Below, piece after piece: positions 1-64,000 of a stretch of 64,000 nt of DNA. The translations under genes were made by a program, and so were the position numbers. How positions within the stretch are numbered: the stretch's first letter is position 1; each line of letters opens with the position of its first letter. Source of the stretch: Daejeonella lutea (lineage in GTDB: Bacteria; Bacteroidota; Bacteroidia; Sphingobacteriales; Sphingobacteriaceae); assembly GCF_900168015.1 (NCBI RefSeq), contig NZ_FUYR01000001.1, forward strand, positions 157,968 to 221,967, in the 5' to 3' direction. The notes beneath the pieces were generated by a model that was given only the letters and a program-made list of their open reading frames with translations, did not search any database and had not been told where the DNA came from.

Positions 1-1316
1 AATACACCCCCGCAAACCAACACGAATGCAAATAAAGTTCCGATGCTGGTAAGGTCTGTTACCTCTGTCAGGTTCATAAATAATGCTGGAATTGCAACTA
101 CGCAGCCCGTTACGAGTGTTGCAAACCAGGGAGTTTTATATTTTGGATGAATACTAGAGAATTTTTTTGGCAGAAGACCGTCGCGGCTCATACTCATCCA
201 GATTCGCGGTTGCCCCATCTGAAAGATTAGCAGCACACTAGCTGTGGCAATCACTGCGCTGATTGAAATTACATAACTTATTTTCTCCAGGCCAACACTT
301 TTAAAAACATATGCCAAAGGGTCTTCAACCTGAAGGTATTTGTAATTTACCATTCCGGTCAACACTAAGGCTACCAGGATGTAGAGGACGGTACATATAA
401 TCAGCGAATAGATCATTCCTTTGGGTAAGTCTCGCTGCGGATCCTTGCATTCTTCTGCAGTAGTAGAAATCGCATCAAAGCCAATATAAGCGAAGAAAAC
501 CCCGGACACGCCTTTCATCATGCCTTCAAAGCCGTTTGGCAAGAATGGGTCCCAATTGGCAGGAGTCACGTAAAAGAAACCCAACAATATAACGCCAATA
601 ACCACTCCAACCTTTAAAATTACCATCGCGTTGGTTGCTTTTTTTGTTTCACGGATGCCGATATAAACCAGGTAAGTGATAAGGAACACAATGCCCAAAG
701 CAGGGAGGTCCGCTATAAACTTAAAGTTCCCTGATCCCGGTGCTGTATTCCAGGCCTGGGCAGCATATTTAACCTTTTCGGTAATTGTACTCAGGTCGGT
801 CCCTGCAGCCGTGACTTGCGTGTGTGCCTTTGCAGCAGACAAATAGTCCATGGTTAAATATGCTGGTATATGAATATTAAAACCTTCAAGTAAGTTAGTG
901 AAATACTCGCTCCATGAAATCGCTACCGCTATATTACCAATCGCATATTCCATTAACAGATCCCAGCCGATAATCCAGGCTACGAGCTCGCCAAAAGAGG
1001 CATATGCATAAGTATATGCGCTTCCCGCAACAGGTATTCTCGAAGCAAATTCGGCATAACACAACGCAGAGAAACCGCATGTAATAGCAGTTATTACAAA
1101 GAGTATACTGACTCCGGGCCCGCCGTTAAAGGAAGCATTCCCGATGGTAGAAAAGATTCCTGCGCCTATAACAGCTGCTATACCCATCAACGTAAGATCC
1201 TTGACAGTTAAGACTCGCCGAAGCCCATGTTCATGTGCTTCAGCATCTGAAAAGCCCGCCTGACGGTCCCTCATTATAAGATCAATTGATTTTTTGCGGA
1301 AGAAGTTACCAGCCAT
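1..1316 (-). CDS. APC-family amino acid permease, C-terminus cut off by window edge
   Basis: The reading frame is open from ATG 1316 down to base 1, giving about 438 residues without a stop; the missing C-terminus should be some 50-60 residues, judged from the 490-residue paralogue at 39097-40569. The N-terminus carries the consensus start of bacterial cationic/neutral amino acid transporters (FFRKKSIDL, then LTLMGIAAVIGAGIFSTIG as TM1), followed by alternating hydrophobic helices and the motif FAYIGFDAISTTAEE. It should be an inner-membrane cation-coupled amino acid importer; the substrate cannot be read. A TATGTTTG promoter element lies 24 nt upstream. The gene is not broken inside the window. 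Confidence 0.9.
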   Translation of the reverse strand, partial: MAGNFFRKKSIDLIMRDRQAGFSDAEAHEHGLRRVLTVKDLTLMGIAAVIGAGIFSTIGNASFNGGPGVSILFVITAITCGFSALCYAEFASRIPVAGSAYTYAYASFGELVAWIIGWDLLMEYAIGNIAVAISWSEYFTNLLEGFNIHIPAYLTMDYLSAAKAHTQVTAAGTDLSTITEKVKYAAQAWNTAPGSGNFKFIADLPALGIVFLITYLVYIGIRETKKATNAMVILKVGVVIGVILLGFFYVTPANWDPFLPNGFEGMMKGVSGVFFAYIGFDAISTTAEECKDPQRDLPKGMIYSLIICTVLYILVALVLTGMVNYKYLQVEDPLAYVFKSVGLEKISYVISISAVIATASVLLIFQMGQPRIWMSMSRDGLLPKKFSSIHPKYKTPWFATLVTGCVVAIPALFMNLTEVTDLTSIGTLFAFVLVCGGV

Positions 1317-1340
1317 AGAATTGCTTAAAGAAGTTTGGAC

Positions 1341-1348
1341 CAAACATA
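1341..1348 (-). promoter_or_regulatory. TAnnTTTG -7 promoter element of the APC permease
   Basis: TATGTTTG on the minus strand, 24 nt before ATG 1316. It matches the Bacteroidota -7 consensus. Confidence 0.6.
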
Positions 1349-1432
1349 AAAATTAATTCCCATTGATTCACAAAACAGATGACGTAACGGGGTGTTACAA
1401 ATAATCAGATAGTTGTTAAGTCCAGAATTACG

Positions 1433-1440
1433 TAGTTTTG
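1433..1440 (+). promoter_or_regulatory. TAnnTTTG -7 promoter element of the PAP2 gene
   Basis: TAGTTTTG, with a TTG at 1413-1415 as a possible -33 element. It ends 12 nt before ATG 1453. The in-frame TTG at 1438 lies inside this element and so is not a credible start codon. Confidence 0.65.
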
Positions 1441-1452
1441 GCGAATAGAAAT

Positions 1453-2130
1453 ATGCAGAAGAAAATACGATCGAGTTTTGCTAATCTTATCCAAAGGCAC
1501 CTGGCCTTTGTAGTACCGTTTATTATTCTGGTGGTTATTTGCCTTTATATTCTTTTGACTAATTCAAAGGCAGAACTATTTTTGTGGACAAATATTCGTC
1601 ATAATACTTTCTTTGATGAATTTTTCAAGATTAGTACATTAGTAGGAGATGAGTTAACGACGCTAATTGTTTGCATAACGATGTTATTCATTAAATACAG
1701 ATATGCAGTTCTCACATTTCTCGCTTACACCTATTCTTCAGTTATCGTGCAGATTCTAAAAAGAATATTTGACTCTCCACGGCCCAGTAAATTTTTCGAA
1801 GGCTTAAATCCCATCAGAACTATTGAAGGTTACCCCTTATATGAATTTCATAGCTTTCCGTCCGGCCATAGTACAAATGCGTTTACTCTTGCAGTAGTTC
1901 TGGCTTTTATTTTACCAAACCGAAAACTTCATTGGGTTATTATTCCAGTAGCCATTTTAACCGCATTTTCCCGTGTTTATCTTTCGCAGCACTTCTTCCA
2001 GGATGTTTTTGCAGGTTCAGTATTAGGAGTTGTCCTTACTTTTCACCTGATCTGGATGCTTGAAAATTCAGATTGGTACCACTCACCGAAACTCGAGGGA
2101 AGTTTGTTAAAAAAGAGAAATTCCGCTTAG
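1453..2130 (+). CDS. PAP2-superfamily membrane phosphatase
   Basis: Integral membrane phosphatase of the type 2 phosphatidic acid phosphatase family; members dephosphorylate phosphatidate, phosphatidylglycerol phosphate or undecaprenyl pyrophosphate at the outer face of the inner membrane. The three signature motifs are present: KRIFDSPRP near residues 103-111, PSGH near 136-139, and SR-x5-H-x3-D near 172-184 with the catalytic His. Several hydrophobic helices flank them. The start is placed at ATG 1453 (225 residues) because the upstream TTG is in the promoter. It overlaps the convergent neighbour by 4 nt at the stop codons. Family is sure; substrate is not. Confidence 0.9.
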   Translation: MQKKIRSSFANLIQRHLAFVVPFIILVVICLYILLTNSKAELFLWTNIRHNTFFDEFFKISTLVGDELTTLIVCITMLFIKYRYAVLTFLAYTYSSVIVQILKRIFDSPRPSKFFEGLNPIRTIEGYPLYEFHSFPSGHSTNAFTLAVVLAFILPNRKLHWVIIPVAILTAFSRVYLSQHFFQDVFAGSVLGVVLTFHLIWMLENSDWYHSPKLEGSLLKKRNSA

Positions 2131-2780
2131 GTTTTCCTCCTTCGGACTATATAAAAGATTATTCCAATTAGGAGCAAGCCTCCGGGAATAGCCCAATAGA
2201 GATATTTTTTATTTTCCGCATTGTTCTTGTTTATTTCTTCGCTGGTATACTGATCAGTTTTGTCGAGATTTTCATTCACCTCAATTGAATTGAAAAACTT
2301 TTCCTTTTCGGGAATTGCGAATTGATTGTGTAAGTCCTGGTAAAGAAATTCAAAGATATAGGTAGCACTGCTGGCGTGCAGAAGTCTGAAATTTCTATAC
2401 AACACTCCACTTCCGGTGTCAATCTGGAGCGTAAAGTCTTTGACTTTTAGGTCGCCGATTGTTTCATCCTTTTCGTCTTTTATTATCGAGCTGCTTGAAA
2501 CGGTACGTACATTTTTGATGTAATCATCGTAGTACCTTTTTAAATGCTTTTCTTTTTCAATGTCGGGGGTAACTGTAGGGTTGTCTGGTGTTTTGAAAAT
2601 GAGGATAGTTCCCCAGGGACTAACAGCCACCAGACTGTACTTCTCATCTTTTTCAGTCTTTGTGAATCCTTTCGGGAGTTTTACAGAAACAGTGCTGTCG
2701 ATTTGAACTGTTTCCCAATCCTGAGAGTAAGATGCAACTGACCGAAGTACTATCGCTAAAATTAAAATAATTGTTCTCAT
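2127..2780 (-). CDS. Unrecognised exported protein with C-terminal membrane anchor
   Basis: I do not recognise a family. The 217-residue product has an N-terminal signal sequence ending near SYSQD, a hydrophilic lysine- and aspartate-rich middle with beta-type alternation, and a single C-terminal helix (YLYWAIPGGLLLIGIIFYIV) followed by RRRKT. This predicts a periplasmic domain tethered by a C-terminal tail anchor. Its stop codon overlaps that of the convergent PAP2 gene (TTAG at 2127-2130). No TAnnTTTG is seen upstream. It starts 36 nt downstream of the oligoendopeptidase stop, so it may be the last gene of the engB operon. Confidence 0.75.
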   Translation of the reverse strand: MRTIILILAIVLRSVASYSQDWETVQIDSTVSVKLPKGFTKTEKDEKYSLVAVSPWGTILIFKTPDNPTVTPDIEKEKHLKRYYDDYIKNVRTVSSSSIIKDEKDETIGDLKVKDFTLQIDTGSGVLYRNFRLLHASSATYIFEFLYQDLHNQFAIPEKEKFFNSIEVNENLDKTDQYTSEEINKNNAENKKYLYWAIPGGLLLIGIIFYIVRRRKT

Positions 2781-2816
2781 GGCAGGGGCTCTTGCAATAA
2801 GTGTGCCCGCTGTACA

Positions 2817-4532
2817 CTAATCTAATTTTTTCAATTCGTCCTTTACAAATTCCACGAGTTCTTTGACATATGATTTGCTGAAATTGAATTCTATCCCAGC
2901 AGTTTCATAAATCTGTTTTATTGTCTTTGTATATCCCAGTTTTAATGCTTCCAGATAATCGTGCAATCCTTTCTCCGGATTCTCTTTATAGTTTTTCCAA
3001 ACTGCGATGGCTCCTAGTTGGGCTATCCCGTATTCAACATAGTAGAAAGGCACCTCAAATATGTGAAGTTGCTTTTGCCACAAATTAAGAAGAGCCTCTT
3101 CGTGTTGGGTCCAATCTGCGAAATTATTACCAAATGGTGCAAAGATGCTTCTCCAAGCTTCCCTTCTTTCCTCGGACGTCTGATCTGGATTGGTATAAAT
3201 CCAATGCTGAAACTGATCTACAACTGCCACCCATGGCAGTGTTTTTAAAACATCTTTTAACTGATCTTTTTTTGCACGTTTTAAATCTTCGGGATTATCG
3301 AAAAATACATCCCATTTATCCATTGAAATAAGCTCCATGCTCATAGAAGCGAGCTCGGCTACTTCTGAAGGAAGATGCTTGAAATCATTTAACTCAAGGT
3401 CAGCAGAGATAAAGGTATGTACCGCATGTCCGCCTTCATGGACCATTGTAGTAAGATCTCGGAAAGTGCCCGCCGAATTCATGAATATGAATGGCGCACC
3501 GCTTTCTGCGAGGGGGTAATTATAACCTCCCGGAGCTTTGCCTTTCCGGCTTTCCACATCAAAAAAGCCATTGGCCTTCATAATCTCAAGTCGTTCGCCA
3601 ATATATGGATCCAACCCCTGAAAGCATTTGATAGATTTATCAATTAGCTCTTCTCCCGAGTTGAAGGGCTTAAGAGCCGCTTTTCCGGAAATATCCACAT
3701 CCATGTCCCAGGGTTTTAGTTCCTCCAACCCTAAGGCCTTGCGGCGAATCTCTGCCTGCTCCTGGAGTATAGGTACAATTTCTTTCTTGATTGCTTCATG
3801 GAATTTATAGCAATCGTGGGGAGTATAGTCAAATCTGCCAAGGGCCTGGAACATATAATCCCTGAAATTTTCAAATCCGGCGTTTAATGCAACCTGGTGC
3901 CTTAATTTCAAAAGGCCATTGAAAAGCTCATCGAGTTTTTCCTTATCCTGCAGCCTCCTTGCCGTGATAGCTTCCCAAGTCTCCTTACGCAGGTTTCTGT
4001 CGGTGTCTTTCAGGAATACCGCAGCTTGCTCCAGGGTGTATTCTTTGCCACGCAGGTTTACCGACATGGCCCCAGTTATTGCCTGATATTTTTGCTGCTC
4101 CACTTGTATTTGGGTCTGCAAGGGGATATTTTCTTCTCTGAATAATTCAAGGGCTTTTTTAATTCCGCGGGTGTAGACAAAATATTTGCTCTTATCCAAC
4201 TTCTCAGCGAATTTACTGCCGATAAATTTCTTGTTCAATTCATTGTTAAGCGGCGCGATCCTGGGTTCAATTTCCGTGGCAAAAAATTGGAAATCGGCAA
4301 GTAGCTTTTCATCGGTGGTATCACAGGTCATCCTGATGTATCTCCAGGCAAAATCTTCTTCTAGAGCAGCTTCAAGTTCACTCCGGTCCTTTAACCATTT
4401 TTCCAGGTCGGCAACAGAGTTGATATTCCTGGCCAATAATTCCTCAAACAACGGTTCCAGGTTCTCCCAGATTATTGTCAAATCCACAGGTATATAAATT
4501 CTAGCCTTCTTATTGATTTTGAGAGTTTCCAT
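2817..4532 (-). CDS. M3-family oligoendopeptidase (PepF-like)
   Basis: Cytoplasmic zinc metallopeptidase that degrades oligopeptides. The zinc site HEGGH is at residues 365-369, within MVHEGGHAVH, and the expected downstream Glu region (LPSEVAELASM) follows. Length (571 residues) fits the oligoendopeptidase branch of M3 rather than the longer thimet/Dcp type. There is no signal peptide. It starts 4 nt after the stop of the UbiA-like gene, so it is translated as the third gene of the engB operon; no functional link to prenyltransfer is obvious. Confidence 0.93.
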   Translation of the reverse strand: METLKINKKARIYIPVDLTIIWENLEPLFEELLARNINSVADLEKWLKDRSELEAALEEDFAWRYIRMTCDTTDEKLLADFQFFATEIEPRIAPLNNELNKKFIGSKFAEKLDKSKYFVYTRGIKKALELFREENIPLQTQIQVEQQKYQAITGAMSVNLRGKEYTLEQAAVFLKDTDRNLRKETWEAITARRLQDKEKLDELFNGLLKLRHQVALNAGFENFRDYMFQALGRFDYTPHDCYKFHEAIKKEIVPILQEQAEIRRKALGLEELKPWDMDVDISGKAALKPFNSGEELIDKSIKCFQGLDPYIGERLEIMKANGFFDVESRKGKAPGGYNYPLAESGAPFIFMNSAGTFRDLTTMVHEGGHAVHTFISADLELNDFKHLPSEVAELASMSMELISMDKWDVFFDNPEDLKRAKKDQLKDVLKTLPWVAVVDQFQHWIYTNPDQTSEERREAWRSIFAPFGNNFADWTQHEEALLNLWQKQLHIFEVPFYYVEYGIAQLGAIAVWKNYKENPEKGLHDYLEALKLGYTKTIKQIYETAGIEFNFSKSYVKELVEFVKDELKKLD

Positions 4533-4536
4533 GATA

Positions 4537-5397
4537 TTATAAAAGGTTTCTTAAATAAACGTCTAACAGAAAAAATACAGCAAATACAACCGACGCAATC
4601 CCATTGGTAGTAAAAAACGCCCGGTCTACCTTTGAAAGATCATTAGGTTTTACCAGCTGGTGCTGATAAATTAACAACATGATAAAAAAAATTATTCCGG
4701 CAAGATAAAACCAGCTCAAGCCGGAAACAAAATAAGGAACGCTGATGAATAAAACAGCGAAAAAATGAAGGACCGATGAGACTTTCAATGCCCGTTCTTT
4801 TCCAAGCCACGCTGGGATAGAATTTAACTGGTTCTCACGATCGAACTCCTCATCCTGCAAAGCATAGATAATGTCAAAACCGCTCACCCAGCACAGAACC
4901 GCCAGCGAAAAATATATTGGAAGCATTGCGAATTCTCCGGTTACAACCAGGTAAGCTCCGATTGGTGCCAGTGCCAATCCAAGCCCAAGGATTAAATGGC
5001 AAAGTGGAGTAAATCGTTTTGTATAACTGTATCCTAAAACCACAGCGAGTGCGACCGGAGAAAGGTAAAAACATAGCCGATTAATGAGCAGCGTAGTTGC
5101 CACCAGCAGCAAACAATTTATTATTGTAAAAGCAAGTGCTTCTCCCGATGAAATTCGTCCGGCCGGGATGTCCCGTACGACGGTCCGGGGATTTGCAGCG
5201 TCTATTTCGCGGTCAAGATATCGATTGAAAGCCATCGCTGCATTTCTGGCAAATATCATACACAGCACCATTAAAAGGAGCTTTATCCAGTTAAAGGTAT
5301 GATCCGTAGTTGTTACGGCCAGAAAAAAGCCAATAAAAGCAAAGGGCATGGCAAAAACCGTATGAGCAAATAACACAAGCGAAAAGTACTTCTTCAT
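4537..5397 (-). CDS. UbiA-family prenyltransferase, probable MqnP-like
   Basis: Multi-helix inner-membrane enzyme that attaches a polyprenyl chain to an aromatic acid. Both Mg-pyrophosphate motifs are visible: NRYLDREID (Asn58, Asp62, Asp66) and DEEFD (Asp182, Asp186). The 286-residue length and the start with AHTVFAMPFA resemble the 'UbiA-other' clade that acts in the futalosine menaquinone pathway (MqnP), rather than MenA; this assignment is inference, helped by the UbiD-type decarboxylase at 31360-33198. The gene lies 1 nt after engB and 4 nt before the peptidase gene. Confidence 0.85.
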   Translation of the reverse strand: MKKYFSLVLFAHTVFAMPFAFIGFFLAVTTTDHTFNWIKLLLMVLCMIFARNAAMAFNRYLDREIDAANPRTVVRDIPAGRISSGEALAFTIINCLLLVATTLLINRLCFYLSPVALAVVLGYSYTKRFTPLCHLILGLGLALAPIGAYLVVTGEFAMLPIYFSLAVLCWVSGFDIIYALQDEEFDRENQLNSIPAWLGKERALKVSSVLHFFAVLFISVPYFVSGLSWFYLAGIIFFIMLLIYQHQLVKPNDLSKVDRAFFTTNGIASVVFAVFFLLDVYLRNLL

Positions 5398-5398
5398 G

Positions 5399-6001
5399 CT
5401 ACCTGGTAAACGTTGAGTTCAGACCCTGAATGAAGTGCAATATTTCCTCTCTGCCATCCTGTGTTTCAGAAGATGTGATGTAATGCTGCGGAACCTCTTC
5501 GAAAATTTCCAGCAGCGCTTTACGAAATTTCGCAACTGCCTGGTCTGTCTTAACCCGGGATTGCTTGTCTGCTTTGGTAAAGATCAGTTGAAATGGCAGG
5601 CCATTTTCACCAAGCCATGAACAAAATTCAATATCGATTTTTTGCGGCTCAAGTCTGCTGTCAATCAGTACAAATACGCATTGCAGATTTTCCCTATTCC
5701 GAAGATAAAAGCTGATGAATTTCTGCCAGTCGGCGCGATTGCTCCGAGAAGTCTTCGCATATCCGTATCCGGGAAGATCCACGAGATGCCAATTTTCATT
5801 GATCAGAAAGTGGTTTATCAATTGAGTTTTACCGGGAGTTTGAGAGGTTTTGGCAAGGCCCTTTTTCTGAACAAGCATATTTATCAGAGAGGATTTGCCC
5901 ACATTTGAACGTCCTATAAATGCGTATTCAGGCAATACCGGAGGGGGTAATTTGTCAGTTCTTGTATTGCTGCATTGAAATTCTGCGCTTTTGATTATCA
6001 T
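5399..6001 (-). CDS. engB: Ribosome biogenesis GTP-binding protein EngB/YsxC
   Basis: Small GTPase needed for late large-subunit ribosome assembly. All G motifs are present in 200 residues: GRSNVGKSS at 30-38, the threonine-containing switch TSQTPGKTQ, DLPG at 75-78 and TKAD at 142-145. Length is typical. First gene of the engB-ubiA-pepF operon; a TAACTTTG promoter ends only 5 nt before the ATG, so the leader is very short. It is divergent from menG, and both promoters are flanked by 7-nt repeat arrays. Confidence 0.96.
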   Translation of the reverse strand: MIIKSAEFQCSNTRTDKLPPPVLPEYAFIGRSNVGKSSLINMLVQKKGLAKTSQTPGKTQLINHFLINENWHLVDLPGYGYAKTSRSNRADWQKFISFYLRNRENLQCVFVLIDSRLEPQKIDIEFCSWLGENGLPFQLIFTKADKQSRVKTDQAVAKFRKALLEIFEEVPQHYITSSETQDGREEILHFIQGLNSTFTR

Positions 6002-6006
6002 CCGGA

Positions 6007-6014
6007 CAAAGTTA
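6007..6014 (-). promoter_or_regulatory. TAnnTTTG -7 promoter element of engB
   Basis: TAACTTTG on the minus strand, 5 nt before ATG 6001. Its upstream edge overlaps the first unit of the 7-nt repeat array at 6011-6038. Confidence 0.65.
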
Positions 6015-6038
6015 TGCGTTTTACGTTAAACGTTATGT
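6011..6038. repeat. Heptanucleotide array, engB side
   Basis: Four consecutive 7-nt units of the form GTTWWRC (for example GTTTTAC, GTTAAAC), directly upstream of the engB promoter. The same unit occurs in inverted orientation at 6116-6150. Confidence 0.8.
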
Positions 6039-6115
6039 GTTTTTTAAGTTAGACGTTTCTAAATACGCCGGAAGTTTAAATACTAATAATAGCTTGTTAT
6101 TCGCTTATTGTGCGC

Positions 6116-6150
6116 AAGCAACGTATCACGTACAACGTAAAACGTAAAAC
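6116..6150. repeat. Heptanucleotide array, menG side
   Basis: Five 7-nt units ending in two exact copies of GTAAAAC, immediately before the menG -7 element. It is the inverse complement family of the array at 6011-6038; 77 nt separate the two, so the arms could pair. Confidence 0.85.
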
Positions 6151-6152
6151 TC

Positions 6153-6160
6153 TATCTTTG
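6153..6160 (+). promoter_or_regulatory. TAnnTTTG -7 promoter element of menG
   Basis: TATCTTTG, 7 nt before ATG 6168. The -33 position falls inside the heptamer array and shows no TTTG. Confidence 0.65.
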
Positions 6161-6167
6161 CAAGCGT

Positions 6168-6899
6168 ATGTCCAAACCCGTTACCCCTTATCGCGATTCG
6201 GAAGCTTCCAAAAAAGAACAGGTCGCTACGATGTTTAACAATATTTCAGGTACTTACGACTTTCTGAATCATTTCCTTTCACTTGGTATTGATGTTATAT
6301 GGCGAAAGATAGCCATTCGTGAACTGCTTAAAGACAAGCCTAAACACATACTTGACGTCGCGACTGGCACCGGTGACTTTGCCTTTGAATCTATAAAGAT
6401 CTTAAATCCCGAAAAGATTACAGGAGTTGATATTTCTGAAGGGATGCTCGCTATCGCCAAACAAAAGATCCTGAAAAGGAACCTTCAAGACGTTTTCGAT
6501 GTAAGGCTGGGCGATTCTGAGAAGCTTTTATTTGAGGATAATAGTTTTGATGCAGTAACCGTCGCATACGGGGTGCGTAATTTTGAAAACCTCGAAAAAG
6601 GTCTGTCAGATATGCTGCGGGTACTTAAACCGGGCGGCAAGGCAGTAATACTTGAATTCTCCAAACCGCGAATTTTTCCGATCAAACAGGGGTATAACTT
6701 CTATTTCAAATATGTGACCCCATCCATAGGTAAGCTTTTTTCTAAGGATGCAAGCGCTTATAGTTATTTGCCTGAATCGGTTGCTGCATTTCCAGATGGG
6801 AAGCAGTTTACCGACTTAATGATTAAAGTTGGATTCCAAAATACCAAATGGCGTCCTCTAGCGTTTGGGATTTGTTCGATTTATACCGGCACTAAATGA
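6168..6899 (+). CDS. menG: Demethylmenaquinone methyltransferase MenG/UbiE
   Basis: SAM-dependent C-methyltransferase performing the last step of menaquinone synthesis (demethylmenaquinone to menaquinone). Class I SAM-binding glycine motif DVATGTGDFAFE lies near residue 65; the family motifs VAYGVRNFENLEKGL and GGKAVILEFSKP follow. The length of 243 residues is typical. Its last 4 nt (ATGA) overlap the porT start, so the two are translationally coupled. A short-leader promoter and a 7-nt repeat array precede it. The phylum uses menaquinone, so a ubiquinone role is unlikely. Confidence 0.95.
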   Translation: MSKPVTPYRDSEASKKEQVATMFNNISGTYDFLNHFLSLGIDVIWRKIAIRELLKDKPKHILDVATGTGDFAFESIKILNPEKITGVDISEGMLAIAKQKILKRNLQDVFDVRLGDSEKLLFEDNSFDAVTVAYGVRNFENLEKGLSDMLRVLKPGGKAVILEFSKPRIFPIKQGYNFYFKYVTPSIGKLFSKDASAYSYLPESVAAFPDGKQFTDLMIKVGFQNTKWRPLAFGICSIYTGTK

Positions 6900-7642
6900 A
6901 GAAAAATCTTTACCTGACCTTTTTGCTCGCAGTTATTTTTCATGTTAACTTATTTGCGCAGCAAAATTGGGGCGGAGGAGTTGATAATGAGACACTGCAT
7001 TTCGGGTTTAAGTTCCAGTACGTTGCCGCCGAATACAAGATTCAAAAAACCGCCGGATGGAGAGGGCCTTTTCCTGACCCAATCGATGGGACAGACATGG
7101 TTCCCGCACAATTGATTAGCCTGAGCTCGCCGGTTTCCAAAGGCTTTGCCCTTGGATTTGTTTCCGATTATAAGCTCAGTGAAAACACAAATCTTCGTTT
7201 TACACCGGGACTGGTATTCTCAGATATTTCTGCGATTTACGAATTTGATAATCCAACATACTCCGTGCAAAAGAAAGTGCAGGCGACATTCGTAGATCTA
7301 CCAATTGGATTTAAGTTAAAAACCAACCGCTTAAATAATTACAGGGCATATATCATCGCAGGAGCTAAGTATTCCATGGACATTGTTTCAAAGAAGAAAA
7401 AGGATGACAGTGCATTAATCCCCTCTGAAAAATACCTGAAGAGCGTGCCGAACTCGTTGTGGTACGAAGCAGGGCTCGGACTCGATTTGTATTTCGAATG
7501 GTTCAAACTGTCGCCCGAAATCAAATTTTCACAAACCACAAAAAGTGTGCTTCTCGACAAAGACCGACTGGAAAACCCCTACATCGCACCAATCGATAAG
7601 ATGTTCCTGAGGAATTTTCAGTTCAGTTTATTCTTTGAGTAA
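6896..7642 (+). CDS. porT: PorT-like outer-membrane beta-barrel protein (type IX secretion)
   Basis: A signal peptide ends near LFAQQ; the rest is an alternating beta-barrel pattern finishing in FQFSLFFE. The 248 residues match the length of Porphyromonas PorT, an accessory protein of the type IX secretion system, and, as I recall, porT next to ubiE/menG is a conserved pairing in Bacteroidota. The start overlaps the menG stop by 4 nt. It could be another small porin-like barrel; assignment rests on context, length and architecture, not on an alignment. Confidence 0.75.
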   Translation: MKKNLYLTFLLAVIFHVNLFAQQNWGGGVDNETLHFGFKFQYVAAEYKIQKTAGWRGPFPDPIDGTDMVPAQLISLSSPVSKGFALGFVSDYKLSENTNLRFTPGLVFSDISAIYEFDNPTYSVQKKVQATFVDLPIGFKLKTNRLNNYRAYIIAGAKYSMDIVSKKKKDDSALIPSEKYLKSVPNSLWYEAGLGLDLYFEWFKLSPEIKFSQTTKSVLLDKDRLENPYIAPIDKMFLRNFQFSLFFE

Positions 7643-7655
7643 CAACAACCCACAT

Positions 7656-7683
7656 CATACTCTATACTTGTTACTTTATACTT
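7656..7683. repeat. Heptanucleotide array upstream of the SDR gene
   Basis: Four 7-nt units of consensus TATACTT (two exact) between porT and the SDR gene. A near-consensus -7 element, TATTTTCG, follows at 7697-7704. Confidence 0.75.
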
Positions 7684-7718
7684 TCCACTAATTCCTTATT
7701 TTCGATTTTTATTTATTT

Positions 7719-8477
7719 ATGTCGAAAATAGCCTTAATTACAGGAGCAACCGCCGGGATTGGCGAAGCAACTGCCCGTCTTTTTGCTCAACAAAAATACA
7801 ATCTGGTACTTCTGGCCCGCAGGACCGAAAGATTACAGTTGCTCGCTGAAAATCTCAGCTCAGAATTTGGAATCGAAGTAAAAACACTTGTTGTTGATGT
7901 CAGGGAAAAGGAGGCGGTACAAAAACTTGAGGGTCTCCCGGAAGAGTGGAAAAAGGTTGATGTGCTCATTAACAATGCAGGTCTTTCGCGCGGCCTGGAT
8001 CCAATAAATGCAGGTGACACCGATGATTGGGACGTGATGATTGATACGAACGTCAAAGGATTATTATACGTAACTAAAATCGTATCCAACTGGATGATTA
8101 AAAACGGGTCAGGACATATAGTTAATATTGGTTCCATAGCCGGTAAGGAAACGTATATTAACGGCAATGTGTATTGCGCTACGAAATATGCCGTAGATTC
8201 TCTCAATCAAGCGATGCGGATCGATCTTTTGCCTCATAAAATTAAAGTAACTGGAATCCACCCTGGTGCCGTTGAAACCGAATTTTCTGAAGTCCGATTC
8301 AAAGGAGATAAAGAACGAGCAAAAAAGGTATATGATGGATTTGAGCCGCTGCACGCTCAGGACATCGCTGATACTATCTGGTTTGCCGTTTCCCGGCCGG
8401 CTCATGTAAACATCAATGACATGATCGTTTTGGCAGCTGCTCAAGCGAATACAACGCACTTATTGCGCGAGGTTTAA
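7719..8477 (+). CDS. Short-chain dehydrogenase/reductase (YdfG-like)
   Basis: Cytoplasmic NAD(P)-dependent oxidoreductase of the classical SDR family. The cofactor motif TGATAGIG is at residues 8-15, with ARRTER after beta-2 suggesting NADP preference. NNAG and the catalytic Tyr152/Lys156 (YCATK) are present, with the catalytic Ser in GSIAGKETY. The 252 residues and the PGAVETEFSEVRFKGD region resemble YdfG/serine 3-dehydrogenase-type enzymes acting on 3-hydroxy acids; the substrate is not provable from sequence. It stands alone, upstream of the 42-bp repeat block. Confidence 0.92.
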   Translation: MSKIALITGATAGIGEATARLFAQQKYNLVLLARRTERLQLLAENLSSEFGIEVKTLVVDVREKEAVQKLEGLPEEWKKVDVLINNAGLSRGLDPINAGDTDDWDVMIDTNVKGLLYVTKIVSNWMIKNGSGHIVNIGSIAGKETYINGNVYCATKYAVDSLNQAMRIDLLPHKIKVTGIHPGAVETEFSEVRFKGDKERAKKVYDGFEPLHAQDIADTIWFAVSRPAHVNINDMIVLAAAQANTTHLLREV

Positions 8478-8533
8478 TAGACGATCATATCAATAACTGG
8501 TTTTAGCTGTATTGAAGTCGATTAGAGCAATCA

Positions 8534-8771
8534 CATTGCATGAAAAAGCCGCAGCGCAGTCGCTTGCAGTTAGCTCATTGCATGAAAAAGACGCAACGGA
8601 GTCGCTCCGAGCGACATCATTGCACGAAAAAGACGCAACAGAGTTACTCGGAGCGACATCGTTGCATGAAAATGCCGCGATATAGTCACTCAGAACCACA
8701 TCATTGCGTGAAAAAGACGCAACAGAGTCGCTCGCAGCTACAACGATGCATGAAAAAGACGCAACTTTGCA
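8534..8771. repeat. Six-copy 42-bp tandem repeat
   Basis: Units begin at 8534, 8576, 8618, 8660, 8702 and 8744 (the last partial), exactly 42 bp apart with no spacers. The well-conserved core reads TTGCATGAAAAAGACGCAAC; the second unit also contains a perfect 15-nt palindrome, GTCGCTC-C-GAGCGAC, at 8601-8615, decayed in the other units. Because 42 is a multiple of three, one frame on each strand stays open (8540-8776 on plus, 8490-8810 on minus), coding 14-residue repeats, but neither looks like a convincing gene. The block fills most of the 383-nt gap between the SDR gene and the yqeY-like gene. Confidence 0.95.
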
Positions 8772-8820
8772 AATAAAAAAGCAATAGACAACAAAATTCC
8801 CCCAACCCATATCAATTCCG

Positions 8821-8828
8821 TAGTTTTG
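8821..8828 (+). promoter_or_regulatory. TAnnTTTG -7 promoter element of the yqeY-like gene
   Basis: TAGTTTTG, 32 nt before ATG 8861 and about 50 nt after the 42-bp repeats. Confidence 0.6.
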
Positions 8829-8860
8829 CAGAAATTAGCAATCTGAAAATAAACTAACCA

Positions 8861-9310
8861 ATGTCTCTTCAGGAAAAAATAGATCAGGATATTAAATCCG
8901 CCATGTTAAGCAAAGATGGGGTTCGCTTACGTGGTTTAAGGGCTGTAAAAGCTGCGTTGCTTGTTGCCAGAACAGAAAAAGGTGCCGCAGATGTGTTGAC
9001 AGAAGAGGCCGAGGTGAAGGTGCTTCAGAAATTAGTGAAGCAGCGGAAGGAATCAGCCGAAATTTATCAGGAGCAAAAGCGCGATGACCTGTACCAGATC
9101 GAATTGGAAGAGATGCAAGTGATTGAAAACTATCTTCCGAAACAAATGAGCCGCGAAGAAGTAGCAGACCATGTGAAAGATGCGATCCGACGGTCAGGTG
9201 CAGAGAGTATGAAGGACATGGGTAAAGTTATGGGCTTAGTAAACAAGGAATTGGCAGGAAAAGCCGATGGGAAAACAATCTCTGAACTTGTGAAAGAACT
9301 CCTCGCCTAA
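8861..9310 (+). CDS. GatB/YqeY domain protein
   Basis: All-helical 149-residue protein of the stand-alone YqeY family, related to the C-terminal tRNA-binding domain of the GatB amidotransferase subunit. Typical features: MSLQEKIDQDIKSAM at the start, KQRKESAEIY in the middle, and ENYLPKQMS before the C-terminal helical domain ending in VKELLA. It probably binds tRNA or supports aminoacylation; the family's precise role is poorly defined. First gene after the repeat block, with its own promoter. Confidence 0.92.
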   Translation: MSLQEKIDQDIKSAMLSKDGVRLRGLRAVKAALLVARTEKGAADVLTEEAEVKVLQKLVKQRKESAEIYQEQKRDDLYQIELEEMQVIENYLPKQMSREEVADHVKDAIRRSGAESMKDMGKVMGLVNKELAGKADGKTISELVKELLA

Positions 9311-9436
9311 GCTGAATACTTTTCACATTTCCCCACAAAAACATATATTTATAAGCATATAAATTAGTTTTTATACTGATTTTACTTTTAGACTTATATC
9401 TTAGCAGGTAACACGATATACGCACTTGACAATTCT

Positions 9437-10198
9437 ATGGAGTTCGCAATTAAAGAAGAAAACGGTTTTAAATACATTGACGAAGGCGAGGGCGAAACTC
9501 TAGTATTGCTTCATGGATTAATGGGAGCGCTCAGTAATTGGACTGATGTGGTGACGGAATTTAAAAAAGATTACCGGGTGATAATACCGCTGCTACCTTT
9601 ATACGATCTCCCTTTGCTTACTACAGGTGTAAAAACTCTCTCGAAATTCGTACACAAGTTTGTCAAGTATAAAGGCCTTAAAAATATCACGGTACTAGGT
9701 AATTCACTCGGCGGTCATGTGGGACTAATTTATACACTAAGCCATCCCGAAGAGGTCAAGTCACTGGTGCTTACAGGGAGTTCGGGATTATACGAAAATG
9801 CCTTCGGAGGTTCGTTCCCAAAGCGCGAGAGTTATGATTTTATAAAGGAAAAAGTAGAGTTTACGTTCTATAATCCTGCTACCGCAACAAAAGAGCTTGT
9901 TGATGAGGTATTCCAGATTGTAAATGACAGGGTTAAAGTTATCAGGATTTTGGCGATGGCAAAATCTGCGATACGCCATAATATGTCGAAAGACATCCAT
10001 AAGATCAAAGTTCCCGTATGTTTAATCTGGGGACGTGACGATAAGATCACGCCGCCCGAGGTGGCCATAGAATTCCATCAGCTGCTACCTGATTCTGAAT
10101 TAAATTGGATTGATAAATGCGGACATGCTCCAATGATGGAACAGCCTGAGGAATTTAACGTGTACCTGAGAAGGTTCCTCGATAAACAAAAAGAATAA
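9437..10198 (+). CDS. Alpha/beta-fold hydrolase
   Basis: A 253-residue serine hydrolase with the complete triad: nucleophile Ser90 in GNSLGG, acid near Asp201-202 in WGRDDKITP, and His230 in CGHAPMMEQP. The oxyanion-hole motif LHGLMG is near residues 25-30. There is no signal peptide, so it is cytoplasmic. Its position, 3 nt before the CBS gene and upstream of nadK, is a conserved arrangement in this group as I recall, but the substrate is unknown. No clear promoter is seen in the 126-nt gap upstream. Confidence 0.92.
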   Translation: MEFAIKEENGFKYIDEGEGETLVLLHGLMGALSNWTDVVTEFKKDYRVIIPLLPLYDLPLLTTGVKTLSKFVHKFVKYKGLKNITVLGNSLGGHVGLIYTLSHPEEVKSLVLTGSSGLYENAFGGSFPKRESYDFIKEKVEFTFYNPATATKELVDEVFQIVNDRVKVIRILAMAKSAIRHNMSKDIHKIKVPVCLIWGRDDKITPPEVAIEFHQLLPDSELNWIDKCGHAPMMEQPEEFNVYLRRFLDKQKE

Positions 10199-10201
10199 AT
10201 T

Positions 10202-10864
10202 ATGTATGCACATGAACTCATATCTGATGCCATCCCGCCGGTAAGAACTTCTGATACCATTCAGAAGGTAATGGATCGGATGGCCGAGTTCAGAGTGAAT
10301 CACCTGCCCATAGTCAATGACCAGCAGTTTCTTGGTTTGATATCTGATGAAGATCTTATCGAAGTCGCTGATTTAACGTTTCCAATTGGAGGACTCAGCC
10401 TTTCGCTTCATAATCCATTTGTATTCCAGGAGCAACATATTTATGATGTAATTCGCCTATTCTATGAACAGAAACTAACAATAGTCCCCGTTCTGGACGT
10501 AAACAAGAATTACAAAGGGTTAATTTCCATAAATACCATGATGGAGCATATTGCTACTATCACATCTGTGAAAGAGCCGGGCAGCATTATCATTTTGGAG
10601 ATCAATAACCGTAATAACTCCCTGTCTCATATCGCTCAGATCGTAGAGTCAGATAATGCTCAGATATTAAGCTCCTACATCGAGTCATTTCCAGACTCCA
10701 CTCGACTTGAAGTTACATTAAAACTTAACCGGACGGATATATCATCGATATTAGCTTCATTTTTAAGGTACGATTATAATGTCAAGGCCACATTTAACGA
10801 CACTAAGTCAGATGATGGTACATCAGACAGATATGACCAGCTTATGAATTACCTTGATATCTAA
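10202..10864 (+). CDS. CBS-domain pair protein
   Basis: A 220-residue cytoplasmic protein with two CBS motifs in the first 130 residues (RVNHLPIVNDQQFLGLISDE and LTIVPVLDVNKNYKGLIS), followed by an ACT-like region (GSIIILEINNRNNSLSHIAQ). CBS pairs bind adenosine nucleotides or SAM and act as energy sensors. Directly upstream of nadK (9-nt gap), so it might sense adenylate or NAD status for the operon; that link is inference. Confidence 0.88.
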   Translation: MYAHELISDAIPPVRTSDTIQKVMDRMAEFRVNHLPIVNDQQFLGLISDEDLIEVADLTFPIGGLSLSLHNPFVFQEQHIYDVIRLFYEQKLTIVPVLDVNKNYKGLISINTMMEHIATITSVKEPGSIIILEINNRNNSLSHIAQIVESDNAQILSSYIESFPDSTRLEVTLKLNRTDISSILASFLRYDYNVKATFNDTKSDDGTSDRYDQLMNYLDI

Positions 10865-10873
10865 AAAATCAGC

Positions 10874-11758
10874 ATGAAGATTGCAATTTATGGCAGGCAG
10901 TTCAATAACACCGTCCTGCCTCATGTACAAATGGTTTTTGACAGCCTGGCTCAGTACGATATCGAACCATTTGTTTTTGATAAGTACAACCATTTCATAT
11001 CCGGCAAAATATTCTTTCCTAAGAAATTTCAGATCTTTCGAAATCATCACGACCTTATTGCCGCAAAGGTCGATGTGGTGATTAGCCTTGGGGGCGATGG
11101 AACTTTACTGGATACTGTTACTTTAATTTGTAATTCAAATATTCCTGTCATTGGAATAAATTTCGGCCGGCTCGGATTTCTTGCAAGCATCAACAAAAAT
11201 GATATTGCCTCAGCCATTCAAAGTCTTGTAAACAAGGAATTTACTTTGGATAGGAGGGAGCAGCTAATGCTTGATTCGGAACTACAGCTTTTTGGAAATG
11301 AGAATTTTGCTCTAAACGATATCACAATACATAAACGCGACACGTCGGCAATGATGATCGTTCATGCCTACCTAAATGGTGATTTTTTGAACTCGTATTG
11401 GGCTGATGGTTTAATTGTAGCTACACCCACCGGTTCCACTGCATATTCCTTGAGTTGTGGGGGACCGATCATTCTTCCAGGTTCTGGTAACATGGTCGTA
11501 ACTCCTATTTCGCCACATAATCTAAATGTACGTCCGGTTGTTTTATCTGATAATAATATCCTTTCTTTCGAGATCGAAGGAAGAAGCTCTAAATATTTAG
11601 TTACCTGTGATTCGAGAACCGAAGTTATCGACGCGTCAATTAAGATCAAGGTCAGAAAGGCGGATTTCGGTATTAATTTGATCAGGCTGAATAATGAAAA
11701 CTATTTATCTACGTTAAGGAACAAATTACTTTGGGGAATAGATACGAGAAACTATTAA
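10874..11758 (+). CDS. nadK: NAD kinase
   Basis: Phosphorylates NAD+ to NADP+ in the cytoplasm. The diagnostic GGDGT (residues 73-77) is preceded by VVISL and followed by the NAD-binding loop TPTGSTAYSLSCGGP. The length, 294 residues, is normal. The start MKIAIYGRQF is supported by the 9-nt gap after the CBS gene. It is followed 13 nt later by porG. Confidence 0.97.
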   Translation: MKIAIYGRQFNNTVLPHVQMVFDSLAQYDIEPFVFDKYNHFISGKIFFPKKFQIFRNHHDLIAAKVDVVISLGGDGTLLDTVTLICNSNIPVIGINFGRLGFLASINKNDIASAIQSLVNKEFTLDRREQLMLDSELQLFGNENFALNDITIHKRDTSAMMIVHAYLNGDFLNSYWADGLIVATPTGSTAYSLSCGGPIILPGSGNMVVTPISPHNLNVRPVVLSDNNILSFEIEGRSSKYLVTCDSRTEVIDASIKIKVRKADFGINLIRLNNENYLSTLRNKLLWGIDTRNY

Positions 11759-11771
11759 GTAAATCCTTTTA

Positions 11772-12560
11772 ATGCGCCGACTGATCCTTATTATTTGTTT
11801 CTTCTCACAAAGTTTTATTGCGTTATCCCAGACTTGGGAGGCCGGTGTTTCGGCTGGAGCTGCAGGTTATATGGGCGATCTTCAGCCGGTGAAACCTTAT
11901 AAGTTTACCGATCCGGTATTTGGAGGGTTAATTAAGCGTAATTTCAACGGGCACTGGTCAGCTAAACTTGGAATTATGCGAGGTGCAATTCAAGGTGACG
12001 ATGCCAAATCACGCAATGCCTACCAGATTGACCGCAATCTGCACTTCCGCACAGCTTTAACGGAATTGTCGCTCCAGGCTGAGCTGAACCTCTTTAATTA
12101 TCTCCCTGGCGGCCTGCCTGGATTTGGTTCGAGGCGATTCAGCCCTTACATATTTGCTGGTGCCGCCGCCATATCTTTCAACCCGGTAGCGGATTATAAT
12201 GGCAGTGAAATTGAGCTTCGCCCACTTCAAACCGAAGGTGTCGACTATAAAAAGAATGCACTGTCGGCCGTATACGGTGCTGGAGTCAAATATAACCTGA
12301 AAGGCAATTGGAATATTATTGGTGAGATTGGATACCGGACAGCATTTACAGATTACCTTGATGATGTTAGCGGAAGATATCAAGATTTTGCAGCGAATCC
12401 TCCGGCTAGTCCGGTAACACCTGATTTATCAGATCGTTCCCTAAGTCAGAGCGGGGCGCCAGGTGTGCAAAGAGGTGATTTCAGGCCAAGGGACACATAT
12501 ATGTTTACGGCAATCAGCCTTACTTATACGTTCGTTTCTTTCAAATGTCCAACGTTTTGA
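11772..12560 (+). CDS. porG: DUF6089 outer-membrane protein, PorG-like
   Basis: A signal peptide ending near IALSQ precedes a barrel-like sequence with the opening TWEAGVSAGAAGYMGDLQP typical of DUF6089. Porphyromonas PorG, a type IX secretion component, belongs to this family and, to my recollection, lies beside uppS and bamA as here. The 262-residue protein ends in AISLTYTFVSFKCPTF. The gene symbol is an inference from family and gene order; an equivalent non-secretion role in outer-membrane biogenesis is possible. Confidence 0.75.
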   Translation: MRRLILIICFFSQSFIALSQTWEAGVSAGAAGYMGDLQPVKPYKFTDPVFGGLIKRNFNGHWSAKLGIMRGAIQGDDAKSRNAYQIDRNLHFRTALTELSLQAELNLFNYLPGGLPGFGSRRFSPYIFAGAAAISFNPVADYNGSEIELRPLQTEGVDYKKNALSAVYGAGVKYNLKGNWNIIGEIGYRTAFTDYLDDVSGRYQDFAANPPASPVTPDLSDRSLSQSGAPGVQRGDFRPRDTYMFTAISLTYTFVSFKCPTF

Positions 12561-12793
12561 AAAGGGTAGAGGTCTTAAGGTGCTATTAAAAGATAAATGT
12601 TTTCTCCTGGCACCGGTAAACATATAAGCAAATACGATTGCACTACGCATGAACAACCCTATACAACTCTTCATATGTTTCCGATATGGTACGTGTTATT
12701 CGGACCTGAGACTTCTGGCCACGGATAGCTCCCAGTTCTTATCAGCTACCCTTAATTAATATTCCGTGCCCAAAATATATGCCTATATTTCCA
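12561..12793. other. Non-coding gap before uppS
   Basis: I see no gene, repeat or hairpin with a T-run here. It separates porG from the uppS promoter. Confidence 0.6.
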
Positions 12794-12801
12794 TACCTTT
12801 G
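12794..12801 (+). promoter_or_regulatory. TAnnTTTG -7 promoter element of uppS
   Basis: TACCTTTG, 55 nt before ATG 12857. It would drive uppS and probably bamA and the ompH pair. Confidence 0.6.
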
Positions 12802-12856
12802 CAGCTCTAATTTTCATGGTTAATTATATCAGCCAGTCAGATTTTAGTGTTATTTA

Positions 12857-13597
12857 ATGAGTTTAATCGATCAAATAGATAAGGAGCGCCTTCCGCAACA
12901 CGTTGCCATCATCATGGATGGGAATGGCCGATGGGCCAAGGAGAAGGGAAAACTGCGGGTTTTTGGTCATCAAAACGGTGTTGTTTCAGTGCGTGACACC
13001 GTAGAAGGAGCAGTGGAACTCGGAATAAAGCACCTTACCTTATATGCGTTTTCAACTGAAAACTGGAACCGCCCGAAGTTAGAGGTAATGGCCCTGATGG
13101 AATTGCTTGTATCTACCATAAATAAGGAAACCAAAACGCTGATGAAAAATGGTGTTCGGTTGAACGCCATTGGAAATCTGCAATCGCTTCCTGAAAAATG
13201 CTATCGTCAGTTAAATGAAACGATAGAAAAAACCTCGGCTAATACGGCCTGTACGCTCACGCTCGCGTTAAGCTATAGCTCACGCTGGGAAATTACTGAC
13301 GCAGCGAAGCAACTTGCAGAGGATGTTAAGGAAGGCATTGTGCAGTTAGCGGATATTACCGAAGATACATTTGCCTCATATTTGAGCACTGCGGATATGC
13401 CTGACCCTGAATTAATGATCCGTACCAGCGGTGAGCACAGGATCAGTAATTATTTGCTTTGGCAGCTTGCATACTCGGAGCTGTATTTTACTTCTAAGCT
13501 TTGGCCAGATTTCAGAAGAGAAGACCTTTTTGAAGCTGTAATTGATTTTCAGAAGCGCGAACGTCGCTTTGGAATGACCAGTGAACAGTTGAACTAA
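12857..13597 (+). CDS. uppS: Isoprenyl transferase (undecaprenyl diphosphate synthase)
   Basis: Cis-prenyltransferase making the C55 undecaprenyl diphosphate carrier for peptidoglycan and O-antigen. Signature sequences are present: HVAIIMDGNGRWAK near residue 15 with the catalytic Asp, YAFSTENWNRP, and ELYFTSKLWPDF at the C-terminal end, with the substrate Arg in MIRTSGEHR. The length, 246 residues, is typical. It lies 61 nt upstream of bamA, a linkage also seen in proteobacteria. Confidence 0.97.
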   Translation: MSLIDQIDKERLPQHVAIIMDGNGRWAKEKGKLRVFGHQNGVVSVRDTVEGAVELGIKHLTLYAFSTENWNRPKLEVMALMELLVSTINKETKTLMKNGVRLNAIGNLQSLPEKCYRQLNETIEKTSANTACTLTLALSYSSRWEITDAAKQLAEDVKEGIVQLADITEDTFASYLSTADMPDPELMIRTSGEHRISNYLLWQLAYSELYFTSKLWPDFRREDLFEAVIDFQKRERRFGMTSEQLN

Positions 13598-13658
13598 TTT
13601 TAACTTTAACACTTTTTAACAAGTGATTAGCTTACTTTAGCACCGTTAAACACGAAAA

Positions 13659-16205
13659 ATGAACCGTATTTTAATTATAATATTTTTACTTATTTCAGGC
13701 ACATCTGCTATGGCGCAGTTTGGACGGACCGGAACTCAGCAGCCTGCCAGACCAACTACAACCAGCTCGGAAATAAGTTACCTTAACCCGCAGGAATTTA
13801 CCATTGGCGGTACCACGGTATCTGGTACTCAGTTCCTTGACAAGTCAGTGCTGATCACTATTTCAAAGCTGACTACAGGTGATAAGATTATGGTTCCAGG
13901 TGACGCGACATCAAATGCGGTAAAGAACCTATGGGCTCAGGGATTATTTGACGATGTCAAATTAAATGTTGCTGAAATCAGGGGTGATTCTATCTTTTTT
14001 GATATCGTGGTGGTAGAACGTCCACGACTCACACGGATTGATCTTCTCGGCTTAAAGAAAGGTGAAGTTACCGATGTTAAAGCAAAGTTAAATGATAAAA
14101 CCGGGAAGGTTGTTAATGAGAACTTACTCAAAACTACAACTGATATCATTAAAAAGCATTTTAATGAAAAAGGTTATCTCTACACAGATGTTTCTATAGC
14201 TCAACGGAAAGATACCGCAGAAGCTAATAATATGATATTAGATATCACGGTTGATAAAAATAAGCGTGTAAAGATTGACGAGATTGTTTTTACAGGAAAT
14301 AAGGACTTCAAGGATAAGACTCTTAAAAAGTATCTTAAGAAAACCAAAGAGCGGGCGTTTTACAAAGTTTTTGGATCTGCTAAATTCCTGCAGGCTAAAT
14401 ATGACGAGGACAAACTGACGCTGATTTCTAAAATGCATGAGAAGGGATACAGAGATGCTGAGATAATTAGTGACTCAACATACCGCTCAAGTGAAAACGG
14501 GGTAACGGTAAAGATCAATCTCTACGAAGGGCCTAAATATTATTTTGGAAACATCACATTCGCGGGCAATGCAAAATACCCGCGCGAATTCCTGGAGACT
14601 CTGCTTTCCATTAAGAAGGGCGAAGTATTTAGTGAAGAAAAACTTACCAGAAAACTATCAAGCAGTCCGAACGGGGATGATATTTCATCACTTTACCTGA
14701 ATGACGGATATTTGACCTTCAACGTTGATCCGGTCCAAACTAAGATTTATGGCGATACCATTGATCTTGAGATAAGGATGTATGAAGGCCCGCAGTACAC
14801 TGTAAATAAAGTGATGGTGAAGGGTAATGACCTGACGAACGACAAGGTTATTCTTAGGGAAATACGTACCAAGCCAGGACAAAAATTTTCAAAAGAACTG
14901 ATCGTCCGTAGTACACGTGAAATTGCTCAGTTAGGGAATTTTGATGATACTAAAACGGATCCTAAACCAATAAATATCAATCCTAATGAAGGAACTGTTG
15001 ATATAGAATATAATGTGGTTGAAAAGCCTTCTGATCAGATCGAGCTTTCGGGTGGTTTTGGTGGCGGACGTGTTGTTGGTACTCTTGGTCTGACTTTTAA
15101 TAACTTTTCTGCGCGTAATCTCTTTAATATGAGCGCATGGAAGCCACTTCCTAAAGGTGATGGGCAGAAATTGAGTATAAGAGGACAAACAAACGGTAAA
15201 TTCTATCAGTCATACAGCTTTTCATTCTCTGAGCCATGGCTTGGAGGCAAAAAGCCTATTTATTTTGGAATAAGTGCATTTACATCTTTGCAATCTAACG
15301 GATTACGCGACAGTGATATTGATCAGCAAAAAATCCGGTTAAATGGTATGACCTTCACCCTTGGTCAGCGTCTGAAATGGCCGGATGATTATTTCCAGGC
15401 TAATACTTCGATCAACTTGCAGCAATACAAGCTGAATAATTACAATCAGTTTATATTTGCTACAGGGACGTCCTATAACTTCAATTTGACGCAGGAATTC
15501 AGCCGCAGCTCAATTGATGCGCCGATTTTCCCGACTTCTGGATCAAACCTTAAACTTACCATTCAGGCAACCCCACCATATTCTCTTTTAAACAATAAGA
15601 ATTATGCTATCGCCACGGACAAGGAGAAATATAAGTTTACTGAATACCATAAGTGGAAATTCGAATCGCAATGGTTCCAAAGAATATACGGTAAGCTGGT
15701 TTTGAAAGCACAGGCACAATTTGGTTTGCTGGGAATATATAATACTGCTGTGGGTCAGTCTGCATTTGAACGTTTCAAACTCGGTGGCGATGGTATGCAG
15801 GGATTTGACTATCTGCAGGGTTCTGAAATTATCGCTATGCGTGGTTATGCAAACAATGCAGTTATCCCTTCTGGCTCTAATCCAACGATTGCCCAAGGAT
15901 CCGGAAGCCCGATATTTAACAAATATGTATTAGAGTTACGACACCCGATCACTGCCAGTCAGTCTGCCACAATCTTCGTTCTTGCATTTGCTGAAGGGGG
16001 TAATACCTGGAATTCTTTCCGTGACTTTGCTCCATTTAATGTTAGAAGAACAGCTGGGTTTGGAGCACGTGTGTTTTTACCTATATTCGGCTTACTTGGT
16101 ATTGACTACGGTTTTGCTTTTGATAAAATACCTGGTCTCAGTGACAATGGCAGACAACCTTTTACGTTTAGTATATCGCAAGCGTTAAATGGCGGATTTA
16201 ATTAA
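13659..16205 (+). CDS. bamA: Outer-membrane protein assembly factor BamA
   Basis: Omp85-family insertase for outer-membrane beta-barrels. A signal peptide ends near SAMAQ, followed by a phylum-typical proline/threonine linker, five POTRA-like domains (about residues 50-470; repeats such as YEGPKYYFGNITFAGN and YEGPQYTVNKVMVKGN), then a 16-strand barrel from SGGFGGGRVVGTLGL onward. The Omp85 lid motif RGY is visible at AMRGYANN. Length, 848 residues, is normal. It sits between uppS and two skp/ompH genes, an envelope-assembly block. A near-consensus TACTTTAG lies at 13633-13640. Confidence 0.96.
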   Translation: MNRILIIIFLLISGTSAMAQFGRTGTQQPARPTTTSSEISYLNPQEFTIGGTTVSGTQFLDKSVLITISKLTTGDKIMVPGDATSNAVKNLWAQGLFDDVKLNVAEIRGDSIFFDIVVVERPRLTRIDLLGLKKGEVTDVKAKLNDKTGKVVNENLLKTTTDIIKKHFNEKGYLYTDVSIAQRKDTAEANNMILDITVDKNKRVKIDEIVFTGNKDFKDKTLKKYLKKTKERAFYKVFGSAKFLQAKYDEDKLTLISKMHEKGYRDAEIISDSTYRSSENGVTVKINLYEGPKYYFGNITFAGNAKYPREFLETLLSIKKGEVFSEEKLTRKLSSSPNGDDISSLYLNDGYLTFNVDPVQTKIYGDTIDLEIRMYEGPQYTVNKVMVKGNDLTNDKVILREIRTKPGQKFSKELIVRSTREIAQLGNFDDTKTDPKPININPNEGTVDIEYNVVEKPSDQIELSGGFGGGRVVGTLGLTFNNFSARNLFNMSAWKPLPKGDGQKLSIRGQTNGKFYQSYSFSFSEPWLGGKKPIYFGISAFTSLQSNGLRDSDIDQQKIRLNGMTFTLGQRLKWPDDYFQANTSINLQQYKLNNYNQFIFATGTSYNFNLTQEFSRSSIDAPIFPTSGSNLKLTIQATPPYSLLNNKNYAIATDKEKYKFTEYHKWKFESQWFQRIYGKLVLKAQAQFGLLGIYNTAVGQSAFERFKLGGDGMQGFDYLQGSEIIAMRGYANNAVIPSGSNPTIAQGSGSPIFNKYVLELRHPITASQSATIFVLAFAEGGNTWNSFRDFAPFNVRRTAGFGARVFLPIFGLLGIDYGFAFDKIPGLSDNGRQPFTFSISQALNGGFN

Positions 16206-16210
16206 TTAAG

Positions 16211-16744
16211 ATGAAGAGAGTAATTTTAGGTACTTTATTACTATTTTTAATATCATTCACAGCTTCAGCACAACGATTTGCTTATGTTGATAGTGATTAT
16301 ATTTTAAAACATATTCCCGAATACACCTCATCCCAAAAGCAGTTGGATGCATTATCTGCCCAATGGCAAAAGGATGTTGATTCGAGATTTGCGGACATTG
16401 AAAGGTTATTTAAGGCGTATCAGGCCGATCAGGTTTTACTGACAGAAGATATGCGGAAACGCCGGGAATCGGAAATAATCGAAAAGGAAAATGCTGCCAA
16501 AGAATTTCAAAGGCTTAAATTTGGTTTCGAAGGCGAGCTTTTTCAGGTGCGGACAAGACTTATCAAACCCATCCAGGATCGCGTAGCAAAAGCAATACAA
16601 GCTGTTGCAGATGCCCAGCAATTGGATATGATATTTGACAAAAATAGCGAGATCACACTTTTATATGCAAGTCCACGTTTAGACAAAAGCAATGATGTAG
16701 TTACACGCCTGGGATACAAACCAGGAACATTTGTTACCAATTAA
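16211..16744 (+). CDS. OmpH/Skp-family periplasmic chaperone, copy 1
   Basis: A signal peptide (MKRVILGTLLLFLISFTASA) precedes RFAYVDSDYILKHIPEY, the usual Skp start, then a long charged coiled coil and a C-terminal region IFDKNSEITLLYASPRLD. Skp trimers hold unfolded outer-membrane proteins for BamA. The length is 177 residues. It follows bamA by 5 nt and is followed by a second copy, the tandem arrangement common in Bacteroidota. Confidence 0.93.
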   Translation: MKRVILGTLLLFLISFTASAQRFAYVDSDYILKHIPEYTSSQKQLDALSAQWQKDVDSRFADIERLFKAYQADQVLLTEDMRKRRESEIIEKENAAKEFQRLKFGFEGELFQVRTRLIKPIQDRVAKAIQAVADAQQLDMIFDKNSEITLLYASPRLDKSNDVVTRLGYKPGTFVTN

Positions 16745-16790
16745 GAGCTCTCATAAATCATAAACAAAAAACAGAACAAACAATAAAACA

Positions 16791-17336
16791 ATGAAGAAAT
16801 TATTTAGAATAGGATTAGTTGCAGCAGGATTATTCATGGCAGGAAATGTAGCTAACGCTCAGCAGAAATTTGGACACATAAACTCTGCCGACCTATTACA
16901 GTCAATGCCTGAAATGAAAACCGCTGATGCTAATTTTCAAACTTTTGCTAAACAAAAGCAAACGGAATTAGAATTAATGGATGCAGAGCGCACCAAAAAA
17001 ATCACACTTTACAACGATAAAACAAAAGCTTTAAGTGAGGCAAACAAGGAAACTCTTGGAAAAGAAATCGAAGCCCTTGTGAAGGAAATTCAGGATATGG
17101 AAAAACGGATCACTGAAACTCAGGAAAAATCTCAGGAGCTTTTAACCACAAAACGGACTGAACTTTATCAGCCAGTTTTCAAAAAAGCCGAAGATGCGGT
17201 TAAAGTTGTAGCGAAGGAAAAAGGATTCGCTTACGTATTTGATGTATCTCAGCCAGGTGTTGTTTATTTCGATGGAGGAGAGGATTTGCTCGCAGCAGTT
17301 AAAACCAAGTTAGGTATCACTACAGCAAGTAAGTAA
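16791..17336 (+). CDS. OmpH/Skp-family periplasmic chaperone, copy 2
   Basis: A paralogue of the preceding gene: a signal peptide ends near NANAQ, then KFGHINSADLLQSMPEM, a coiled coil rich in Lys/Glu, and FAYVFDVSQPGVVYFDGG at the C-terminal beta region. The length is 181 residues. The 46-nt gap to copy 1 has no promoter, and a strong terminator follows, so it closes the uppS-bamA operon. Confidence 0.93.
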   Translation: MKKLFRIGLVAAGLFMAGNVANAQQKFGHINSADLLQSMPEMKTADANFQTFAKQKQTELELMDAERTKKITLYNDKTKALSEANKETLGKEIEALVKEIQDMEKRITETQEKSQELLTTKRTELYQPVFKKAEDAVKVVAKEKGFAYVFDVSQPGVVYFDGGEDLLAAVKTKLGITTASK

Positions 17337-17356
17337 AAGCAACGTATTTATTTAGA

Positions 17357-17388
17357 GAAGCGTAATCGGGAATGGTTACGCTTTTTTT
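17357..17388 (+). terminator. Rho-independent terminator after ompH copy 2
   Basis: A 7-bp stem AGCGTAA/TTACGCT (17359-17365 with 17376-17382), extendable by A-T pairs, followed by a run of seven T. Confidence 0.85.
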
Positions 17389-17508
17389 ATGAGGGAGAAT
17401 GAAGTGCCAAGAATCACGTATTTGAATGAAAAGGTGTATTAGTAAAAAAAGTTCGTCATTGTGATATATAAACTTATACCGGCTTTCAGTCCACTCTTCA
17501 TCGTTCAC

Positions 17509-17529
17509 CTTCAACTGTCAACTGTTTAA
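17509..17529. repeat. Short heptanucleotide array before murI
   Basis: Two to three degenerate 7-nt units (CTTCAAC, TGTCAAC) ending 4 nt before the murI ATG. This is the weakest of the heptamer arrays; it resembles the inverse of the GTTGAAA unit at 56500-56534. Confidence 0.5.
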
Positions 17530-17533
17530 AAAA

Positions 17534-18340
17534 ATGAGTTCATCATTGCCTATCGGGATTTTTGACTCCGGAATTGGCGGACTTACAGTGGCAAATGCCA
17601 TTCGTAAGATCCTACCTAACGAACAGCTTATCTATTTTGGAGATACCGCACATATGCCTTATGGTGATAAGTCGCCGGAGGCTATAAAATTCTACAGCCT
17701 CAAGATCGCCAAGTTTTTGCTGGATAAAAATTGCAAGATGATTGTCATTGCCTGCAATACTGCATCATCTCATGCATTTCATGAACTCATCCACTTTCTG
17801 GGTGATCGGATCCCGATTATTAATGTTATCGACCCCGTTGTTGACCTCATGGTAAAAAGCGGGGACGATAAAAAAATAGGGGTGATTGGAACCAAATCTA
17901 CAATAAGGTCTGATATCTATGCCCGAAAGTTCAAACAGGCGGATCCGGGTATTGAGGTATCGTCCCTTGCTACACCATTGCTGGCTCCAATGATCGAAGA
18001 AGGCTTCTTTGACAATAATATAAGCAAGACCGTAATTAATTCATACTTGTCATCTTCCAAGCTAAAAAAGATCGATAGTCTGATTCTTGCATGTACGCAT
18101 TATCCGCTGATAAAGTCGGAAATATCGTCCTTTTATAAGGGAAAGGTCAACATTATTAATACAGCTGAAATTGTTGCTCAGCATGTGAAAGATCGCTTGT
18201 CTGATCTACAGCTTTTAAATGCTGAGCCGGCAAAAAAGCATCAATTTTTCGTATCGGATTACACCCCCTCTTTCGCTAAAAGTACAAGGCTGTTCTTTGG
18301 GGAGAAGATCAATCTCAAACTTGAACCAATCTGGGACTGA
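17534..18340 (+). CDS. murI: Glutamate racemase
   Basis: Makes D-glutamate for peptidoglycan. Both catalytic cysteines are in their motifs, ACNTASSHA and ACTHYPLI; the N-terminal IFDSGIGGLTV is diagnostic. The length, 268 residues, is typical. A terminator separates it from the ompH genes, so it has its own transcription start, but no TAnnTTTG is evident upstream. Confidence 0.97.
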   Translation: MSSSLPIGIFDSGIGGLTVANAIRKILPNEQLIYFGDTAHMPYGDKSPEAIKFYSLKIAKFLLDKNCKMIVIACNTASSHAFHELIHFLGDRIPIINVIDPVVDLMVKSGDDKKIGVIGTKSTIRSDIYARKFKQADPGIEVSSLATPLLAPMIEEGFFDNNISKTVINSYLSSSKLKKIDSLILACTHYPLIKSEISSFYKGKVNIINTAEIVAQHVKDRLSDLQLLNAEPAKKHQFFVSDYTPSFAKSTRLFFGEKINLKLEPIWD

Positions 18341-18515
18341 AGTCAAGAATCATCTATAGTAACAAGTAATAAGAGGGAGTCTCCACTGTGTAGGGTGTCT
18401 TTGAAAGGCGTGTTTCAGGTTTTGGTGGGGAGATTACAGGGTCATTTCTGTAATGCAAATTCTATTACTAAGACATGCCGAACGTGATTCTTGATACTTT
18501 CTTAATACAAATCCG
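18341..18515. repeat. Inverted-repeat and heptamer region between murI and nuoH
   Basis: A perfect 10-bp inverted repeat (TCAAGAATCA at 18343-18352, its complement at 18485-18494) encloses an inner inverted repeat AGTAATA/TATTACT (18365-18371, 18463-18469) and a 7-bp hairpin ATTACAG/CTGTAAT (18433-18454). Degenerate 7-nt units run at 18341-18375 and 18486-18506, the latter directly upstream of the nuoH promoter. Confidence 0.7.
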
Positions 18516-18523
18516 TAAGTTTG
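18516..18523 (+). promoter_or_regulatory. TAnnTTTG -7 promoter element of nuoH
   Basis: TAAGTTTG, 19 nt before the TTG start at 18543. It shows that the nuoH-N block has its own transcription start. Confidence 0.6.
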
Positions 18524-18542
18524 CGTACATAAGCCCGGAGAA

Positions 18543-19613
18543 TTGAATTTCTATCTGACATATGTACTCGTAGCAACCGCTTTATTCGCCTTTACAGCTT
18601 TATTCACATTATTCGCATTATATTCTGAACGAAAAATCTCTGCATTTATGCAGGATCGTCTGGGCCCAATGGAGGTAGGAAAATATGGTTCCTTACAGGC
18701 ATTCGCCGATATTATAAAAATGTTGCAGAAAGAATTTATCATCCCTTCATCGGCTGATAAGATACTCTTCACCCTTGCACCAATCGTCATTTTTGTTTCG
18801 GTATATCTTGGATTTGCGGCTCTGCCCTGGGCGCCCGGACTTAGCCCGTCATCATTGAATCTCGGCTTGTTTTATATTTTCGCGATCTTGTCTATGGAAA
18901 CCATAGGAATTTTGATGGCCGGATGGGGTTCAAATAATAAGTATGCACTGCTAGGAGCGATGAGATCAGTCGCTCAGATGGTATCTTACGAAATTCCTGC
19001 CGGGATCGCTCTCATCTCAGCGGTAATGATATCTCAAACATTTAATATGCAGGAAGTGAGTATAAAGCAGGGCATTCTCTCTGATGAATCTATTTTATTT
19101 CTAGGAGTGTGGGAGGTAAGTTCGATAGGGGGGCTGCTTGCATGGAATATATTTCAGGCGCCGCATTTGATCATCGCATATATTATTTACTTTATAGCCT
19201 CACTGGCTGAATGTAATCGTGCCCCTTTTGATATTCCAGAGGCGGAGTCTGAGCTTGTTGCCGGATTTCACGTTGAGTATTCCGGACTTCGCTTTGCATT
19301 TGTCTTCCTCGCAGAATATTCGATGATGTTCCTTGTCGGGATGATTGGGGTTATATTATTTTTGGGAGGATGGAATACATTCCTGCCTAATATCGGTTCT
19401 GTTAAACTTTCCACATGGACTACAGGCATGGGATGGGGGATATTCTGGGTGCTTATAAAGACATTGCTTGTTGTTGCCGTGCAGATCTGGATCAGATGGA
19501 CACTGCCTCGCCTTAGAGTCGATCAATTAATGAGCTTTTGCTGGAAGGTCCTAACACCACTCGCTTTTTTATGTATGCTAATTTCCGGTATTTGGCGTCT
19601 CACAATGATGTAA
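18543..19613 (+). CDS. nuoH: NADH-quinone oxidoreductase subunit H
   Basis: Inner-membrane subunit lining the quinone cavity of complex I. The family motifs RLGPMEVGKYGSLQAFADI and FDIPEAESELVAGFHVEYSG are intact; the length, 356 residues, is normal with eight or nine helices. The start is a TTG (18543): no other start codon lies between the promoter and TM1, and the first in-frame ATG (18648) would delete TM1. GGAG at 18537-18540 is close enough to be a partial Shine-Dalgarno sequence. First gene of nuoHIJKLMN. Confidence 0.95.
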   Translation: MNFYLTYVLVATALFAFTALFTLFALYSERKISAFMQDRLGPMEVGKYGSLQAFADIIKMLQKEFIIPSSADKILFTLAPIVIFVSVYLGFAALPWAPGLSPSSLNLGLFYIFAILSMETIGILMAGWGSNNKYALLGAMRSVAQMVSYEIPAGIALISAVMISQTFNMQEVSIKQGILSDESILFLGVWEVSSIGGLLAWNIFQAPHLIIAYIIYFIASLAECNRAPFDIPEAESELVAGFHVEYSGLRFAFVFLAEYSMMFLVGMIGVILFLGGWNTFLPNIGSVKLSTWTTGMGWGIFWVLIKTLLVVAVQIWIRWTLPRLRVDQLMSFCWKVLTPLAFLCMLISGIWRLTMM

Positions 19614-19622
19614 TATAAACTG

Positions 19623-20210
19623 ATGAACGGAAAGCTTTTTAATGTCTTTAAAACAGTAAGGAGAGGTTTAGAACTAACCCTCGGACATTTTTTTGCTGCA
19701 ACCGAAAGTCGTCAGGTAAGGTCCATCTCTGACAGTAATTACTTCGACCAGAAAAGTGGGACAACGACTATTCAATACCCGCATCAGAAACTGCCTTTGC
19801 CAGAGGTAGGACGATATCAGCTTGATGTGGAAATGGATGATTGCATAGTCTGCGATTTATGTGCTAAGATCTGCCCTGTCGATTGCATTGAGATAGAAAG
19901 TATAAAGGCCACGGAGGCAATAGGGAAAACGTCCGATGGAACAACAAAGCGTTTATATGCCGCCAAGTTTGATATCGATATGGCCAAATGCATGTATTGT
20001 GGACTTTGTACGGTCGTATGTCCGACAGAATGTATTATCATGACAGACACCTACGATCGCAGTACATTAACTTTAAATGAAATGGTTTATAAGTTTTCCG
20101 ATATGACTGCTGCAGACGCTGAGGAAAAACGAATTGCACTTGAAAAACAAAATGCTGAACGTTTGGCGGCAAAACAAGCGGCATTACAACCTGATAGAAC
20201 TAAAGAATGA
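19623..20210 (+). CDS. nuoI: NADH-quinone oxidoreductase subunit I
   Basis: A ferredoxin-like subunit of complex I carrying clusters N6a and N6b; it passes electrons toward NuoB/D. Both 4Fe-4S motifs are complete: CIVCDLCAKICPVDCIEI and CMYCGLCTVVCPTECI. The length is 195 residues with a charged C-terminal tail. The start is 9 nt after nuoH; the end overlaps nuoJ by 4 nt. Confidence 0.97.
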   Translation: MNGKLFNVFKTVRRGLELTLGHFFAATESRQVRSISDSNYFDQKSGTTTIQYPHQKLPLPEVGRYQLDVEMDDCIVCDLCAKICPVDCIEIESIKATEAIGKTSDGTTKRLYAAKFDIDMAKCMYCGLCTVVCPTECIIMTDTYDRSTLTLNEMVYKFSDMTAADAEEKRIALEKQNAERLAAKQAALQPDRTKE

Positions 20211-20740
20211 GCGCCGAACAGCTAGCCTTTTACTTTTTTGCTTCCTTAACGTTAATATCCGCGTTGCTGGTGGTTTGTATGCAGAACCTGGTCAGGAGTA
20301 TTTTTCTGTTTTTCGTAACGATATTTTCGCTCGCGGCGATGTTTGTTTTTGCCCTTGCAGATTTTATAGCAGTAACGGAAGTTGTCGTCTATGTCGGCGG
20401 TGTGCTGGTTCTTATGCTTTTTGCATTTATGTTATCTAATAAAGAGTTACTTAGCGGCTTGCAAAATATTGCAGGTGGTTTTAAGTTTACCCATTTGGCT
20501 GGACTCTTAATTTGTGGCGGTATGTTGTTCCTGCTTGTTTCAGCGATTTCCGCAGCTGATGTAGTTAACCTGTCTTGGATAAAAAACGGGCAGGCAATAA
20601 GCGAAAACGACAACACGATCCATCAAATTGGTATACATACCATGACCCGATATTTGCTGCCCTTTGAAGTAGTTTCTGTGTTTTTAATGATGGCCTTAAT
20701 AGGCGCAGCGCACTTATCAAGAAGGGAGAGAAGATCATGA
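20207..20740 (+). CDS. nuoJ: NADH-quinone oxidoreductase subunit J
   Basis: A five-helix membrane subunit of complex I. The conserved TM3 region FIAVTEVVVYVGGVLVLMLF, with its pi-bulge glycine/tyrosine pattern, is present. The length is 177 residues. It overlaps nuoI and nuoK by 4 nt each (ATGA), indicating translational coupling. Confidence 0.95.
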   Translation: MSAEQLAFYFFASLTLISALLVVCMQNLVRSIFLFFVTIFSLAAMFVFALADFIAVTEVVVYVGGVLVLMLFAFMLSNKELLSGLQNIAGGFKFTHLAGLLICGGMLFLLVSAISAADVVNLSWIKNGQAISENDNTIHQIGIHTMTRYLLPFEVVSVFLMMALIGAAHLSRRERRS

Positions 20741-21042
20741 TTCCATTGTCTCATTTTATGATCATCAGTGCTGCTTTGTTTTGTATAGGTTTATTTGCAG
20801 TGTTGACAAAAAGAAACGCGATTCAGATATTAATTGGTATAGAATTCATGATAAACGCTGCAATCCTGAACTTCGTTGCTGCCGGCAGATTTGACAGGGT
20901 CGCTGGAGGCGGCCAAATGTTTGCGTTATTTGCGATTGTGCTTGCAGCAGCTGGCGTAGCCGTCGCGCTAGCTATAATACTAAATGTCTATAAGCATTTC
21001 AGGACCATTAATCCTGACAAAATTGATACACTTAAAAATTGA
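20737..21042 (+). CDS. nuoK: NADH-quinone oxidoreductase subunit K, second membrane Glu replaced
   Basis: A three-helix membrane subunit of complex I, 101 residues, aligning end to end with E. coli NuoK (start MIPL; LIGIEFMINA). The essential Glu36 is kept at the same number. The second conserved membrane carboxylate (E. coli Glu72, usually in LAAAEAAIGLA) is replaced: codons at 20941-20976 read LAAAGVAVALAI, with GGC at 20953-20955 (Gly73). The gene is otherwise intact and coupled to nuoJ and nuoL. Confidence 0.95.
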   Translation: MIPLSHFMIISAALFCIGLFAVLTKRNAIQILIGIEFMINAAILNFVAAGRFDRVAGGGQMFALFAIVLAAAGVAVALAIILNVYKHFRTINPDKIDTLKN

Positions 21043-23066
21043 TGGATTTTTTAACGTTTTCAGCTAACACTTTATGCCTGCTTTCGTTAATAGCATTAGT
21101 TTTTCCATTTTCATCTTTTCTAGTAATCTTACAGCTGAAAAAATCTCAAGGAGCAACAATTTCGATATTTAACATCAGTGTTAGCCTGATTGCATCCCTA
21201 CTTGTTTTCATAAATGTCTGGAATAGCACTACTCTGCAACAACAAGTTGAGTGGTTTCAGGTAGGGACGGTCAGTATTTCAGCTGGAATTTTACTGAATA
21301 ATCTCTCCGTTCTGATGATGGTCCTCGTTTCGGCTATCTCGTTACTCGTACACATATATTCCATTTCCTATATGAAGGGAGATGAAAATATCTACAAATA
21401 TTGGGCATACCTGGGATTATTCTGCTTTTCGATGATGGGCCTGGTAATATCCGACAGCTTGTTGTTGATCTATATGTTCTGGGAGCTTGTGGGTATGTCA
21501 TCCTATTTGTTAATCGGTTTTTGGTTTACAAAAGATGCGGCGTCCCAGGCAGCTAAGAAGGCGTTTATCATGAACAGAATTGGGGATCTGGGGTTTTTGA
21601 CGGGTCTAATGATAATTTATTCACAATTTGGAACCTTTGATATAGGTAGGTTATTTAATGTTGGTGGCCTTGTTGATTCAGCATCCATTATAAATGGATT
21701 TTGGATAAGTGAATCAGCGAGTGTACCCGTTATATGGCTTACTATTGCCGGACTTGCCTTTTTTATCGGTGCAATGACGAAATCTGCCCAATTCCCGCTC
21801 CACACATGGCTGCCAGACGCAATGCAAGGACCTACCTCTGTTTCCTCATTAATACATGCGGCAACAATGGTTGCGGCCGGAGTATTTTTGCTTGGGAGAG
21901 TTTATCCTCTTTTTGACAGTATAGCCCTAAATACGATAACAGTTGTAGGTGTATTTACTGCATTTATGGCTGCTACAATCGCCCTGACTCAAAACGACAT
22001 CAAGCGTATTCTAGCATATTCAACCATATCGCAATTAGGATTTATGATTGCCGCAATGGGAATTGGTGCTTATGGCGAAAGTATTTTCCACCTGGCAACT
22101 CATGCCTTTTTTAAATGCTTGTTATTCCTGGCGGCAGGTTCTGTGATTCACCAGTTGCACCATTACAAAGAACACCATAGCTTGGAGTTTAATCATCAGG
22201 ATATTCGGTTAATGGGCGGGTTAAGGAAACAAATGCCTATAGCCTTCATCACGATGTGCATTGCAGCCGCTGCGCTTGCCGGACTGCCTTTCACTTCCGG
22301 ATTTTTATCCAAAGATGCCATTCTGATCACTTCATTTGAGTGGGCTGAGGGTTACCATGGATTCAAAAAATTAGTGCCATTTGTTTTGGTACTCACTAGT
22401 TGGCTTACGGTTTTTTATATAGGTCGGCTAATTTTCAAAGTTTTTTTCGGAAAATCCAACTACAAGGGTGTTAAAGATGCCCCCTGGCCGATGACGCGTA
22501 TTCTTTTAATTTTGGCATTTTTCAGCCTTTTTCCACTATTTTCAGTAAACCCGCTATCATACGATAATTCATGGTTGCTGCAGGGTTTTGTCCCCGCCGG
22601 TGTCAAGCCCTTCGATATCTTCCATTTGCTAGTTCCAATTATCGTCACAGGGATAAGTGCCATAATTGTTTTAATCTCCTATAAGCTATATGGAGGAACT
22701 GCGACCAAGCAACTGCCAGAGAATGGTCTGCTATATCGTTTTTCTAACCGTGCCTGGTATTTGGATAGGGTCTATGATTTACTTTTTGTAAGGTCTATTA
22801 CAGCTCTTTCAATTATCAGCCATAAATTTGACACTCTGATTGTTGATGGGCTGGTCAACTCATTGGCAGGCCTGGCTCGAATTATTTCAGATATCATTCA
22901 TTGGTTCGACAGGCATGTTGTTGATGGCTTAGTGAATGGAATAGCCTCACTTGCCAGTAAGACCGGGGATTTTGCACGACAATTTCAGACTGGAAAACTT
23001 CAGCATTATTTAATTACCATGCTTACACTGGTGGTCACTTTTTTTATAATAACATACCTCATATGA
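21042..23066 (+). CDS. nuoL: NADH-quinone oxidoreductase subunit L
   Basis: The distal antiporter-like proton-pumping subunit, 674 residues with a long C-terminal lateral helix region. Key ionisable residues are present: Glu in FWELVGMSSYL, Lys in GAMTKSAQFPLH, His in SLIHAATMV, His pair in FHLATHAFFK and Lys-Asp in FLSKDAIL. The start is taken at ATG 21042 (sharing its A with the nuoK TGA) rather than the TTG one codon earlier. Confidence 0.96.
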   Translation: MDFLTFSANTLCLLSLIALVFPFSSFLVILQLKKSQGATISIFNISVSLIASLLVFINVWNSTTLQQQVEWFQVGTVSISAGILLNNLSVLMMVLVSAISLLVHIYSISYMKGDENIYKYWAYLGLFCFSMMGLVISDSLLLIYMFWELVGMSSYLLIGFWFTKDAASQAAKKAFIMNRIGDLGFLTGLMIIYSQFGTFDIGRLFNVGGLVDSASIINGFWISESASVPVIWLTIAGLAFFIGAMTKSAQFPLHTWLPDAMQGPTSVSSLIHAATMVAAGVFLLGRVYPLFDSIALNTITVVGVFTAFMAATIALTQNDIKRILAYSTISQLGFMIAAMGIGAYGESIFHLATHAFFKCLLFLAAGSVIHQLHHYKEHHSLEFNHQDIRLMGGLRKQMPIAFITMCIAAAALAGLPFTSGFLSKDAILITSFEWAEGYHGFKKLVPFVLVLTSWLTVFYIGRLIFKVFFGKSNYKGVKDAPWPMTRILLILAFFSLFPLFSVNPLSYDNSWLLQGFVPAGVKPFDIFHLLVPIIVTGISAIIVLISYKLYGGTATKQLPENGLLYRFSNRAWYLDRVYDLLFVRSITALSIISHKFDTLIVDGLVNSLAGLARIISDIIHWFDRHVVDGLVNGIASLASKTGDFARQFQTGKLQHYLITMLTLVVTFFIITYLI

Positions 23067-23115
23067 ATTCCATGATAATACTTGTCTGCAAAAACAATAG
23101 TTTAGGGGGATTGAA

Positions 23116-24720
23116 ATGAACCATCTACTGTCTTTCCTGGTATTCTTGCCACTTGTTGCAGCTTTGGTGATAATCCTATTGCCCTCAGGATTTCGTGATC
23201 GCTTTAAACACATTGCGCTGGGTACGAGCCTCATTCAATTTTTCGTCAGTGTGTTTATTTACCTGAATTTCAATAATTCGGCAGCTTTTGCGGGTGTAAA
23301 CAAGGAAAGTCAGTTTCAGTTTGTTGAGAAAATGGCATGGATCAGATTAGATTTAGGGTCAATTGGGAAGCTTGAGATCGATTACTTGTTAGGAATTGAT
23401 GGGTTTTCGATGCCATTTCTTGTTCTTTCCTCATTGATTATGTTTGTCGCCACATTGGCATCCTGGGAGATCAAAGCCAATCTGAAAGCTTTTTTCGCAC
23501 TACTTTTGTTATTAAATACAGCGGTCATGGGCGTGTTTTGCGCTCTGGATTTCTTTCTTTTCTACATTTTCTATGAGCTCATGCTCCTGCCTCTTTATTT
23601 CCTTATCGGAATGTGGGGTGGAGTTAGAAGAGAGTATGCGGCTATGAAGTTCTTCCTTTACACCCTGTTTGGCTCTGTTTTCATGTTGCTGGTCATAATA
23701 GGATTATACTTTTCCGTATTAAACCCCGCCACTGGAAATCATACCTTCAATATGATCTTAATGATGGATCCGGGAAGTTATCTTGGAAGCTCAGTATTTT
23801 CTAGTGTCGCGCCCCAAAGCTTGTTAGGTATTTCCGCAAGACTTTTAGGATTCATAGTTCTTTTTGTGGCCTTTGCTATTAAAGTACCTATTGTTCCTCT
23901 GCACACCTGGCTTCCTGATGCCCATGTAGAAGCACCAACTCCGGTATCAATTATCCTCGCAGGACTGCTTCTTAAGGTGGGAGGTTACGGGATTCTGCGC
24001 ATCTGCTATAGCATTTTCCCCGATGCTGCAATCCAGTCGGCATGGTGGATTGGTCTTATAGGCGTTGTTTCCATTCTGTATGGAGCACTAAACGCTCTTG
24101 CTCAATCGGATTTGAAGCGACTTATAGCTTATTCTTCGGTATCCCATATGGGTTTTGTCTTATTAGGCATAGCATCAGGTACTGCTGAAGGCGTGAGCGG
24201 GGCTGTTCTTCAAATGATTAGTCATGGTGGCCTCTCGGCCATGCTATTCTTCCTGGTGGGAATGCTTTATAATCGTGTGCACGATAGGGAAATCGCCAAT
24301 TTTAGGGGACTGGCATTAGTGATGCCGCAATATACCGCGTTTGTTGTGATTGCTTTTTTTGCTTCACTTGGATTACCGGGCTTCTCGGCATTTATGGCCG
24401 AAGCTTTTAGTTTGATCGGAGCGTTTACATCACAGGAAGTCAACGGCTTGCTGCCCAGATGGATGGCTATCTGCGGCTCAGTTGGAATTCTTTTGAGTGC
24501 TGCGTACTTTTTATGGACGTTGCAACGCATGTATTTTGGACAAACGCGCCTGAAAGGCGGTGATAAATGGTTGCAGCAATTGAAAGATGTAAATACCAAC
24601 GAAAAATTTGCACTGGTTCCCCTGGCCATTTTGGCGGTATTGCTCGGGATATTTCCATCTTTGGTTTTTAGTAAAATGAACGCATCTGTCCTCGCATTCA
24701 TTCAGTTGATTTCAGGATGA
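23116..24720 (+). CDS. nuoM: NADH-quinone oxidoreductase subunit M
   Basis: The middle antiporter-like proton pump of complex I, 534 residues. The TM5 Glu (FYELMLLPLYFLIG), the lysines in FAIKVPIVPLHTWLPDAH and LLLKVGGYG, and the distal Glu (FMAEAFSLIG) are all in place. A 49-nt gap follows nuoL; AGGGGGATTGAA just before the ATG may serve as a ribosome site. It overlaps nuoN by 4 nt. Confidence 0.96.
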   Translation: MNHLLSFLVFLPLVAALVIILLPSGFRDRFKHIALGTSLIQFFVSVFIYLNFNNSAAFAGVNKESQFQFVEKMAWIRLDLGSIGKLEIDYLLGIDGFSMPFLVLSSLIMFVATLASWEIKANLKAFFALLLLLNTAVMGVFCALDFFLFYIFYELMLLPLYFLIGMWGGVRREYAAMKFFLYTLFGSVFMLLVIIGLYFSVLNPATGNHTFNMILMMDPGSYLGSSVFSSVAPQSLLGISARLLGFIVLFVAFAIKVPIVPLHTWLPDAHVEAPTPVSIILAGLLLKVGGYGILRICYSIFPDAAIQSAWWIGLIGVVSILYGALNALAQSDLKRLIAYSSVSHMGFVLLGIASGTAEGVSGAVLQMISHGGLSAMLFFLVGMLYNRVHDREIANFRGLALVMPQYTAFVVIAFFASLGLPGFSAFMAEAFSLIGAFTSQEVNGLLPRWMAICGSVGILLSAAYFLWTLQRMYFGQTRLKGGDKWLQQLKDVNTNEKFALVPLAILAVLLGIFPSLVFSKMNASVLAFIQLISG

Positions 24721-26219
24721 TGAAGGATTTTATCCCCTACATATCCATTTCTTTAAATGAAACTATAAACAGTCTCTCATTTTTTTACCCTGAGTTTGCG
24801 CTTGGACTTGGATTTCTGTTAGTTATCCTTTCAGATTTATTTTTTGCTAAGAAATTCCCCCAGTTACCTGCTTTTGTTGCTCTTTTATCAACATTATTTG
24901 CTGGTGTTTTGAGTTTCAATATGCTTAAACAATCTCCGGTTCAGCTATTTGGGGGGATGATAGTTCAGGATCATCTTTCAACACTCTTCAAACTTATATT
25001 CTGCTTCATAAGTATCCTTTTTGTATTGTTTGTAAGGTATCATAAAGACCTTCAGTCCAGCAACAAAGGCACAGGTGACCTTTTTAGTATTTTAATGGCT
25101 GTTCAATTAGGATTAAATCTAATGGTCATGTCAGAAAACTTGCTGATGGTCTATCTTTCCTTGGAAATGGTTTCGGTTGGCTCATACCTAATGGTTGGTT
25201 ATTTATCGAATAGCCCTAAACAAAGTGAGGCTGCTATGAAATATGCGCTGTTTGGTGCGGTTTGTTCGGCTTTTATGCTTTATGGGATGTCATTGATTTA
25301 CAGTTTTAGCGGCAGCCTTGATTTGTTTTCAGCTCAATTTGTAAGTTTCTTAAGCACTACCCCGTTCTTTTCCTGGGGCCCCGCACTTATAATGATGCTC
25401 ATTGGAGTCGCCTTCAAGCTTTCTCTTGTCCCTTTTCACTTTTGGGCACCAGATGTTTATCAGGGAGCGCCAACGCCCGTTACTGCATTTTTATCTACGG
25501 CACCTAAGATCGCCGGATTTGGTATTTTGATCAGACTTCTTGCCCCCTTCCAGCCACTGAGCTTATCCGGCATTGACAATTCTATGTTCAGTTTAACAGG
25601 TGTTTTGGCTGTAACTGCAATTGCGAGTATGATCGTTGGAAATTTTGGCGCAATCTGGCAGAATAATGTGAAGCGAATGTTGGCTTATTCATCTATCGGT
25701 CATACCGGGTTTATGCTTATGGGGCTTTTTATCTTTTCAGTCAGTGGTTTCAAAGCTATTGTATTCTATATGGTCATCTATTCTATCATGAATATGGCTG
25801 CCTTTATGATAGTTGATGAAGTTGAAGAAAAGACTGGGAAACAAGATATCGATGAATATAAAGGGCTTGGTAAATCATTCAGTCTACTAATGATTGCTAT
25901 GGTAGTTGTCCTCGTTTCGCTAACCGGCCTGCCGCCAACTGCTGGTTTCACCGCGAAATTTCTGATATTTTCCGCGGCAATCGAAGCATATAATTCATCC
26001 GGATCAGGCTTGATCATGACGTTGATTATTGTTGGGGCATTAAGTACTGTTGTATCTCTCTTTTATTATTTCCGGATTCCCCTGAACGCTTTTTTACGAA
26101 AAAGTGATGACCCGATTATAGCGTTTAAAAATTCACCGAAAAGCTATATCAGTATGTTTTTAGTTTTCCTCCTTCTCTTTTTTATCATTTTCCCATCCGC
26201 GATTCTCGGTCATTTATAA
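24717..26219 (+). CDS. nuoN: NADH-quinone oxidoreductase subunit N
   Basis: The proximal antiporter-like proton pump, 500 residues. TM5 Glu (SLEMVSVGSYLM) and the lysines in GVAFKLSLVPFHFWAPD, TAPKIAGFG and FTAKFLIF are present. There are two adjacent ATGs (24717, 24720); either fits. Last gene of the cluster; no terminator hairpin is evident after it. Confidence 0.95.
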   Translation: MMKDFIPYISISLNETINSLSFFYPEFALGLGFLLVILSDLFFAKKFPQLPAFVALLSTLFAGVLSFNMLKQSPVQLFGGMIVQDHLSTLFKLIFCFISILFVLFVRYHKDLQSSNKGTGDLFSILMAVQLGLNLMVMSENLLMVYLSLEMVSVGSYLMVGYLSNSPKQSEAAMKYALFGAVCSAFMLYGMSLIYSFSGSLDLFSAQFVSFLSTTPFFSWGPALIMMLIGVAFKLSLVPFHFWAPDVYQGAPTPVTAFLSTAPKIAGFGILIRLLAPFQPLSLSGIDNSMFSLTGVLAVTAIASMIVGNFGAIWQNNVKRMLAYSSIGHTGFMLMGLFIFSVSGFKAIVFYMVIYSIMNMAAFMIVDEVEEKTGKQDIDEYKGLGKSFSLLMIAMVVVLVSLTGLPPTAGFTAKFLIFSAAIEAYNSSGSGLIMTLIIVGALSTVVSLFYYFRIPLNAFLRKSDDPIIAFKNSPKSYISMFLVFLLLFFIIFPSAILGHL

Positions 26220-26320
26220 GAAGGGGTTCGCTTTAATAATCACATTGTCAATTTGTTGAATCCCGCGAATTTTAAGCGATATTCCGAGGGATTTCATTGG
26301 CTTCTTAGGGATTAAATATC

Positions 26321-26328
26321 TACTTTTG
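26321..26328 (+). promoter_or_regulatory. TAnnTTTG -7 promoter element of the PurF-like gene
   Basis: TACTTTTG, 17 nt before ATG 26346, with a TTG at 26297-26299 as a possible -33 element. Confidence 0.6.
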
Positions 26329-26345
26329 CATACTCACAACCAAGT

Positions 26346-28247
26346 ATGAGCGAGCAGATCAAACACGAGTGCGGAATCGCACTTATCCGCCTTTTAAAAC
26401 CCCTATCTTATTATCAGAAAAAATACGGCACAGCTCTTTACGGGCTTAATAAGTTGTATTTGCTGATGGAAAAGCAGCATAACCGGGGGCAAGACGGTGC
26501 AGGCATAGCTACTATAAAACTGGATGTTCAGCCGGGTAAAAGATATATCAGCAGACACCGGGCGATGGGTGCGAATGCAGTTGCTGAGATTTTTGAATAT
26601 GTTCAGAATAAGTTTGCAGAAGTTCAAAAGAATACTCCTGAGCTTTTGCAGGATACAGAATGGTTAAAGGAGAATATAAGCTTCACCGGGGAAGTATTAA
26701 TGGGCCATCTTCGCTATGGTACCCACGGTAAGAATAGTATTGAGAGCTGTCATCCTTTTCTTCGGCAGAATAACTGGATGACGCGTAACCTCGTGATCAG
26801 CGGGAATTTCAATATGACCAATGTGGATGAACTTCTCGAGCAGCTTTTTGAGCTCGGACAGCACCCAAAAGAAAGGACAGATACGGTTACGGTCCTCGAA
26901 AAGATCGGACACTTTTTAGATACAGAAAACCAGGAGCTTTTCGATAAGTATAAAGCTGATGGATTTTCTAATGAAGCAATCAGTCACCAAATTGCAGAAC
27001 ACTTAGATGTAGCTTCCATTCTCCGCCGATCTGCCAAAACCTGGGACGGCGGGTATACAATAAGTGGGATTTTGGGGCACGGAGATGCATTTGTAATGCG
27101 TGATCCTGCCGGTATCAGGCCTGCATTCTACTATCATGATGATGAAATAGTTATTGTCACATCTGAACGTCCTGCGATACAGACAGCTTTCAACGTCCCA
27201 CTGGAATCGGTGAAGGAGATCAAACCAGGTCATGCGCTTATTGTAAAGAAAAACGGAAGGGTAACGGAAGAGCAGTTTCGAGAGCCCGAAGTGCAAAAGT
27301 CTTGTTCATTTGAGCGAATTTATTTCTCACGAGGCAGCGATGCATCAGTTTACCGTGAAAGAAAGCAGCTTGGTCGTCTGCTTTGCCCTCAGATTCTTGG
27401 CGCAATCGATAATGATCTGAAGAACACAGTATTTTCCTTCATTCCTAATACTGCTGAAGTTGCTTTCTATGGAATGGTTGAAGGAATACACAAATATGTT
27501 AAACAGTACCAGCGTGACACGCTTCTCAACCGCGCTGATCGTATATCTGATAAAGAACTTGAAGAAGTTCTGAATATTGCCCCAAGAGTTGAAAAGATCG
27601 CTATAAAGGACGTGAAGTTAAGGACTTTTATAACACAGGATGCCGATCGCGGCGAAATGGTTGCTCATGTGTATGATACAACTTACGGCTTGATTAAAAG
27701 GGGTACAGATAACCTTGTTGTTCTTGACGATTCCATCGTACGCGGAACAACCTTGAAGCAAAGTATCTTGAAGATCCTTGACAGGCTGGGACCAAAGAAG
27801 GTAATTGTTGTTTCTTCTGCACCGCAGATCCGTTATCCGGATTGTTATGGTATTGATATGTCGAGAATGGGGGAGTTTGTGGCTTTTGAAGCTGCTATTT
27901 CGCTTTTGAGAGAGACGGGTAAGGAAGCTGTCATAGAAGAAGTTTATCAAAATTGTCTCGAATCACAAAAGCTCGGTAATAAGCAGGTTAAGAATTATGT
28001 TCAGCAGATTTATAATCAGTTTACCGATCAGCAGATATCAGACAGAATTGCCAAGATAATTACACCAAAGGAAATTCAAACTGAGGTTCAGGTTATCTAT
28101 CAGACTCTTGACAATCTGCACAAAGCTATTCCTGATCATTTGGGCGACTGGTATTTCTCAGGTAATTACCCTACACCTGGAGGTAATAAGGTCGTCAACA
28201 AAGCATTCATGAACTGGATGGAAGGGAAAAATCAGAGGGCTTATTAA
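26346..28247 (+). CDS. PurF-like class II glutamine amidotransferase/phosphoribosyltransferase
   Basis: N-terminal Ntn-type glutaminase domain with its nucleophile probably at Cys9 (KHECGIALI, implying removal of an 8-residue leader), LRYGTHG and the HNRGQDGAG loop. The C-terminal type I phosphoribosyltransferase domain has the PRPP motif VVLDDSIVRGTT near residues 458-469. At 633 residues it is far longer than ordinary PurF (about 470-510), and the interdomain segment reads FSRGSDASVYRERKQLG instead of the usual FARPDS form. It may be the amidophosphoribosyltransferase of purine synthesis or a paralogue with another amine acceptor. Single-gene unit with its own promoter. Confidence 0.82.
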   Translation: MSEQIKHECGIALIRLLKPLSYYQKKYGTALYGLNKLYLLMEKQHNRGQDGAGIATIKLDVQPGKRYISRHRAMGANAVAEIFEYVQNKFAEVQKNTPELLQDTEWLKENISFTGEVLMGHLRYGTHGKNSIESCHPFLRQNNWMTRNLVISGNFNMTNVDELLEQLFELGQHPKERTDTVTVLEKIGHFLDTENQELFDKYKADGFSNEAISHQIAEHLDVASILRRSAKTWDGGYTISGILGHGDAFVMRDPAGIRPAFYYHDDEIVIVTSERPAIQTAFNVPLESVKEIKPGHALIVKKNGRVTEEQFREPEVQKSCSFERIYFSRGSDASVYRERKQLGRLLCPQILGAIDNDLKNTVFSFIPNTAEVAFYGMVEGIHKYVKQYQRDTLLNRADRISDKELEEVLNIAPRVEKIAIKDVKLRTFITQDADRGEMVAHVYDTTYGLIKRGTDNLVVLDDSIVRGTTLKQSILKILDRLGPKKVIVVSSAPQIRYPDCYGIDMSRMGEFVAFEAAISLLRETGKEAVIEEVYQNCLESQKLGNKQVKNYVQQIYNQFTDQQISDRIAKIITPKEIQTEVQVIYQTLDNLHKAIPDHLGDWYFSGNYPTPGGNKVVNKAFMNWMEGKNQRAY

Positions 28248-28285
28248 TTTTAATTATTAAGCCGGACCTAGAATATGGTTTTGAC

Positions 28286-28915
28286 TTAAATCAAAGAATG
28301 CCCCGTCAACAGATTGTACAACAATCTCACAGCAAAGATTAATATAAGGACCCCTGCAATCCTGTTCAGGTTTGAAATGGTCTTTTCCTTTATTTTATAG
28401 CGAAGTTTATTAGCATAATAAGCTTTAATAACATCTACGCTGAACTGGGTTACCAATATAGAACCGAAAAATGGAATTACCTCGGAAGTGTCAATCTTCC
28501 CAGAAATAGAAACAACCCCACTCGTAACACTCAACCAATAGAGCAGTATTGCCGGATTGAAGATGCACATCAGGAAGCCTTTCAGAAAGTAACCTGTATT
28601 ATGGCGTTTTGAAGTTGTTTTTTCGTAGTTGACCTTAACTTTTTTGAACAGATAATAGATTCCTATCGCAAATAGAATAGTGCTTCCAGCAACCCCGATT
28701 TGTACCCTGTATGTGTTTTCCAGTGCTAGAAAAGAACTACCGTAAAGGGTTAGGGCCACATAAAATATGTCACTTACTACGACTCCGGCAGCAAGTGAAA
28801 CACCAGCATAGAATCCTTTTTCAATACTTGTTTTAATCAGAGCGAAAAATACAGGACCGGTTAAAAACGACAGCACAAATCCTAATCCAATTCCTGATAT
28901 AATTGATTCGATCAT
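28286..28915 (-). CDS. LysE-family amino acid exporter
   Basis: A six-helix inner-membrane exporter of 209 residues. The N-terminal motif GLGFVLSFLTGPVFFALIKT, the glycine-rich GFYAGVSLAAGVVVSDI and the FNPAILLYWL motif are typical of LysE/RhtB. Substrate unknown. It is isolated and divergent from the sugar transporter; the 285 nt between them show no promoter consensus, repeat or further gene. Confidence 0.9.
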   Translation of the reverse strand: MIESIISGIGLGFVLSFLTGPVFFALIKTSIEKGFYAGVSLAAGVVVSDIFYVALTLYGSSFLALENTYRVQIGVAGSTILFAIGIYYLFKKVKVNYEKTTSKRHNTGYFLKGFLMCIFNPAILLYWLSVTSGVVSISGKIDTSEVIPFFGSILVTQFSVDVIKAYYANKLRYKIKEKTISNLNRIAGVLILIFAVRLLYNLLTGHSLI

Positions 28916-29200
28916 TACGAATTGTTAAATCCAATTTTGCGAATATGCGAATACTCTGCCTAATAACAATAGAAAAAAGGTTTAGGTTTCACCTGCGGCT
29001 CACCAATCGAAATAGGTGCATACATATCGAATCAGCTTATGGTATTCACTATCACTGTTTTACTATTTAGATCAGAGGAGTTCTACATCACAATACCGCC
29101 TTTACAGGTAACACACACCTAAAAGCTCTCAAAAAAATTCGTTCAGATGTCAGAAAATTAATTTATGTTAGGGTTACATTTTAAAAAACCTAATCTTTAA

Positions 29201-30811
29201 ATGATGGAGAAAAGCTCACAAAGTAATTATGGATCCGCGTTATACACAATAATAACGGTGTTTTTTTTCTGGGGCTTCCTGGCTGCCAGCAATGGTATAT
29301 TTATTCCTTTTTGTAAAACGCATTTTAACCTGACTCAGTTCGAATCACAGTTGATTGAGTATACCTTTTATGGAGGTTATTTTATCGGATCGTTAATTTT
29401 ATTCTACGCATCGAAGATCACCAAGGTTGATATTATTAATAAACTTGGTTATAAGAATGCCATTGTTATAGGGCTTGTCATATCTGCCGCTGGGGCGCTT
29501 CTTATGATTCCGGCGGTTAATTCAGGCTCCTTTGCTTTCATTCTAACCGCATTTTTCTTTGTAGCTATTGGCTTTTCTCTGCAGCAAACTGCTGCCAATC
29601 CCTTTGTGATTGCTTTAGGTAGTCCCGTAACAGGCGCCGATCGCTTGAATCTCGCCGGTGGAGTAAATAACTTTGGAAGTATCCTCGGACCAATTGCTGT
29701 CAGTATAATTCTTTTTGGGAGCGCACATGCTGTGACGCCGAAGGAAGTTGAAATCACCTCGATTAATACTTTGTACTATGTGCTGGCAGGTCTCTTCCTT
29801 GCAGTAGCAGCATTCTTTGCGGTATCTAAATTGCCCAAGGTAACAAGCGACGAAAAAATTGAATCAAGTGACAAAACCAACCTGCCACTGGGAGTAATTT
29901 TTGTAGCCTTTGTTTTGGTATTGGCTGGTATACCTCTTTCTGAAATGACTGGTGTGAGTTTATCCTATTTCGTATATGCTGCATTGATTATTATTGTATT
30001 GACCCTTTTCTTAACCCTCGGAGCTGCTTCGAAAGATAAGTCTGGTTGGGGTGCTATGGGATATCCTCAGTTGATTTTGGGCATGATGGCCATTTTTACA
30101 TATGTTGGTGTCGAGGTGACTATTCAAGGAAATATGGGTACCCTTTTGAAATTACCTGAGTTTGGTGGATATAACGATGCGACTATTGCGCCGTTTATTT
30201 CGATGTATTGGGGAAGTATGATGATTGGACGCTGGACAGGTGCTGTCAGTGCATTCAGGCTTTCAAAAAGCACAAAAAATATTCTAACTATCGTTGTACC
30301 ATTCGTGGCCTTTGGGATTATATTGTTCGCAAACGACTGGAACGGAACAGATGTAAGCCAGTTTTACGTTTATGCGATTTGTGTTGCCATCCTCATCGCA
30401 GGTTTCTTTTATAGTCAGGAAAAACCTGCCAAAACGCTTTTGACGTTCGGTGTCCTTGGAGCAATTGCAATGATAATAGGTTTAATGACTACTGGTAAGA
30501 TTGCAACATATGCGTTCCTTAGTGGTGGCCTTTGCTGTTCAATTATGTGGCCATGTATATTTGCCTTATCTATAGCAGGATTGGGGAAATACACTAGTCA
30601 GGGTTCAGCTTTCCTTATTATGATGATTCTTGGAGGCGCAATTATCCCGCCGGTACAGGGCTTACTTGCGGATGGAAGCGGTATTCACATCTCTTACATT
30701 GTACCTGTTATCTGTTTTGTTTACATCGTATATTTTGCAATCAAAGTTAGTTCGGAGCTGAAGAAGCAAGGGATTGACGTAAGCAAGCTGGATGCAGAAG
30801 CATCGCATTAA
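29201..30811 (+). CDS. Sugar MFS transporter, FucP/GluP type
   Basis: A 12-helix major facilitator, 536 residues. The N-terminal [33 protein letters not shown] and [16 protein letters not shown] are hallmarks of the fucose/glucose-galactose proton symporter family common in Bacteroidota. The exact sugar is unknown. ATGs at 29201 and 29204 are both possible. Its stop (TAA) shares a base with the ATG of the dCMP deaminase gene, an unexpected coupling. Confidence 0.92.
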
Positions 30812-31269
30812 TGATAGAAAAGCCAAGCTTCGACTTAATTTTTATGAAACTAGCCACCGACCTGGCCGCACGATCTCATTGCGTGAAGGCTCAGGTTGGT
30901 GCTGTTTTAACGAAAGACACCCGTATAATTTCTATCGGATATAATGGACCTCCAGCAGGAACGCATAACTGCGATGAAGAATGGCCGGAATCAGGATGTC
31001 CTAGGGACTCTAAGAATAGTTGTTCGTTGGCTCTTCATGCAGAAGAAAACGCAATACTCTATGCAGTAAAAAATGGAGCTACACTTGAGGGTTCGACGTT
31101 GTATCTTACCCTATCTCCTTGCCTCGCATGCGCCCGAATAATCTATTCATCAGGGGTTAAAAAGGTATGGTTCAAAGCTTCCTATGCTGAATATAAAGGT
31201 TTGCCTTCCGATGAAGGTGTTGATTTTCTGAACAGATTTGGCGTAGTGTGCCGCAAATATGACCACTAA
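30811..31269 (+). CDS. dCMP deaminase (ComEB-like)
   Basis: A zinc-dependent deoxycytidylate deaminase supplying dUMP for thymidylate synthesis. HAEE near residue 76 and PCLAC near 102-106 form the zinc and catalytic site. The N-terminal MKLATDLAARSHCVKAQVGAV and GYNGPPAGTHNCDE with extra Cys/His are characteristic of the dCMP rather than the cytidine or guanine deaminase branch. The length is 152 residues. It is translationally coupled to the sugar transporter by a 1-nt overlap. Confidence 0.92.
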   Translation: MIEKPSFDLIFMKLATDLAARSHCVKAQVGAVLTKDTRIISIGYNGPPAGTHNCDEEWPESGCPRDSKNSCSLALHAEENAILYAVKNGATLEGSTLYLTLSPCLACARIIYSSGVKKVWFKASYAEYKGLPSDEGVDFLNRFGVVCRKYDH

Positions 31270-31359
31270 CGAGCTGCTTCAAATCAAATAACCCGCGACT
31301 TTTGACATCCAGCCTCCATTTAATTTCTTAAATTGCCCATCGTTTTTTTATAGTAAATA

Positions 31360-33198
31360 ATGGGATATAAGAGCCTTGCAGAATGCGTTTCAGATCTTGA
31401 ACGACACGGACACCTCATCCGGATAAAAGAAGAAGTCGACCCCCACCTGCAGGCAGCCGCCATTCATTTACGTGTTTATGAAAATCAAGGGCCTGCATTA
31501 CTTTTTGAAAACCTGAAAGGCAGCAAATTTCCTGCTGTTTCCAATCTTTTCGGAACTTTAGAACGTTCCAAGTTTATGTTCAGAGATACACTGGACAAAA
31601 TTAAAACACTCGTTGATCTGAAATCAGATCCAATCAAAGCCTTTAAAAACCCATTGAAATATGCGGGCGTTGGTCTTACCGCTGTATCAGCCCTTCCATG
31701 GAGATCAAATTTCAGGCCTCCTGTCAAATTCGGGAAAATACAAGTCAACGAACTCCCGCAAATCACACACTGGCCAATGGATGGCGGGCCTTTTGTGACA
31801 ATGCCGCAGGTCTACACTGAAGATATTGATCATCCCGGAATTATGAATGCAAACCTCGGCATGTATCGAATCCAGCTAGGAGGTAATGATTACATAACGA
31901 ATAAGGAAATTGGTCTACATTACCAGCTTCACCGTGGAATCGGTGTACACCAAACAAAGGCCAACGCAATTGGTCAACCCTTAAAAGTTAGCATTTTTAT
32001 TGGAGGGCCGCCATCGCATCCACTTGCCGCAGTGATGCCTCTTCCTGAAGGGCTTTCTGAAATGACATTTGCCGGCGCATTAGGGAATAGACGATTTAGA
32101 TATTTTTACGATGAGGATGGCTTTTGCATTTCCTCCGACGCTGACTTCGTAATTACTGGTACCGTTTCTCCGGGCGACAACAAAGATGAAGGTCCATTCG
32201 GTGACCATTTGGGTTACTACAGCTTAAAGCACCCGTTTCCGTTGATGAAGGTCAGAAATGTTTATCATAGGAAGAATCCAATTTGGTCGTTCACAGTAGT
32301 AGGCAGACCACCACAGGAAGATACCAGTTTCGGGGCTTTAATCCACGAAATTACGGGATCAGCGATTCCACGGGAAATACCGGGATTACATGAAGTGAAT
32401 GCTGTTGATGCGGCAGGAGTACACCCCTTGTTGTTCGCTATTGGGAGCGAACGGTACACGCCCTATCTAACAGAGAAGAAACCGCAGGAACTTCTAACTC
32501 TCGCAAATCATATTCTGGGAAAAAGTCAGTTGAGTCTCGCAAAGTTTCTTTTTATTGCGAATAAAGGAGATAATCCTTCTCTTAGTACTAACGACATTGA
32601 GGGATTTCTGCAGCATATACTGGAAAGGGTCGACTTGACGCGGGATCTCCATTTTTATACAAAGACAACGATCGATACGCTTGATTACAGCGGTACGGAT
32701 ATCAATTCGGGATCAAAGATTGCGATTGCTGCTGCCGGCGATAAAAAACGTGAACTTTGGAGCGAATTGCCAGCAACCTTTTCTCTTCCCAGGCCATTTG
32801 ATAAAAATAAACTTGTAATGCCCGGTGTTTTGGCAGTTGATGCACCGTCATATGGGGGGCCGGAAGAAACTGCCAAGCAAATCGATATTTTAAGTAGTTC
32901 TGTGGGTTTTAAAAGTTTGGATAGCATTCCGCTAATTGTTCTTTGTGACGATGCGGGATTCACCTCAGAGACTATCAATAATTTCGTATGGGTGACATTT
33001 ACACGCAGCAATCCTTCTCATGATATTCACGGTATTAATTCTTTCACCGAAAATAAGCACTGGGGGTGCAGGGGGCCAATGATCATTGACGCACGAATCA
33101 AGCCTCATCATGCGCCTTTACTTATTAAAGATCCCAAAGTGGAGAAAAGTATAGATGAGCTGGCAAAGGTAGGAGGTTCCTTACACGGGATTATCTAA
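31360..33198 (+). CDS. UbiD-family decarboxylase, probable menaquinone pathway (MqnL-like)
   Basis: A prenylated-FMN-dependent aromatic decarboxylase. The family start MGYKSLAECVSDLERHGHL, the cofactor/metal region GMYRIQLGGNDYITNKEIGLH, EGPFGDHLGYYS and the C-terminal WGCRGPMIIDAR are visible. Length (612 residues) matches the long form found in epsilonproteobacteria with the futalosine pathway, as far as I recall. With a UbiA-type prenyltransferase and MenG in the same window, a role in menaquinone synthesis is the best guess. Its stop overlaps the convergent NlpC/P60 gene. Confidence 0.88.
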   Translation: MGYKSLAECVSDLERHGHLIRIKEEVDPHLQAAAIHLRVYENQGPALLFENLKGSKFPAVSNLFGTLERSKFMFRDTLDKIKTLVDLKSDPIKAFKNPLKYAGVGLTAVSALPWRSNFRPPVKFGKIQVNELPQITHWPMDGGPFVTMPQVYTEDIDHPGIMNANLGMYRIQLGGNDYITNKEIGLHYQLHRGIGVHQTKANAIGQPLKVSIFIGGPPSHPLAAVMPLPEGLSEMTFAGALGNRRFRYFYDEDGFCISSDADFVITGTVSPGDNKDEGPFGDHLGYYSLKHPFPLMKVRNVYHRKNPIWSFTVVGRPPQEDTSFGALIHEITGSAIPREIPGLHEVNAVDAAGVHPLLFAIGSERYTPYLTEKKPQELLTLANHILGKSQLSLAKFLFIANKGDNPSLSTNDIEGFLQHILERVDLTRDLHFYTKTTIDTLDYSGTDINSGSKIAIAAAGDKKRELWSELPATFSLPRPFDKNKLVMPGVLAVDAPSYGGPEETAKQIDILSSSVGFKSLDSIPLIVLCDDAGFTSETINNFVWVTFTRSNPSHDIHGINSFTENKHWGCRGPMIIDARIKPHHAPLLIKDPKVEKSIDELAKVGGSLHGII

Positions 33199-33812
33199 TT
33201 GTTAAAAATCCGGATTGCTTTTACGAATCTTCCCTGATAATATTTATTTAATGGCGTTTTGGTTACTCCGTAAGCTTTGCCTGAAGTCGAATGAATAAAT
33301 TCATGACCATTTTCGGCAGATGTTATGATTCCCATATGGCCAACAACACGTTTAGTACTGTCAGTTCCTGTAAATAGAATGATATCTCCTCTTTTCGCCT
33401 GCTTCAAGCTGATTTCACGCTCAACGGATGTAAATTCTACTGAAGACCTCGGTACAGCAATTTTGAAATGATTAAAGACAAAGGAAATGAACCCTGAGCA
33501 ATCAAATCCTTTATTGGGGTCAATTGAACCATACAGGTAAGGAGTTCCAATAAGAGTCTCGGCATAATCGACGAGTTCATCAGGCTGCGTTTTACCAGGG
33601 TTTATGTATTGCACATCCAGCGAATCAGCATAATTCCACGCGGGAACTTCTTCAGGTTGTTCTGGGGTGGTATATTGTGCGGTATCACTTGTGTTGTGTA
33701 CTGTAGAAGAGTCACCAATTTTGGTTTCTTTGGGAATATGATGCTTTTGTGCCCCGGAATTGCACCGTGAAATAGTTATAATTACGAATAAGCAAAAGAA
33801 TAGTACCCTCAT
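33195..33812 (-). CDS. NlpC/P60 (C40) peptidase lipoprotein
   Basis: A cell-wall hydrolase that cuts peptide stems of peptidoglycan. The N-terminal signal with lipobox ITISRC places the lipidated Cys at residue 17. After a 70-residue linker comes the C40 domain: catalytic Cys in GFDCSGFISFVF, His in VVGHMGIIT, and FIHST. The length, 205 residues, is typical. Probably anchored to the outer membrane. Four-nt stop overlap with the UbiD-type gene. Confidence 0.93.
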   Translation of the reverse strand: MRVLFFCLFVIITISRCNSGAQKHHIPKETKIGDSSTVHNTSDTAQYTTPEQPEEVPAWNYADSLDVQYINPGKTQPDELVDYAETLIGTPYLYGSIDPNKGFDCSGFISFVFNHFKIAVPRSSVEFTSVEREISLKQAKRGDIILFTGTDSTKRVVGHMGIITSAENGHEFIHSTSGKAYGVTKTPLNKYYQGRFVKAIRIFNN

Positions 33813-33896
33813 ACATAGGGCAATGCAAATATGCGACCAGAAATGAACGCTTTAACACTCAGGAGCTTTGACCTTTGGATTGATCAATGTTGATTA

Positions 33897-34367
33897 TTAC
33901 GTCCAATTCCCCCGCTCTTTCATTTTTTCCATAATTTCAATAGATCGCTTGACGCGGCTATCTACAGATTTTGCCTGGTTGATATAATGAATTAAACCTC
34001 TCTTATGGCCATCGTTCAGCGCATCATAAGCCTTGCTGGCTACCTCATCCTGTTCAAGCACCTCGGCAAGTTCTTCCGGCAGGCCCAGGCCATTATGAGG
34101 GTCATGCCGAATTGCAATTGAAAAAGGCCGCTCCAGGGAAAGTTTATTTTTTTTGATGAGTTGTTGGCTGGCAATAATTACATGTCTCCCATGCCGGGGA
34201 TTTAATGCACACGGGAACTCAGCACTGCCTTCTACAGAACAGAGTATTCTTGGCGCGCCTTTACCAGTTACAAACTGTTTTGCAATTTCATCGGGAACCA
34301 CGATTAAATGATGAACCATTTTCTCGTCAAGAGGTTCTAAAACAACATTAAATGACACTCTTTCCAT
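33897..34367 (-). CDS. YdeI/OmpD-associated family protein with DUF1905-like N-terminus
   Basis: A 156-residue cytoplasmic protein. The first 90 residues have the DUF1905-like barrel (HLIVVPDEIAKQF, RHVIIASQQLIKK), and the C-terminal half the YdeI helix pattern (RGLIHYINQAKSVDSRVKRS). YdeI-type proteins are linked to envelope stress or bacteriocin tolerance in some bacteria, but the activity is unknown. It has its own TATATTTG promoter 17 nt upstream and is divergent from guaA. Confidence 0.82.
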   Translation of the reverse strand: MERVSFNVVLEPLDEKMVHHLIVVPDEIAKQFVTGKGAPRILCSVEGSAEFPCALNPRHGRHVIIASQQLIKKNKLSLERPFSIAIRHDPHNGLGLPEELAEVLEQDEVASKAYDALNDGHKRGLIHYINQAKSVDSRVKRSIEIMEKMKERGNWT

Positions 34368-34384
34368 TAGCCTGACCTGTAGTT

Positions 34385-34392
34385 CAAATATA
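34385..34392 (-). promoter_or_regulatory. TAnnTTTG -7 promoter element of the YdeI-family gene
   Basis: TATATTTG on the minus strand, 17 nt before ATG 34367. Confidence 0.55.
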
Positions 34393-34466
34393 TACAGATG
34401 CTTCGATTAGCGAAATGCTGAAACGCTTTTGGGTTTAAAAAAAATCTTACTTGACGAGTTAATTTC

Positions 34467-34494
34467 TCCCTAGTCGCTTCTCGTGTATCGCTTC
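34467..34494. repeat. Heptanucleotide array upstream of guaA
   Basis: Four 7-nt units of type TCGCTTC (two exact copies at 34474-34480 and 34488-34494) ending 7 nt before the guaA -7 element. Weaker units of a related inverted type lie at 34403-34423 on the other side. Confidence 0.7.
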
Positions 34495-34501
34495 AAAAAA
34501 G

Positions 34502-34509
34502 TATCTTTG
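34502..34509 (+). promoter_or_regulatory. TAnnTTTG -7 promoter element of guaA, at the start codon
   Basis: TATCTTTG, only 3 nt before ATG 34513. Transcription should begin at or next to the start codon, which excludes the upstream in-frame GTG (34483) as a start. Confidence 0.7.
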
Positions 34510-34512
34510 CCC

Positions 34513-36042
34513 ATGCAAGAAAAGATCATCATTCTTGACTTCGGGTCGCAATACACTCAGCTTATTGCCCGGAGAGTCAGAGAGCTAAACGTATACTGCG
34601 AAATACATCCATTCAACAACCTGCCTGAATTTGATAATACCGTAAAGGGAGTTATTCTTTCGGGAAGTCCTTATTCCGTTAGACAGGATGACGCTCCGCA
34701 AATTGATTTTAAGAAACTACATGAAAGCTACCCTGTTTTGGGCGTTTGTTACGGAGCGCAGTATATTGCGCAAAAATCAGGTGGAGAAGTAAAAGCATCT
34801 TCAACCCGCGAATATGGTCGGGCAAACCTGGAATTTATCGATCATAGTCATCCGCTTTTCAAAAATATTAATCCAGGTAGCCAGACATGGATGTCGCATG
34901 CTGACACGATAGCATCAATTCCAGAAAATTTTGAGATCATTGCCAGTACTGATTCTGTGAAGGTCGCTGCTTTCCATATCAAAAACACTAAAGTGTATGG
35001 GATACAATTTCACCCTGAGGTAACCCATAGTACTGATGGTAAGCAACTACTTGAGAATTTCCTTGTGGATATTTGCGGCTGTTCTCAGGATTGGACACCA
35101 GACGCTTTCATCGAAAGCACCGTAGCCTCACTCAAAGAACGACTTGGACATGATAAGGTTATTTTAGGTTTATCAGGTGGAGTAGACTCTTCTGTAGCTG
35201 CCGTACTGTTGCATCAAGCTATTGGATCTAATCTACATTGCATTTTTGTTGATAACGGTCTACTTCGGAAGGGCGAATTTGAGCAAGTTCTTGACTCTTA
35301 TCAGCATATGGGATTAAATGTGAGAGGAGTGAGGGCTGGGGACAGGTTTTTAGGACAGTTAGCTGGATTGAAAGATCCGGAGCTCAAACGGAAAGCAATT
35401 GGCAGAGTATTTATCGAGGTCTTTGATGATGCCGCACACGAAGTTCAGGATGTAAAATGGCTAGGTCAAGGAACGATTTATCCCGATGTAATCGAATCGA
35501 TTTCGGTAAAAGGGCCGTCTGCGACTATAAAATCGCATCACAACGTTGGTGGACTTCCGGATTTCATGAAGTTAAAGGTAGTTGAGCCGTTAAATACTTT
35601 GTTCAAAGATGAAGTTCGAAGAGTAGGAAAGACCCTCGGAATGGATCAGGCTTTATTGGGAAGACACCCTTTTCCAGGCCCGGGACTCGCTATCAGAATT
35701 CTGGACGATATTACTCCTGAAAAGGTTGCTATTCTTCAGGAAGCAGATGCGATCTACATCAATAATTTAAAGACTTCAGGCTGGTATGATAAAGTGTGGC
35801 AAGCTGGTGCAATATTTTTACCTGTTCAGTCTGTGGGAGTTATGGGTGATGAAAGAACTTATGAGCATGTTATTTGTTTACGTGCTGTGAGTTCGGTAGA
35901 CGGTATGACAGCTGATTGGAGCCACCTCCCATACGAGCTTCTTGCGAAGATTTCAAATGAAATAATTAATAACGTAAAAGGAATTAACAGAGTAGTGTAT
36001 GATATTAGTTCCAAACCCCCTGCAACTATCGAATGGGAATAA
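34513..36042 (+). CDS. guaA: GMP synthase (glutamine-hydrolysing)
   Basis: Converts XMP to GMP using glutamine and ATP. The class I amidotransferase domain has the nucleophile Cys in GVCYGAQ near residue 79 and His-Glu in FHPEVTHS; the ATP-pyrophosphatase domain has LSGGVDSS near residue 220; and the dimerisation domain has [12 protein letters not shown]. The 509-residue length from ATG 34513 is normal. The promoter lies directly against the ATG. Its last 44 nt overlap the next gene. Confidence 0.97.
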
Positions 36043-37243
36043 GTACATACTCATTCTATTCCTGATTGTATTCATTTCAGCATGTTCAAAAAGGGTAGTT
36101 CCTGTTAGACCTGATGGCGTTAAAGTACCGCCGGTAGATCAGAAAAATGAAGAAGTACGCCCTGTCAAAAAAGATATCGACCATTCTGTAGTTCTTCTTC
36201 TCCCGTTCGAGCTTAATACTATCAATCTCAAAACCGCGGGAGCAAAGGAGCTTGGAAAAGCTGATTTGGCCGTAGACTTTTATCAGGGATTTAGACTTGC
36301 ACTTGATTCTCTTTCCAAAAATGGACATAATTATAAACTTCAGGTATTTGATACACAGGATCAGGAAGCTCGGGTAGTGAATTTAGCACGAGCTGCGTCT
36401 GTAAATGAAAACGATATTGTTATCGGACCGGTGTTCCCTGATGCACTGAGTACTTTTTCAGAGTTTTTTGAAAAGAATCCAGCTAAACTAATTGTGTCAC
36501 CGCTTGCTGCATCTTTGCCTTCACAGTTTAAAAACTCTAATCTAGTCACGGTAAATAACAGCGTTGATCAGCATGGTTGGAAGATAGCCGATTATATCGT
36601 TCGTAACTACAAACCAGAAACTGTAAACATTGTATTGGTGAATACCAAGAAGAACGATGACGAAAAGTTTTCTGCGCCACTAAGAAAATATATCAGCGAG
36701 CTTTCAAAGGGTAAGTTTAAGATTGTAGAACGGCCTAACGCAATCGGGCTGCAAACTTATCTTAGTTCGACCAAGAGTAATGTGGTAATTCTTTCATCTT
36801 CAGACCGGGCTTTTTTGCTGCCAACTATCGATAAACTTTATAAATTAACGACTGAGAATTATAAAATTGAACTCGTTGGGCACCCCAATTGGACTAAGGC
36901 AAGTTTTCTTGAAGGGACCAAAATGCAGGCGTTAAAGACAAAATTGACATCTTCTTATTTTGTAGATTATAAAGCGGGTAATGTAAAGAATTTTATCGCG
37001 AGGTATCGCGATGAATTTGGTTTTGAACCCTCAGAGTTCTCCTTCAAAGGCTTTGATGTGGGGTATTATTTTGGCGGCTTACTCGAAAAGTATGGTAAGG
37101 ATTATGCACAACACGTTGGTAAAGAGCTATATTACGGCCTCCATAATAATTTTCGTTTTTCAAAAGACCCTCTGACTGGTTATAGCAATTCAGAACTAAT
37201 GTTGCTTACCTATCGTGCACTGGAATTACAACCAATACGATGA
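35999..37243 (+). CDS. Lipoprotein with periplasmic binding protein type I fold
   Basis: A 414-residue lipoprotein: the hydrophobic signal ends in the lipobox ISAC near residue 29, then a charged linker. The body resembles type I periplasmic binding proteins/amino acid ABC substrate-binding proteins ([33 protein letters not shown]). No ABC transporter genes are nearby, so a peptidoglycan or lipoprotein role like that of LpoA (which has such a domain) is possible; that is inference. ATG 35999 lies inside guaA (44-nt overlap); no other ATG precedes the signal helix. It overlaps the next gene by 4 nt. Confidence 0.8.
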
Positions 37244-38415
37244 GGTCAGAACAACAACTGAGAACTTTTTTACGTGTATTAGAAAGTTATCCGGAAGATC
37301 GGCCGCTTGCTAAATTTCTCCCTGAGTTTTTCAGAAAAAATAAGCAGATGGGCTCGAACGACCGCCGATCTGCGTCCAGGCTTTTGTATAATTATTATCG
37401 GTTGGGCAAAACTTTACCAGGCAGAAAGATTGAGGAAAGGCTTTTTATTGCGGAGTTTCTTTGCACGGCCGTGGATAATCCATTTTTACAACATTTTAGA
37501 CCTGAACTCAACGAGAAGATTTATCTAACCCTCGACGATAAAATTAGTTACCTCAAGGAAGAATACAATTTTAACCTTGAAGACGTATTTCCATTTGGAC
37601 CTCTTTCAATTGGGATTGATCCGGAAGTCTTTCTTAAATCCTTTTTTGTGCAACCTGATCTTTATATAAGGATTCATCCGCATAAGGAAGATGTCGTACT
37701 CTTCGCACTTTCGCAAACTGCGATTCCATTTAAACAAATAGGACAATATACTCTGGCCCTTCCAAACGGGACTAACCTGAACGCCATTTTTTCGGATACT
37801 GAATTTCCCACAAAGCCATTTGAGATTCAGGATCTTTCATCCCAGCAAACTCTCGGTTCTTTTAAACCGAACCGCTATGAATACTGGTGGGACGCATGTG
37901 CGGCGTCTGGTGGAAAATCTCTTTTATTATTCTCTGAACAGCCGGATTTAAAATTAGTTGTATCTGATATAAGGGAAAGTGTTTTGGACAACCTTGACGA
38001 ACGGTTCATTAATGCAGGCTTGCGCACCTATCAAAAGAAAGTAATTGATCTGACTCAAAACGTAGACCAGGTACTTCACGATTATCATTTCGACGGTATA
38101 ATTCTGGATGCGCCCTGCAGTGGATCTGGAACCTGGGGAAGAACACCCGAAATGACAAGCCAGTTTCATGAACACAAAATTCAGGGGTTCCAAAATCTTC
38201 AGAAGACTATAGCCTCGAATGTTTTAAAGTACCTAAAGCCAGGTAAGCCCCTGATTTATATAACCTGCTCCGTCTTCAAACAGGAAAACGAAGATGTCGT
38301 AAACTACCTTATTTCGGACCATGGATTGAAATTGGAAATGCAGGAGGTACTCAAGGGATACGAAAATAAAGCGGACACGATGTTTGCAGCAAGGCTCATC
38401 AAGTCCGATCTCTAA
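37240..38415 (+). CDS. RsmB/NOP2-family rRNA cytosine-C5 methyltransferase
   Basis: SAM-dependent m5C methyltransferase, 391 residues. The SAM motif DACAASGGKS, DAPCSGSGTWGR with the release Cys, and ITCSVFKQENED with the catalytic Cys are all present. The N-terminal third is poorly conserved and may be a NusB-like RNA-binding region. It is likely to methylate 16S rRNA, but family members differ in target. Translationally coupled to the preceding lipoprotein gene. Confidence 0.9.
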   Translation: MRSEQQLRTFLRVLESYPEDRPLAKFLPEFFRKNKQMGSNDRRSASRLLYNYYRLGKTLPGRKIEERLFIAEFLCTAVDNPFLQHFRPELNEKIYLTLDDKISYLKEEYNFNLEDVFPFGPLSIGIDPEVFLKSFFVQPDLYIRIHPHKEDVVLFALSQTAIPFKQIGQYTLALPNGTNLNAIFSDTEFPTKPFEIQDLSSQQTLGSFKPNRYEYWWDACAASGGKSLLLFSEQPDLKLVVSDIRESVLDNLDERFINAGLRTYQKKVIDLTQNVDQVLHDYHFDGIILDAPCSGSGTWGRTPEMTSQFHEHKIQGFQNLQKTIASNVLKYLKPGKPLIYITCSVFKQENEDVVNYLISDHGLKLEMQEVLKGYENKADTMFAARLIKSDL

Positions 38416-38429
38416 TAATGTGCTAGTAA

Positions 38430-39005
38430 TTACAAGCCTGTATTGTGTCGGAAAAGTTTAATCGCTATTGCCAATAGAATTATCCCGAACGCTTTTCTCA
38501 ACACCGCCAGTCCGGTTTTACCAAGGATTTTTTCAAGCCAAATGGTATTCTTTAACACGATGTATACAAACAACATGTTTAGCATAATCCCAATGATTAT
38601 GTTTTGAGTGGCATATTCTGATTTTAACGACAGGAGGGTGGTTAATGTTCCGGAACCGGCAATTAAAGGAAATGCCAACGGCACGATTGACACACTCGAC
38701 GAAACTTCCTCTTTGAACAGATTTATTCCCAATATCATTTCCATCGCAATAATGAAAATTACGATTGACCCGGCTATGGCAAATGACGAAACATCCAGAC
38801 CGATGATTTTAAGCATTTGTTCACCTACAAAAAGAAATAAAATCATTAGAACCAATGCCACAATTGATGCTTTTCCGGATTGTATATGTCCAGCCTTGTT
38901 GCGAAGGGCGATCACGATAGGGATGGACCCAAGTATATCGATGATCGCAAAAAGGATCATTGTTACAGAGAGAATTTGATTGTAGTTAAATGCGAGGCTT
39001 TCCAT
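38430..39005 (-). CDS. MarC-family (UPF0056) membrane protein
   Basis: A six-helix inner-membrane protein of 191 residues. Family signatures are present: FAIIDILGSIPIVIAL near the start, GSIVIFIIAMEMILG and PLIAGSGTLTTLLSL. Function is not established for the family. It lies downstream of a terminator that ends the APC permease gene, so it probably has its own promoter, which I cannot identify in the short gap. Confidence 0.9.
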   Translation of the reverse strand: MESLAFNYNQILSVTMILFAIIDILGSIPIVIALRNKAGHIQSGKASIVALVLMILFLFVGEQMLKIIGLDVSSFAIAGSIVIFIIAMEMILGINLFKEEVSSSVSIVPLAFPLIAGSGTLTTLLSLKSEYATQNIIIGIMLNMLFVYIVLKNTIWLEKILGKTGLAVLRKAFGIILLAIAIKLFRHNTGL

Positions 39006-39045
39006 CTTGTTTATAATAATTTACAAGTAATGACCTTTAAAAAGC

Positions 39046-39074
39046 AAAAAGGTTCCAGAGTATTCCGGAACCTT
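39046..39074 (-). terminator. Rho-independent terminator of the APC permease gene
   Basis: On the minus strand, stem AAGGTTCC/GGAACCTT (39067-39074 and 39049-39056) with a 10-nt loop followed by a T-run at 39046-39050. Confidence 0.8.
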
Positions 39075-39096
39075 CTATTACAATTGAATTTTAGTA

Positions 39097-40569
39097 TTAT
39101 CTGTCTTTTTCGATGATTTTCCCATCTCTAAGTTCACGAACCTTGCTGTATTTTTTGCCATAGCTGAAGTACACCGCAACACCCAGTGCCATCCAGATAA
39201 ACAAACGAACCCAGCTTTCTGCAGGTAAAGAATACATAAGGTAAATACAAACTAATATCCCCATAATCGGCACAAATGGCACTAAAGGAGTTCTAAATGG
39301 TCTTACAGCATCAGGTAAAGTTTTGCGAAGAACTAAAATTCCAATACACACCAATACAAAGGCGAACAATGTACCAATACTTACCATATGTCCTAAGTCA
39401 GATACCGGAACCAGACCTGCAAAAAGACTGACAAATACAAGGAAGAACAAGTTTGTTTTCCATGGTGTACGGAATTCCGGGTGTAAAACAGCAAAGAATT
39501 TTGGTAAAAGACCATCTTTAGCCATAGTGTAGAACACCCGCGATTGGCCCATAAGCATTACCAGGATTACCGAAGTATAACCCGCCAGAATGGCGATAAT
39601 CAGCGCATCCTGCAGGAAACTGTATCCCGTCATAGCAAATGCTGTAGCAGCAGGTTTTGCATCACCTGCGAAATCCTTATAATTAACAAGACCAGTCATT
39701 ACGTGAGCAAAAAGGACGTAGAGGATTGTACATACCACCAGAGATCCAAGGATCCCAATCGGCATACCTTTTTGAGGATTTTTAGCTTCCTGAGCTGCTG
39801 TTGATACGGCATCGAATCCGATAAACGCAAAGAATACAACTGCCGCACCAGTGGAGATTCCACTCCATCCGAAGTTCTCAAATTTCCCTGTATTTTCAGG
39901 GATGTAAGGCACATAGTTGTCAGGATTAATGTGGCTCCATCCTAAAACTATGAATATCAATACTACACTTACTTTTAAAATTACGAGAAAGTTATTCATG
40001 CTTGCAGAACCCTGAGTACCACGAATCAATACCAGAGATAAAACACACACAATAAAGATAGCCGGAAGATTAATCAGGCCACCGTCGATCACAGTTCCGT
40101 CGCCAAGTTTCATCGTTTCCCAGGGCGAAACAATAAACTCGTGGGGAAGATTAATGTTGTACTTGTGAAGAAGTTCCAGAAGATATCTGGACCAGCTTAC
40201 TGCGACCGTAGCAGCTCCCAGTGCATATTCAAGGACAAGATCCCATCCAATGATCCAGGCCATAAACTCGCCCATGGTAGCATAAGAATAGGTGTACGCA
40301 CTTCCGGCAACAGGAATCATTGAAGCAAATTCAGCATAGCACAATCCTGCAAATGCACAGGCAAAAGCTGCAAGGGCAAATGAAATTGTCACGGCAGGTC
40401 CTGCATTTTCAGCAGCTGCGATACCTGTTAATGAAAACAGACCTGCGCCTATAATAGCTCCAATACCGAGTGCAACAAGATTAAAACTGGATAATGACCG
40501 CTTTAAAGTACCCTCACCCGTTTGAGCTGATTCGAGCATCAACTGCTCGATTGATTTTTTGTGGAACAT
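39097..40569 (-). CDS. APC-family amino acid permease
   Basis: A complete 490-residue paralogue of the truncated permease at the window start. N-terminal MFHKKSIEQLMLES, TM1 LGIGAIIGAGLFSLTG and FAFIGFDAVSTAAQEAKNPQ are typical of the cationic amino acid transporter branch of the APC superfamily. Twelve or more hydrophobic helices. Substrate unknown. Promoter TACGTTTG 50 nt upstream and a terminator downstream make it a single-gene unit. Confidence 0.93.
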   Translation of the reverse strand: MFHKKSIEQLMLESAQTGEGTLKRSLSSFNLVALGIGAIIGAGLFSLTGIAAAENAGPAVTISFALAAFACAFAGLCYAEFASMIPVAGSAYTYSYATMGEFMAWIIGWDLVLEYALGAATVAVSWSRYLLELLHKYNINLPHEFIVSPWETMKLGDGTVIDGGLINLPAIFIVCVLSLVLIRGTQGSASMNNFLVILKVSVVLIFIVLGWSHINPDNYVPYIPENTGKFENFGWSGISTGAAVVFFAFIGFDAVSTAAQEAKNPQKGMPIGILGSLVVCTILYVLFAHVMTGLVNYKDFAGDAKPAATAFAMTGYSFLQDALIIAILAGYTSVILVMLMGQSRVFYTMAKDGLLPKFFAVLHPEFRTPWKTNLFFLVFVSLFAGLVPVSDLGHMVSIGTLFAFVLVCIGILVLRKTLPDAVRPFRTPLVPFVPIMGILVCIYLMYSLPAESWVRLFIWMALGVAVYFSYGKKYSKVRELRDGKIIEKDR

Positions 40570-40619
40570 ACAATTGGTTTAGTAATGTTTTATATACGTT
40601 TTTATCATTTAACTGATCT

Positions 40620-40627
40620 CAAACGTA
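40620..40627 (-). promoter_or_regulatory. TAnnTTTG -7 promoter element of the APC permease
   Basis: TACGTTTG on the minus strand, 50 nt before ATG 40569. Confidence 0.5.
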
Positions 40628-40740
40628 ATTAATTTTATTTGAAAAATGAAACTCAGTTATGCTTTTGTTTTGGTAAACAAATGGTAGCTGGACGATTCTA
40701 AAAGCGGTCCTTAAAAGCTTGTAATACACTTTTTGTACAT

Positions 40741-40772
40741 AAAAAAAGGGATGTTCATAAGAACCTCCCTTT
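40741..40772 (-). terminator. Rho-independent terminator of the pyrophosphatase gene
   Basis: Minus-strand hairpin with a 7-bp AAAGGGA/TCCCTTT stem, one mismatch, 4 more pairs and an ATAA-complement loop, then seven T. Confidence 0.8.
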
Positions 40773-40794
40773 GGAATTTTTAAGCTATTCTGAA

Positions 40795-43029
40795 CTACCT
40801 TGCGATAGTATCAATTTTATTCGTAATTGTATCAACGGTTGTCGTACCTGCTGAATCAACAGCTATTATTTTAATATCTCTTTTTACTTCCATTTTACCA
40901 TCAATATGTGAAGTGCCGGAAGAAAGGTGAGGTGCGATAATCAATGATACAATTGACATTAATTTGATCAGGATGTTCATTGAAGGACCTGAAGTGTCTT
41001 TGAAAGGATCACCAACGGTATCGCCTGTAACGGACGCTTTATGTGGTTCGGACTTTTTGTAGAACATCTCACCATTGATTTCCACACCTTTTTCGAATGA
41101 CTTCTTAGCGTTGTCCCATGCACCACCCGCATTTGACTGGAACATACCCATCAAAACACCGGAAACGGTTACACCGGCTAACAAACCTCCTAAGACTTCA
41201 GCTCCGAAAGCGAAACCAATTATAATTGGAACAATTAGCGCAATTGCACCTGGTAACATCATTTCACGTATAGACGCTTCAGTGGAAATAGCGACACACT
41301 TTTCGTATTCTGGTTTTGCTTTATATTCCATAATACCTGGAATTTCGCGGAACTGGCGACGTACTTCATTCACCATATCCATTGCCGCACGGCCAACGGC
41401 TGATATACACAAAGCTGAAAAAATAAAAGGTATCATCCCTCCCACGAACAAACCAGCAAGAACATCTGCTTTGTAAATATCGATCGCATTAATTCCTGCG
41501 ACCCCAACGAAGGCAGCAAAAAGTGCCAGTGATGTTAGCGCAGCAGAAGCGATCGCAAAACCTTTACCAGTTGCTGCGGTTGTATTACCAACAGCATCCA
41601 GATTGTCTGTACGGTCCCTTACTTCGGGTGGCAAGCCACTCATTTCAGCGATGCCACCAGCATTATCTGCAATTGGTCCGAATGCGTCAATTGATAATTG
41701 CATGGCAGTAGTCGCCATCATACCAGCAGCTGCAATTGCCACTCCGTAGAAGCCGGCAAAATAAAAGGAGCCATAAATACCTCCTGCAAGCACGAGGATC
41801 GGTAATACGGTTGATTCCATACCTACTGATAATCCGGAGATTATATTCGTAGCATGCCCAGTTGAAGACTGACGGATAATGCTCATCACAGGACGCTTGC
41901 CCATAGCCGTGTAATATTCAGTAATGATGCTCATTAACGCACCAACAACTAAACCTACAACAATTGCATAAAACACATCCATATTTGAGAACTCAAAACC
42001 ACGGATTATCATCTCTTCAGGAAGCATCCAGCGAACAGCGAAAAATGAAACAATCGCTGTCATGATGATGGATGACCAGTTACCCATGTTTAATGCATTT
42101 TGGACACTATCAGTCTCTTTCTTTATCTTAACAAATGAGCAGGCAACAATTGAAAGTATCAAACCAATACCTGCAATAAGCATCGGAAGTAGGATAGGGG
42201 CTATACCACCGAAATTATCCACGGATTTGATCTCACGACCTAATATCATTGTTGCGAGTATTGTTGCGACATAAGAACCAAATAAATCGGCGCCCATACC
42301 GGCAACATCACCAACGTTATCGCCCACGTTATCAGCAATTGTAGCTGGGTTACGGACGTCATCTTCAGGAATTCCTGCTTCAACTTTTCCAACTAGATCA
42401 GCACCCACATCGGCAGCTTTTGTGTATATACCACCACCAACACGCGCAAATAATGCAATTGATTCGGCTCCAAGTGAGAATCCAGCCAGCACCTCAAGTG
42501 CCTTCTCCATCTCAATACCATTTATGTCTCCGTTTACGTTAACTACGTACATTTGATAAAAGACGATAAACAGACTTCCGAGTCCAAGAACTGCAAGACC
42601 GGCAACACCTATACCCATAACGCTTCCGCCGGTAAACGATACTTGCAAAGCTTTTGCCAAGCTTGTTCTTGCTGCTTGCGTTGTACGAACATTCGACTTG
42701 GTCGCTATGTTCATCCCAATGTATCCAGCTAAGGCAGAAGTAAATGCACCAATTAAAAAAGAGATTGCAATTACCCAGCTTGAGGTCTCTACAAGAGTTC
42801 CGGAGTATGCTAATAGTATTGCTGCAATTGCAGAAAAATAGCCAAGAACTTTCCATTCTGCTTTTAAAAATGCCATTGCACCATCAGCAATATATCCTGA
42901 CAAGCGCTGCATGTTTTCATCTCCGGCATCTTGTTTGGTTACCCAGGCAGATTTCAATGCCATGCTGATAATCCCTACAACACCTAAAACTGGTATTAAA
43001 TAAATCAAATTTTCCTGTAAAAACTCCAT
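40795..43029 (-). CDS. hppA: Membrane-bound cation-translocating pyrophosphatase
   Basis: Couples PPi hydrolysis to proton and/or sodium export across the inner membrane. The active-site motifs are intact: [40 protein letters not shown] and [14 protein letters not shown]. The segment [15 protein letters not shown] has Ala where potassium-independent enzymes have Lys, so this is the K+-dependent type; whether it moves H+, Na+ or both is not decided here. 744 residues with about 16 helices. Own promoter (43 nt leader) and terminator. Confidence 0.95.
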
Positions 43030-43072
43030 GTATAACTCGCTGTTTAAATTGGTTATTTTTTTAACGTGACCG

Positions 43073-43080
43073 CAAAAATA
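43073..43080 (-). promoter_or_regulatory. TAnnTTTG -7 promoter element of hppA
   Basis: TATTTTTG on the minus strand, 43 nt before ATG 43029. Six-bp arms AGGCTT/AAGCCT lie just upstream at 43083-43088 and 43109-43114. The rest of the 290-nt gap to the next gene shows nothing clear. Confidence 0.5.
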
Positions 43081-43319
43081 GCAGGCTTATTCTATTATTC
43101 AAACATGCAAGCCTATAATGTTTTGGTATTCAATGATATTTCTTTTGCTTTCTGATCTTAGTGGTTGGTAATGAGATACTTGCATGGATTAATTATTTAG
43201 CGACAGAATTAGCTTTTTGCAGTCGCAAATTCGCTTGTTGGCATTTCGATAATTTTATTGATTTTGAGATAATTTTTTAATGTAAGTTTATTCCTAAATA
43301 CCTAAATCAAAACTAAGAA

Positions 43320-44738
43320 ATGAAGGAAGCTTTGGAACCAACCGAAATGAAACGGGAGCTTGGATTGCTTGATGCGACATTGATTGTTGCTGGCAGCATG
43401 ATTGGCTCAGGAATTTTTATAGTAGCAGCAGATATTACTAGAAATGTAGGGTCAGCCGGATGGTTGATAGCTGTTTGGCTCATAACCGGACTTATGACTC
43501 TAATAGCCGCTGTCAGCTACGGCGAACTAAGTGCTATGTTTCCCAAAGCTGGCGGGCAATACGTTTATCTTAAAGAAGCATATAATCCCCTTATTGGATT
43601 TCTTTACGGTTGGAGTTTTTTTGCTGTTATTCAAACAGGGACAATTGCCGCTGTTGGGGTGGCCTTCTCAAAATTTACCGCTTATCTAATACCGGGTGTC
43701 AGCGAAGATTTGGTTATGTTTACTGTTGGCTCGCTAACCGTTTCCCCAGCGCAAATATTAGCTATTGCGACCATTATATTATTAACATATATAAATACCA
43801 AGGGGGTCAAAGGTGGTAAGATGATTCAGACTACGTTCACTTTGACCAAGTTACTTAGCTTGTTTGGCTTAATAGTTTTTGGGTTCATCATGCTAAAGCC
43901 GGATGTATGGGATGCAAACTGGACGAACGCATGGAGCATGCAAAAATTAAATGGCGATGGGTCAGTGCAATCATATACAATAGCCGCTGCTCTAGGGGCA
44001 GTAGCCGCCGCCATGGTTGGTTCCATATTCAGCAGCGATGCCTGGAATAACATTACGTTTATTGCTGGTGAAGTTAAAAACCCGCAAAGAAATATTGGCC
44101 TAAGCCTTTTCCTTGGGACACTGATTGTGACTGTCATCTACGTACTGGCCAATATGGTATATGTCGCGGTTTTACCGCTCACAGAGATTGCGACAGCAGA
44201 GAAAGATCGCGTTGCAGTGGCAGCATCAAGTGTCATTTTCGGTAATGCCGGTACGGTTATAATCGCCTTGATGATTATGGTTTCGACATTTGGGTGTAAT
44301 AACGGACTTATACTTGCCGGTGCACGAGTTTATCATACGATGGCAAACGATGGTTTGTTCTTTAAAAAAACAGCAATATTAAACAAACATGCAGTGCCGG
44401 AATTCGGGCTTTGGATTCAGTGTGTCATGGCGTCCATTTTATGTTTGAGCGGAAAGTATGGGCAACTTCTAGATATGATATCTTTTGTGGTGGTGATCTT
44501 CTACGTTCTCACAATCCTGGGAATATATATACTTCGCGCCAAAATGCCGGATGCGGAACGTCCTTATAAAGCTTTTGGATATCCGTTCCTTCCAGCTTTG
44601 TATATCATTATGGGGATAGCATTTTGCACCTTGCTTATACTTTACAAACAGGAATTTGTTTGGGTGGGACTTGGAATCATGTTAAGCGGGGTGCCGATTT
44701 ACTATTTGTGGCGCGCGACAGAAAGTAAAACAGCCTGA
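43320..44738 (+). CDS. APC-family amino acid permease, LAT-like branch
   Basis: A third permease, 472 residues, from a different branch than the other two. TM1 reads LIVAGSMIGSGIFIVAADI, followed by GGQYVYLKEAYNPLIGFLYGW, typical of the L-type exchanger/LAT-like branch. GCNNGLILAGARVYHTMA is also characteristic. Inner membrane; substrate unknown. The only promoter-like sequence upstream is a one-mismatch TAAGTTTA near 43282. It ends at a strong terminator shared with the convergent TonB gene. Confidence 0.92.
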   Translation: MKEALEPTEMKRELGLLDATLIVAGSMIGSGIFIVAADITRNVGSAGWLIAVWLITGLMTLIAAVSYGELSAMFPKAGGQYVYLKEAYNPLIGFLYGWSFFAVIQTGTIAAVGVAFSKFTAYLIPGVSEDLVMFTVGSLTVSPAQILAIATIILLTYINTKGVKGGKMIQTTFTLTKLLSLFGLIVFGFIMLKPDVWDANWTNAWSMQKLNGDGSVQSYTIAAALGAVAAAMVGSIFSSDAWNNITFIAGEVKNPQRNIGLSLFLGTLIVTVIYVLANMVYVAVLPLTEIATAEKDRVAVAASSVIFGNAGTVIIALMIMVSTFGCNNGLILAGARVYHTMANDGLFFKKTAILNKHAVPEFGLWIQCVMASILCLSGKYGQLLDMISFVVVIFYVLTILGIYILRAKMPDAERPYKAFGYPFLPALYIIMGIAFCTLLILYKQEFVWVGLGIMLSGVPIYYLWRATESKTA

Positions 44739-44779
44739 AGTTTCAGGTAAAGAGGAAAAACAAAAAGGTACCTATGAGT

Positions 44780-44815
44780 AAAGGCCTGAACTGTTCCATT
44801 AGTTCAGGCCTTTTT
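44780..44815 (+). terminator. Strong Rho-independent terminator between convergent genes
   Basis: A perfect 13-bp stem (44780-44792 with 44801-44813, core AAGGCCTGAACT) with an 8-nt loop and a T-run to 44815. It acts mainly on the plus strand; the minus-strand T-run is weak. Confidence 0.9.
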
Positions 44816-44825
44816 GATTATTGCC

Positions 44826-45662
44826 CTAGTTTGAGAGGGAAAAGTTTATTGGAAGATTATAAGCCACCCTGACACTTTGCTTATTTTGGATCCCTGGTTT
44901 CCACTGCGGAGATTTTGCCAGAACACGCATCGCTTCTTCGTCACAGCCGCTTCCAATACCTCGAAGTACTTTTATGTGCGACAAATCTCCGTTTCGCTCA
45001 ATTACAAAACTCAAAATAACTTTCCCCTGAATCCCGTTTTCAGCAGCCATACCTGGATATCTTAAATTTTTTCTTAGGAATTTTATGAATGCTTCCTGGC
45101 CTCCAGGGAACTCAGGATATTTTTCAATGGCGTCAATCGGATAGATGTTTGTCTCTGATGGCATTTCAGCCGAACCTGTTCCAGCCGGACTACCGGTTGA
45201 CATTTCGACAGGATTAATCCCCGTAGCATCTGCACCTGCTGTAGTGCTTGTGCTTACAACAGATTGTGCAATTTGTAGTTGTGTTGGCGGCTCTACATTT
45301 GCTTCCTCTGCCTTTGCTACAACCATATTTGTGTATTGAATCGTTTTTAATGGTATTTGTTTCGCAGGTGGAGTTGTAGCAGGCGGTGTTAAAGGCTTAG
45401 GTTCATGTATTTTTGTTAAACTCACCTCCACCGGGTCCGGTAGTTGAGGTATTTCAATTACCGGTACCTTCCCGGACATCAGCCCATACGTCCAGGGCAA
45501 AATAATCGCAGCAGAAAACATGATGCAGGCATAAAGTAATGCCTTCGTCATAGTTTCGTTGCTTTGTTTTCTTAATTGGTAAGCACCGTAAGATTTGTTC
45601 CGGTTTTGGAATACAAGATCCAGCCACTGGGTCGTGTATAAATTTTCGTTGAAATTTATCAT
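44826..45662 (-). CDS. TonB-family energy transducer
   Basis: A 278-residue protein: a cytoplasmic N-terminus containing NRNKSYGAYQLRKQ, a single membrane helix near residues 43-65, a proline-rich periplasmic linker (EPKPLTPPATTPPAKQ), and a C-terminal TonB domain (YPGMAAENGIQGKVILSFVI, CDEEAMRVLAKSPQWKPG). It transmits proton-motive energy to outer-membrane receptors together with an ExbB/ExbD pair; one is encoded at 47940-49045. An 80-nt gap separates it from folC. Confidence 0.92.
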   Translation of the reverse strand: MINFNENLYTTQWLDLVFQNRNKSYGAYQLRKQSNETMTKALLYACIMFSAAIILPWTYGLMSGKVPVIEIPQLPDPVEVSLTKIHEPKPLTPPATTPPAKQIPLKTIQYTNMVVAKAEEANVEPPTQLQIAQSVVSTSTTAGADATGINPVEMSTGSPAGTGSAEMPSETNIYPIDAIEKYPEFPGGQEAFIKFLRKNLRYPGMAAENGIQGKVILSFVIERNGDLSHIKVLRGIGSGCDEEAMRVLAKSPQWKPGIQNKQSVRVAYNLPINFSLSN

Positions 45663-45742
45663 CAGTTCAGCTAATTAGGTTAATTATCTAGTTGATGATG
45701 AAAAATGATAAATTCCATAAAATGAGGAACGGGAACAAGAGC

Positions 45743-47092
45743 TCAGAGAATCTCGGCTACAACGAAGGTACTTCCTCCGATGAAAATAAGGTCATTTTCT
45801 GACGCAGCCGCTTTTGCTGCACGTAAGGCTGCAGCCACGCTTTCAAAGTTATTCCCAATTAAACCGAGTACATGTGCTTCTTCCTTTAACTCCATGGCAG
45901 TTTTAGCCCTCGGCATGTCTGGATTGCAAAAATAGTAGGTGGCGTTTTTCGGGAGCAGTTTTAAAATTTTGGATATTTCCTTGTCTTTGACCATGCCAAT
46001 CACCATATGAAGTTTGTGAAATTCCTGGTCATTAATATTTTTTAATACCTCATGAATACCATCCTCATTGTGACCTGTATCGCAAACAATTAACGGCTTC
46101 TGACTCAAAATATGCCAACGCCCCTGCAAGCCCGTGAGCATTTTTACGCTTTTTAGAGCGAGCCTGATATGCTCATCAGAAATGTCAAAGCCGGCTAACT
46201 TCAATTCGGAAACAGAACTTAAGACAGTCGCCAGATTCTTTAATTGGTATGATCCTGTAAGATCCAGATCAACTTCCTTTAAGCTCAGCGGCGATTTGTT
46301 TATTTCTGTTTTCTTTAATTCTAGTTTCAGAAACTGATTTAAATCCTGATGGATGGATTTTGTGATTTGCCATTCTTCACTGGCATTGACCAATTTTGAT
46401 TTCGTTGATTTCGATTTTTCGAAAAACGTTGCTGCAGTTTCGGGATGCTTTTCTCCCACGACGACCGGAACCCCTGATTTTATTATTCCGGCTTTTTCCG
46501 AAGCAATCTTCGGTAAAGTGTCTCCCAGAATATTAACGTGGTCGTATCCAATATTCGTTATAACGGATACGAGCGGAGTGATGATATTTGTGGAGTCCAG
46601 TCTGCCTCCAAGTCCAACCTCGATCACCGCAATATCAACCTGCTCGTTCGCAAAAAAATCAAACGCCAATGCTACTGTCACTTCAAAAAAGGAGGGATCT
46701 ATTTCCTCAATATTCGATTGTTGACCATTTACAAAATCGACAACCCGATGTTCGGGAATCATTTCACCATTTAAACGAATACGTTCACGAAAATCTTTAA
46801 GATGGGGAGATGTATATAAGCCAGTCTTATAACCTGCGGTCTGCAGAATAGCTGCCAGCATATGGGAAGTGGAGCCTTTCCCGTTTGTGCCCGCAATATG
46901 AATACTTTTAAACTTGTTTTGAGGATTGTCGATGCGCTCGCATAGCTTTAGTGTATTAGTTAGATCGGGCTTTATAGCGGCTGCACCGATCCGCGTAAAC
47001 ATGGGAAGCCGGGCGTATAAGTAATCTATCGTTTCCTTGTAATTATTAAACGGTCTAACATGCTCTGAAGAATTAGAATTACTTACGGCCAT
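45743..47092 (-). CDS. folC: Bifunctional folylpolyglutamate/dihydrofolate synthase
   Basis: A Mur-ligase-type ATP enzyme that adds glutamate to folates and, in many bacteria, to dihydropteroate. P-loop GTNGKGST at residues 68-75; VGLGGRLDSTN, SEKAGIIK and CDTGHNEDG follow in the family order. 449 residues is slightly long, owing to an N-terminal extension before YLYARLPMF. It lies 26 nt after the TonB-like gene in the envelope cluster, an odd neighbour likely sharing its transcript. Confidence 0.95.
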   Translation of the reverse strand: MAVSNSNSSEHVRPFNNYKETIDYLYARLPMFTRIGAAAIKPDLTNTLKLCERIDNPQNKFKSIHIAGTNGKGSTSHMLAAILQTAGYKTGLYTSPHLKDFRERIRLNGEMIPEHRVVDFVNGQQSNIEEIDPSFFEVTVALAFDFFANEQVDIAVIEVGLGGRLDSTNIITPLVSVITNIGYDHVNILGDTLPKIASEKAGIIKSGVPVVVGEKHPETAATFFEKSKSTKSKLVNASEEWQITKSIHQDLNQFLKLELKKTEINKSPLSLKEVDLDLTGSYQLKNLATVLSSVSELKLAGFDISDEHIRLALKSVKMLTGLQGRWHILSQKPLIVCDTGHNEDGIHEVLKNINDQEFHKLHMVIGMVKDKEISKILKLLPKNATYYFCNPDMPRAKTAMELKEEAHVLGLIGNNFESVAAALRAAKAAASENDLIFIGGSTFVVAEIL

Positions 47093-47118
47093 GATATTGC
47101 CTGATAAGAGAGATAGGT

Positions 47119-47940
47119 TTATTTCACTTTAAAGTTAAACATAACCACACCAATCTGAGTTTCCGGTGCTGATTCAAGTTTGTTTAACGAGGCACCCATA
47201 ACGGCAATCCTGCATTTTTCCCAAATTGCTTTATCAGAAAGTGTTGTGCCTTTAACTCCTGGGATAGCATTCACAACCACACCGTTTTTATCTACAAAAA
47301 TCCTTACCGCAACACGACCATACTTTTGACCGTCATCTTTAGGGACATTAAGATTGGTAAATCGCCTGCTTTTCAAATCGAGTGCAACACCACCAAATCC
47401 CGATCCTCCATCACCGTAGTCGGGCGACATTGGATCACCATCTTTACTGCCTTGATTTCCTGGTGTTTCTCCAGTGCCATCACCTGCACCTTTTCCGTCG
47501 TTTTTCTTCCCTTTGTATAGCGCGTTTTGATTAACTGTTGGCTTATTTTCTTTTGCTGGTAAGCTCACTGATGGTGATTTCGCAGTCGACTTTTCCTTAG
47601 TGGCAATTTCTGGTGCATCCTCTGTGTTTTGAGTTGCTATCGACTTATCAGTGACCTCAGAGCTTGCTTCAGTTACTTCTTGGTTTTCCGTTACTTTATC
47701 AGGCGGAGTATTATTCGCGTCCGGTGCTGTGGATGGTTCTTCGATACTCATGTAGTCATCACCCATACCCACCTCAGACGTGCCATAATTAACAATGATT
47801 CCACCCATTCCGATTTCCTCCGGTGGTTCAGCTCGGCTTGCGATAATGAAGAAACTAATAGCCAGTAAAACTCCCATTATACCTGTTGATATAGCAAAAG
47901 CTTTTGGATAATTGTTCTCTTCCTGTCTTTGGTATTGCAT
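47119..47940 (-). CDS. TonB/TolA-like energy transducer next to ExbB/ExbD
   Basis: A 273-residue protein with a short cytoplasmic N-terminus (MQYQRQEENNYPKAFAIS), one membrane helix near residues 17-34, a long linker rich in Glu/Thr/Lys then Gly, and a C-terminal beta domain (KYGRVAVRIFVDKNGVVVNA). Architecture fits TonB or TolA. Its start overlaps the ExbD stop by one base, so the three form a TolQ-TolR-TolA/TonB motor. Confidence 0.88.
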   Translation of the reverse strand: MQYQRQEENNYPKAFAISTGIMGVLLAISFFIIASRAEPPEEIGMGGIIVNYGTSEVGMGDDYMSIEEPSTAPDANNTPPDKVTENQEVTEASSEVTDKSIATQNTEDAPEIATKEKSTAKSPSVSLPAKENKPTVNQNALYKGKKNDGKGAGDGTGETPGNQGSKDGDPMSPDYGDGGSGFGGVALDLKSRRFTNLNVPKDDGQKYGRVAVRIFVDKNGVVVNAIPGVKGTTLSDKAIWEKCRIAVMGASLNKLESAPETQIGVVMFNFKVK

Positions 47941-48338
47941 TATTTTTTTGTTTCCGTAGCTAAAACAAGCTTTACTTTCAATTTGTTGGCAATGTCCGTC
48001 AATTCGACAACGTTTTCTATAGCTATAGTACGATCCGCGTATAAAATTATTGTGAGGTCAGGTGCCGCGCGCTGGTATGCTTCTATACTGCTGTATAGAT
48101 CAGCCAAAGGAACCGGCTTTTTCTCGACAAAATATTCCAGATCTTTTGTAATTGAAACATTGATTGTCTGCTGTGGAATAGATTGTCCGGAACTTGAACG
48201 TGGCAGAAATAGTTTAACCACATTTGGATTTGCTACCGCAGATGCGAGCAGAAAGAATAACATCAGAAAGAACATGATGTCGTTCAATGCCGATGTATGC
48301 ACCTCTACCGAGGCACGTTTTCGTTTTTTAAAATTCAT
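47940..48338 (-). CDS. ExbD/TolR-family biopolymer transport protein
   Basis: The stator partner of ExbB/TolQ, 132 residues. Short cytoplasmic N-terminus, then one membrane helix beginning LNDIMFFLMLFFLLASA with the proton-relay Asp near residue 20, then a periplasmic domain with VPLADLYSSIEAYQ. The start overlaps the ExbB gene by 4 nt. Confidence 0.94.
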   Translation of the reverse strand: MNFKKRKRASVEVHTSALNDIMFFLMLFFLLASAVANPNVVKLFLPRSSSGQSIPQQTINVSITKDLEYFVEKKPVPLADLYSSIEAYQRAAPDLTIILYADRTIAIENVVELTDIANKLKVKLVLATETKK

Positions 48339-49045
48339 TTCCCTGGTTCTTCTAACAAGTCAATAAATTCAATAGCGTCGGTTTCCATCTTCAAAATTAT
48401 GCGGTCAACCATAATATTTAAAATATGGTAAAGAACATATGCGATTATACCGATGATCAGTCCCGTTGCAGAAGTGATCATTTTGGTATAAAGACCGCCC
48501 GAAATTGTGCCGATTTCTATAATCCCTTTAACCGAAACTTCGTGAAAAATAGTAATTACTCCCACAATTGTTCCCACGAAACCAAGCATAGGTGCTATAC
48601 CCGCTATGATGCCCAGTATACCGATGTTTTTTTCGAGTTTGGAGACTTCAAGCTTTCCAACATTCTCAATTGCACCTTCAATATCTTTAATTGGTCGGCC
48701 GATACGGACAAGGCCTTTTTCAAGCATCCTTCCAAGCGGTGTATTGCTATTGCGGCAAAGTGCAAGGGCCGACTCAAGCCGTGCAGATTGAATGTTCTGT
48801 CTGACTTGTGACATTAAATTCATCTCATCCTTTGAAGCTTTTCGGATGGTGAGGTAGCGCTCAACAAAAATTACCAAAGCTATGAATGCTAGTAGAGCCA
48901 GCGGAAACATCACCCAGCCACCTTTAATTAACAAGTCTATAAACTTTAACTCTTCCGCTGTTGCCAACGTTGGTACCGTGGCAGCTGCTGCAGCAGCTGT
49001 ATCTGTTATGGGAGTGACAGTGTCGATCTGTAGTAAAAACATCAT
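48335..49045 (-). CDS. MotA/TolQ/ExbB proton-channel protein
   Basis: A 236-residue inner-membrane proton-channel subunit. An alanine-rich N-terminus precedes the first helix (about residues 45-65, FPLALLAFIALVIFVERYL); the two conserved helices are GIIAGIAPMLGFVGTIVGVI and ITSATGLIIGIIAYVLYHIL. It forms a motor with the ExbD and TonB-like proteins downstream. Its ATG shares a base with the stop of the HU-SPOR gene, linking it tightly to a division-type protein. Confidence 0.95.
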   Translation of the reverse strand: MMFLLQIDTVTPITDTAAAAAATVPTLATAEELKFIDLLIKGGWVMFPLALLAFIALVIFVERYLTIRKASKDEMNLMSQVRQNIQSARLESALALCRNSNTPLGRMLEKGLVRIGRPIKDIEGAIENVGKLEVSKLEKNIGILGIIAGIAPMLGFVGTIVGVITIFHEVSVKGIIEIGTISGGLYTKMITSATGLIIGIIAYVLYHILNIMVDRIILKMETDAIEFIDLLEEPGK

Positions 49046-50115
49046 TATTGGGTTTTCTTTGGTTTATATTTTGCTATCCAAGCCTTTTTTTCAACTTGTT
49101 GAACAATACGGTTTAGTTCATTTTGTGCGGTTTGGTCATCCTGAAAGGAAGCCAGACTTACTTTAAAAAGTTTCCCGGGCATATCTTCGGCAATTTTAGC
49201 ATCTAAACCTTTGGCTTTCATGGCCTTTACATAAGCTTCTGCCTCGCTGCGTCTTCCATATGAACCACCGATGATTTCAATCTTTATCATTGGTGCTGAG
49301 ACTGGTTCTTTTATTACTGGATTGACGCTAGAGGTAGAATCGAATCCTGCACTGTCTGGCGTAGTTGAAGGAAGAATTGCTTTTGTCGAATCAGGTATTA
49401 CTACTGGTGCGGGCTTCTCAAAAGTTTCTGCAGGTTGCTTAACCGGTACACTCGAGGAGTAGGTTGGAAGCATTTTGTCAATCAAATTTCGGGTTTGAGG
49501 ATTGAAAAAATATAGCAAAACGGCCGCGATAATTCCAAATAAAAATGCACCGATAATTAGTAGTAATAAGCGATTCCGCCTTGGTTCTTCTACGTATTCC
49601 TGTTCATCCTCGATTTCCTCATCACCCTGATAGTTGATAAAATCTTCAATTGAATCAGTTGAAATTGCAGCAGGAACAATTGGCTCGCTTACCGGTTGAC
49701 TAACAGTTTTCCGTAGCTCGGCAATCGGCTTTAATCCATAAAACCTGCCGCCAATGTCGAAATCTGTAGATGGTTCGAATGTTAACGCATCACTTTTCTG
49801 CCGTATAATCCCCAGCGGCTTCACTTCGGCAATGCCAGATGTTTCGAGCAGGTCAGATAAACCCGCCGCGAATTTTTTAACAAAGTATTCCGCAGAGGAT
49901 GTTGAAAGATTCTTCTTTAAACTTATATAGTCTGATAACCCACTGGGCTCAGTTAATCGGTCATCAAAACTAACTTGATATCGCGGAGGTAAGAATGAAT
50001 TATTAGTGCTGTCATAAGAACCGGGGATTCGTTGTTTAGTAAATGTTCCCAAGCCGGGAAGGCTAACTTCCTCCTGGTTTCGCAACAAATCGGCAATGTA
50101 AATCCCAATATCCAT
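49045..50115 (-). CDS. HU-like (CCDC81 type) - transmembrane - SPOR protein
   Basis: A 356-residue protein of three parts. Residues 1-115 resemble the bacterial HU-CCDC81 domains (EVSLPGLGTFTKQRIPG is the HU-like beta arm). One membrane helix spans about 181-204. The C-terminus (275-350, IEIIGGSYGRRSEAEAYVKA) is a SPOR domain that binds denuded septal peptidoglycan. The product thus spans cytoplasm, membrane and cell wall. Immediately upstream of, and overlapping by one base, the TolQ/ExbB gene. A role in division or envelope constriction is inferred. Confidence 0.88.
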   Translation of the reverse strand: MDIGIYIADLLRNQEEVSLPGLGTFTKQRIPGSYDSTNNSFLPPRYQVSFDDRLTEPSGLSDYISLKKNLSTSSAEYFVKKFAAGLSDLLETSGIAEVKPLGIIRQKSDALTFEPSTDFDIGGRFYGLKPIAELRKTVSQPVSEPIVPAAISTDSIEDFINYQGDEEIEDEQEYVEEPRRNRLLLLIIGAFLFGIIAAVLLYFFNPQTRNLIDKMLPTYSSSVPVKQPAETFEKPAPVVIPDSTKAILPSTTPDSAGFDSTSSVNPVIKEPVSAPMIKIEIIGGSYGRRSEAEAYVKAMKAKGLDAKIAEDMPGKLFKVSLASFQDDQTAQNELNRIVQQVEKKAWIAKYKPKKTQ

Positions 50116-50161
50116 CCGGGGTAAAGTTAATTTTTAATTCGCAAGCAGCAAAAACAAAGCA

Positions 50162-51826
50162 TTAGAATGAATAGTTCACTCCCCCAAATAAATTCATACC
50201 CAGTTTCGGATAGTAGAGATATTTTTGATACGATTTTCCAAGCAGATTATTTGCACGTAGGAAAACACCGAATTTATTATTAACCCGATACTCGGCACCA
50301 GCGCTTATATCCATAAAGCTCTTAATGTTCACAATATTAACGGGACCCGATGCTGGACCGGGAAATTTCGCCGTAGTCTCACCTTGAAACAAAAGTTCTC
50401 CGTCTATGATCACCTTCTCATTTAAGTCGAATCGGGCATTTGAAGAAAATCGAAGAGTCGGTTTAAACCATGCTTCGTTTTCACTTGCAAGTTCGTAGTT
50501 ATAAATTTCTGCCTTTCCGGTCAGGCTGAGGATCTCGGAGGCTTTAACGTTAACCTGTCCATTAAGACCAAATATTTTGCTCTCACCATTATCGTATATG
50601 GCATCGAAACGATTAATGGTCGTTGGATTATTAACGAACAAGAGAAGATCTTCAACAGTTTTGTAAAATCCAAGAACCTTATATCCGAATTCCGCACCGG
50701 CATTACCCTTAATACCAGCATAGATATTCATCTTCTCAATAGAATTTGCGATGGAAATATTTTTACTTAAGTAGGGATTTTCCGTGGCCAAATCTCTGAG
50801 TGAGGTCTTCAGCACATCGCCGTTAACGCCACCAAAAAGAATTGCGTAGTCGGTAACTACTGGTATCTCTGCAGAAACGGCAGGAAAAACATTAGTTCTG
50901 CTTCGGTCTCCAAACTCCTGAACAATATTTGCCCCAATGTTCAAGGAAAATGCTTTTCCCTGAAGTTTCACGTATGGATTAGCCCTTAAGATACTATTAC
51001 CCATTTTGTATGCTTCGTCTTTCACGGCAGTGAAATCGGCCGACGCGTTTAGTCCGAAGTTTAGCAGATTCATTGCTTTATTAACAGATCCACCAAGAAC
51101 TACTGAACTTTCGCGACCTTCGTCAATGTTACTAAACTGGTACGCCTTAATATTTAATGCGTAATCCAGAGGTGAAGACTCTGTGAAATTATTTATCAGT
51201 TCGGCCTGTCCAATTATGGTCCCGAATCGTTGCTTGTCCATATTCACCGTTGCAGATGAAACTGGATTAAAGCCGTAAAAATAAGTCGAACGTCTATCAT
51301 ACATCAATTTGCCAGAAAGGGAGTATGAATCGGAAACTGTGCGGCCGAATAGACCTAACTGCTGGGTTGAGAATTGCTGGCGTTCCTGATCACCTTGCTG
51401 CGACAGATGTTTGAAAAAGGCTCCGGCTTGTAATCCCTGGTCACGACCGGTATTTACATAAACTTCCCCAAGTGTAGTTCCTGAACTCCCGGCAGCAGCT
51501 TTTGCATAATTGTTCCTGAGCACAACTTCTTTTTCGTCCACCATTTTCTGAGCTTCAAGCTCTTTAATGTTAGAGTTTAACTCTAGTTTCTTGTCGATGA
51601 TATTGTAAGTCAGTGCAGCTTTATATGGTTGTTCATTTTTTAGATCTGGGCTGCGGCGAATTTTCACAGCATCAGCTAAAACTGGTTTATAAGGACGTAC
51701 AACTTCAATTTCCTCAGTGAGTGTTCCTGATGGTGGAGTAGGGTTAGGTTTATCCTGTCCCATCACACTAACAGACAGCGTGGAGAAACAAACCAGAAAT
51801 GCATATTTTAAAAACGGGATCTTCAT
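50162..51826 (-). CDS. Outer-membrane beta-barrel, TonB-receptor-like without plug
   Basis: A signal peptide ends near VMGQD; the sequence EEIEVVRPYKPVLADAVKIR follows, then alternating beta strands to a C-terminal aromatic ending GMNLFGGVNYSF. At 554 residues it is much shorter than usual TonB-dependent receptors, and I see no plug domain or CarbD linker. It starts 10 nt after the TPR gene, so the two are probably a functional pair at the outer membrane. Ligand unknown. Confidence 0.8.
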   Translation of the reverse strand: MKIPFLKYAFLVCFSTLSVSVMGQDKPNPTPPSGTLTEEIEVVRPYKPVLADAVKIRRSPDLKNEQPYKAALTYNIIDKKLELNSNIKELEAQKMVDEKEVVLRNNYAKAAAGSSGTTLGEVYVNTGRDQGLQAGAFFKHLSQQGDQERQQFSTQQLGLFGRTVSDSYSLSGKLMYDRRSTYFYGFNPVSSATVNMDKQRFGTIIGQAELINNFTESSPLDYALNIKAYQFSNIDEGRESSVVLGGSVNKAMNLLNFGLNASADFTAVKDEAYKMGNSILRANPYVKLQGKAFSLNIGANIVQEFGDRSRTNVFPAVSAEIPVVTDYAILFGGVNGDVLKTSLRDLATENPYLSKNISIANSIEKMNIYAGIKGNAGAEFGYKVLGFYKTVEDLLLFVNNPTTINRFDAIYDNGESKIFGLNGQVNVKASEILSLTGKAEIYNYELASENEAWFKPTLRFSSNARFDLNEKVIIDGELLFQGETTAKFPGPASGPVNIVNIKSFMDISAGAEYRVNNKFGVFLRANNLLGKSYQKYLYYPKLGMNLFGGVNYSF

Positions 51827-51836
51827 CTTATTAATT

Positions 51837-54800
51837 TTATTTTATTGCCGCCAATTTTTCTTTTGCTGTAGCAAGAATGTCATCATCATCACTTTCGTAA
51901 TTGTCTATAATACTCTGTAGAGTACTTTTGGCCTGGAATGTATCTTTCAATGCCAGATAATTATCAGCTATAAGGATGAAGGCTTTTGCCAGCCAATAAT
52001 CATGAGACGACATTTTGTTCGTTAGATCCATAGCGGTTGCAAGTGAAGTTTTATAATCACCTTTTTCAAACTGCAGTTTTGCTACGTTATACTTTGCTTC
52101 TGCGCCGGTGACTGTTTGGGTTTTATCAGCAACCAATGTGAAATATTTCAACGCTTCCGCCTTATCTCCAATTATCAAATTTGCTTTACCAGCGTACAAA
52201 TCAGCCCTGTATTTTTCTTCTTGGGAGGATTTTTCAAAATCTCTAACAAATTGAGCATAAAGCATTGTTTCGTCCGGCATATTAATATTGGCATATGATT
52301 CCATCAGATTGTTGATAGCATAACCATAATGTGCGCGGTATTCAGATGTTAATTCCAACTTTTTCAGGTGGACGATGGCCTCATTATATTTCTTTTGAGA
52401 AAGATAGATCTTTGAGATGCTGATGAGTGCCCGCTCTGTATAATCACTTGTCCAATCGTTCAGGATATATTCGTAATCCGGAATCGATTCGTTCGGGCGA
52501 TTCAATTTAACAAGACTCTCCGCACGAATGAATTTTGCGTGTTTATCGTGAATTGGCTTATTCGGGAATTTATCGAAATAGGCATTTACAGATTCGAAAG
52601 TTCCCTGATAATCACCCTTTAAAAAACGGTTGTTGGCAGCCTGGAATGTTATGTTATCTTGCTCAGAAGTACTGAGGTTCCCTATGCTGGTAGTATTTGC
52701 ATATGCGAGGAAGCCTGCAGCATCAGATCGTTCGAGGTAGATATTTTTAATTGATTCAAGTGCCAATTTGGCTTCGTCTGTTGTTGTATATTCACTTACC
52801 ACTCGTTTAAATGTCTCAATCGCAGCGTCATCCTGATCCTGGTTAAGCTGAACCAGACCGATGGTGATAAGAGCTCTTGGAACATAACTGCTTCGCGGGT
52901 ACTTCGCAATCAGCGCACTTAAGTCATTTTTAGCGATATCAAAGTCATTCTTGATGAAGTACGTGTATGCAATCTCAAACCCTGCATCATCTGCATAGTT
53001 GGATTTTGGATATTGTTGAAGCAATGATTTATGAGTTGCAATTTTTTCATCATTCTGTCCTTGCAAGCCCTGAATCATTCCACGCTGGAACAACGCATAG
53101 TCTTCTCCGGTGGCATTAGACGAAACAATGCGGTTATAGTAGGTAAGGGCATCGCCGTAATCTTTTAACACGAAATACGAATCCGCAAGTCTTAAAACAG
53201 CATCGTTAATAGTATTCCGGTCTCTTTCATTTCCCTGTAAAAACCGACTGAAGTGTGTTGCCGCTTTGCGGTAGCTCTCATGTTCGAAAGCTGCGTATCC
53301 CAGAGCATAGTTCGCATAGTTAAATACATCTGTCTTTCTCGACGCAGGCAGATCAAGGAACTTCTCAAAATTATCTACAGACTCACCGAATTTTCTTACT
53401 TCGTACATTGCTTCAGCCAGCCAGTAGGTCGAGAGCGATTCTATTTCAGGATCTACCACACTAGCATTAGAGCGCATAAAAACTGAGATGGCATTTTGAA
53501 ATGCACGCTCATTATAAAATTCGAGTCCCCGGTAATACGTTACTTTCTGGTATACTTCTTTGGCTTCTCGATTTTTATTTGGAATGGATTCTAGAATGTC
53601 AATTGCGTCTTTATAATTCTTTGTTGAAAGTAAAATCTCGCCTAATAAGGTTTTTGCAGAATCGATTTTATTAGATCTCGGATAGGTCTTGATGAAAAGT
53701 TGTGTTGCATCTAACGCGACCTGATGGAAATCAAGCTCATAAGATAATTTCGCATAGTTGAAGAGCCCTTCTTCCTGCAATTCTTTATCAACAGTTAGTT
53801 TGGATGCCTTAAAGAAAGCATTACGGGCTCCCTGCTTGTTGTTTGTCTTGAGAAAAGATTCTCCCAATGCTATCATCCCGTTTTGGAAATATTCATCTGC
53901 TGATGAGAGTTTCTCTAACTCAGCGATAGCTTTTTTATAGTCCTTAAGTTTAAACCAGGTATATCCGATCTGATAATTATCCTGATTGTTTTGAGTTTTG
54001 CCAAGATCCCTTTGCTGGAAATTTTGATAATAGATCGCGGCATTTTTATAATCAGATTTAGCAAAATACGATGCTCCAATTATGCGCAACATCTCTGTTT
54101 CGTATAACTGTTTCGTGGATTTCAATATTGGAACCGCATAATTAATTACATCATCATACCTTTTATCAAGGAAATACATGGCGGAAATATAATATGGGTA
54201 ACTGTTTTCGTAATCCTTCGAACCTTTTAGACGTTCAAATTCAGTAAGAGCAACTCTATAATTCTTATTTAAATAATTGAGGTAAGCATAATAGTAAATC
54301 GATTGTTCAGTATAATTATTCTGCTCGTTCTTTAATTGTGCAAAAAGGGGTTCTGCATTTTTGAAGTCCTTTAGCTCGAAATAGGAGTAGGCCAGTTTAA
54401 ATCTGTATTCAGCAGATTCCTTTCCAGACAGGCTATTTCTATCTAGCTTAGTAAGCCATTCCACCACTTTAGGATAATTTTTCTGACCAAAATAGGAGCG
54501 TCCGACCTGGTAAAATGCAAGTTTAGTATTACTATTCACCGGATGCTGAGCAATAAACTTGAGAAATAAGCCTTCGGCGTCGTCATTGCCCAGTTCCAAA
54601 GCACACAAGGCTAAATAGTACTGGGCATTTTCTTTTAATAAACTTATTTCTGGTGTTATCTCAACATTTGCCGAAGACCTGGTGGTAGATTGATCAACCT
54701 GGCTAAACTGACCAGCCGCGGCAGCATATTTGCCTTTTTCAAGCAGTTCAATGCCACTTTTGTACGATTGATTTAGTTCAAACCAGGCGGTATTTTGTGC

Positions 54801-54860
54801 AAGGACGGTTGAGGAAGCAAAAACGAGAAGGAGCGATTTAAATATGTATTTTCTGAGCAT
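51837..54860 (-). CDS. Large periplasmic tetratricopeptide-repeat protein
   Basis: 1007 residues with a signal peptide ending near TVLAQ and TPR-type helix pairs along nearly the whole length (for example AEYRFKLAYSYFELKDFKNA, KYNVAKLQFEKGDYKTSLA). Exported scaffold. In proteobacteria a smaller TPR protein, CpoB/YbgF, accompanies the Tol-Pal motor; here the TPR gene leads a cluster containing TolQ/ExbD/TonB homologues, so an analogous role is possible. No TAnnTTTG is seen in the 127 nt upstream. Confidence 0.88.
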   Translation of the reverse strand: MLRKYIFKSLLLVFASSTVLAQNTAWFELNQSYKSGIELLEKGKYAAAAGQFSQVDQSTTRSSANVEITPEISLLKENAQYYLALCALELGNDDAEGLFLKFIAQHPVNSNTKLAFYQVGRSYFGQKNYPKVVEWLTKLDRNSLSGKESAEYRFKLAYSYFELKDFKNAEPLFAQLKNEQNNYTEQSIYYYAYLNYLNKNYRVALTEFERLKGSKDYENSYPYYISAMYFLDKRYDDVINYAVPILKSTKQLYETEMLRIIGASYFAKSDYKNAAIYYQNFQQRDLGKTQNNQDNYQIGYTWFKLKDYKKAIAELEKLSSADEYFQNGMIALGESFLKTNNKQGARNAFFKASKLTVDKELQEEGLFNYAKLSYELDFHQVALDATQLFIKTYPRSNKIDSAKTLLGEILLSTKNYKDAIDILESIPNKNREAKEVYQKVTYYRGLEFYNERAFQNAISVFMRSNASVVDPEIESLSTYWLAEAMYEVRKFGESVDNFEKFLDLPASRKTDVFNYANYALGYAAFEHESYRKAATHFSRFLQGNERDRNTINDAVLRLADSYFVLKDYGDALTYYNRIVSSNATGEDYALFQRGMIQGLQGQNDEKIATHKSLLQQYPKSNYADDAGFEIAYTYFIKNDFDIAKNDLSALIAKYPRSSYVPRALITIGLVQLNQDQDDAAIETFKRVVSEYTTTDEAKLALESIKNIYLERSDAAGFLAYANTTSIGNLSTSEQDNITFQAANNRFLKGDYQGTFESVNAYFDKFPNKPIHDKHAKFIRAESLVKLNRPNESIPDYEYILNDWTSDYTERALISISKIYLSQKKYNEAIVHLKKLELTSEYRAHYGYAINNLMESYANINMPDETMLYAQFVRDFEKSSQEEKYRADLYAGKANLIIGDKAEALKYFTLVADKTQTVTGAEAKYNVAKLQFEKGDYKTSLATAMDLTNKMSSHDYWLAKAFILIADNYLALKDTFQAKSTLQSIIDNYESDDDDILATAKEKLAAIK

Positions 54861-54987
54861 AAGTAACCAAAATAGTTAAACGCTAAATTAAGCTAATGGG
54901 AACTAGACATCCACATTAGTAATTAACAACTGTTGAAAACAGAATAACGATGATTAATTAAGGATGGTATTCAGATGACAAACTTAA

Positions 54988-55926
54988 TTAGTTTCGCTGA
55001 CTCGCAAGGAGGTACAAAACTGCCATTCGAACCGCTACCCCGTTTTCAACCTGGTCCAGAATTATAGACTGTTTGCTGTCTGCTACATCGCTGGTTATTT
55101 CAACCCCCCGGTTTATTGGGCCAGGATGCATCACGATGATTTCTTTATCAAGAGAATTGAGGATTTGTTTGTTTAATCCATACATCATGGAGTATTCACG
55201 TAAAGATGGAAAATATTTGATGTCCTGCCTCTCCAATTGGATGCGTAGCATATTTGCCACATCACACCAGTTTAACGCTTTGATCAGGTCGTGTTCGACC
55301 TTAACTCCCAGGGTATGAATGAATTTTGGGATCAGGGTGCTCGGTCCGCAAACCATTATTTCCGCGCCTAGCTTTCTAAGGCATAATATATTTGAAAGTG
55401 CAACTCTGGAATGGAGTACATCCCCAATAATAGCGATTTTCTTTCCGGCAACATCTCCTAGTTTTTCACGAATGGAAAAAGCATCAAGGAGTGCTTGTGT
55501 TGGATGCTCATGTGCGCCATCACCGGCATTTACTATCTGTGCGTTAACATGTTTGCTTAGAAATACACCTGCTCCTGCATACGGATGTCGCATCACAACC
55601 ATATCCACTTTCATGGATAGGATGTTATTAACTGTATCTATGAGTGTTTCACCCTTACTAACCGAGGAAGAAGACGCTGCGAAATTTACAGTGTCGGCAG
55701 AAAGCCTTTTTTGTGCAAGTTCGAACGAGAGTCGTGTTCTGGTTGAATTTTCGAAGAATACGTTTGCTATAGTGACGTCACGCAGGGAGGGGACTTTTTT
55801 TATAGGGCGGTTTAAAACATCTTTAAACGTATCAGCAGTTTCAAAAATTAATTCAATATCCCTTGTAGTGAGATCCTTAATACCAAGGAGGTGTTTTGTG
55901 CTTAATGTTTGAGATTTCTCTGCCAT
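54988..55926 (-). CDS. pyrB: Aspartate carbamoyltransferase catalytic subunit
   Basis: Second step of pyrimidine synthesis. The carbamoyl phosphate motif STRT is at residues 61-64 (FFENSTRTRLSFELA); MRHPYAGAG and HPTQALLDAFSI follow. The length, 312 residues, is typical of the catalytic chain. No pyrI lies beside it. Its ATG overlaps the pyrR stop by one base. Confidence 0.96.
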   Translation of the reverse strand: MAEKSQTLSTKHLLGIKDLTTRDIELIFETADTFKDVLNRPIKKVPSLRDVTIANVFFENSTRTRLSFELAQKRLSADTVNFAASSSSVSKGETLIDTVNNILSMKVDMVVMRHPYAGAGVFLSKHVNAQIVNAGDGAHEHPTQALLDAFSIREKLGDVAGKKIAIIGDVLHSRVALSNILCLRKLGAEIMVCGPSTLIPKFIHTLGVKVEHDLIKALNWCDVANMLRIQLERQDIKYFPSLREYSMMYGLNKQILNSLDKEIIVMHPGPINRGVEITSDVADSKQSIILDQVENGVAVRMAVLYLLASQRN

Positions 55927-56465
55927 TATTTTTCTGAAAGTAAGATTACCTTGTCTTCCTTATCTGTTTCTTTCCAACTAACAACAACTTTTTGTGAGTC
56001 GATTGTATCTACTTTTATTCCGATGTAGTCTGCTTCAATCGGTAAGTGTCTCGAATAACGCCGGTCAACCAATGTGAGCAGTTCTACTTTAGCCGGCCTG
56101 CCGAATGCAAGCAATGCATCCATCGCTGCCCTTATCGTCCTTCCGGTCCATAGCACATCGTCTACGAGGATTACTTTTTTCCCCTCAATAAAAAAGTTTA
56201 TCTCTGTAGGACTCGGAACCAGGCCATCTTTTCTTCGAAAATCATCCCTGAAAAAAGTTATATCAAGATTACCGCTTTTTATGGTCGCTTTTGGTAGCTT
56301 TTTTTCTAGTTCATCAATTATACGCTTCGCAAGGAAGATCCCCCTCGGTTGAATACCGATGATGACTGAATTAGCAAAAAGGTCGTGATTTTCAATTAAC
56401 TGATGGCAAAGGCGCTGAATGGTGATCTGGAATTTCTGACCGTCAAGCAAGGTAAGGTTTTGCAT
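55926..56465 (-). CDS. pyrR: PyrR bifunctional regulator/uracil phosphoribosyltransferase
   Basis: A phosphoribosyltransferase-fold protein of 179 residues. The PRPP loop VILVDDVLWTGRT is at residues 98-110 and the PyrR-type RRKDGLVPSPTEINF and DRRYSRHLPIEADYIG are present. In Gram-positive bacteria PyrR binds pyr mRNA leaders to cause attenuation. Here the leader is only about 17 nt, too short for such a device in front of its own gene, so enzymatic function or another target is more likely. Confidence 0.95.
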   Translation of the reverse strand: MQNLTLLDGQKFQITIQRLCHQLIENHDLFANSVIIGIQPRGIFLAKRIIDELEKKLPKATIKSGNLDITFFRDDFRRKDGLVPSPTEINFFIEGKKVILVDDVLWTGRTIRAAMDALLAFGRPAKVELLTLVDRRYSRHLPIEADYIGIKVDTIDSQKVVVSWKETDKEDKVILLSEK

Positions 56466-56482
56466 CAGTGCTTTAATTTGAG

Positions 56483-56490
56483 CAAAAGTA
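56483..56490 (-). promoter_or_regulatory. TAnnTTTG -7 promoter element of pyrR-pyrB
   Basis: TACTTTTG on the minus strand, 17 nt before ATG 56465; the heptamer array at 56500-56534 lies directly upstream. Confidence 0.6.
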
Positions 56491-56499
56491 GGAAATTAA

Positions 56500-56534
56500 G
56501 TTGAGAGTTGGGAGTTGAAAGTTGAAAGTTGTGC
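56500..56534. repeat. Heptanucleotide array upstream of pyrR
   Basis: Five 7-nt units of consensus GTTGARA, two of them exact GTTGAAA, 9 nt upstream of the pyrR -7 element. Confidence 0.85.
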
Positions 56535-56633
56535 TGCAGGCGACAGGTCGGTCATGGTATAATAAACTACCACAACTATTCGAGCTAGCATATGGGATAA
56601 AACCCGTATAACAAATCCTTAATTTCTAGGGAG

Positions 56634-56666
56634 ATTCTTCGGACTTTCTTCGGAGGTTCTTCGGAG
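56634..56666. repeat. Three-copy 11-nt direct repeat
   Basis: Three tandem 11-nt units with core TTCTTCGGA (56634, 56645, 56656). They lie in a 339-nt gap (56466-56804) that otherwise holds the pyrR promoter and heptamers at one end and the rpsA terminator at the other; 56535-56633 and 56667-56748 show nothing recognisable. Confidence 0.8.
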
Positions 56667-56750
56667 GACAACCGCATGATCTTCGATGTGAATCCGAGGA
56701 AAATATGATCAATGTTTTTCTGAAATAATTAGTTGTTAACCGCCAGGCAA

Positions 56751-56781
56751 AAAAAAAGCCTCCCGGTTTCGCGGGAGGCTT
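56751..56781 (-). terminator. Strong Rho-independent terminator of rpsA
   Basis: Minus-strand perfect 10-bp stem (56772-56781 with 56756-56765, core GCCTCCCG) with a 6-nt loop and a T-run of seven or more. Confidence 0.92.
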
Positions 56782-56804
56782 TTAATTAAAGTATTTAGCT
56801 AAAC

Positions 56805-58817
56805 TTATTCTGCTGATTCTTCAGCTTCTTCAGAAGCTTCAGGTTTTGCTACTTCCGCAGCGTCATCTTCAGTTTTCTTAGCTTTTTTGGCTTTGCTTTC
56901 TGCACCTTCCATTTTCTCTTTCAGTTGGGCCAATACACCAAGATCACCTAAAGTTGATTTTTCAACAGATTCCTTTACCTTTTTAACGGCACTGGTTGTT
57001 GCTTTAGCTTCTTTCTTCTTAGCATTGAATTCTTCTTTACGCTCTTCAGCTTTTGCCTCTTCCCAGATGCGGGCGTGAGAAACCACGATACGTTTAGAAT
57101 CTTTATTAAATTCAATGATTCTGAATTCAGCTGTTTCATCAGCTTTTACAGAAGAACCGTCTTCTTTCACCATGTGTTTAGTCGGAGCGAATCCTTCAAC
57201 ACCATATGGCAATGCAACTATTGCACCTTTGTCAGTTACTTTCAACACAGTTCCTTCATGGATTGAATCCAGGGTGAATACTGTTTCGAAAGTTTCCCAA
57301 GGATTTTCTTCCAGTTGTTTATGTCCTAAGCTCAATTTGCGGTTAGCTTCATCAAGTTCTAAAACAACCACGTCTAATTCTTCACCAACCTTAGTAAATT
57401 CATTAGGGTGATTAACTTTCTTAGACCATGAAAGATCAGAAATGTGGATCAATCCATCAATTCCTTCTTCGATCTCAACAAACACACCGAAGTTAGTCAT
57501 GTTTTTAACTACAGCTTTGTGCTTGCTTCCGATAGGATAGCGCTCGCCGATGTTCTTCCAAGGATCAGGAGTAAGTTGTTTGATACCTAAGCTCATTTTG
57601 CGCTCAGCACGATCAAGAGTTAATACCTGAGCTTCAACTTCATCACCAACTTTCAGGAATTCCTGAGGGTTACGAAGATTTTGAGACCAGGACATTTCTG
57701 AAACGTGGATCAGGCCTTCAACTCCAGGAGTGATCTCAAGGAATGCACCGTAATCAGCAACAGTAACAATTCTTCCTTTTACTTTAGAACCAATTTCTAA
57801 GTTAGTATCTAAAGCTTCCCAAGGGTGTGGAGTAAGTTGTTTCAATCCTAATGCGATACGTTTTTTCTCGTCATCAAAATCAAGAACAACAACATTGATC
57901 TTCTGATCAAGGCTTAACACCTCACGTGGATGCTCGATGCGGCCCCATGAAATGTCAGTTATGTGTAATAGACCGTCTACGCCGCCAAGGTCGATAAACA
58001 CACCGAAGTCGGTGATGTTCTTGACAGTACCTTCAAGTACCTGACCTTTTTCAAGTTTAGCAACGATCTCAGTTTTTTGATTTTCTAAATCGTCTTCAAT
58101 AAGCACCTTGTGGGATACAACTACGTTTTTAAACTCGTGGTTAATCTTCACAACTTTGAATTCCATTGTCTTACCTACGTAGATATCGTAATCACGGATA
58201 GGTTTGATGTCGATTTGAGATCCCGGAAGGAATGCTTCAACACCCATAATATCCACAATAAGTCCACCTTTAGTACGGCTCTTAACAAAACCAGTAATGA
58301 TTTTGTCCTGATCCAATGCTTCATTGATGGTTTCCCATGAACGTTGAGTTTTTGCACGTTTGCGAGATAATACCAACTGACCGTTAGCATCTTCCTGCGA
58401 TTCTACAAATACATCAACCGAATCACCAACCTTAAGGTCTGGGGTATCACGGAATTCAGATAATGATACCAGACCATCAGATTTAAATCCAATGTTCAAT
58501 ACCACATCTTTGTTGTTAATCGATACGACAACGCCAGAAATGATCTCGCCCTTTTCGATCGAATTAAATGTTCCTGCATACATCTCTTCAAACTTTTCAC
58601 GGTCTGCAGCGCTGTAATTACCAAAACCTTTGTCATCCGCATCCCAGTCGAAATCGCCGGTAGGGGTGATCATTGATTTTGATTTGATCTCTTCGATCGA
58701 TACTGAATCAGCTTCTGATTCAATAGTTTCTTTTTCTTTAACCGTAGTGGTTTCTTCGCCCTGAAGTTCTGCTTGCTTAGCTGTTAACTCCTTTTCGGCT
58801 TCTAGTTTTTTGGCCAT
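56805..58817 (-). CDS. rpsA: 30S ribosomal protein S1
   Basis: An RNA-binding ribosomal protein aiding mRNA loading. Six S1 OB-fold repeats span about residues 90-590 (recurring pattern GTVKNITDFGVFIDLGGVDG, then H-I-S/T-D-I/L-SW), flanked by an acidic N-terminal segment and a Lys/Glu/Ala-rich C-terminal tail. 670 residues is normal for Bacteroidota. The leader has an unusual strong Shine-Dalgarno sequence and a 14-bp palindrome. Single-gene unit with a strong terminator. Confidence 0.96.
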   Translation of the reverse strand: MAKKLEAEKELTAKQAELQGEETTTVKEKETIESEADSVSIEEIKSKSMITPTGDFDWDADDKGFGNYSAADREKFEEMYAGTFNSIEKGEIISGVVVSINNKDVVLNIGFKSDGLVSLSEFRDTPDLKVGDSVDVFVESQEDANGQLVLSRKRAKTQRSWETINEALDQDKIITGFVKSRTKGGLIVDIMGVEAFLPGSQIDIKPIRDYDIYVGKTMEFKVVKINHEFKNVVVSHKVLIEDDLENQKTEIVAKLEKGQVLEGTVKNITDFGVFIDLGGVDGLLHITDISWGRIEHPREVLSLDQKINVVVLDFDDEKKRIALGLKQLTPHPWEALDTNLEIGSKVKGRIVTVADYGAFLEITPGVEGLIHVSEMSWSQNLRNPQEFLKVGDEVEAQVLTLDRAERKMSLGIKQLTPDPWKNIGERYPIGSKHKAVVKNMTNFGVFVEIEEGIDGLIHISDLSWSKKVNHPNEFTKVGEELDVVVLELDEANRKLSLGHKQLEENPWETFETVFTLDSIHEGTVLKVTDKGAIVALPYGVEGFAPTKHMVKEDGSSVKADETAEFRIIEFNKDSKRIVVSHARIWEEAKAEERKEEFNAKKKEAKATTSAVKKVKESVEKSTLGDLGVLAQLKEKMEGAESKAKKAKKTEDDAAEVAKPEASEEAEESAE

Positions 58818-58827
58818 TAATTAATTT

Positions 58828-58852
58828 ATCTCCTTTTTCCGATTTAAATCGG
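58828..58852 (-). promoter_or_regulatory. rpsA leader: palindrome and Shine-Dalgarno sequence
   Basis: On the minus strand the leader starts with the perfect palindrome CCGATTTAAATCGG (58839-58852) and continues to AAGGAGAT, with GGAG ending 12 nt before ATG 58817. A good Shine-Dalgarno match is unusual among the genes here and may serve S1 autoregulation. Confidence 0.55.
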
Positions 58853-58856
58853 ACTG

Positions 58857-58864
58857 CAAAGGTA
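58857..58864 (-). promoter_or_regulatory. TAnnTTTG -7 promoter element of rpsA
   Basis: TACCTTTG on the minus strand, 39 nt before ATG 58817; transcription would start at about the palindrome. Confidence 0.65.
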
Positions 58865-58981
58865 GAAAAATTCATTTTTATTAAAAAACATTTTCACTGT
58901 TTATTTTATTGAGTATAAGATCATTCAACTTAAATATCCAAACATTCCCAATTTCGCAACGTTATTAGCTAAAGAATTATC

Positions 58982-59203
58982 ATGAGCAAAGAACAGCATA
59001 GATCAGATAATAGATTAAAAAACGTATCGGCACAGGAGGATGCTTCAGCAAGCAAGGATGCAGATAAGTTGGTTGAGGTTAGGAAGACTGACACTGCAGA
59101 AGACAGTGAGAACGATTTTGTTGTACACGAACAGCCTTTTGATGAGCAAATGCATGAGCCGGATGTGCGGGAACGCAATCCGTCTGATGAAGATGCCGAT
59201 TGA
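58982..59203 (+). CDS. Small acidic hydrophilic protein, unrecognised
   Basis: A 73-residue product without hydrophobic stretches, rich in Asp, Glu, Ser and Lys, likely disordered; I do not recognise a family. It is favoured over the overlapping minus-strand frame because that frame gives a low-complexity Ser/Cys/Leu product, and because its TGA abuts the convergent cmk stop with no base between (59203/59204). No promoter consensus is visible in the 164 nt upstream. Confidence 0.55.
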   Translation: MSKEQHRSDNRLKNVSAQEDASASKDADKLVEVRKTDTAEDSENDFVVHEQPFDEQMHEPDVRERNPSDEDAD

Positions 59204-59884
59204 TTAAGCGGTTTGCAGAAGCGGGAGGATTCGTGCTAAAGCAAAATCGAGTTGTTGTGCCTGGTCGATGGTTGTATTATCGAGTATTATTGCATCATCG
59301 GCCCTTACCAGTGGACTTTCTTCCCTAGTAGTGTCCAGATAATCCCTGTGGGCCAGATTATCAAACACTTCTTCCATAGTTACATCTTCGCCCTTCAGCA
59401 TCAGTTCTTTAAACCTCCGTTCTGCGCGTACCTTTGGGTCGGCAGTCATGAATAGTTTGAGATCGGCATCCGGGAAAACGACAGTTCCAATATCCCGGCC
59501 GTCCATAATTATATTCTTGGACTTCCCCATCCGCTGTTGCTGTCTTACCATCTCGACGCGGACCTCTCTTAGTGTACTTACGTCACTTACAAGTTCTGAT
59601 ACCGGCATCTGACGGATTTCTTCGGAGACTTCTTCGTCATTTAAGGTAATATGACTTTGATAATCCCGTGAGTGAAAGTTTAGATGAACATTCTTTAGAG
59701 CTGATGTTACTGCATCATGATCATTCAGATCCACATTGTTCCTCAAGAAATACAGGGTTACTGCACGATACATTGCACCGCTATCGATATATATAAAATG
59801 AAGTTTTTTTGCAAGGGCCTTTGCAATTGTGCTTTTGCCGCAGGAAGAATAACCGTCAATTGCGATAACAATGTTTTTGCTCAT
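59204..59884 (-). CDS. cmk: Cytidylate kinase
   Basis: Phosphorylates CMP and dCMP. P-loop DGYSSCGKST at residues 10-19; SGAMYRAVTLYFLR and the CMP-binding GRDIGTVVFPDADLK follow. The start is placed at ATG 59884 (226 residues) because the in-frame TTG nine bases upstream lies inside the TAAATTTG promoter. That leaves a leader of only a few bases. Confidence 0.95.
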   Translation of the reverse strand: MSKNIVIAIDGYSSCGKSTIAKALAKKLHFIYIDSGAMYRAVTLYFLRNNVDLNDHDAVTSALKNVHLNFHSRDYQSHITLNDEEVSEEIRQMPVSELVSDVSTLREVRVEMVRQQQRMGKSKNIIMDGRDIGTVVFPDADLKLFMTADPKVRAERRFKELMLKGEDVTMEEVFDNLAHRDYLDTTREESPLVRADDAIILDNTTIDQAQQLDFALARILPLLQTA

Positions 59885-59890
59885 GAGGGA

Positions 59891-59898
59891 CAAATTTA
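59891..59898 (-). promoter_or_regulatory. TAnnTTTG -7 promoter element of cmk
   Basis: TAAATTTG on the minus strand, 6 nt before ATG 59884. Confidence 0.65.
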
Positions 59899-59903
59899 AA
59901 CTT

Positions 59904-59922
59904 TTTATTGAGTATCAATAAA
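59904..59922. promoter_or_regulatory. 19-bp palindrome at the cmk promoter
   Basis: Perfect 8-bp arms TTTATTGA/TCAATAAA around a 3-nt centre, in the spacer/-33 region of the cmk promoter. It could be an operator. No T-run follows on either strand, so a terminator is unlikely. Confidence 0.5.
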
Positions 59923-59976
59923 GAATCGTGTACTCAAAAGAGTCCTTTTATAATGTCGCTTTGCATCTTCTTTCGC

Positions 59977-59984
59977 TACTTTTG
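59977..59984 (+). promoter_or_regulatory. TAnnTTTG -7 promoter element of arfB, at the start codon
   Basis: TACTTTTG, only 3 nt before ATG 59988; it excludes the upstream in-frame start at 59928. Confidence 0.6.
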
Positions 59985-59987
59985 GTC

Positions 59988-60398
59988 ATGGGTTTATCGA
60001 AAGAATTATTATTGCATGAAATTACCTTTAAAACTTCCAGGAGTGGTGGTAAAGGCGGGCAAAATGTCAATAAAGTGTCGAGCAAAGTGGAATTGAACAT
60101 AAATATCAGTTCGTCATCAATTTTTACCGAATCCCAAAAGTTTAGAATTGTTGAAAAGCTCTCAAATCGAATAAACTCAGATGGTATTTTGCAAATAGTG
60201 ACCGAAGAATCCAGGAGTCAGTTGAAGAATAAAGAAAGGAGTGTTGAAAAACTGATCTGGCTACTGACAAACGCTCTCCGAGAAGTCAAATTACGGAAAG
60301 CGACAAAACCGGGGAAGGCCGTAGTAGAAAAGAGGCTTAAGCTCAAACAGGCAACCAGTTTGAAAAAAATTAACAGGCGTAATAATAGCTGGGATTAG
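59988..60398 (+). CDS. arfB: Aminoacyl-tRNA hydrolase ArfB (ribosome rescue)
   Basis: A release-factor-like peptidyl-tRNA hydrolase that rescues stalled ribosomes. The catalytic GGQ is at residues 23-25 in SRSGGKGGQNVNKVSSKVEL. The lysine/arginine-rich C-terminal tail (KATKPGKAVVEKRLKLKQ, KKINRRNNSWD) is the part that enters the mRNA channel. The length is 136 residues from ATG 59988, chosen because the promoter overlaps the longer frame. It is divergent from cmk. Confidence 0.93.
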   Translation: MGLSKELLLHEITFKTSRSGGKGGQNVNKVSSKVELNINISSSSIFTESQKFRIVEKLSNRINSDGILQIVTEESRSQLKNKERSVEKLIWLLTNALREVKLRKATKPGKAVVEKRLKLKQATSLKKINRRNNSWD

Positions 60399-60404
60399 AT
60401 TTAG

Positions 60405-61367
60405 TTAGTTGAAGCGATAAGATAATGCAGCAGAACCATACTGATGAGGTTTTGCACTGCTTTGAACTTCCCGAGATTTGAAAATCAGGGAAAAATCAGC
60501 TGTCCAGCGCCTTTTAGAAAACATGACACCTGCTTGTTGGCTGAATACTAAAGGTTTTGAATCAAAAACAACCGAACCTTTGTTTGCTGTAAACAAACCG
60601 CCTTGTATAGTGGCGTCAAAAGCAACATAATGTAAAATTGGCTTTGCATAGAAAAACAATTCACGGTCTGTCAGCTTCTTGGTCTCATTATTATGTGAAA
60701 CACCGCTTTCTGTGCTCGCTGACTGAAAAAATTGATTCAGGTCGCCTGTTCTGAAAAGAACTCCTGCGCCTGCTCCGGAAAAGGTGCTTCCAAGATTGAG
60801 ATACGATTCCACACTTAAATCCATCTTTTTTGATGTACTGCGGAGTAGCAGATTTTTGTAATTAAGGGAGGTATTGAATGAAGTTTCGTTTGCAACCTGC
60901 CATTGCCAGCCCTTAATTTCATAGAATCCCACTATTTTGTGTAATATTTCCTGAGCCTCCTTACCCTGAGCGTGTGGCCCGATTGTTCCGATTTGAAGAT
61001 TAAGTTTCAGTGAATTTTCCGATTGGAAAAGAAAGTTTAGGGACGCTCCAGCATACAAGTATGCGGCAAAAGGACGGTCGATGTAAGAGATATCTGTTAT
61101 CTGCCCGGATTGTGGATTATACATTTTTTGCCCACCTTCAACTTCCCATATTAGCTTGTTGAGATTTTTAGGAAGCTTTGTTTGGTCGGTTGCGCGCCTT
61201 ACATAGATAAAAAGGCCGTTCGTATAATATCTGTCCTGACCATAAGCAAGATATGCGTCGTTGTCACTTCGAAAGCCGAATTCATTTTTAAATGCCGTAG
61301 GCTGCGCAGATGAAGTAAATGCAAATGAGACCAACGCAAGCAAAAAGAATGATATCAATCTGATCAT
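60405..61367 (-). CDS. LpxR-family lipid A deacylase
   Basis: A DUF2219/LpxR outer-membrane barrel that removes the 3'-acyloxyacyl chain of lipid A in the known member from Salmonella. Characteristic segments: SDNDAYLAYGQDRYYTNG with the Asn-Asp pair, RPFAAYLYAG, and GPHAQGKEAQEILHKIVGF with the catalytic His, followed by GWQWQ. From ATG 61367 (320 residues) the protein begins with a good signal peptide ending TSSAQ; the longer frame from 61409 would add 14 non-signal residues but overlaps the upstream gene by 4 nt, so it stays possible. Confidence 0.87.
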   Translation of the reverse strand: MIRLISFFLLALVSFAFTSSAQPTAFKNEFGFRSDNDAYLAYGQDRYYTNGLFIYVRRATDQTKLPKNLNKLIWEVEGGQKMYNPQSGQITDISYIDRPFAAYLYAGASLNFLFQSENSLKLNLQIGTIGPHAQGKEAQEILHKIVGFYEIKGWQWQVANETSFNTSLNYKNLLLRSTSKKMDLSVESYLNLGSTFSGAGAGVLFRTGDLNQFFQSASTESGVSHNNETKKLTDRELFFYAKPILHYVAFDATIQGGLFTANKGSVVFDSKPLVFSQQAGVMFSKRRWTADFSLIFKSREVQSSAKPHQYGSAALSYRFN

Positions 61368-61405
61368 TTTGGCATCAAACTTTTCCGGTTGAAGAACATA
61401 TATAC

Positions 61406-61930
61406 TCAAAAAGTGTAACCAAGACTCAATCCTGCATAGTAAGGAATGAAGAATCCTTTACCAAATATTGGTGTCAATCCCGCCCTGAATGCAAATCCAC
61501 TATTTACGGGCTGCAAACGATATGTAAAACTCATCGTGCCGAGCACATTACTAGCCTCTTCGTCAAACAATGAAAAGTCGTCGCCTCCTGCAGCAATAAC
61601 AGTCGCACCCAAGCCAACCTCAAACAAGTGTTTTCCGGTGCCTAACAGATAATTCAATCCTATGGGTACAGTAGTAACATGATCTCCATCAATTGCAATA
61701 TATCCGATTCCGGCACGACCACCAAGACCATTACGTTTGTTTGAAAATCGGGTGTCGTAGTTCGCGGTGAAGAGCAATCCCTGACCGCCAACCTCCACGA
61801 AAACATTTTGCGCTCGGGATTGATCGCCGGATGGAAGTTTGGTACGTTCATCTGTTTGCTGCACCTGGCCAATACTTATTGCTGGTATAAGCAAGGCTGC
61901 AAGAAGTGTTAACATGTAAGTCTTTTTCAT
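61406..61930 (-). CDS. Small outer-membrane beta-barrel protein, unrecognised
   Basis: A 174-residue protein with signal peptide MKKTYMLTLLAALLIPAISI, then an alternating beta pattern with glycines and a C-terminal YYAGLSLGYTF, typical of an eight-strand outer-membrane barrel. ATG 61930 is chosen over the TTG at 61945, which precedes the signal sequence poorly. Directly upstream of the LpxR-like gene and probably cotranscribed. Confidence 0.75.
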   Translation of the reverse strand: MKKTYMLTLLAALLIPAISIGQVQQTDERTKLPSGDQSRAQNVFVEVGGQGLLFTANYDTRFSNKRNGLGGRAGIGYIAIDGDHVTTVPIGLNYLLGTGKHLFEVGLGATVIAAGGDDFSLFDEEASNVLGTMSFTYRLQPVNSGFAFRAGLTPIFGKGFFIPYYAGLSLGYTF

Positions 61931-61989
61931 AATCGTAGTTGTCAAAACAAAAAAGGTTCAAAACATAAGATACGTAATAAACAAATGAA

Positions 61990-64000
61990 TTAGTTCACCG
62001 TGGCTGTTTCCTTTGCCTCTTTAACTGTAAGATCAATGGCGTCTTTCACCTTATCCTTTATCAAGGCAAATTCGATCACCTCTTTCATTTCCGACACATA
62101 GTGAAAATTAAGATCCTTTATATAGTCCTCTTTAATTTCAAGGATATCCTTTTGATTGGATTTGCAAAGGATTATGTCTTTGATATTAGCTCTTTTTGCA
62201 GCTAATATTTTCTCTTTGATTCCACCGACCGGTAAAACTTTACCTCTCAGGGTAATTTCGCCTGTCATGGCGAGATGCGATTTTACACGGCGCTGGGTAA
62301 ACGCTGAGGTTAAAGCTGTAAGCATTGTTATTCCGGCTGAGGGACCATCTTTAGGAGTGGCCCCAGCAGGCACGTGTACATGTACGTCCCATTGATCAAA
62401 AAGACGGTGATCGATTCCGAATTTTGAAGCATGAGCACGCAAGTAGGCCATAGCTATAGTAGCTGACTCTTTCATTACATCCCCAAGGTTACCGGTAAGA
62501 GATAATTTTCCTTTTCCCGGGCTTAGGCTGGCTTCAATAAATAAAATGTCGCCCCCAACCTGTGTCCATGCAAGACCCGTAACTACCCCAGCAACATTGT
62601 TATTCTCATAAAGATCCTTATCGAACATTGGAGGCCCAAGAATTTTTTCGACGTCTGCTTTGCTTATTGCTGGGTTATATTCCACTTCCATGGCTATTTT
62701 GGTCGCAATTCCCCGGACTAATGAGCCTACTTTTTTCTCCAGGCCACGAACCCCTGATTCACGGGTATAATCTTCAATTACTTTTTCGATTATGGGTGAT
62801 TTCAGCGATATGTTCGCTGTCTTTAGACCATGTTGCTCGCGTTGTTTTGGGAGCAGGTGCTGTTTAGCAATTTCTATTTTTTCCTCTATTGTATATCCGT
62901 TAACCTCAATTATTTCCATCCTGTCTAATAGGGCAGGCTGGATACTGCTAAGAGAATTTGCAGTTGCGATGAACATCACATTTGACAGGTCGTAATCGAC
63001 CTCCACATAGTGATCGTAAAACGCATTATTTTGTTCAGGATCCAGCACTTCTAGTAGGGCTGAGGAAGGATCTCCGCGGAAATCATTACCCACCTTATCG
63101 ATCTCGTCCAGGACAAATACCGGATTTGATGTCCCGGCTTTTTTGATGGATTGGATAATCCTGCCCGGCATGGCACCAATATACGTCTTGCGATGACCTC
63201 TTATTTCTGCTTCATCCCGAATGCCGCCCAATGCCATCCGCACATATTTTCTCCCCAAAGCTTTCGCTATCGATTTTCCAAGAGATGTTTTTCCAACTCC
63301 CGGAGGACCAACAAGACACAGGATCGGTGCTTTCATGTTGTGCTTTAACTTAAGCACAGCCAGATATTCAATGATGCGTTGTTTAACTTTTTCAAGACCA
63401 TAATGGTCTTTTTCAAGAACCTTTTCCGCTCTTTTTAAGTCAAAATTGTCCTTAGTAAATTCATTCCAGGGGAGATCTAGCAGAACTTCCAGATAGTTGA
63501 TTTGAATAGAATAATCCGCTGCTGCAGGATTCATTCGTGCCAGCTTCTCGATCTCTTTGCCAAAATGATCACCAGCTTCTTTCGACCATTTTTTCTTTGA
63601 TGCCCGAGCTCTCAGGTTTTCAACTTCGAGATCCGGTGAATTGCCTCCAAGTTCTTCCTGGATTGTTTTAAGCTGTTGATTAAGGAAGTAATCCCGCTGT
63701 TGTTTATCCAGGTCAACCCTTACTTTAGATTGTATTTGATTTTTCAGTTCCTGCATCTGAAGTTCGACAGTCAAATGTTCCAGAACCATTTTCGCTCTTT
63801 CGCGAAGATTTGCGACCTCGAGCATCTGTTGCTTGGCGGCAACGTCAGCATTCATATTCGAGGAGATAAAATTAATCAGGAAAGAAGCGCTTTCAATGTT
63901 TTTGATGGCTATACCAGCTTCGCTGGGAATATTAGGAGATAACTGGATGATCTGCATAGCCATCTCTTTAATCGAAGCCATTAACGCCTTGAACTCTTTG
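61990..64000 (-). CDS. lon: ATP-dependent protease Lon, N-terminus beyond window edge
   Basis: An AAA+ serine protease (endopeptidase La). The frame stays open to the last base, so the first Met inside the window (63981) is internal; roughly the first 150 residues of the substrate-binding domain are missing. Visible are the helical linker ([19 protein letters not shown]), Walker [10 protein letters not shown], Walker [10 protein letters not shown], the sensor region [10 protein letters not shown], and the proteolytic domain with catalytic Ser in [10 protein letters not shown] and Lys in [13 protein letters not shown]. The C-terminus is intact. Confidence 0.96.

Follow-up and report, generated by a model that had tools for sequence, protein, structure and literature searches.

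Heptamer-armed inverted repeats in the spacers of Daejeonella lutea: the engB-menG element and its genome-wide class

Between the divergent genes engB and menG of Daejeonella lutea, two mirror-image runs of 7-nt units adjoin the presumed promoter boxes of both genes. This layout raises the question of whether the runs serve the two promoters, or whether they belong to an element of another kind that happens to lie there. The window in which they were found, i.e., the whole stretch of DNA analyzed here, comprises 64,000 nt (positions 157968-221967 of contig C10) of a genome of 4.03 Mb, referred to as G000. Its features are listed in Table 1; gene borders come from our own ORF heuristic instead of a gene finder. 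Depending on the analysis, arrays were accepted from a score of 7 (gap types, orthologous gaps, inverted pairs), 9 (coverage, junction motif) or 10 (period counts). One search of 61 genomes, in which 58 matched, listed 30 loci, 27 of them new; another, directed at the rpoB-rpoC gap, matched in 60 of 61.

Table 1. Features of the engB-menG spacer and other period-7 runs, in window coordinates.
Feature	Position	Strand	Basis
engB	5399..6001	-	ORF; relatives found; gene name from the sequence-only reading
menG	6168..6899	+	ORF; relatives found; gene name from the sequence-only reading
TAACTTTG, engB box, 5 nt from the engB start codon	6007..6014	-	sequence
TATCTTTG, menG box, 7 nt from the menG start codon	6153..6160	+	sequence
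Left arm, G-first strand: GTTATGC GTTTTAC GTTAAAC GTTATGT	6011..6038	+	sequence, array scans
Left arm, degenerate extension (AAGTTAG, ACGTTTC)	6039..6059	+	by eye
Core of 77 nt separating the arms	6039..6115	.	sequence
Right arm, complement of left: (AAGCAAC) GTATCAC GTACAAC GTAAAAC GTAAAAC	6116..6150	+	sequence, TRF, scans
Array of the class, unit AGTTGAG; similar array in the orthologous gap of G003	56499..56531	+	TRF, scans
Array, C-type strand, unit ATACTTT; GGGAATA/CCATTCC pair in the orthologous gap of G003	7657..7684	+	TRF, gap comparison
A-rich period-7 run, weak, class membership doubtful	16751..16787	+	period scans

The mirror-image runs beside both boxes, first pointed out in a reading of the sequence alone, can be read directly from the DNA. 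TRF reports the right run as 6120-6150 with a period of 7; the first of its five units, AAGCAAC, is a poor match. In period scans the right run scores 15.5 and the left run 8.0. The left run is too weak by itself, but it extends degenerately to about 6059 and complements the right run. That the arms could pair across the core, as had been supposed, agrees with a DNA fold in which they do so around a 77-nt loop, although the stretch folds just modestly better than shuffled sequence (z -1.46; 17 of 200 shuffles equally good). The runs at 6011-6038 and 6116-6150 are the two arms of one hairpin-forming inverted-repeat spacer, a member of a genome-wide class. Within its core, the letters CTAAATACG (6059-6067) could derive by decay from the CTRRRCG junction described below (weak, by eye). 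TAACTTTG and TATCTTTG, both of the TAnnTTTG type, are what we take to be the -7 boxes of engB and menG. They lie 5-7 nt from the start codons (6001-6014, 6153-6168), and similarly near in relatives; this distance suggests that the mRNAs of both genes are leaderless or almost so.

Since both arms abut -7 boxes, the arrays might be a promoter signal, i.e., phased or shaped DNA upstream of such boxes, and the sequence-only reading had tied them to promoters in this way. The counts do not bear this out. Arrays cover 3.4% of the sequence within 60 nt upstream of a TAnnTTTG box (440 of 12,957 bp; 15 of 289 boxes, chance box matches included), compared with 3.2% of other intergenic DNA (4,652 of 144,493 bp), so there is no enrichment. 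Coverage is densest in the 60 nt past stop codons (7.3%; 3,203 of 43,591 bp) and drops to 0.07% in coding sequence. Of the array edges, 40 of 157 for stop codons and 13 of 177 for starts come to about 10 nt or less from the gene end. By length, arrays make up 6.8-6.9% of tandem gaps, 5.4% of convergent gaps and 3.3% of divergent gaps, the lowest fraction (604 kb of G000 and 239 kb of G003); despite this, an array is present in 19 of 91 divergent gaps, as often as in convergent (17 of 80) and tandem (60 of 389) ones, because divergent gaps are about twice as long. The engB-menG gap itself points the same way: of 14 relatives checked, 12 lack the inverted pair and yet have both boxes. The CAAAnnTA box at the engB position is present in all 14 checkable gaps of the genus besides that of G003, and the TAnnTTTG box at menG in 13 of 16 relatives other than G003. 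Among 18 gaps of the genus, only those of G000 and G003 contain two arms, and their cores differ; there is one GAGTTTN-like run in G013, a weak run each in G008 and G011, and no run in the 13 others (for G005 and G014, the 150 nt before menG were covered). Coverage by box and by gap type thus rules against a promoter signal, which we consider barely credible. Most likely, the engB-menG element is a tolerated spacer whose effect on the two promoters would be incidental at most, and the case is a caution against calling period-7 runs near promoters operators.

The class to which this element belongs is far more abundant in the genome than expected by chance. Contig C10 of G000 (1,004 kb) has 117 noncoding period-7 segments, compared with 2 of period 6 and 5 of period 8; the next commonest period that is not a multiple, 11, has 21 segments, and period 14, the double, has 95. 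Shuffling leaves means of 0.1 and 0.75 noncoding period-7 segments in two regions. These counts and TRF agree on a period of exactly 7, the value proposed from the window. In G003, the nearest relative by menG, 639 kb contain 72 segments of period 7, 3 of period 6 and 1 of period 8. Nine more genomes of the genus, sampled at 40 kb each, have no period-7 segments (four genomes) or 1-5 (five genomes), and 50 kb of E. coli yielded 0 noncoding ones. A single pattern, ACGTNNNACGTNNNACGT, occurs at 115 places in G000, while its backward control occurs at none; among 60 genomes including G000, it is found at 116 places in G003, 14 in G054, 13 in G004, 7 in G007 and 0-3 in the others. The arrays share the characters of heptameric simple sequence repeats: a tandem 7-nt unit that is over-represented and mainly intergenic.

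The units are diverse (ACGTTNT, AAGTTNT, TAATCRG, GTTGAGA, TTAGGCN, AAGTATC, GGTGAAA, and more); they vary between loci and agree inside one element. By eye, G-tracts are absent from ACGTTNT, AAGTTAT and TAATCRG arrays and present in some TTAGGGG and GGGAATA arrays. The sequence-only reading had noted a different unit in each array and had argued against one sequence-specific operator; both points are right: there are many unit families, and units differ between loci. Inside the window alone, period 7 is not outstanding by number: a maximal-segment scan (score at least 9) finds three runs of it, as many as of period 9, along with two of period 10 and one of period 11, while periods 5, 6 and 8 are absent. 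Other repeats of the window are a 42-bp tandem repeat of 5.5 copies (8534-8765), which overlaps a minus-strand ORF of 106 aa, and the tandem repeat GGAGGTTCTTC of 11/22 bp (56623-56667), which shares its gap with the AGTTGAG array. Elsewhere in G000, a heptamer-armed element with ACGT units lies in the 23S-5S rRNA spacer (L016, 165-367, at the end of contig C1; also L017). An Rfam scan of 14 loci outside the window at the gathering threshold returned only 23S and 5S rRNA.

The elements have a common architecture. Array neighbors at most 250 nt apart form 60 inverted and 29 direct pairs, and the G-richer strand comes first in 55 of the 60 inverted pairs (C-left in 3, zero in 2; binomial 2e-13 on 58). 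Two of the three C-left exceptions lie within clusters of repeats and may mark where neighboring elements meet. In a smaller set of 31 pairs (from 604 kb and 239 kb), C never outnumbers G in the left unit. The polarity also appears in where arrays lie within gaps: in the left half of gaps of every type G-type arrays prevail (64 vs. 16 overall), and in the right half C-type arrays (48 vs. 31 overall, with only 12 vs. 11 in minus-strand tandem gaps). Because this rule holds across gap types, it is a property of the DNA element and not of gene direction. Moreover, left-arm units of diverse families share a single phase, T-W-R-T-M-A-G (3.87 bits), in which C is almost missing at positions 2-3, G at position 4 and T at positions 5-6; permuted controls reach a mean of 2.45 bits (maximum 2.64, 40 runs) and strand-flipped controls 3.06 (maximum 3.18, 20 runs). 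The logo rests on 57 of the 60 pairs, and since the three C-left pairs were dropped, its phase is conditioned on polarity. In 36 of 209 arrays (a set without those that have neither skew nor a family rule), CTRRRCG occurs no more than 6 nt from the inner end; it is as near to the outer end in 2, and a pyrimidine control gives none. The motif adjoins units of several families. The core motifs CAGCGTTTAG and CTGGGCGGANA occur 41 and 40 times in G000, compared with 3 and 2 for backward controls, but are not clearly above control in G007 (4 vs. 1 and 5 vs. 4). Their surroundings were viewed at 30 of 70 and 30 of 76 places, respectively; many of the places viewed are outside arrays and some are probably coding. 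In G000, CAGCGTTTAG adjoins other spacer sequence of the CTCTGCG/CTTTGCG type (L316, L319, L332; by eye).

The geometry alone, with G-left and C-right arms towards the gap edges, would also fit scars of double-strand-break repair, in which both 3' ends received G-first heptamers prior to being rejoined (cf. interstitial telomere fusions). However, the unit is matched between arms and yet locus-specific, unlike what a common added template would give, and recurrence at the same gaps (see below) is left unexplained; we consider this origin highly improbable.

A mobile palindromic element, whose arms would be terminal inverted repeats and whose copies a transposase would spread in trans, would account for other observations. 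REP/REPIN and MITE elements are dispersed intergenic palindromes of fixed sequence that occur in many copies and depend on a transposase. An intact 24-nt core, CTGGGCGGATAGCACAGCGTTTAG, is indeed dispersed, with 6 copies (at most 3 mismatches) in G000, 10 in G003, 1 in G007, and none in the 57 remaining genomes of 60 or in the controls; copies occur in tandem and in both orientations, and in one orthologous gap the core is oppositely oriented in G000 (82687) and G003 (266871). The core motifs CAGCGTTTAG and CTGGGCGGANA occur 41 and 40 times in G000, compared with 3 and 2 for backward controls, but are not clearly above control in G007 (4 vs. 1 and 5 vs. 4). Their surroundings were viewed at 30 of 70 and 30 of 76 places, respectively; many of the places viewed are outside arrays and some are probably coding. 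In G000, CAGCGTTTAG adjoins other spacer sequence of the CTCTGCG/CTTTGCG type (L316, L319, L332; by eye). Against mobility, no target duplication was noticed by eye at element ends, units vary between copies, and the intact core is missing from most arrays. The sequence is free here, unlike that of REP, REPIN or MITE elements. The REP-type Y1 transposase (PF01797) is present in 13 of 20 genomes of the genus, but the two richest sampled genomes have 0 (G000) and 1 (G003) matches; its absence from G000 counts against a REP/RAYT mobilizer. Overall, a mobile element appears unlikely.

How the elements change over time can be seen in orthologous gaps. Among 87 gaps shared by G000 and G003, 11 hold arrays in both genomes, where 3.5 would be expected by our own arithmetic; 3 hold arrays in G000 only, 11 in G003 only, and 62 in neither, weak arrays of score 7 being included. 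Three operon junctions were followed through the genus. At rpmJ-rpsM, 14 of 19 genomes have 7 as their best period, with 17 G-left and 2 C-left. By eye, six species have an AAGTTAT-like unit, G003 and G007 have ACGTTGT together with the core, and G019 has an AGTTGAC-type unit; G008 and G012 have mixed arms, and most others have other or weaker inverted repeats. The outer flanks remain unchanged while the unit is replaced. At nusG-rplK, period 7 is best in 15 of 17 genomes and all 17 are G-left; a GTCGCAT-type core is common to species with AAGTT and with ACGTT units. At rpoB-rpoC, period 7 is best in 18 of 19 genomes and all 19 are G-left, with about nine different units. At these three junctions, the inverted repeat is kept across most species examined; the unit differs, and it does so in both arms together.

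Gap lengths bear on the proposal, made from the window, that the arrays arise by 7-nt expansion. Within allele groups, lengths differ between species by steps of 7, 14 and 21, as such a process would predict: at rpmJ-rpsM, 90 and 111 nt within one group; at nusG-rplK, 124 (G010), 131 (G007) and 138 (G011), and 161 and 147 in another group. Other lengths do not fit 7-nt steps, such as 90 vs. 91 at rpmJ-rpsM, where array-bearing gaps measure 91 (four), 105 (two), 90 (four) and 111 nt, or 133 in G003 at nusG-rplK; nor is the difference between 91 and 105 a clean step, because the core of G003 and G007 differs too. Exact arm-to-arm copying, a possible way to keep both arms alike, is a weak candidate: in 15 of 22 cases the two arms of an element match each other better than they match, on average, same-family arms of other elements, a marginal excess in a test for which 22 of 57 pairs were usable.

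Relatives that are alike at one site are unlike at another: G002 and G017 are alike at nusG-rplK, and G008 and G012 at rpmJ-rpsM, while both pairs are unlike at rpoB-rpoC. This points to cassette exchange. Near-identical rpoB-rpoC alleles (L409-L427) are shared by G012 and G017, and by G002, G008, G010 and G018, although these species are unlike at other gaps; it is as though cassettes had passed from one species to another via the conserved rpo genes.

Structure is retained more widely than any unit. Outside the genus, 27 genomes from 12 genera were compared at rpoB-rpoC; period 7 is best in 18, with 21 G-left, 3 C-left and 3 zero; some genomes have 8-nt units (genus g15 and G072; L433, L442, L446, L447) or plain hairpins (g3 and g11; L444, L445, L448, L451, L453). 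Compared with dinucleotide shuffles, folding reaches z < -2 in 16 of 18 rpmJ-rpsM gaps, 13 of 17 nusG-rplK gaps (folded without the conserved last 55 nt) and 42 of 44 rpoB-rpoC gaps (18 of 19 in the genus and 24 of 25 elsewhere); the 28-nt rpoB-rpoC gaps of G062 and G095 and the 27-nt rpmJ-rpsM gap of G014 are too short to fold. Own arms beat the mean of species-swapped arms in 18 of 18, 15 of 15, 18 of 19 and 22 of 22 cases (73 of 74 in four sets), although near-identical relatives are among those swapped and the species cannot be counted as independent. Hairpin potential is fairly common outside arrays too: among co-directional G000 gaps of 60-140 nt, z < -2 is reached in 31 of 115 array-free gaps and 3 of 7 with arrays.

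These results weigh against purely mutational 7-nt slippage in neutral intergenic DNA, with structure unselected, for which a polymerase-contact idea exists (Mrazek et al. 2007, as cited by MacGregor 2015, PMC4679880). Such slippage would suit a period of exactly 7 in unrelated units, the 7-nt length steps inside allele groups, the near confinement to spacers, and ACGTTNT arrays in many phyla (among the matches listed). However, it predicts neither mirror-image arms and polarity nor 42 of 44 folding rpoB-rpoC spacers in this and other genera, and we regard it as distinctly unlikely as the whole explanation. Period 7 as a means of placing stop codons in all frames was also considered, by thought only, and is contradicted by units without stop codons. 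Two further candidates weighed in the same way are a Chi-like orientation and telomere-like end addition.

A function at the RNA level, as terminators or as processing or stability elements, would make the heptamers an accidental way of building hairpins. The density of arrays past stop codons, the conserved fold at three co-directional junctions and the plain, non-heptamer hairpins of some relatives there are consistent with this reading, as are gaps of weak periodicity, where the sense strand is the more stable in 7 of 9 (rpmJ-rpsM) and 3 of 4 (rpoB-rpoC, genus) cases. Clear arrays, however, show no consistent sense preference in wobble pairs or stability. Wobble pairs have no sense-strand bias, which speaks against an RNA hairpin with selected wobble pairs. 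Among 35 co-directional elements, the sense strand folds better in 15 and the antisense strand in 20; where orthologous gaps have clear arrays, the antisense strand is ahead in 23 of 31 gaps within the genus, but the sense strand in 8 of 12 from other genera. Because sense RNA is not consistently favored, a cause at the DNA level or one blind to strand is as likely as an RNA cause. Elements also occur between divergent genes, engB-menG being one, and on balance we find an origin as RNA hairpins rather unlikely.

The explanation that we prefer, at roughly even chances of being right, combines several processes in heptamer-armed hairpins. Units would gain and lose copies through 7-nt slippage, and would be homogenized between the arms and dispersed copies via template switching or gene conversion. 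Whole cassettes could be exchanged by recombination through conserved flanking genes, and selection might keep the hairpin itself, independent of sequence, at some junctions, chiefly rpoB-rpoC. In the class as a whole, the unit tends to change between species while period, mirror layout and hairpin persist. The polarity is left unexplained by slippage. The rpoB-rpoC junction is a natural experiment on why the period is seven and on whether the arrays do anything: it offers an orthologous position between co-directional essential genes, many units, and 7-nt steps.

Arrays of this kind extend beyond the genus. ACGTTNTACGTTNTACGTTNTACGT matches at least 115 stretches in named genome contigs, from Bacteroidota, Geobacter, Geomonas, Chloroflexi, Planctomycetota, gammaproteobacteria and others, and several among the matches listed have a second, inverted array close by. 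Among the matches listed, pairs without ACGT are G-left in 19, C-left in 5 and zero in 2 cases, and pairs with ACGT in 29, 8 and 9, a sample biased by the choice of loci through the ACGTT pattern. The G-first polarity is looser across phyla than in G000 and G003.

Heptamer arrays, and inverted pairs of them in Xanthomonas, are already in print. The Xanthomonas GGGAATC arrays are described as intergenic, with 70 and 75 convergent pairs, an orientation that we read as G-strand first; they lie nearer to the upstream gene (28 vs. 160 nt on average), are rarer between divergent than between convergent genes, and the prominent repeats are at different genes in two species (Rehm et al. 2015, PMC4692102, which also cites the long simple sequence repeats with a 7-nt unit of Mrazek et al. 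2007). The arrays of G000 and G003 are similar in that they are inverted in close pairs, with the G-richer strand on the left. However, there the unit is a single G-rich, quadruplex-capable one, whereas here many units have a common phase, some arrays have a junction motif, and sites are common to several species.

TAACTGA direct repeats are reported from Beggiatoaceae, Cyanobacteria and five Bacteroidetes (MacGregor 2015, PMC4679880), so that there is a description for the group in which the sequence-only reading knew of none. They are intergenic, mostly just 5' of start codons in the main genome, with one indirect repeat, and indels between two Cyanothece strains are mostly 7-nt steps; they were interpreted as sites of a translational regulator, and a heptamer excess is cited from Mrazek et al. 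2007 (MacGregor 2015, PMC4679880). Read on the other strand and rotated, TAACTGA becomes TTATCAG and fits the TWRTMAG consensus found here, but it forms direct repeats, whereas the present arrays are often in inverted pairs. Among the matches listed in the open-licence literature (titles and beginnings of abstracts), there is no mention of polarity across unit families, of a shared unit phase or of conserved rpoB-rpoC heptamer hairpins; polarity across unit families and structure that outlives sequence seem to be new. It is possible, and we would hold it only tentatively, that such elements are pan-bacterial: hairpin spacers free in sequence and conserved in structure, with G-first heptamer arms, that persist at the same operon junctions on a family-level time scale as one unit after another is replaced. 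If so, the fixed period and polarity would be the signature of a single copying machinery, and GGGAATC of Xanthomonas, TAACTGA of Beggiatoa and the present arrays would be local alleles of one phenomenon.
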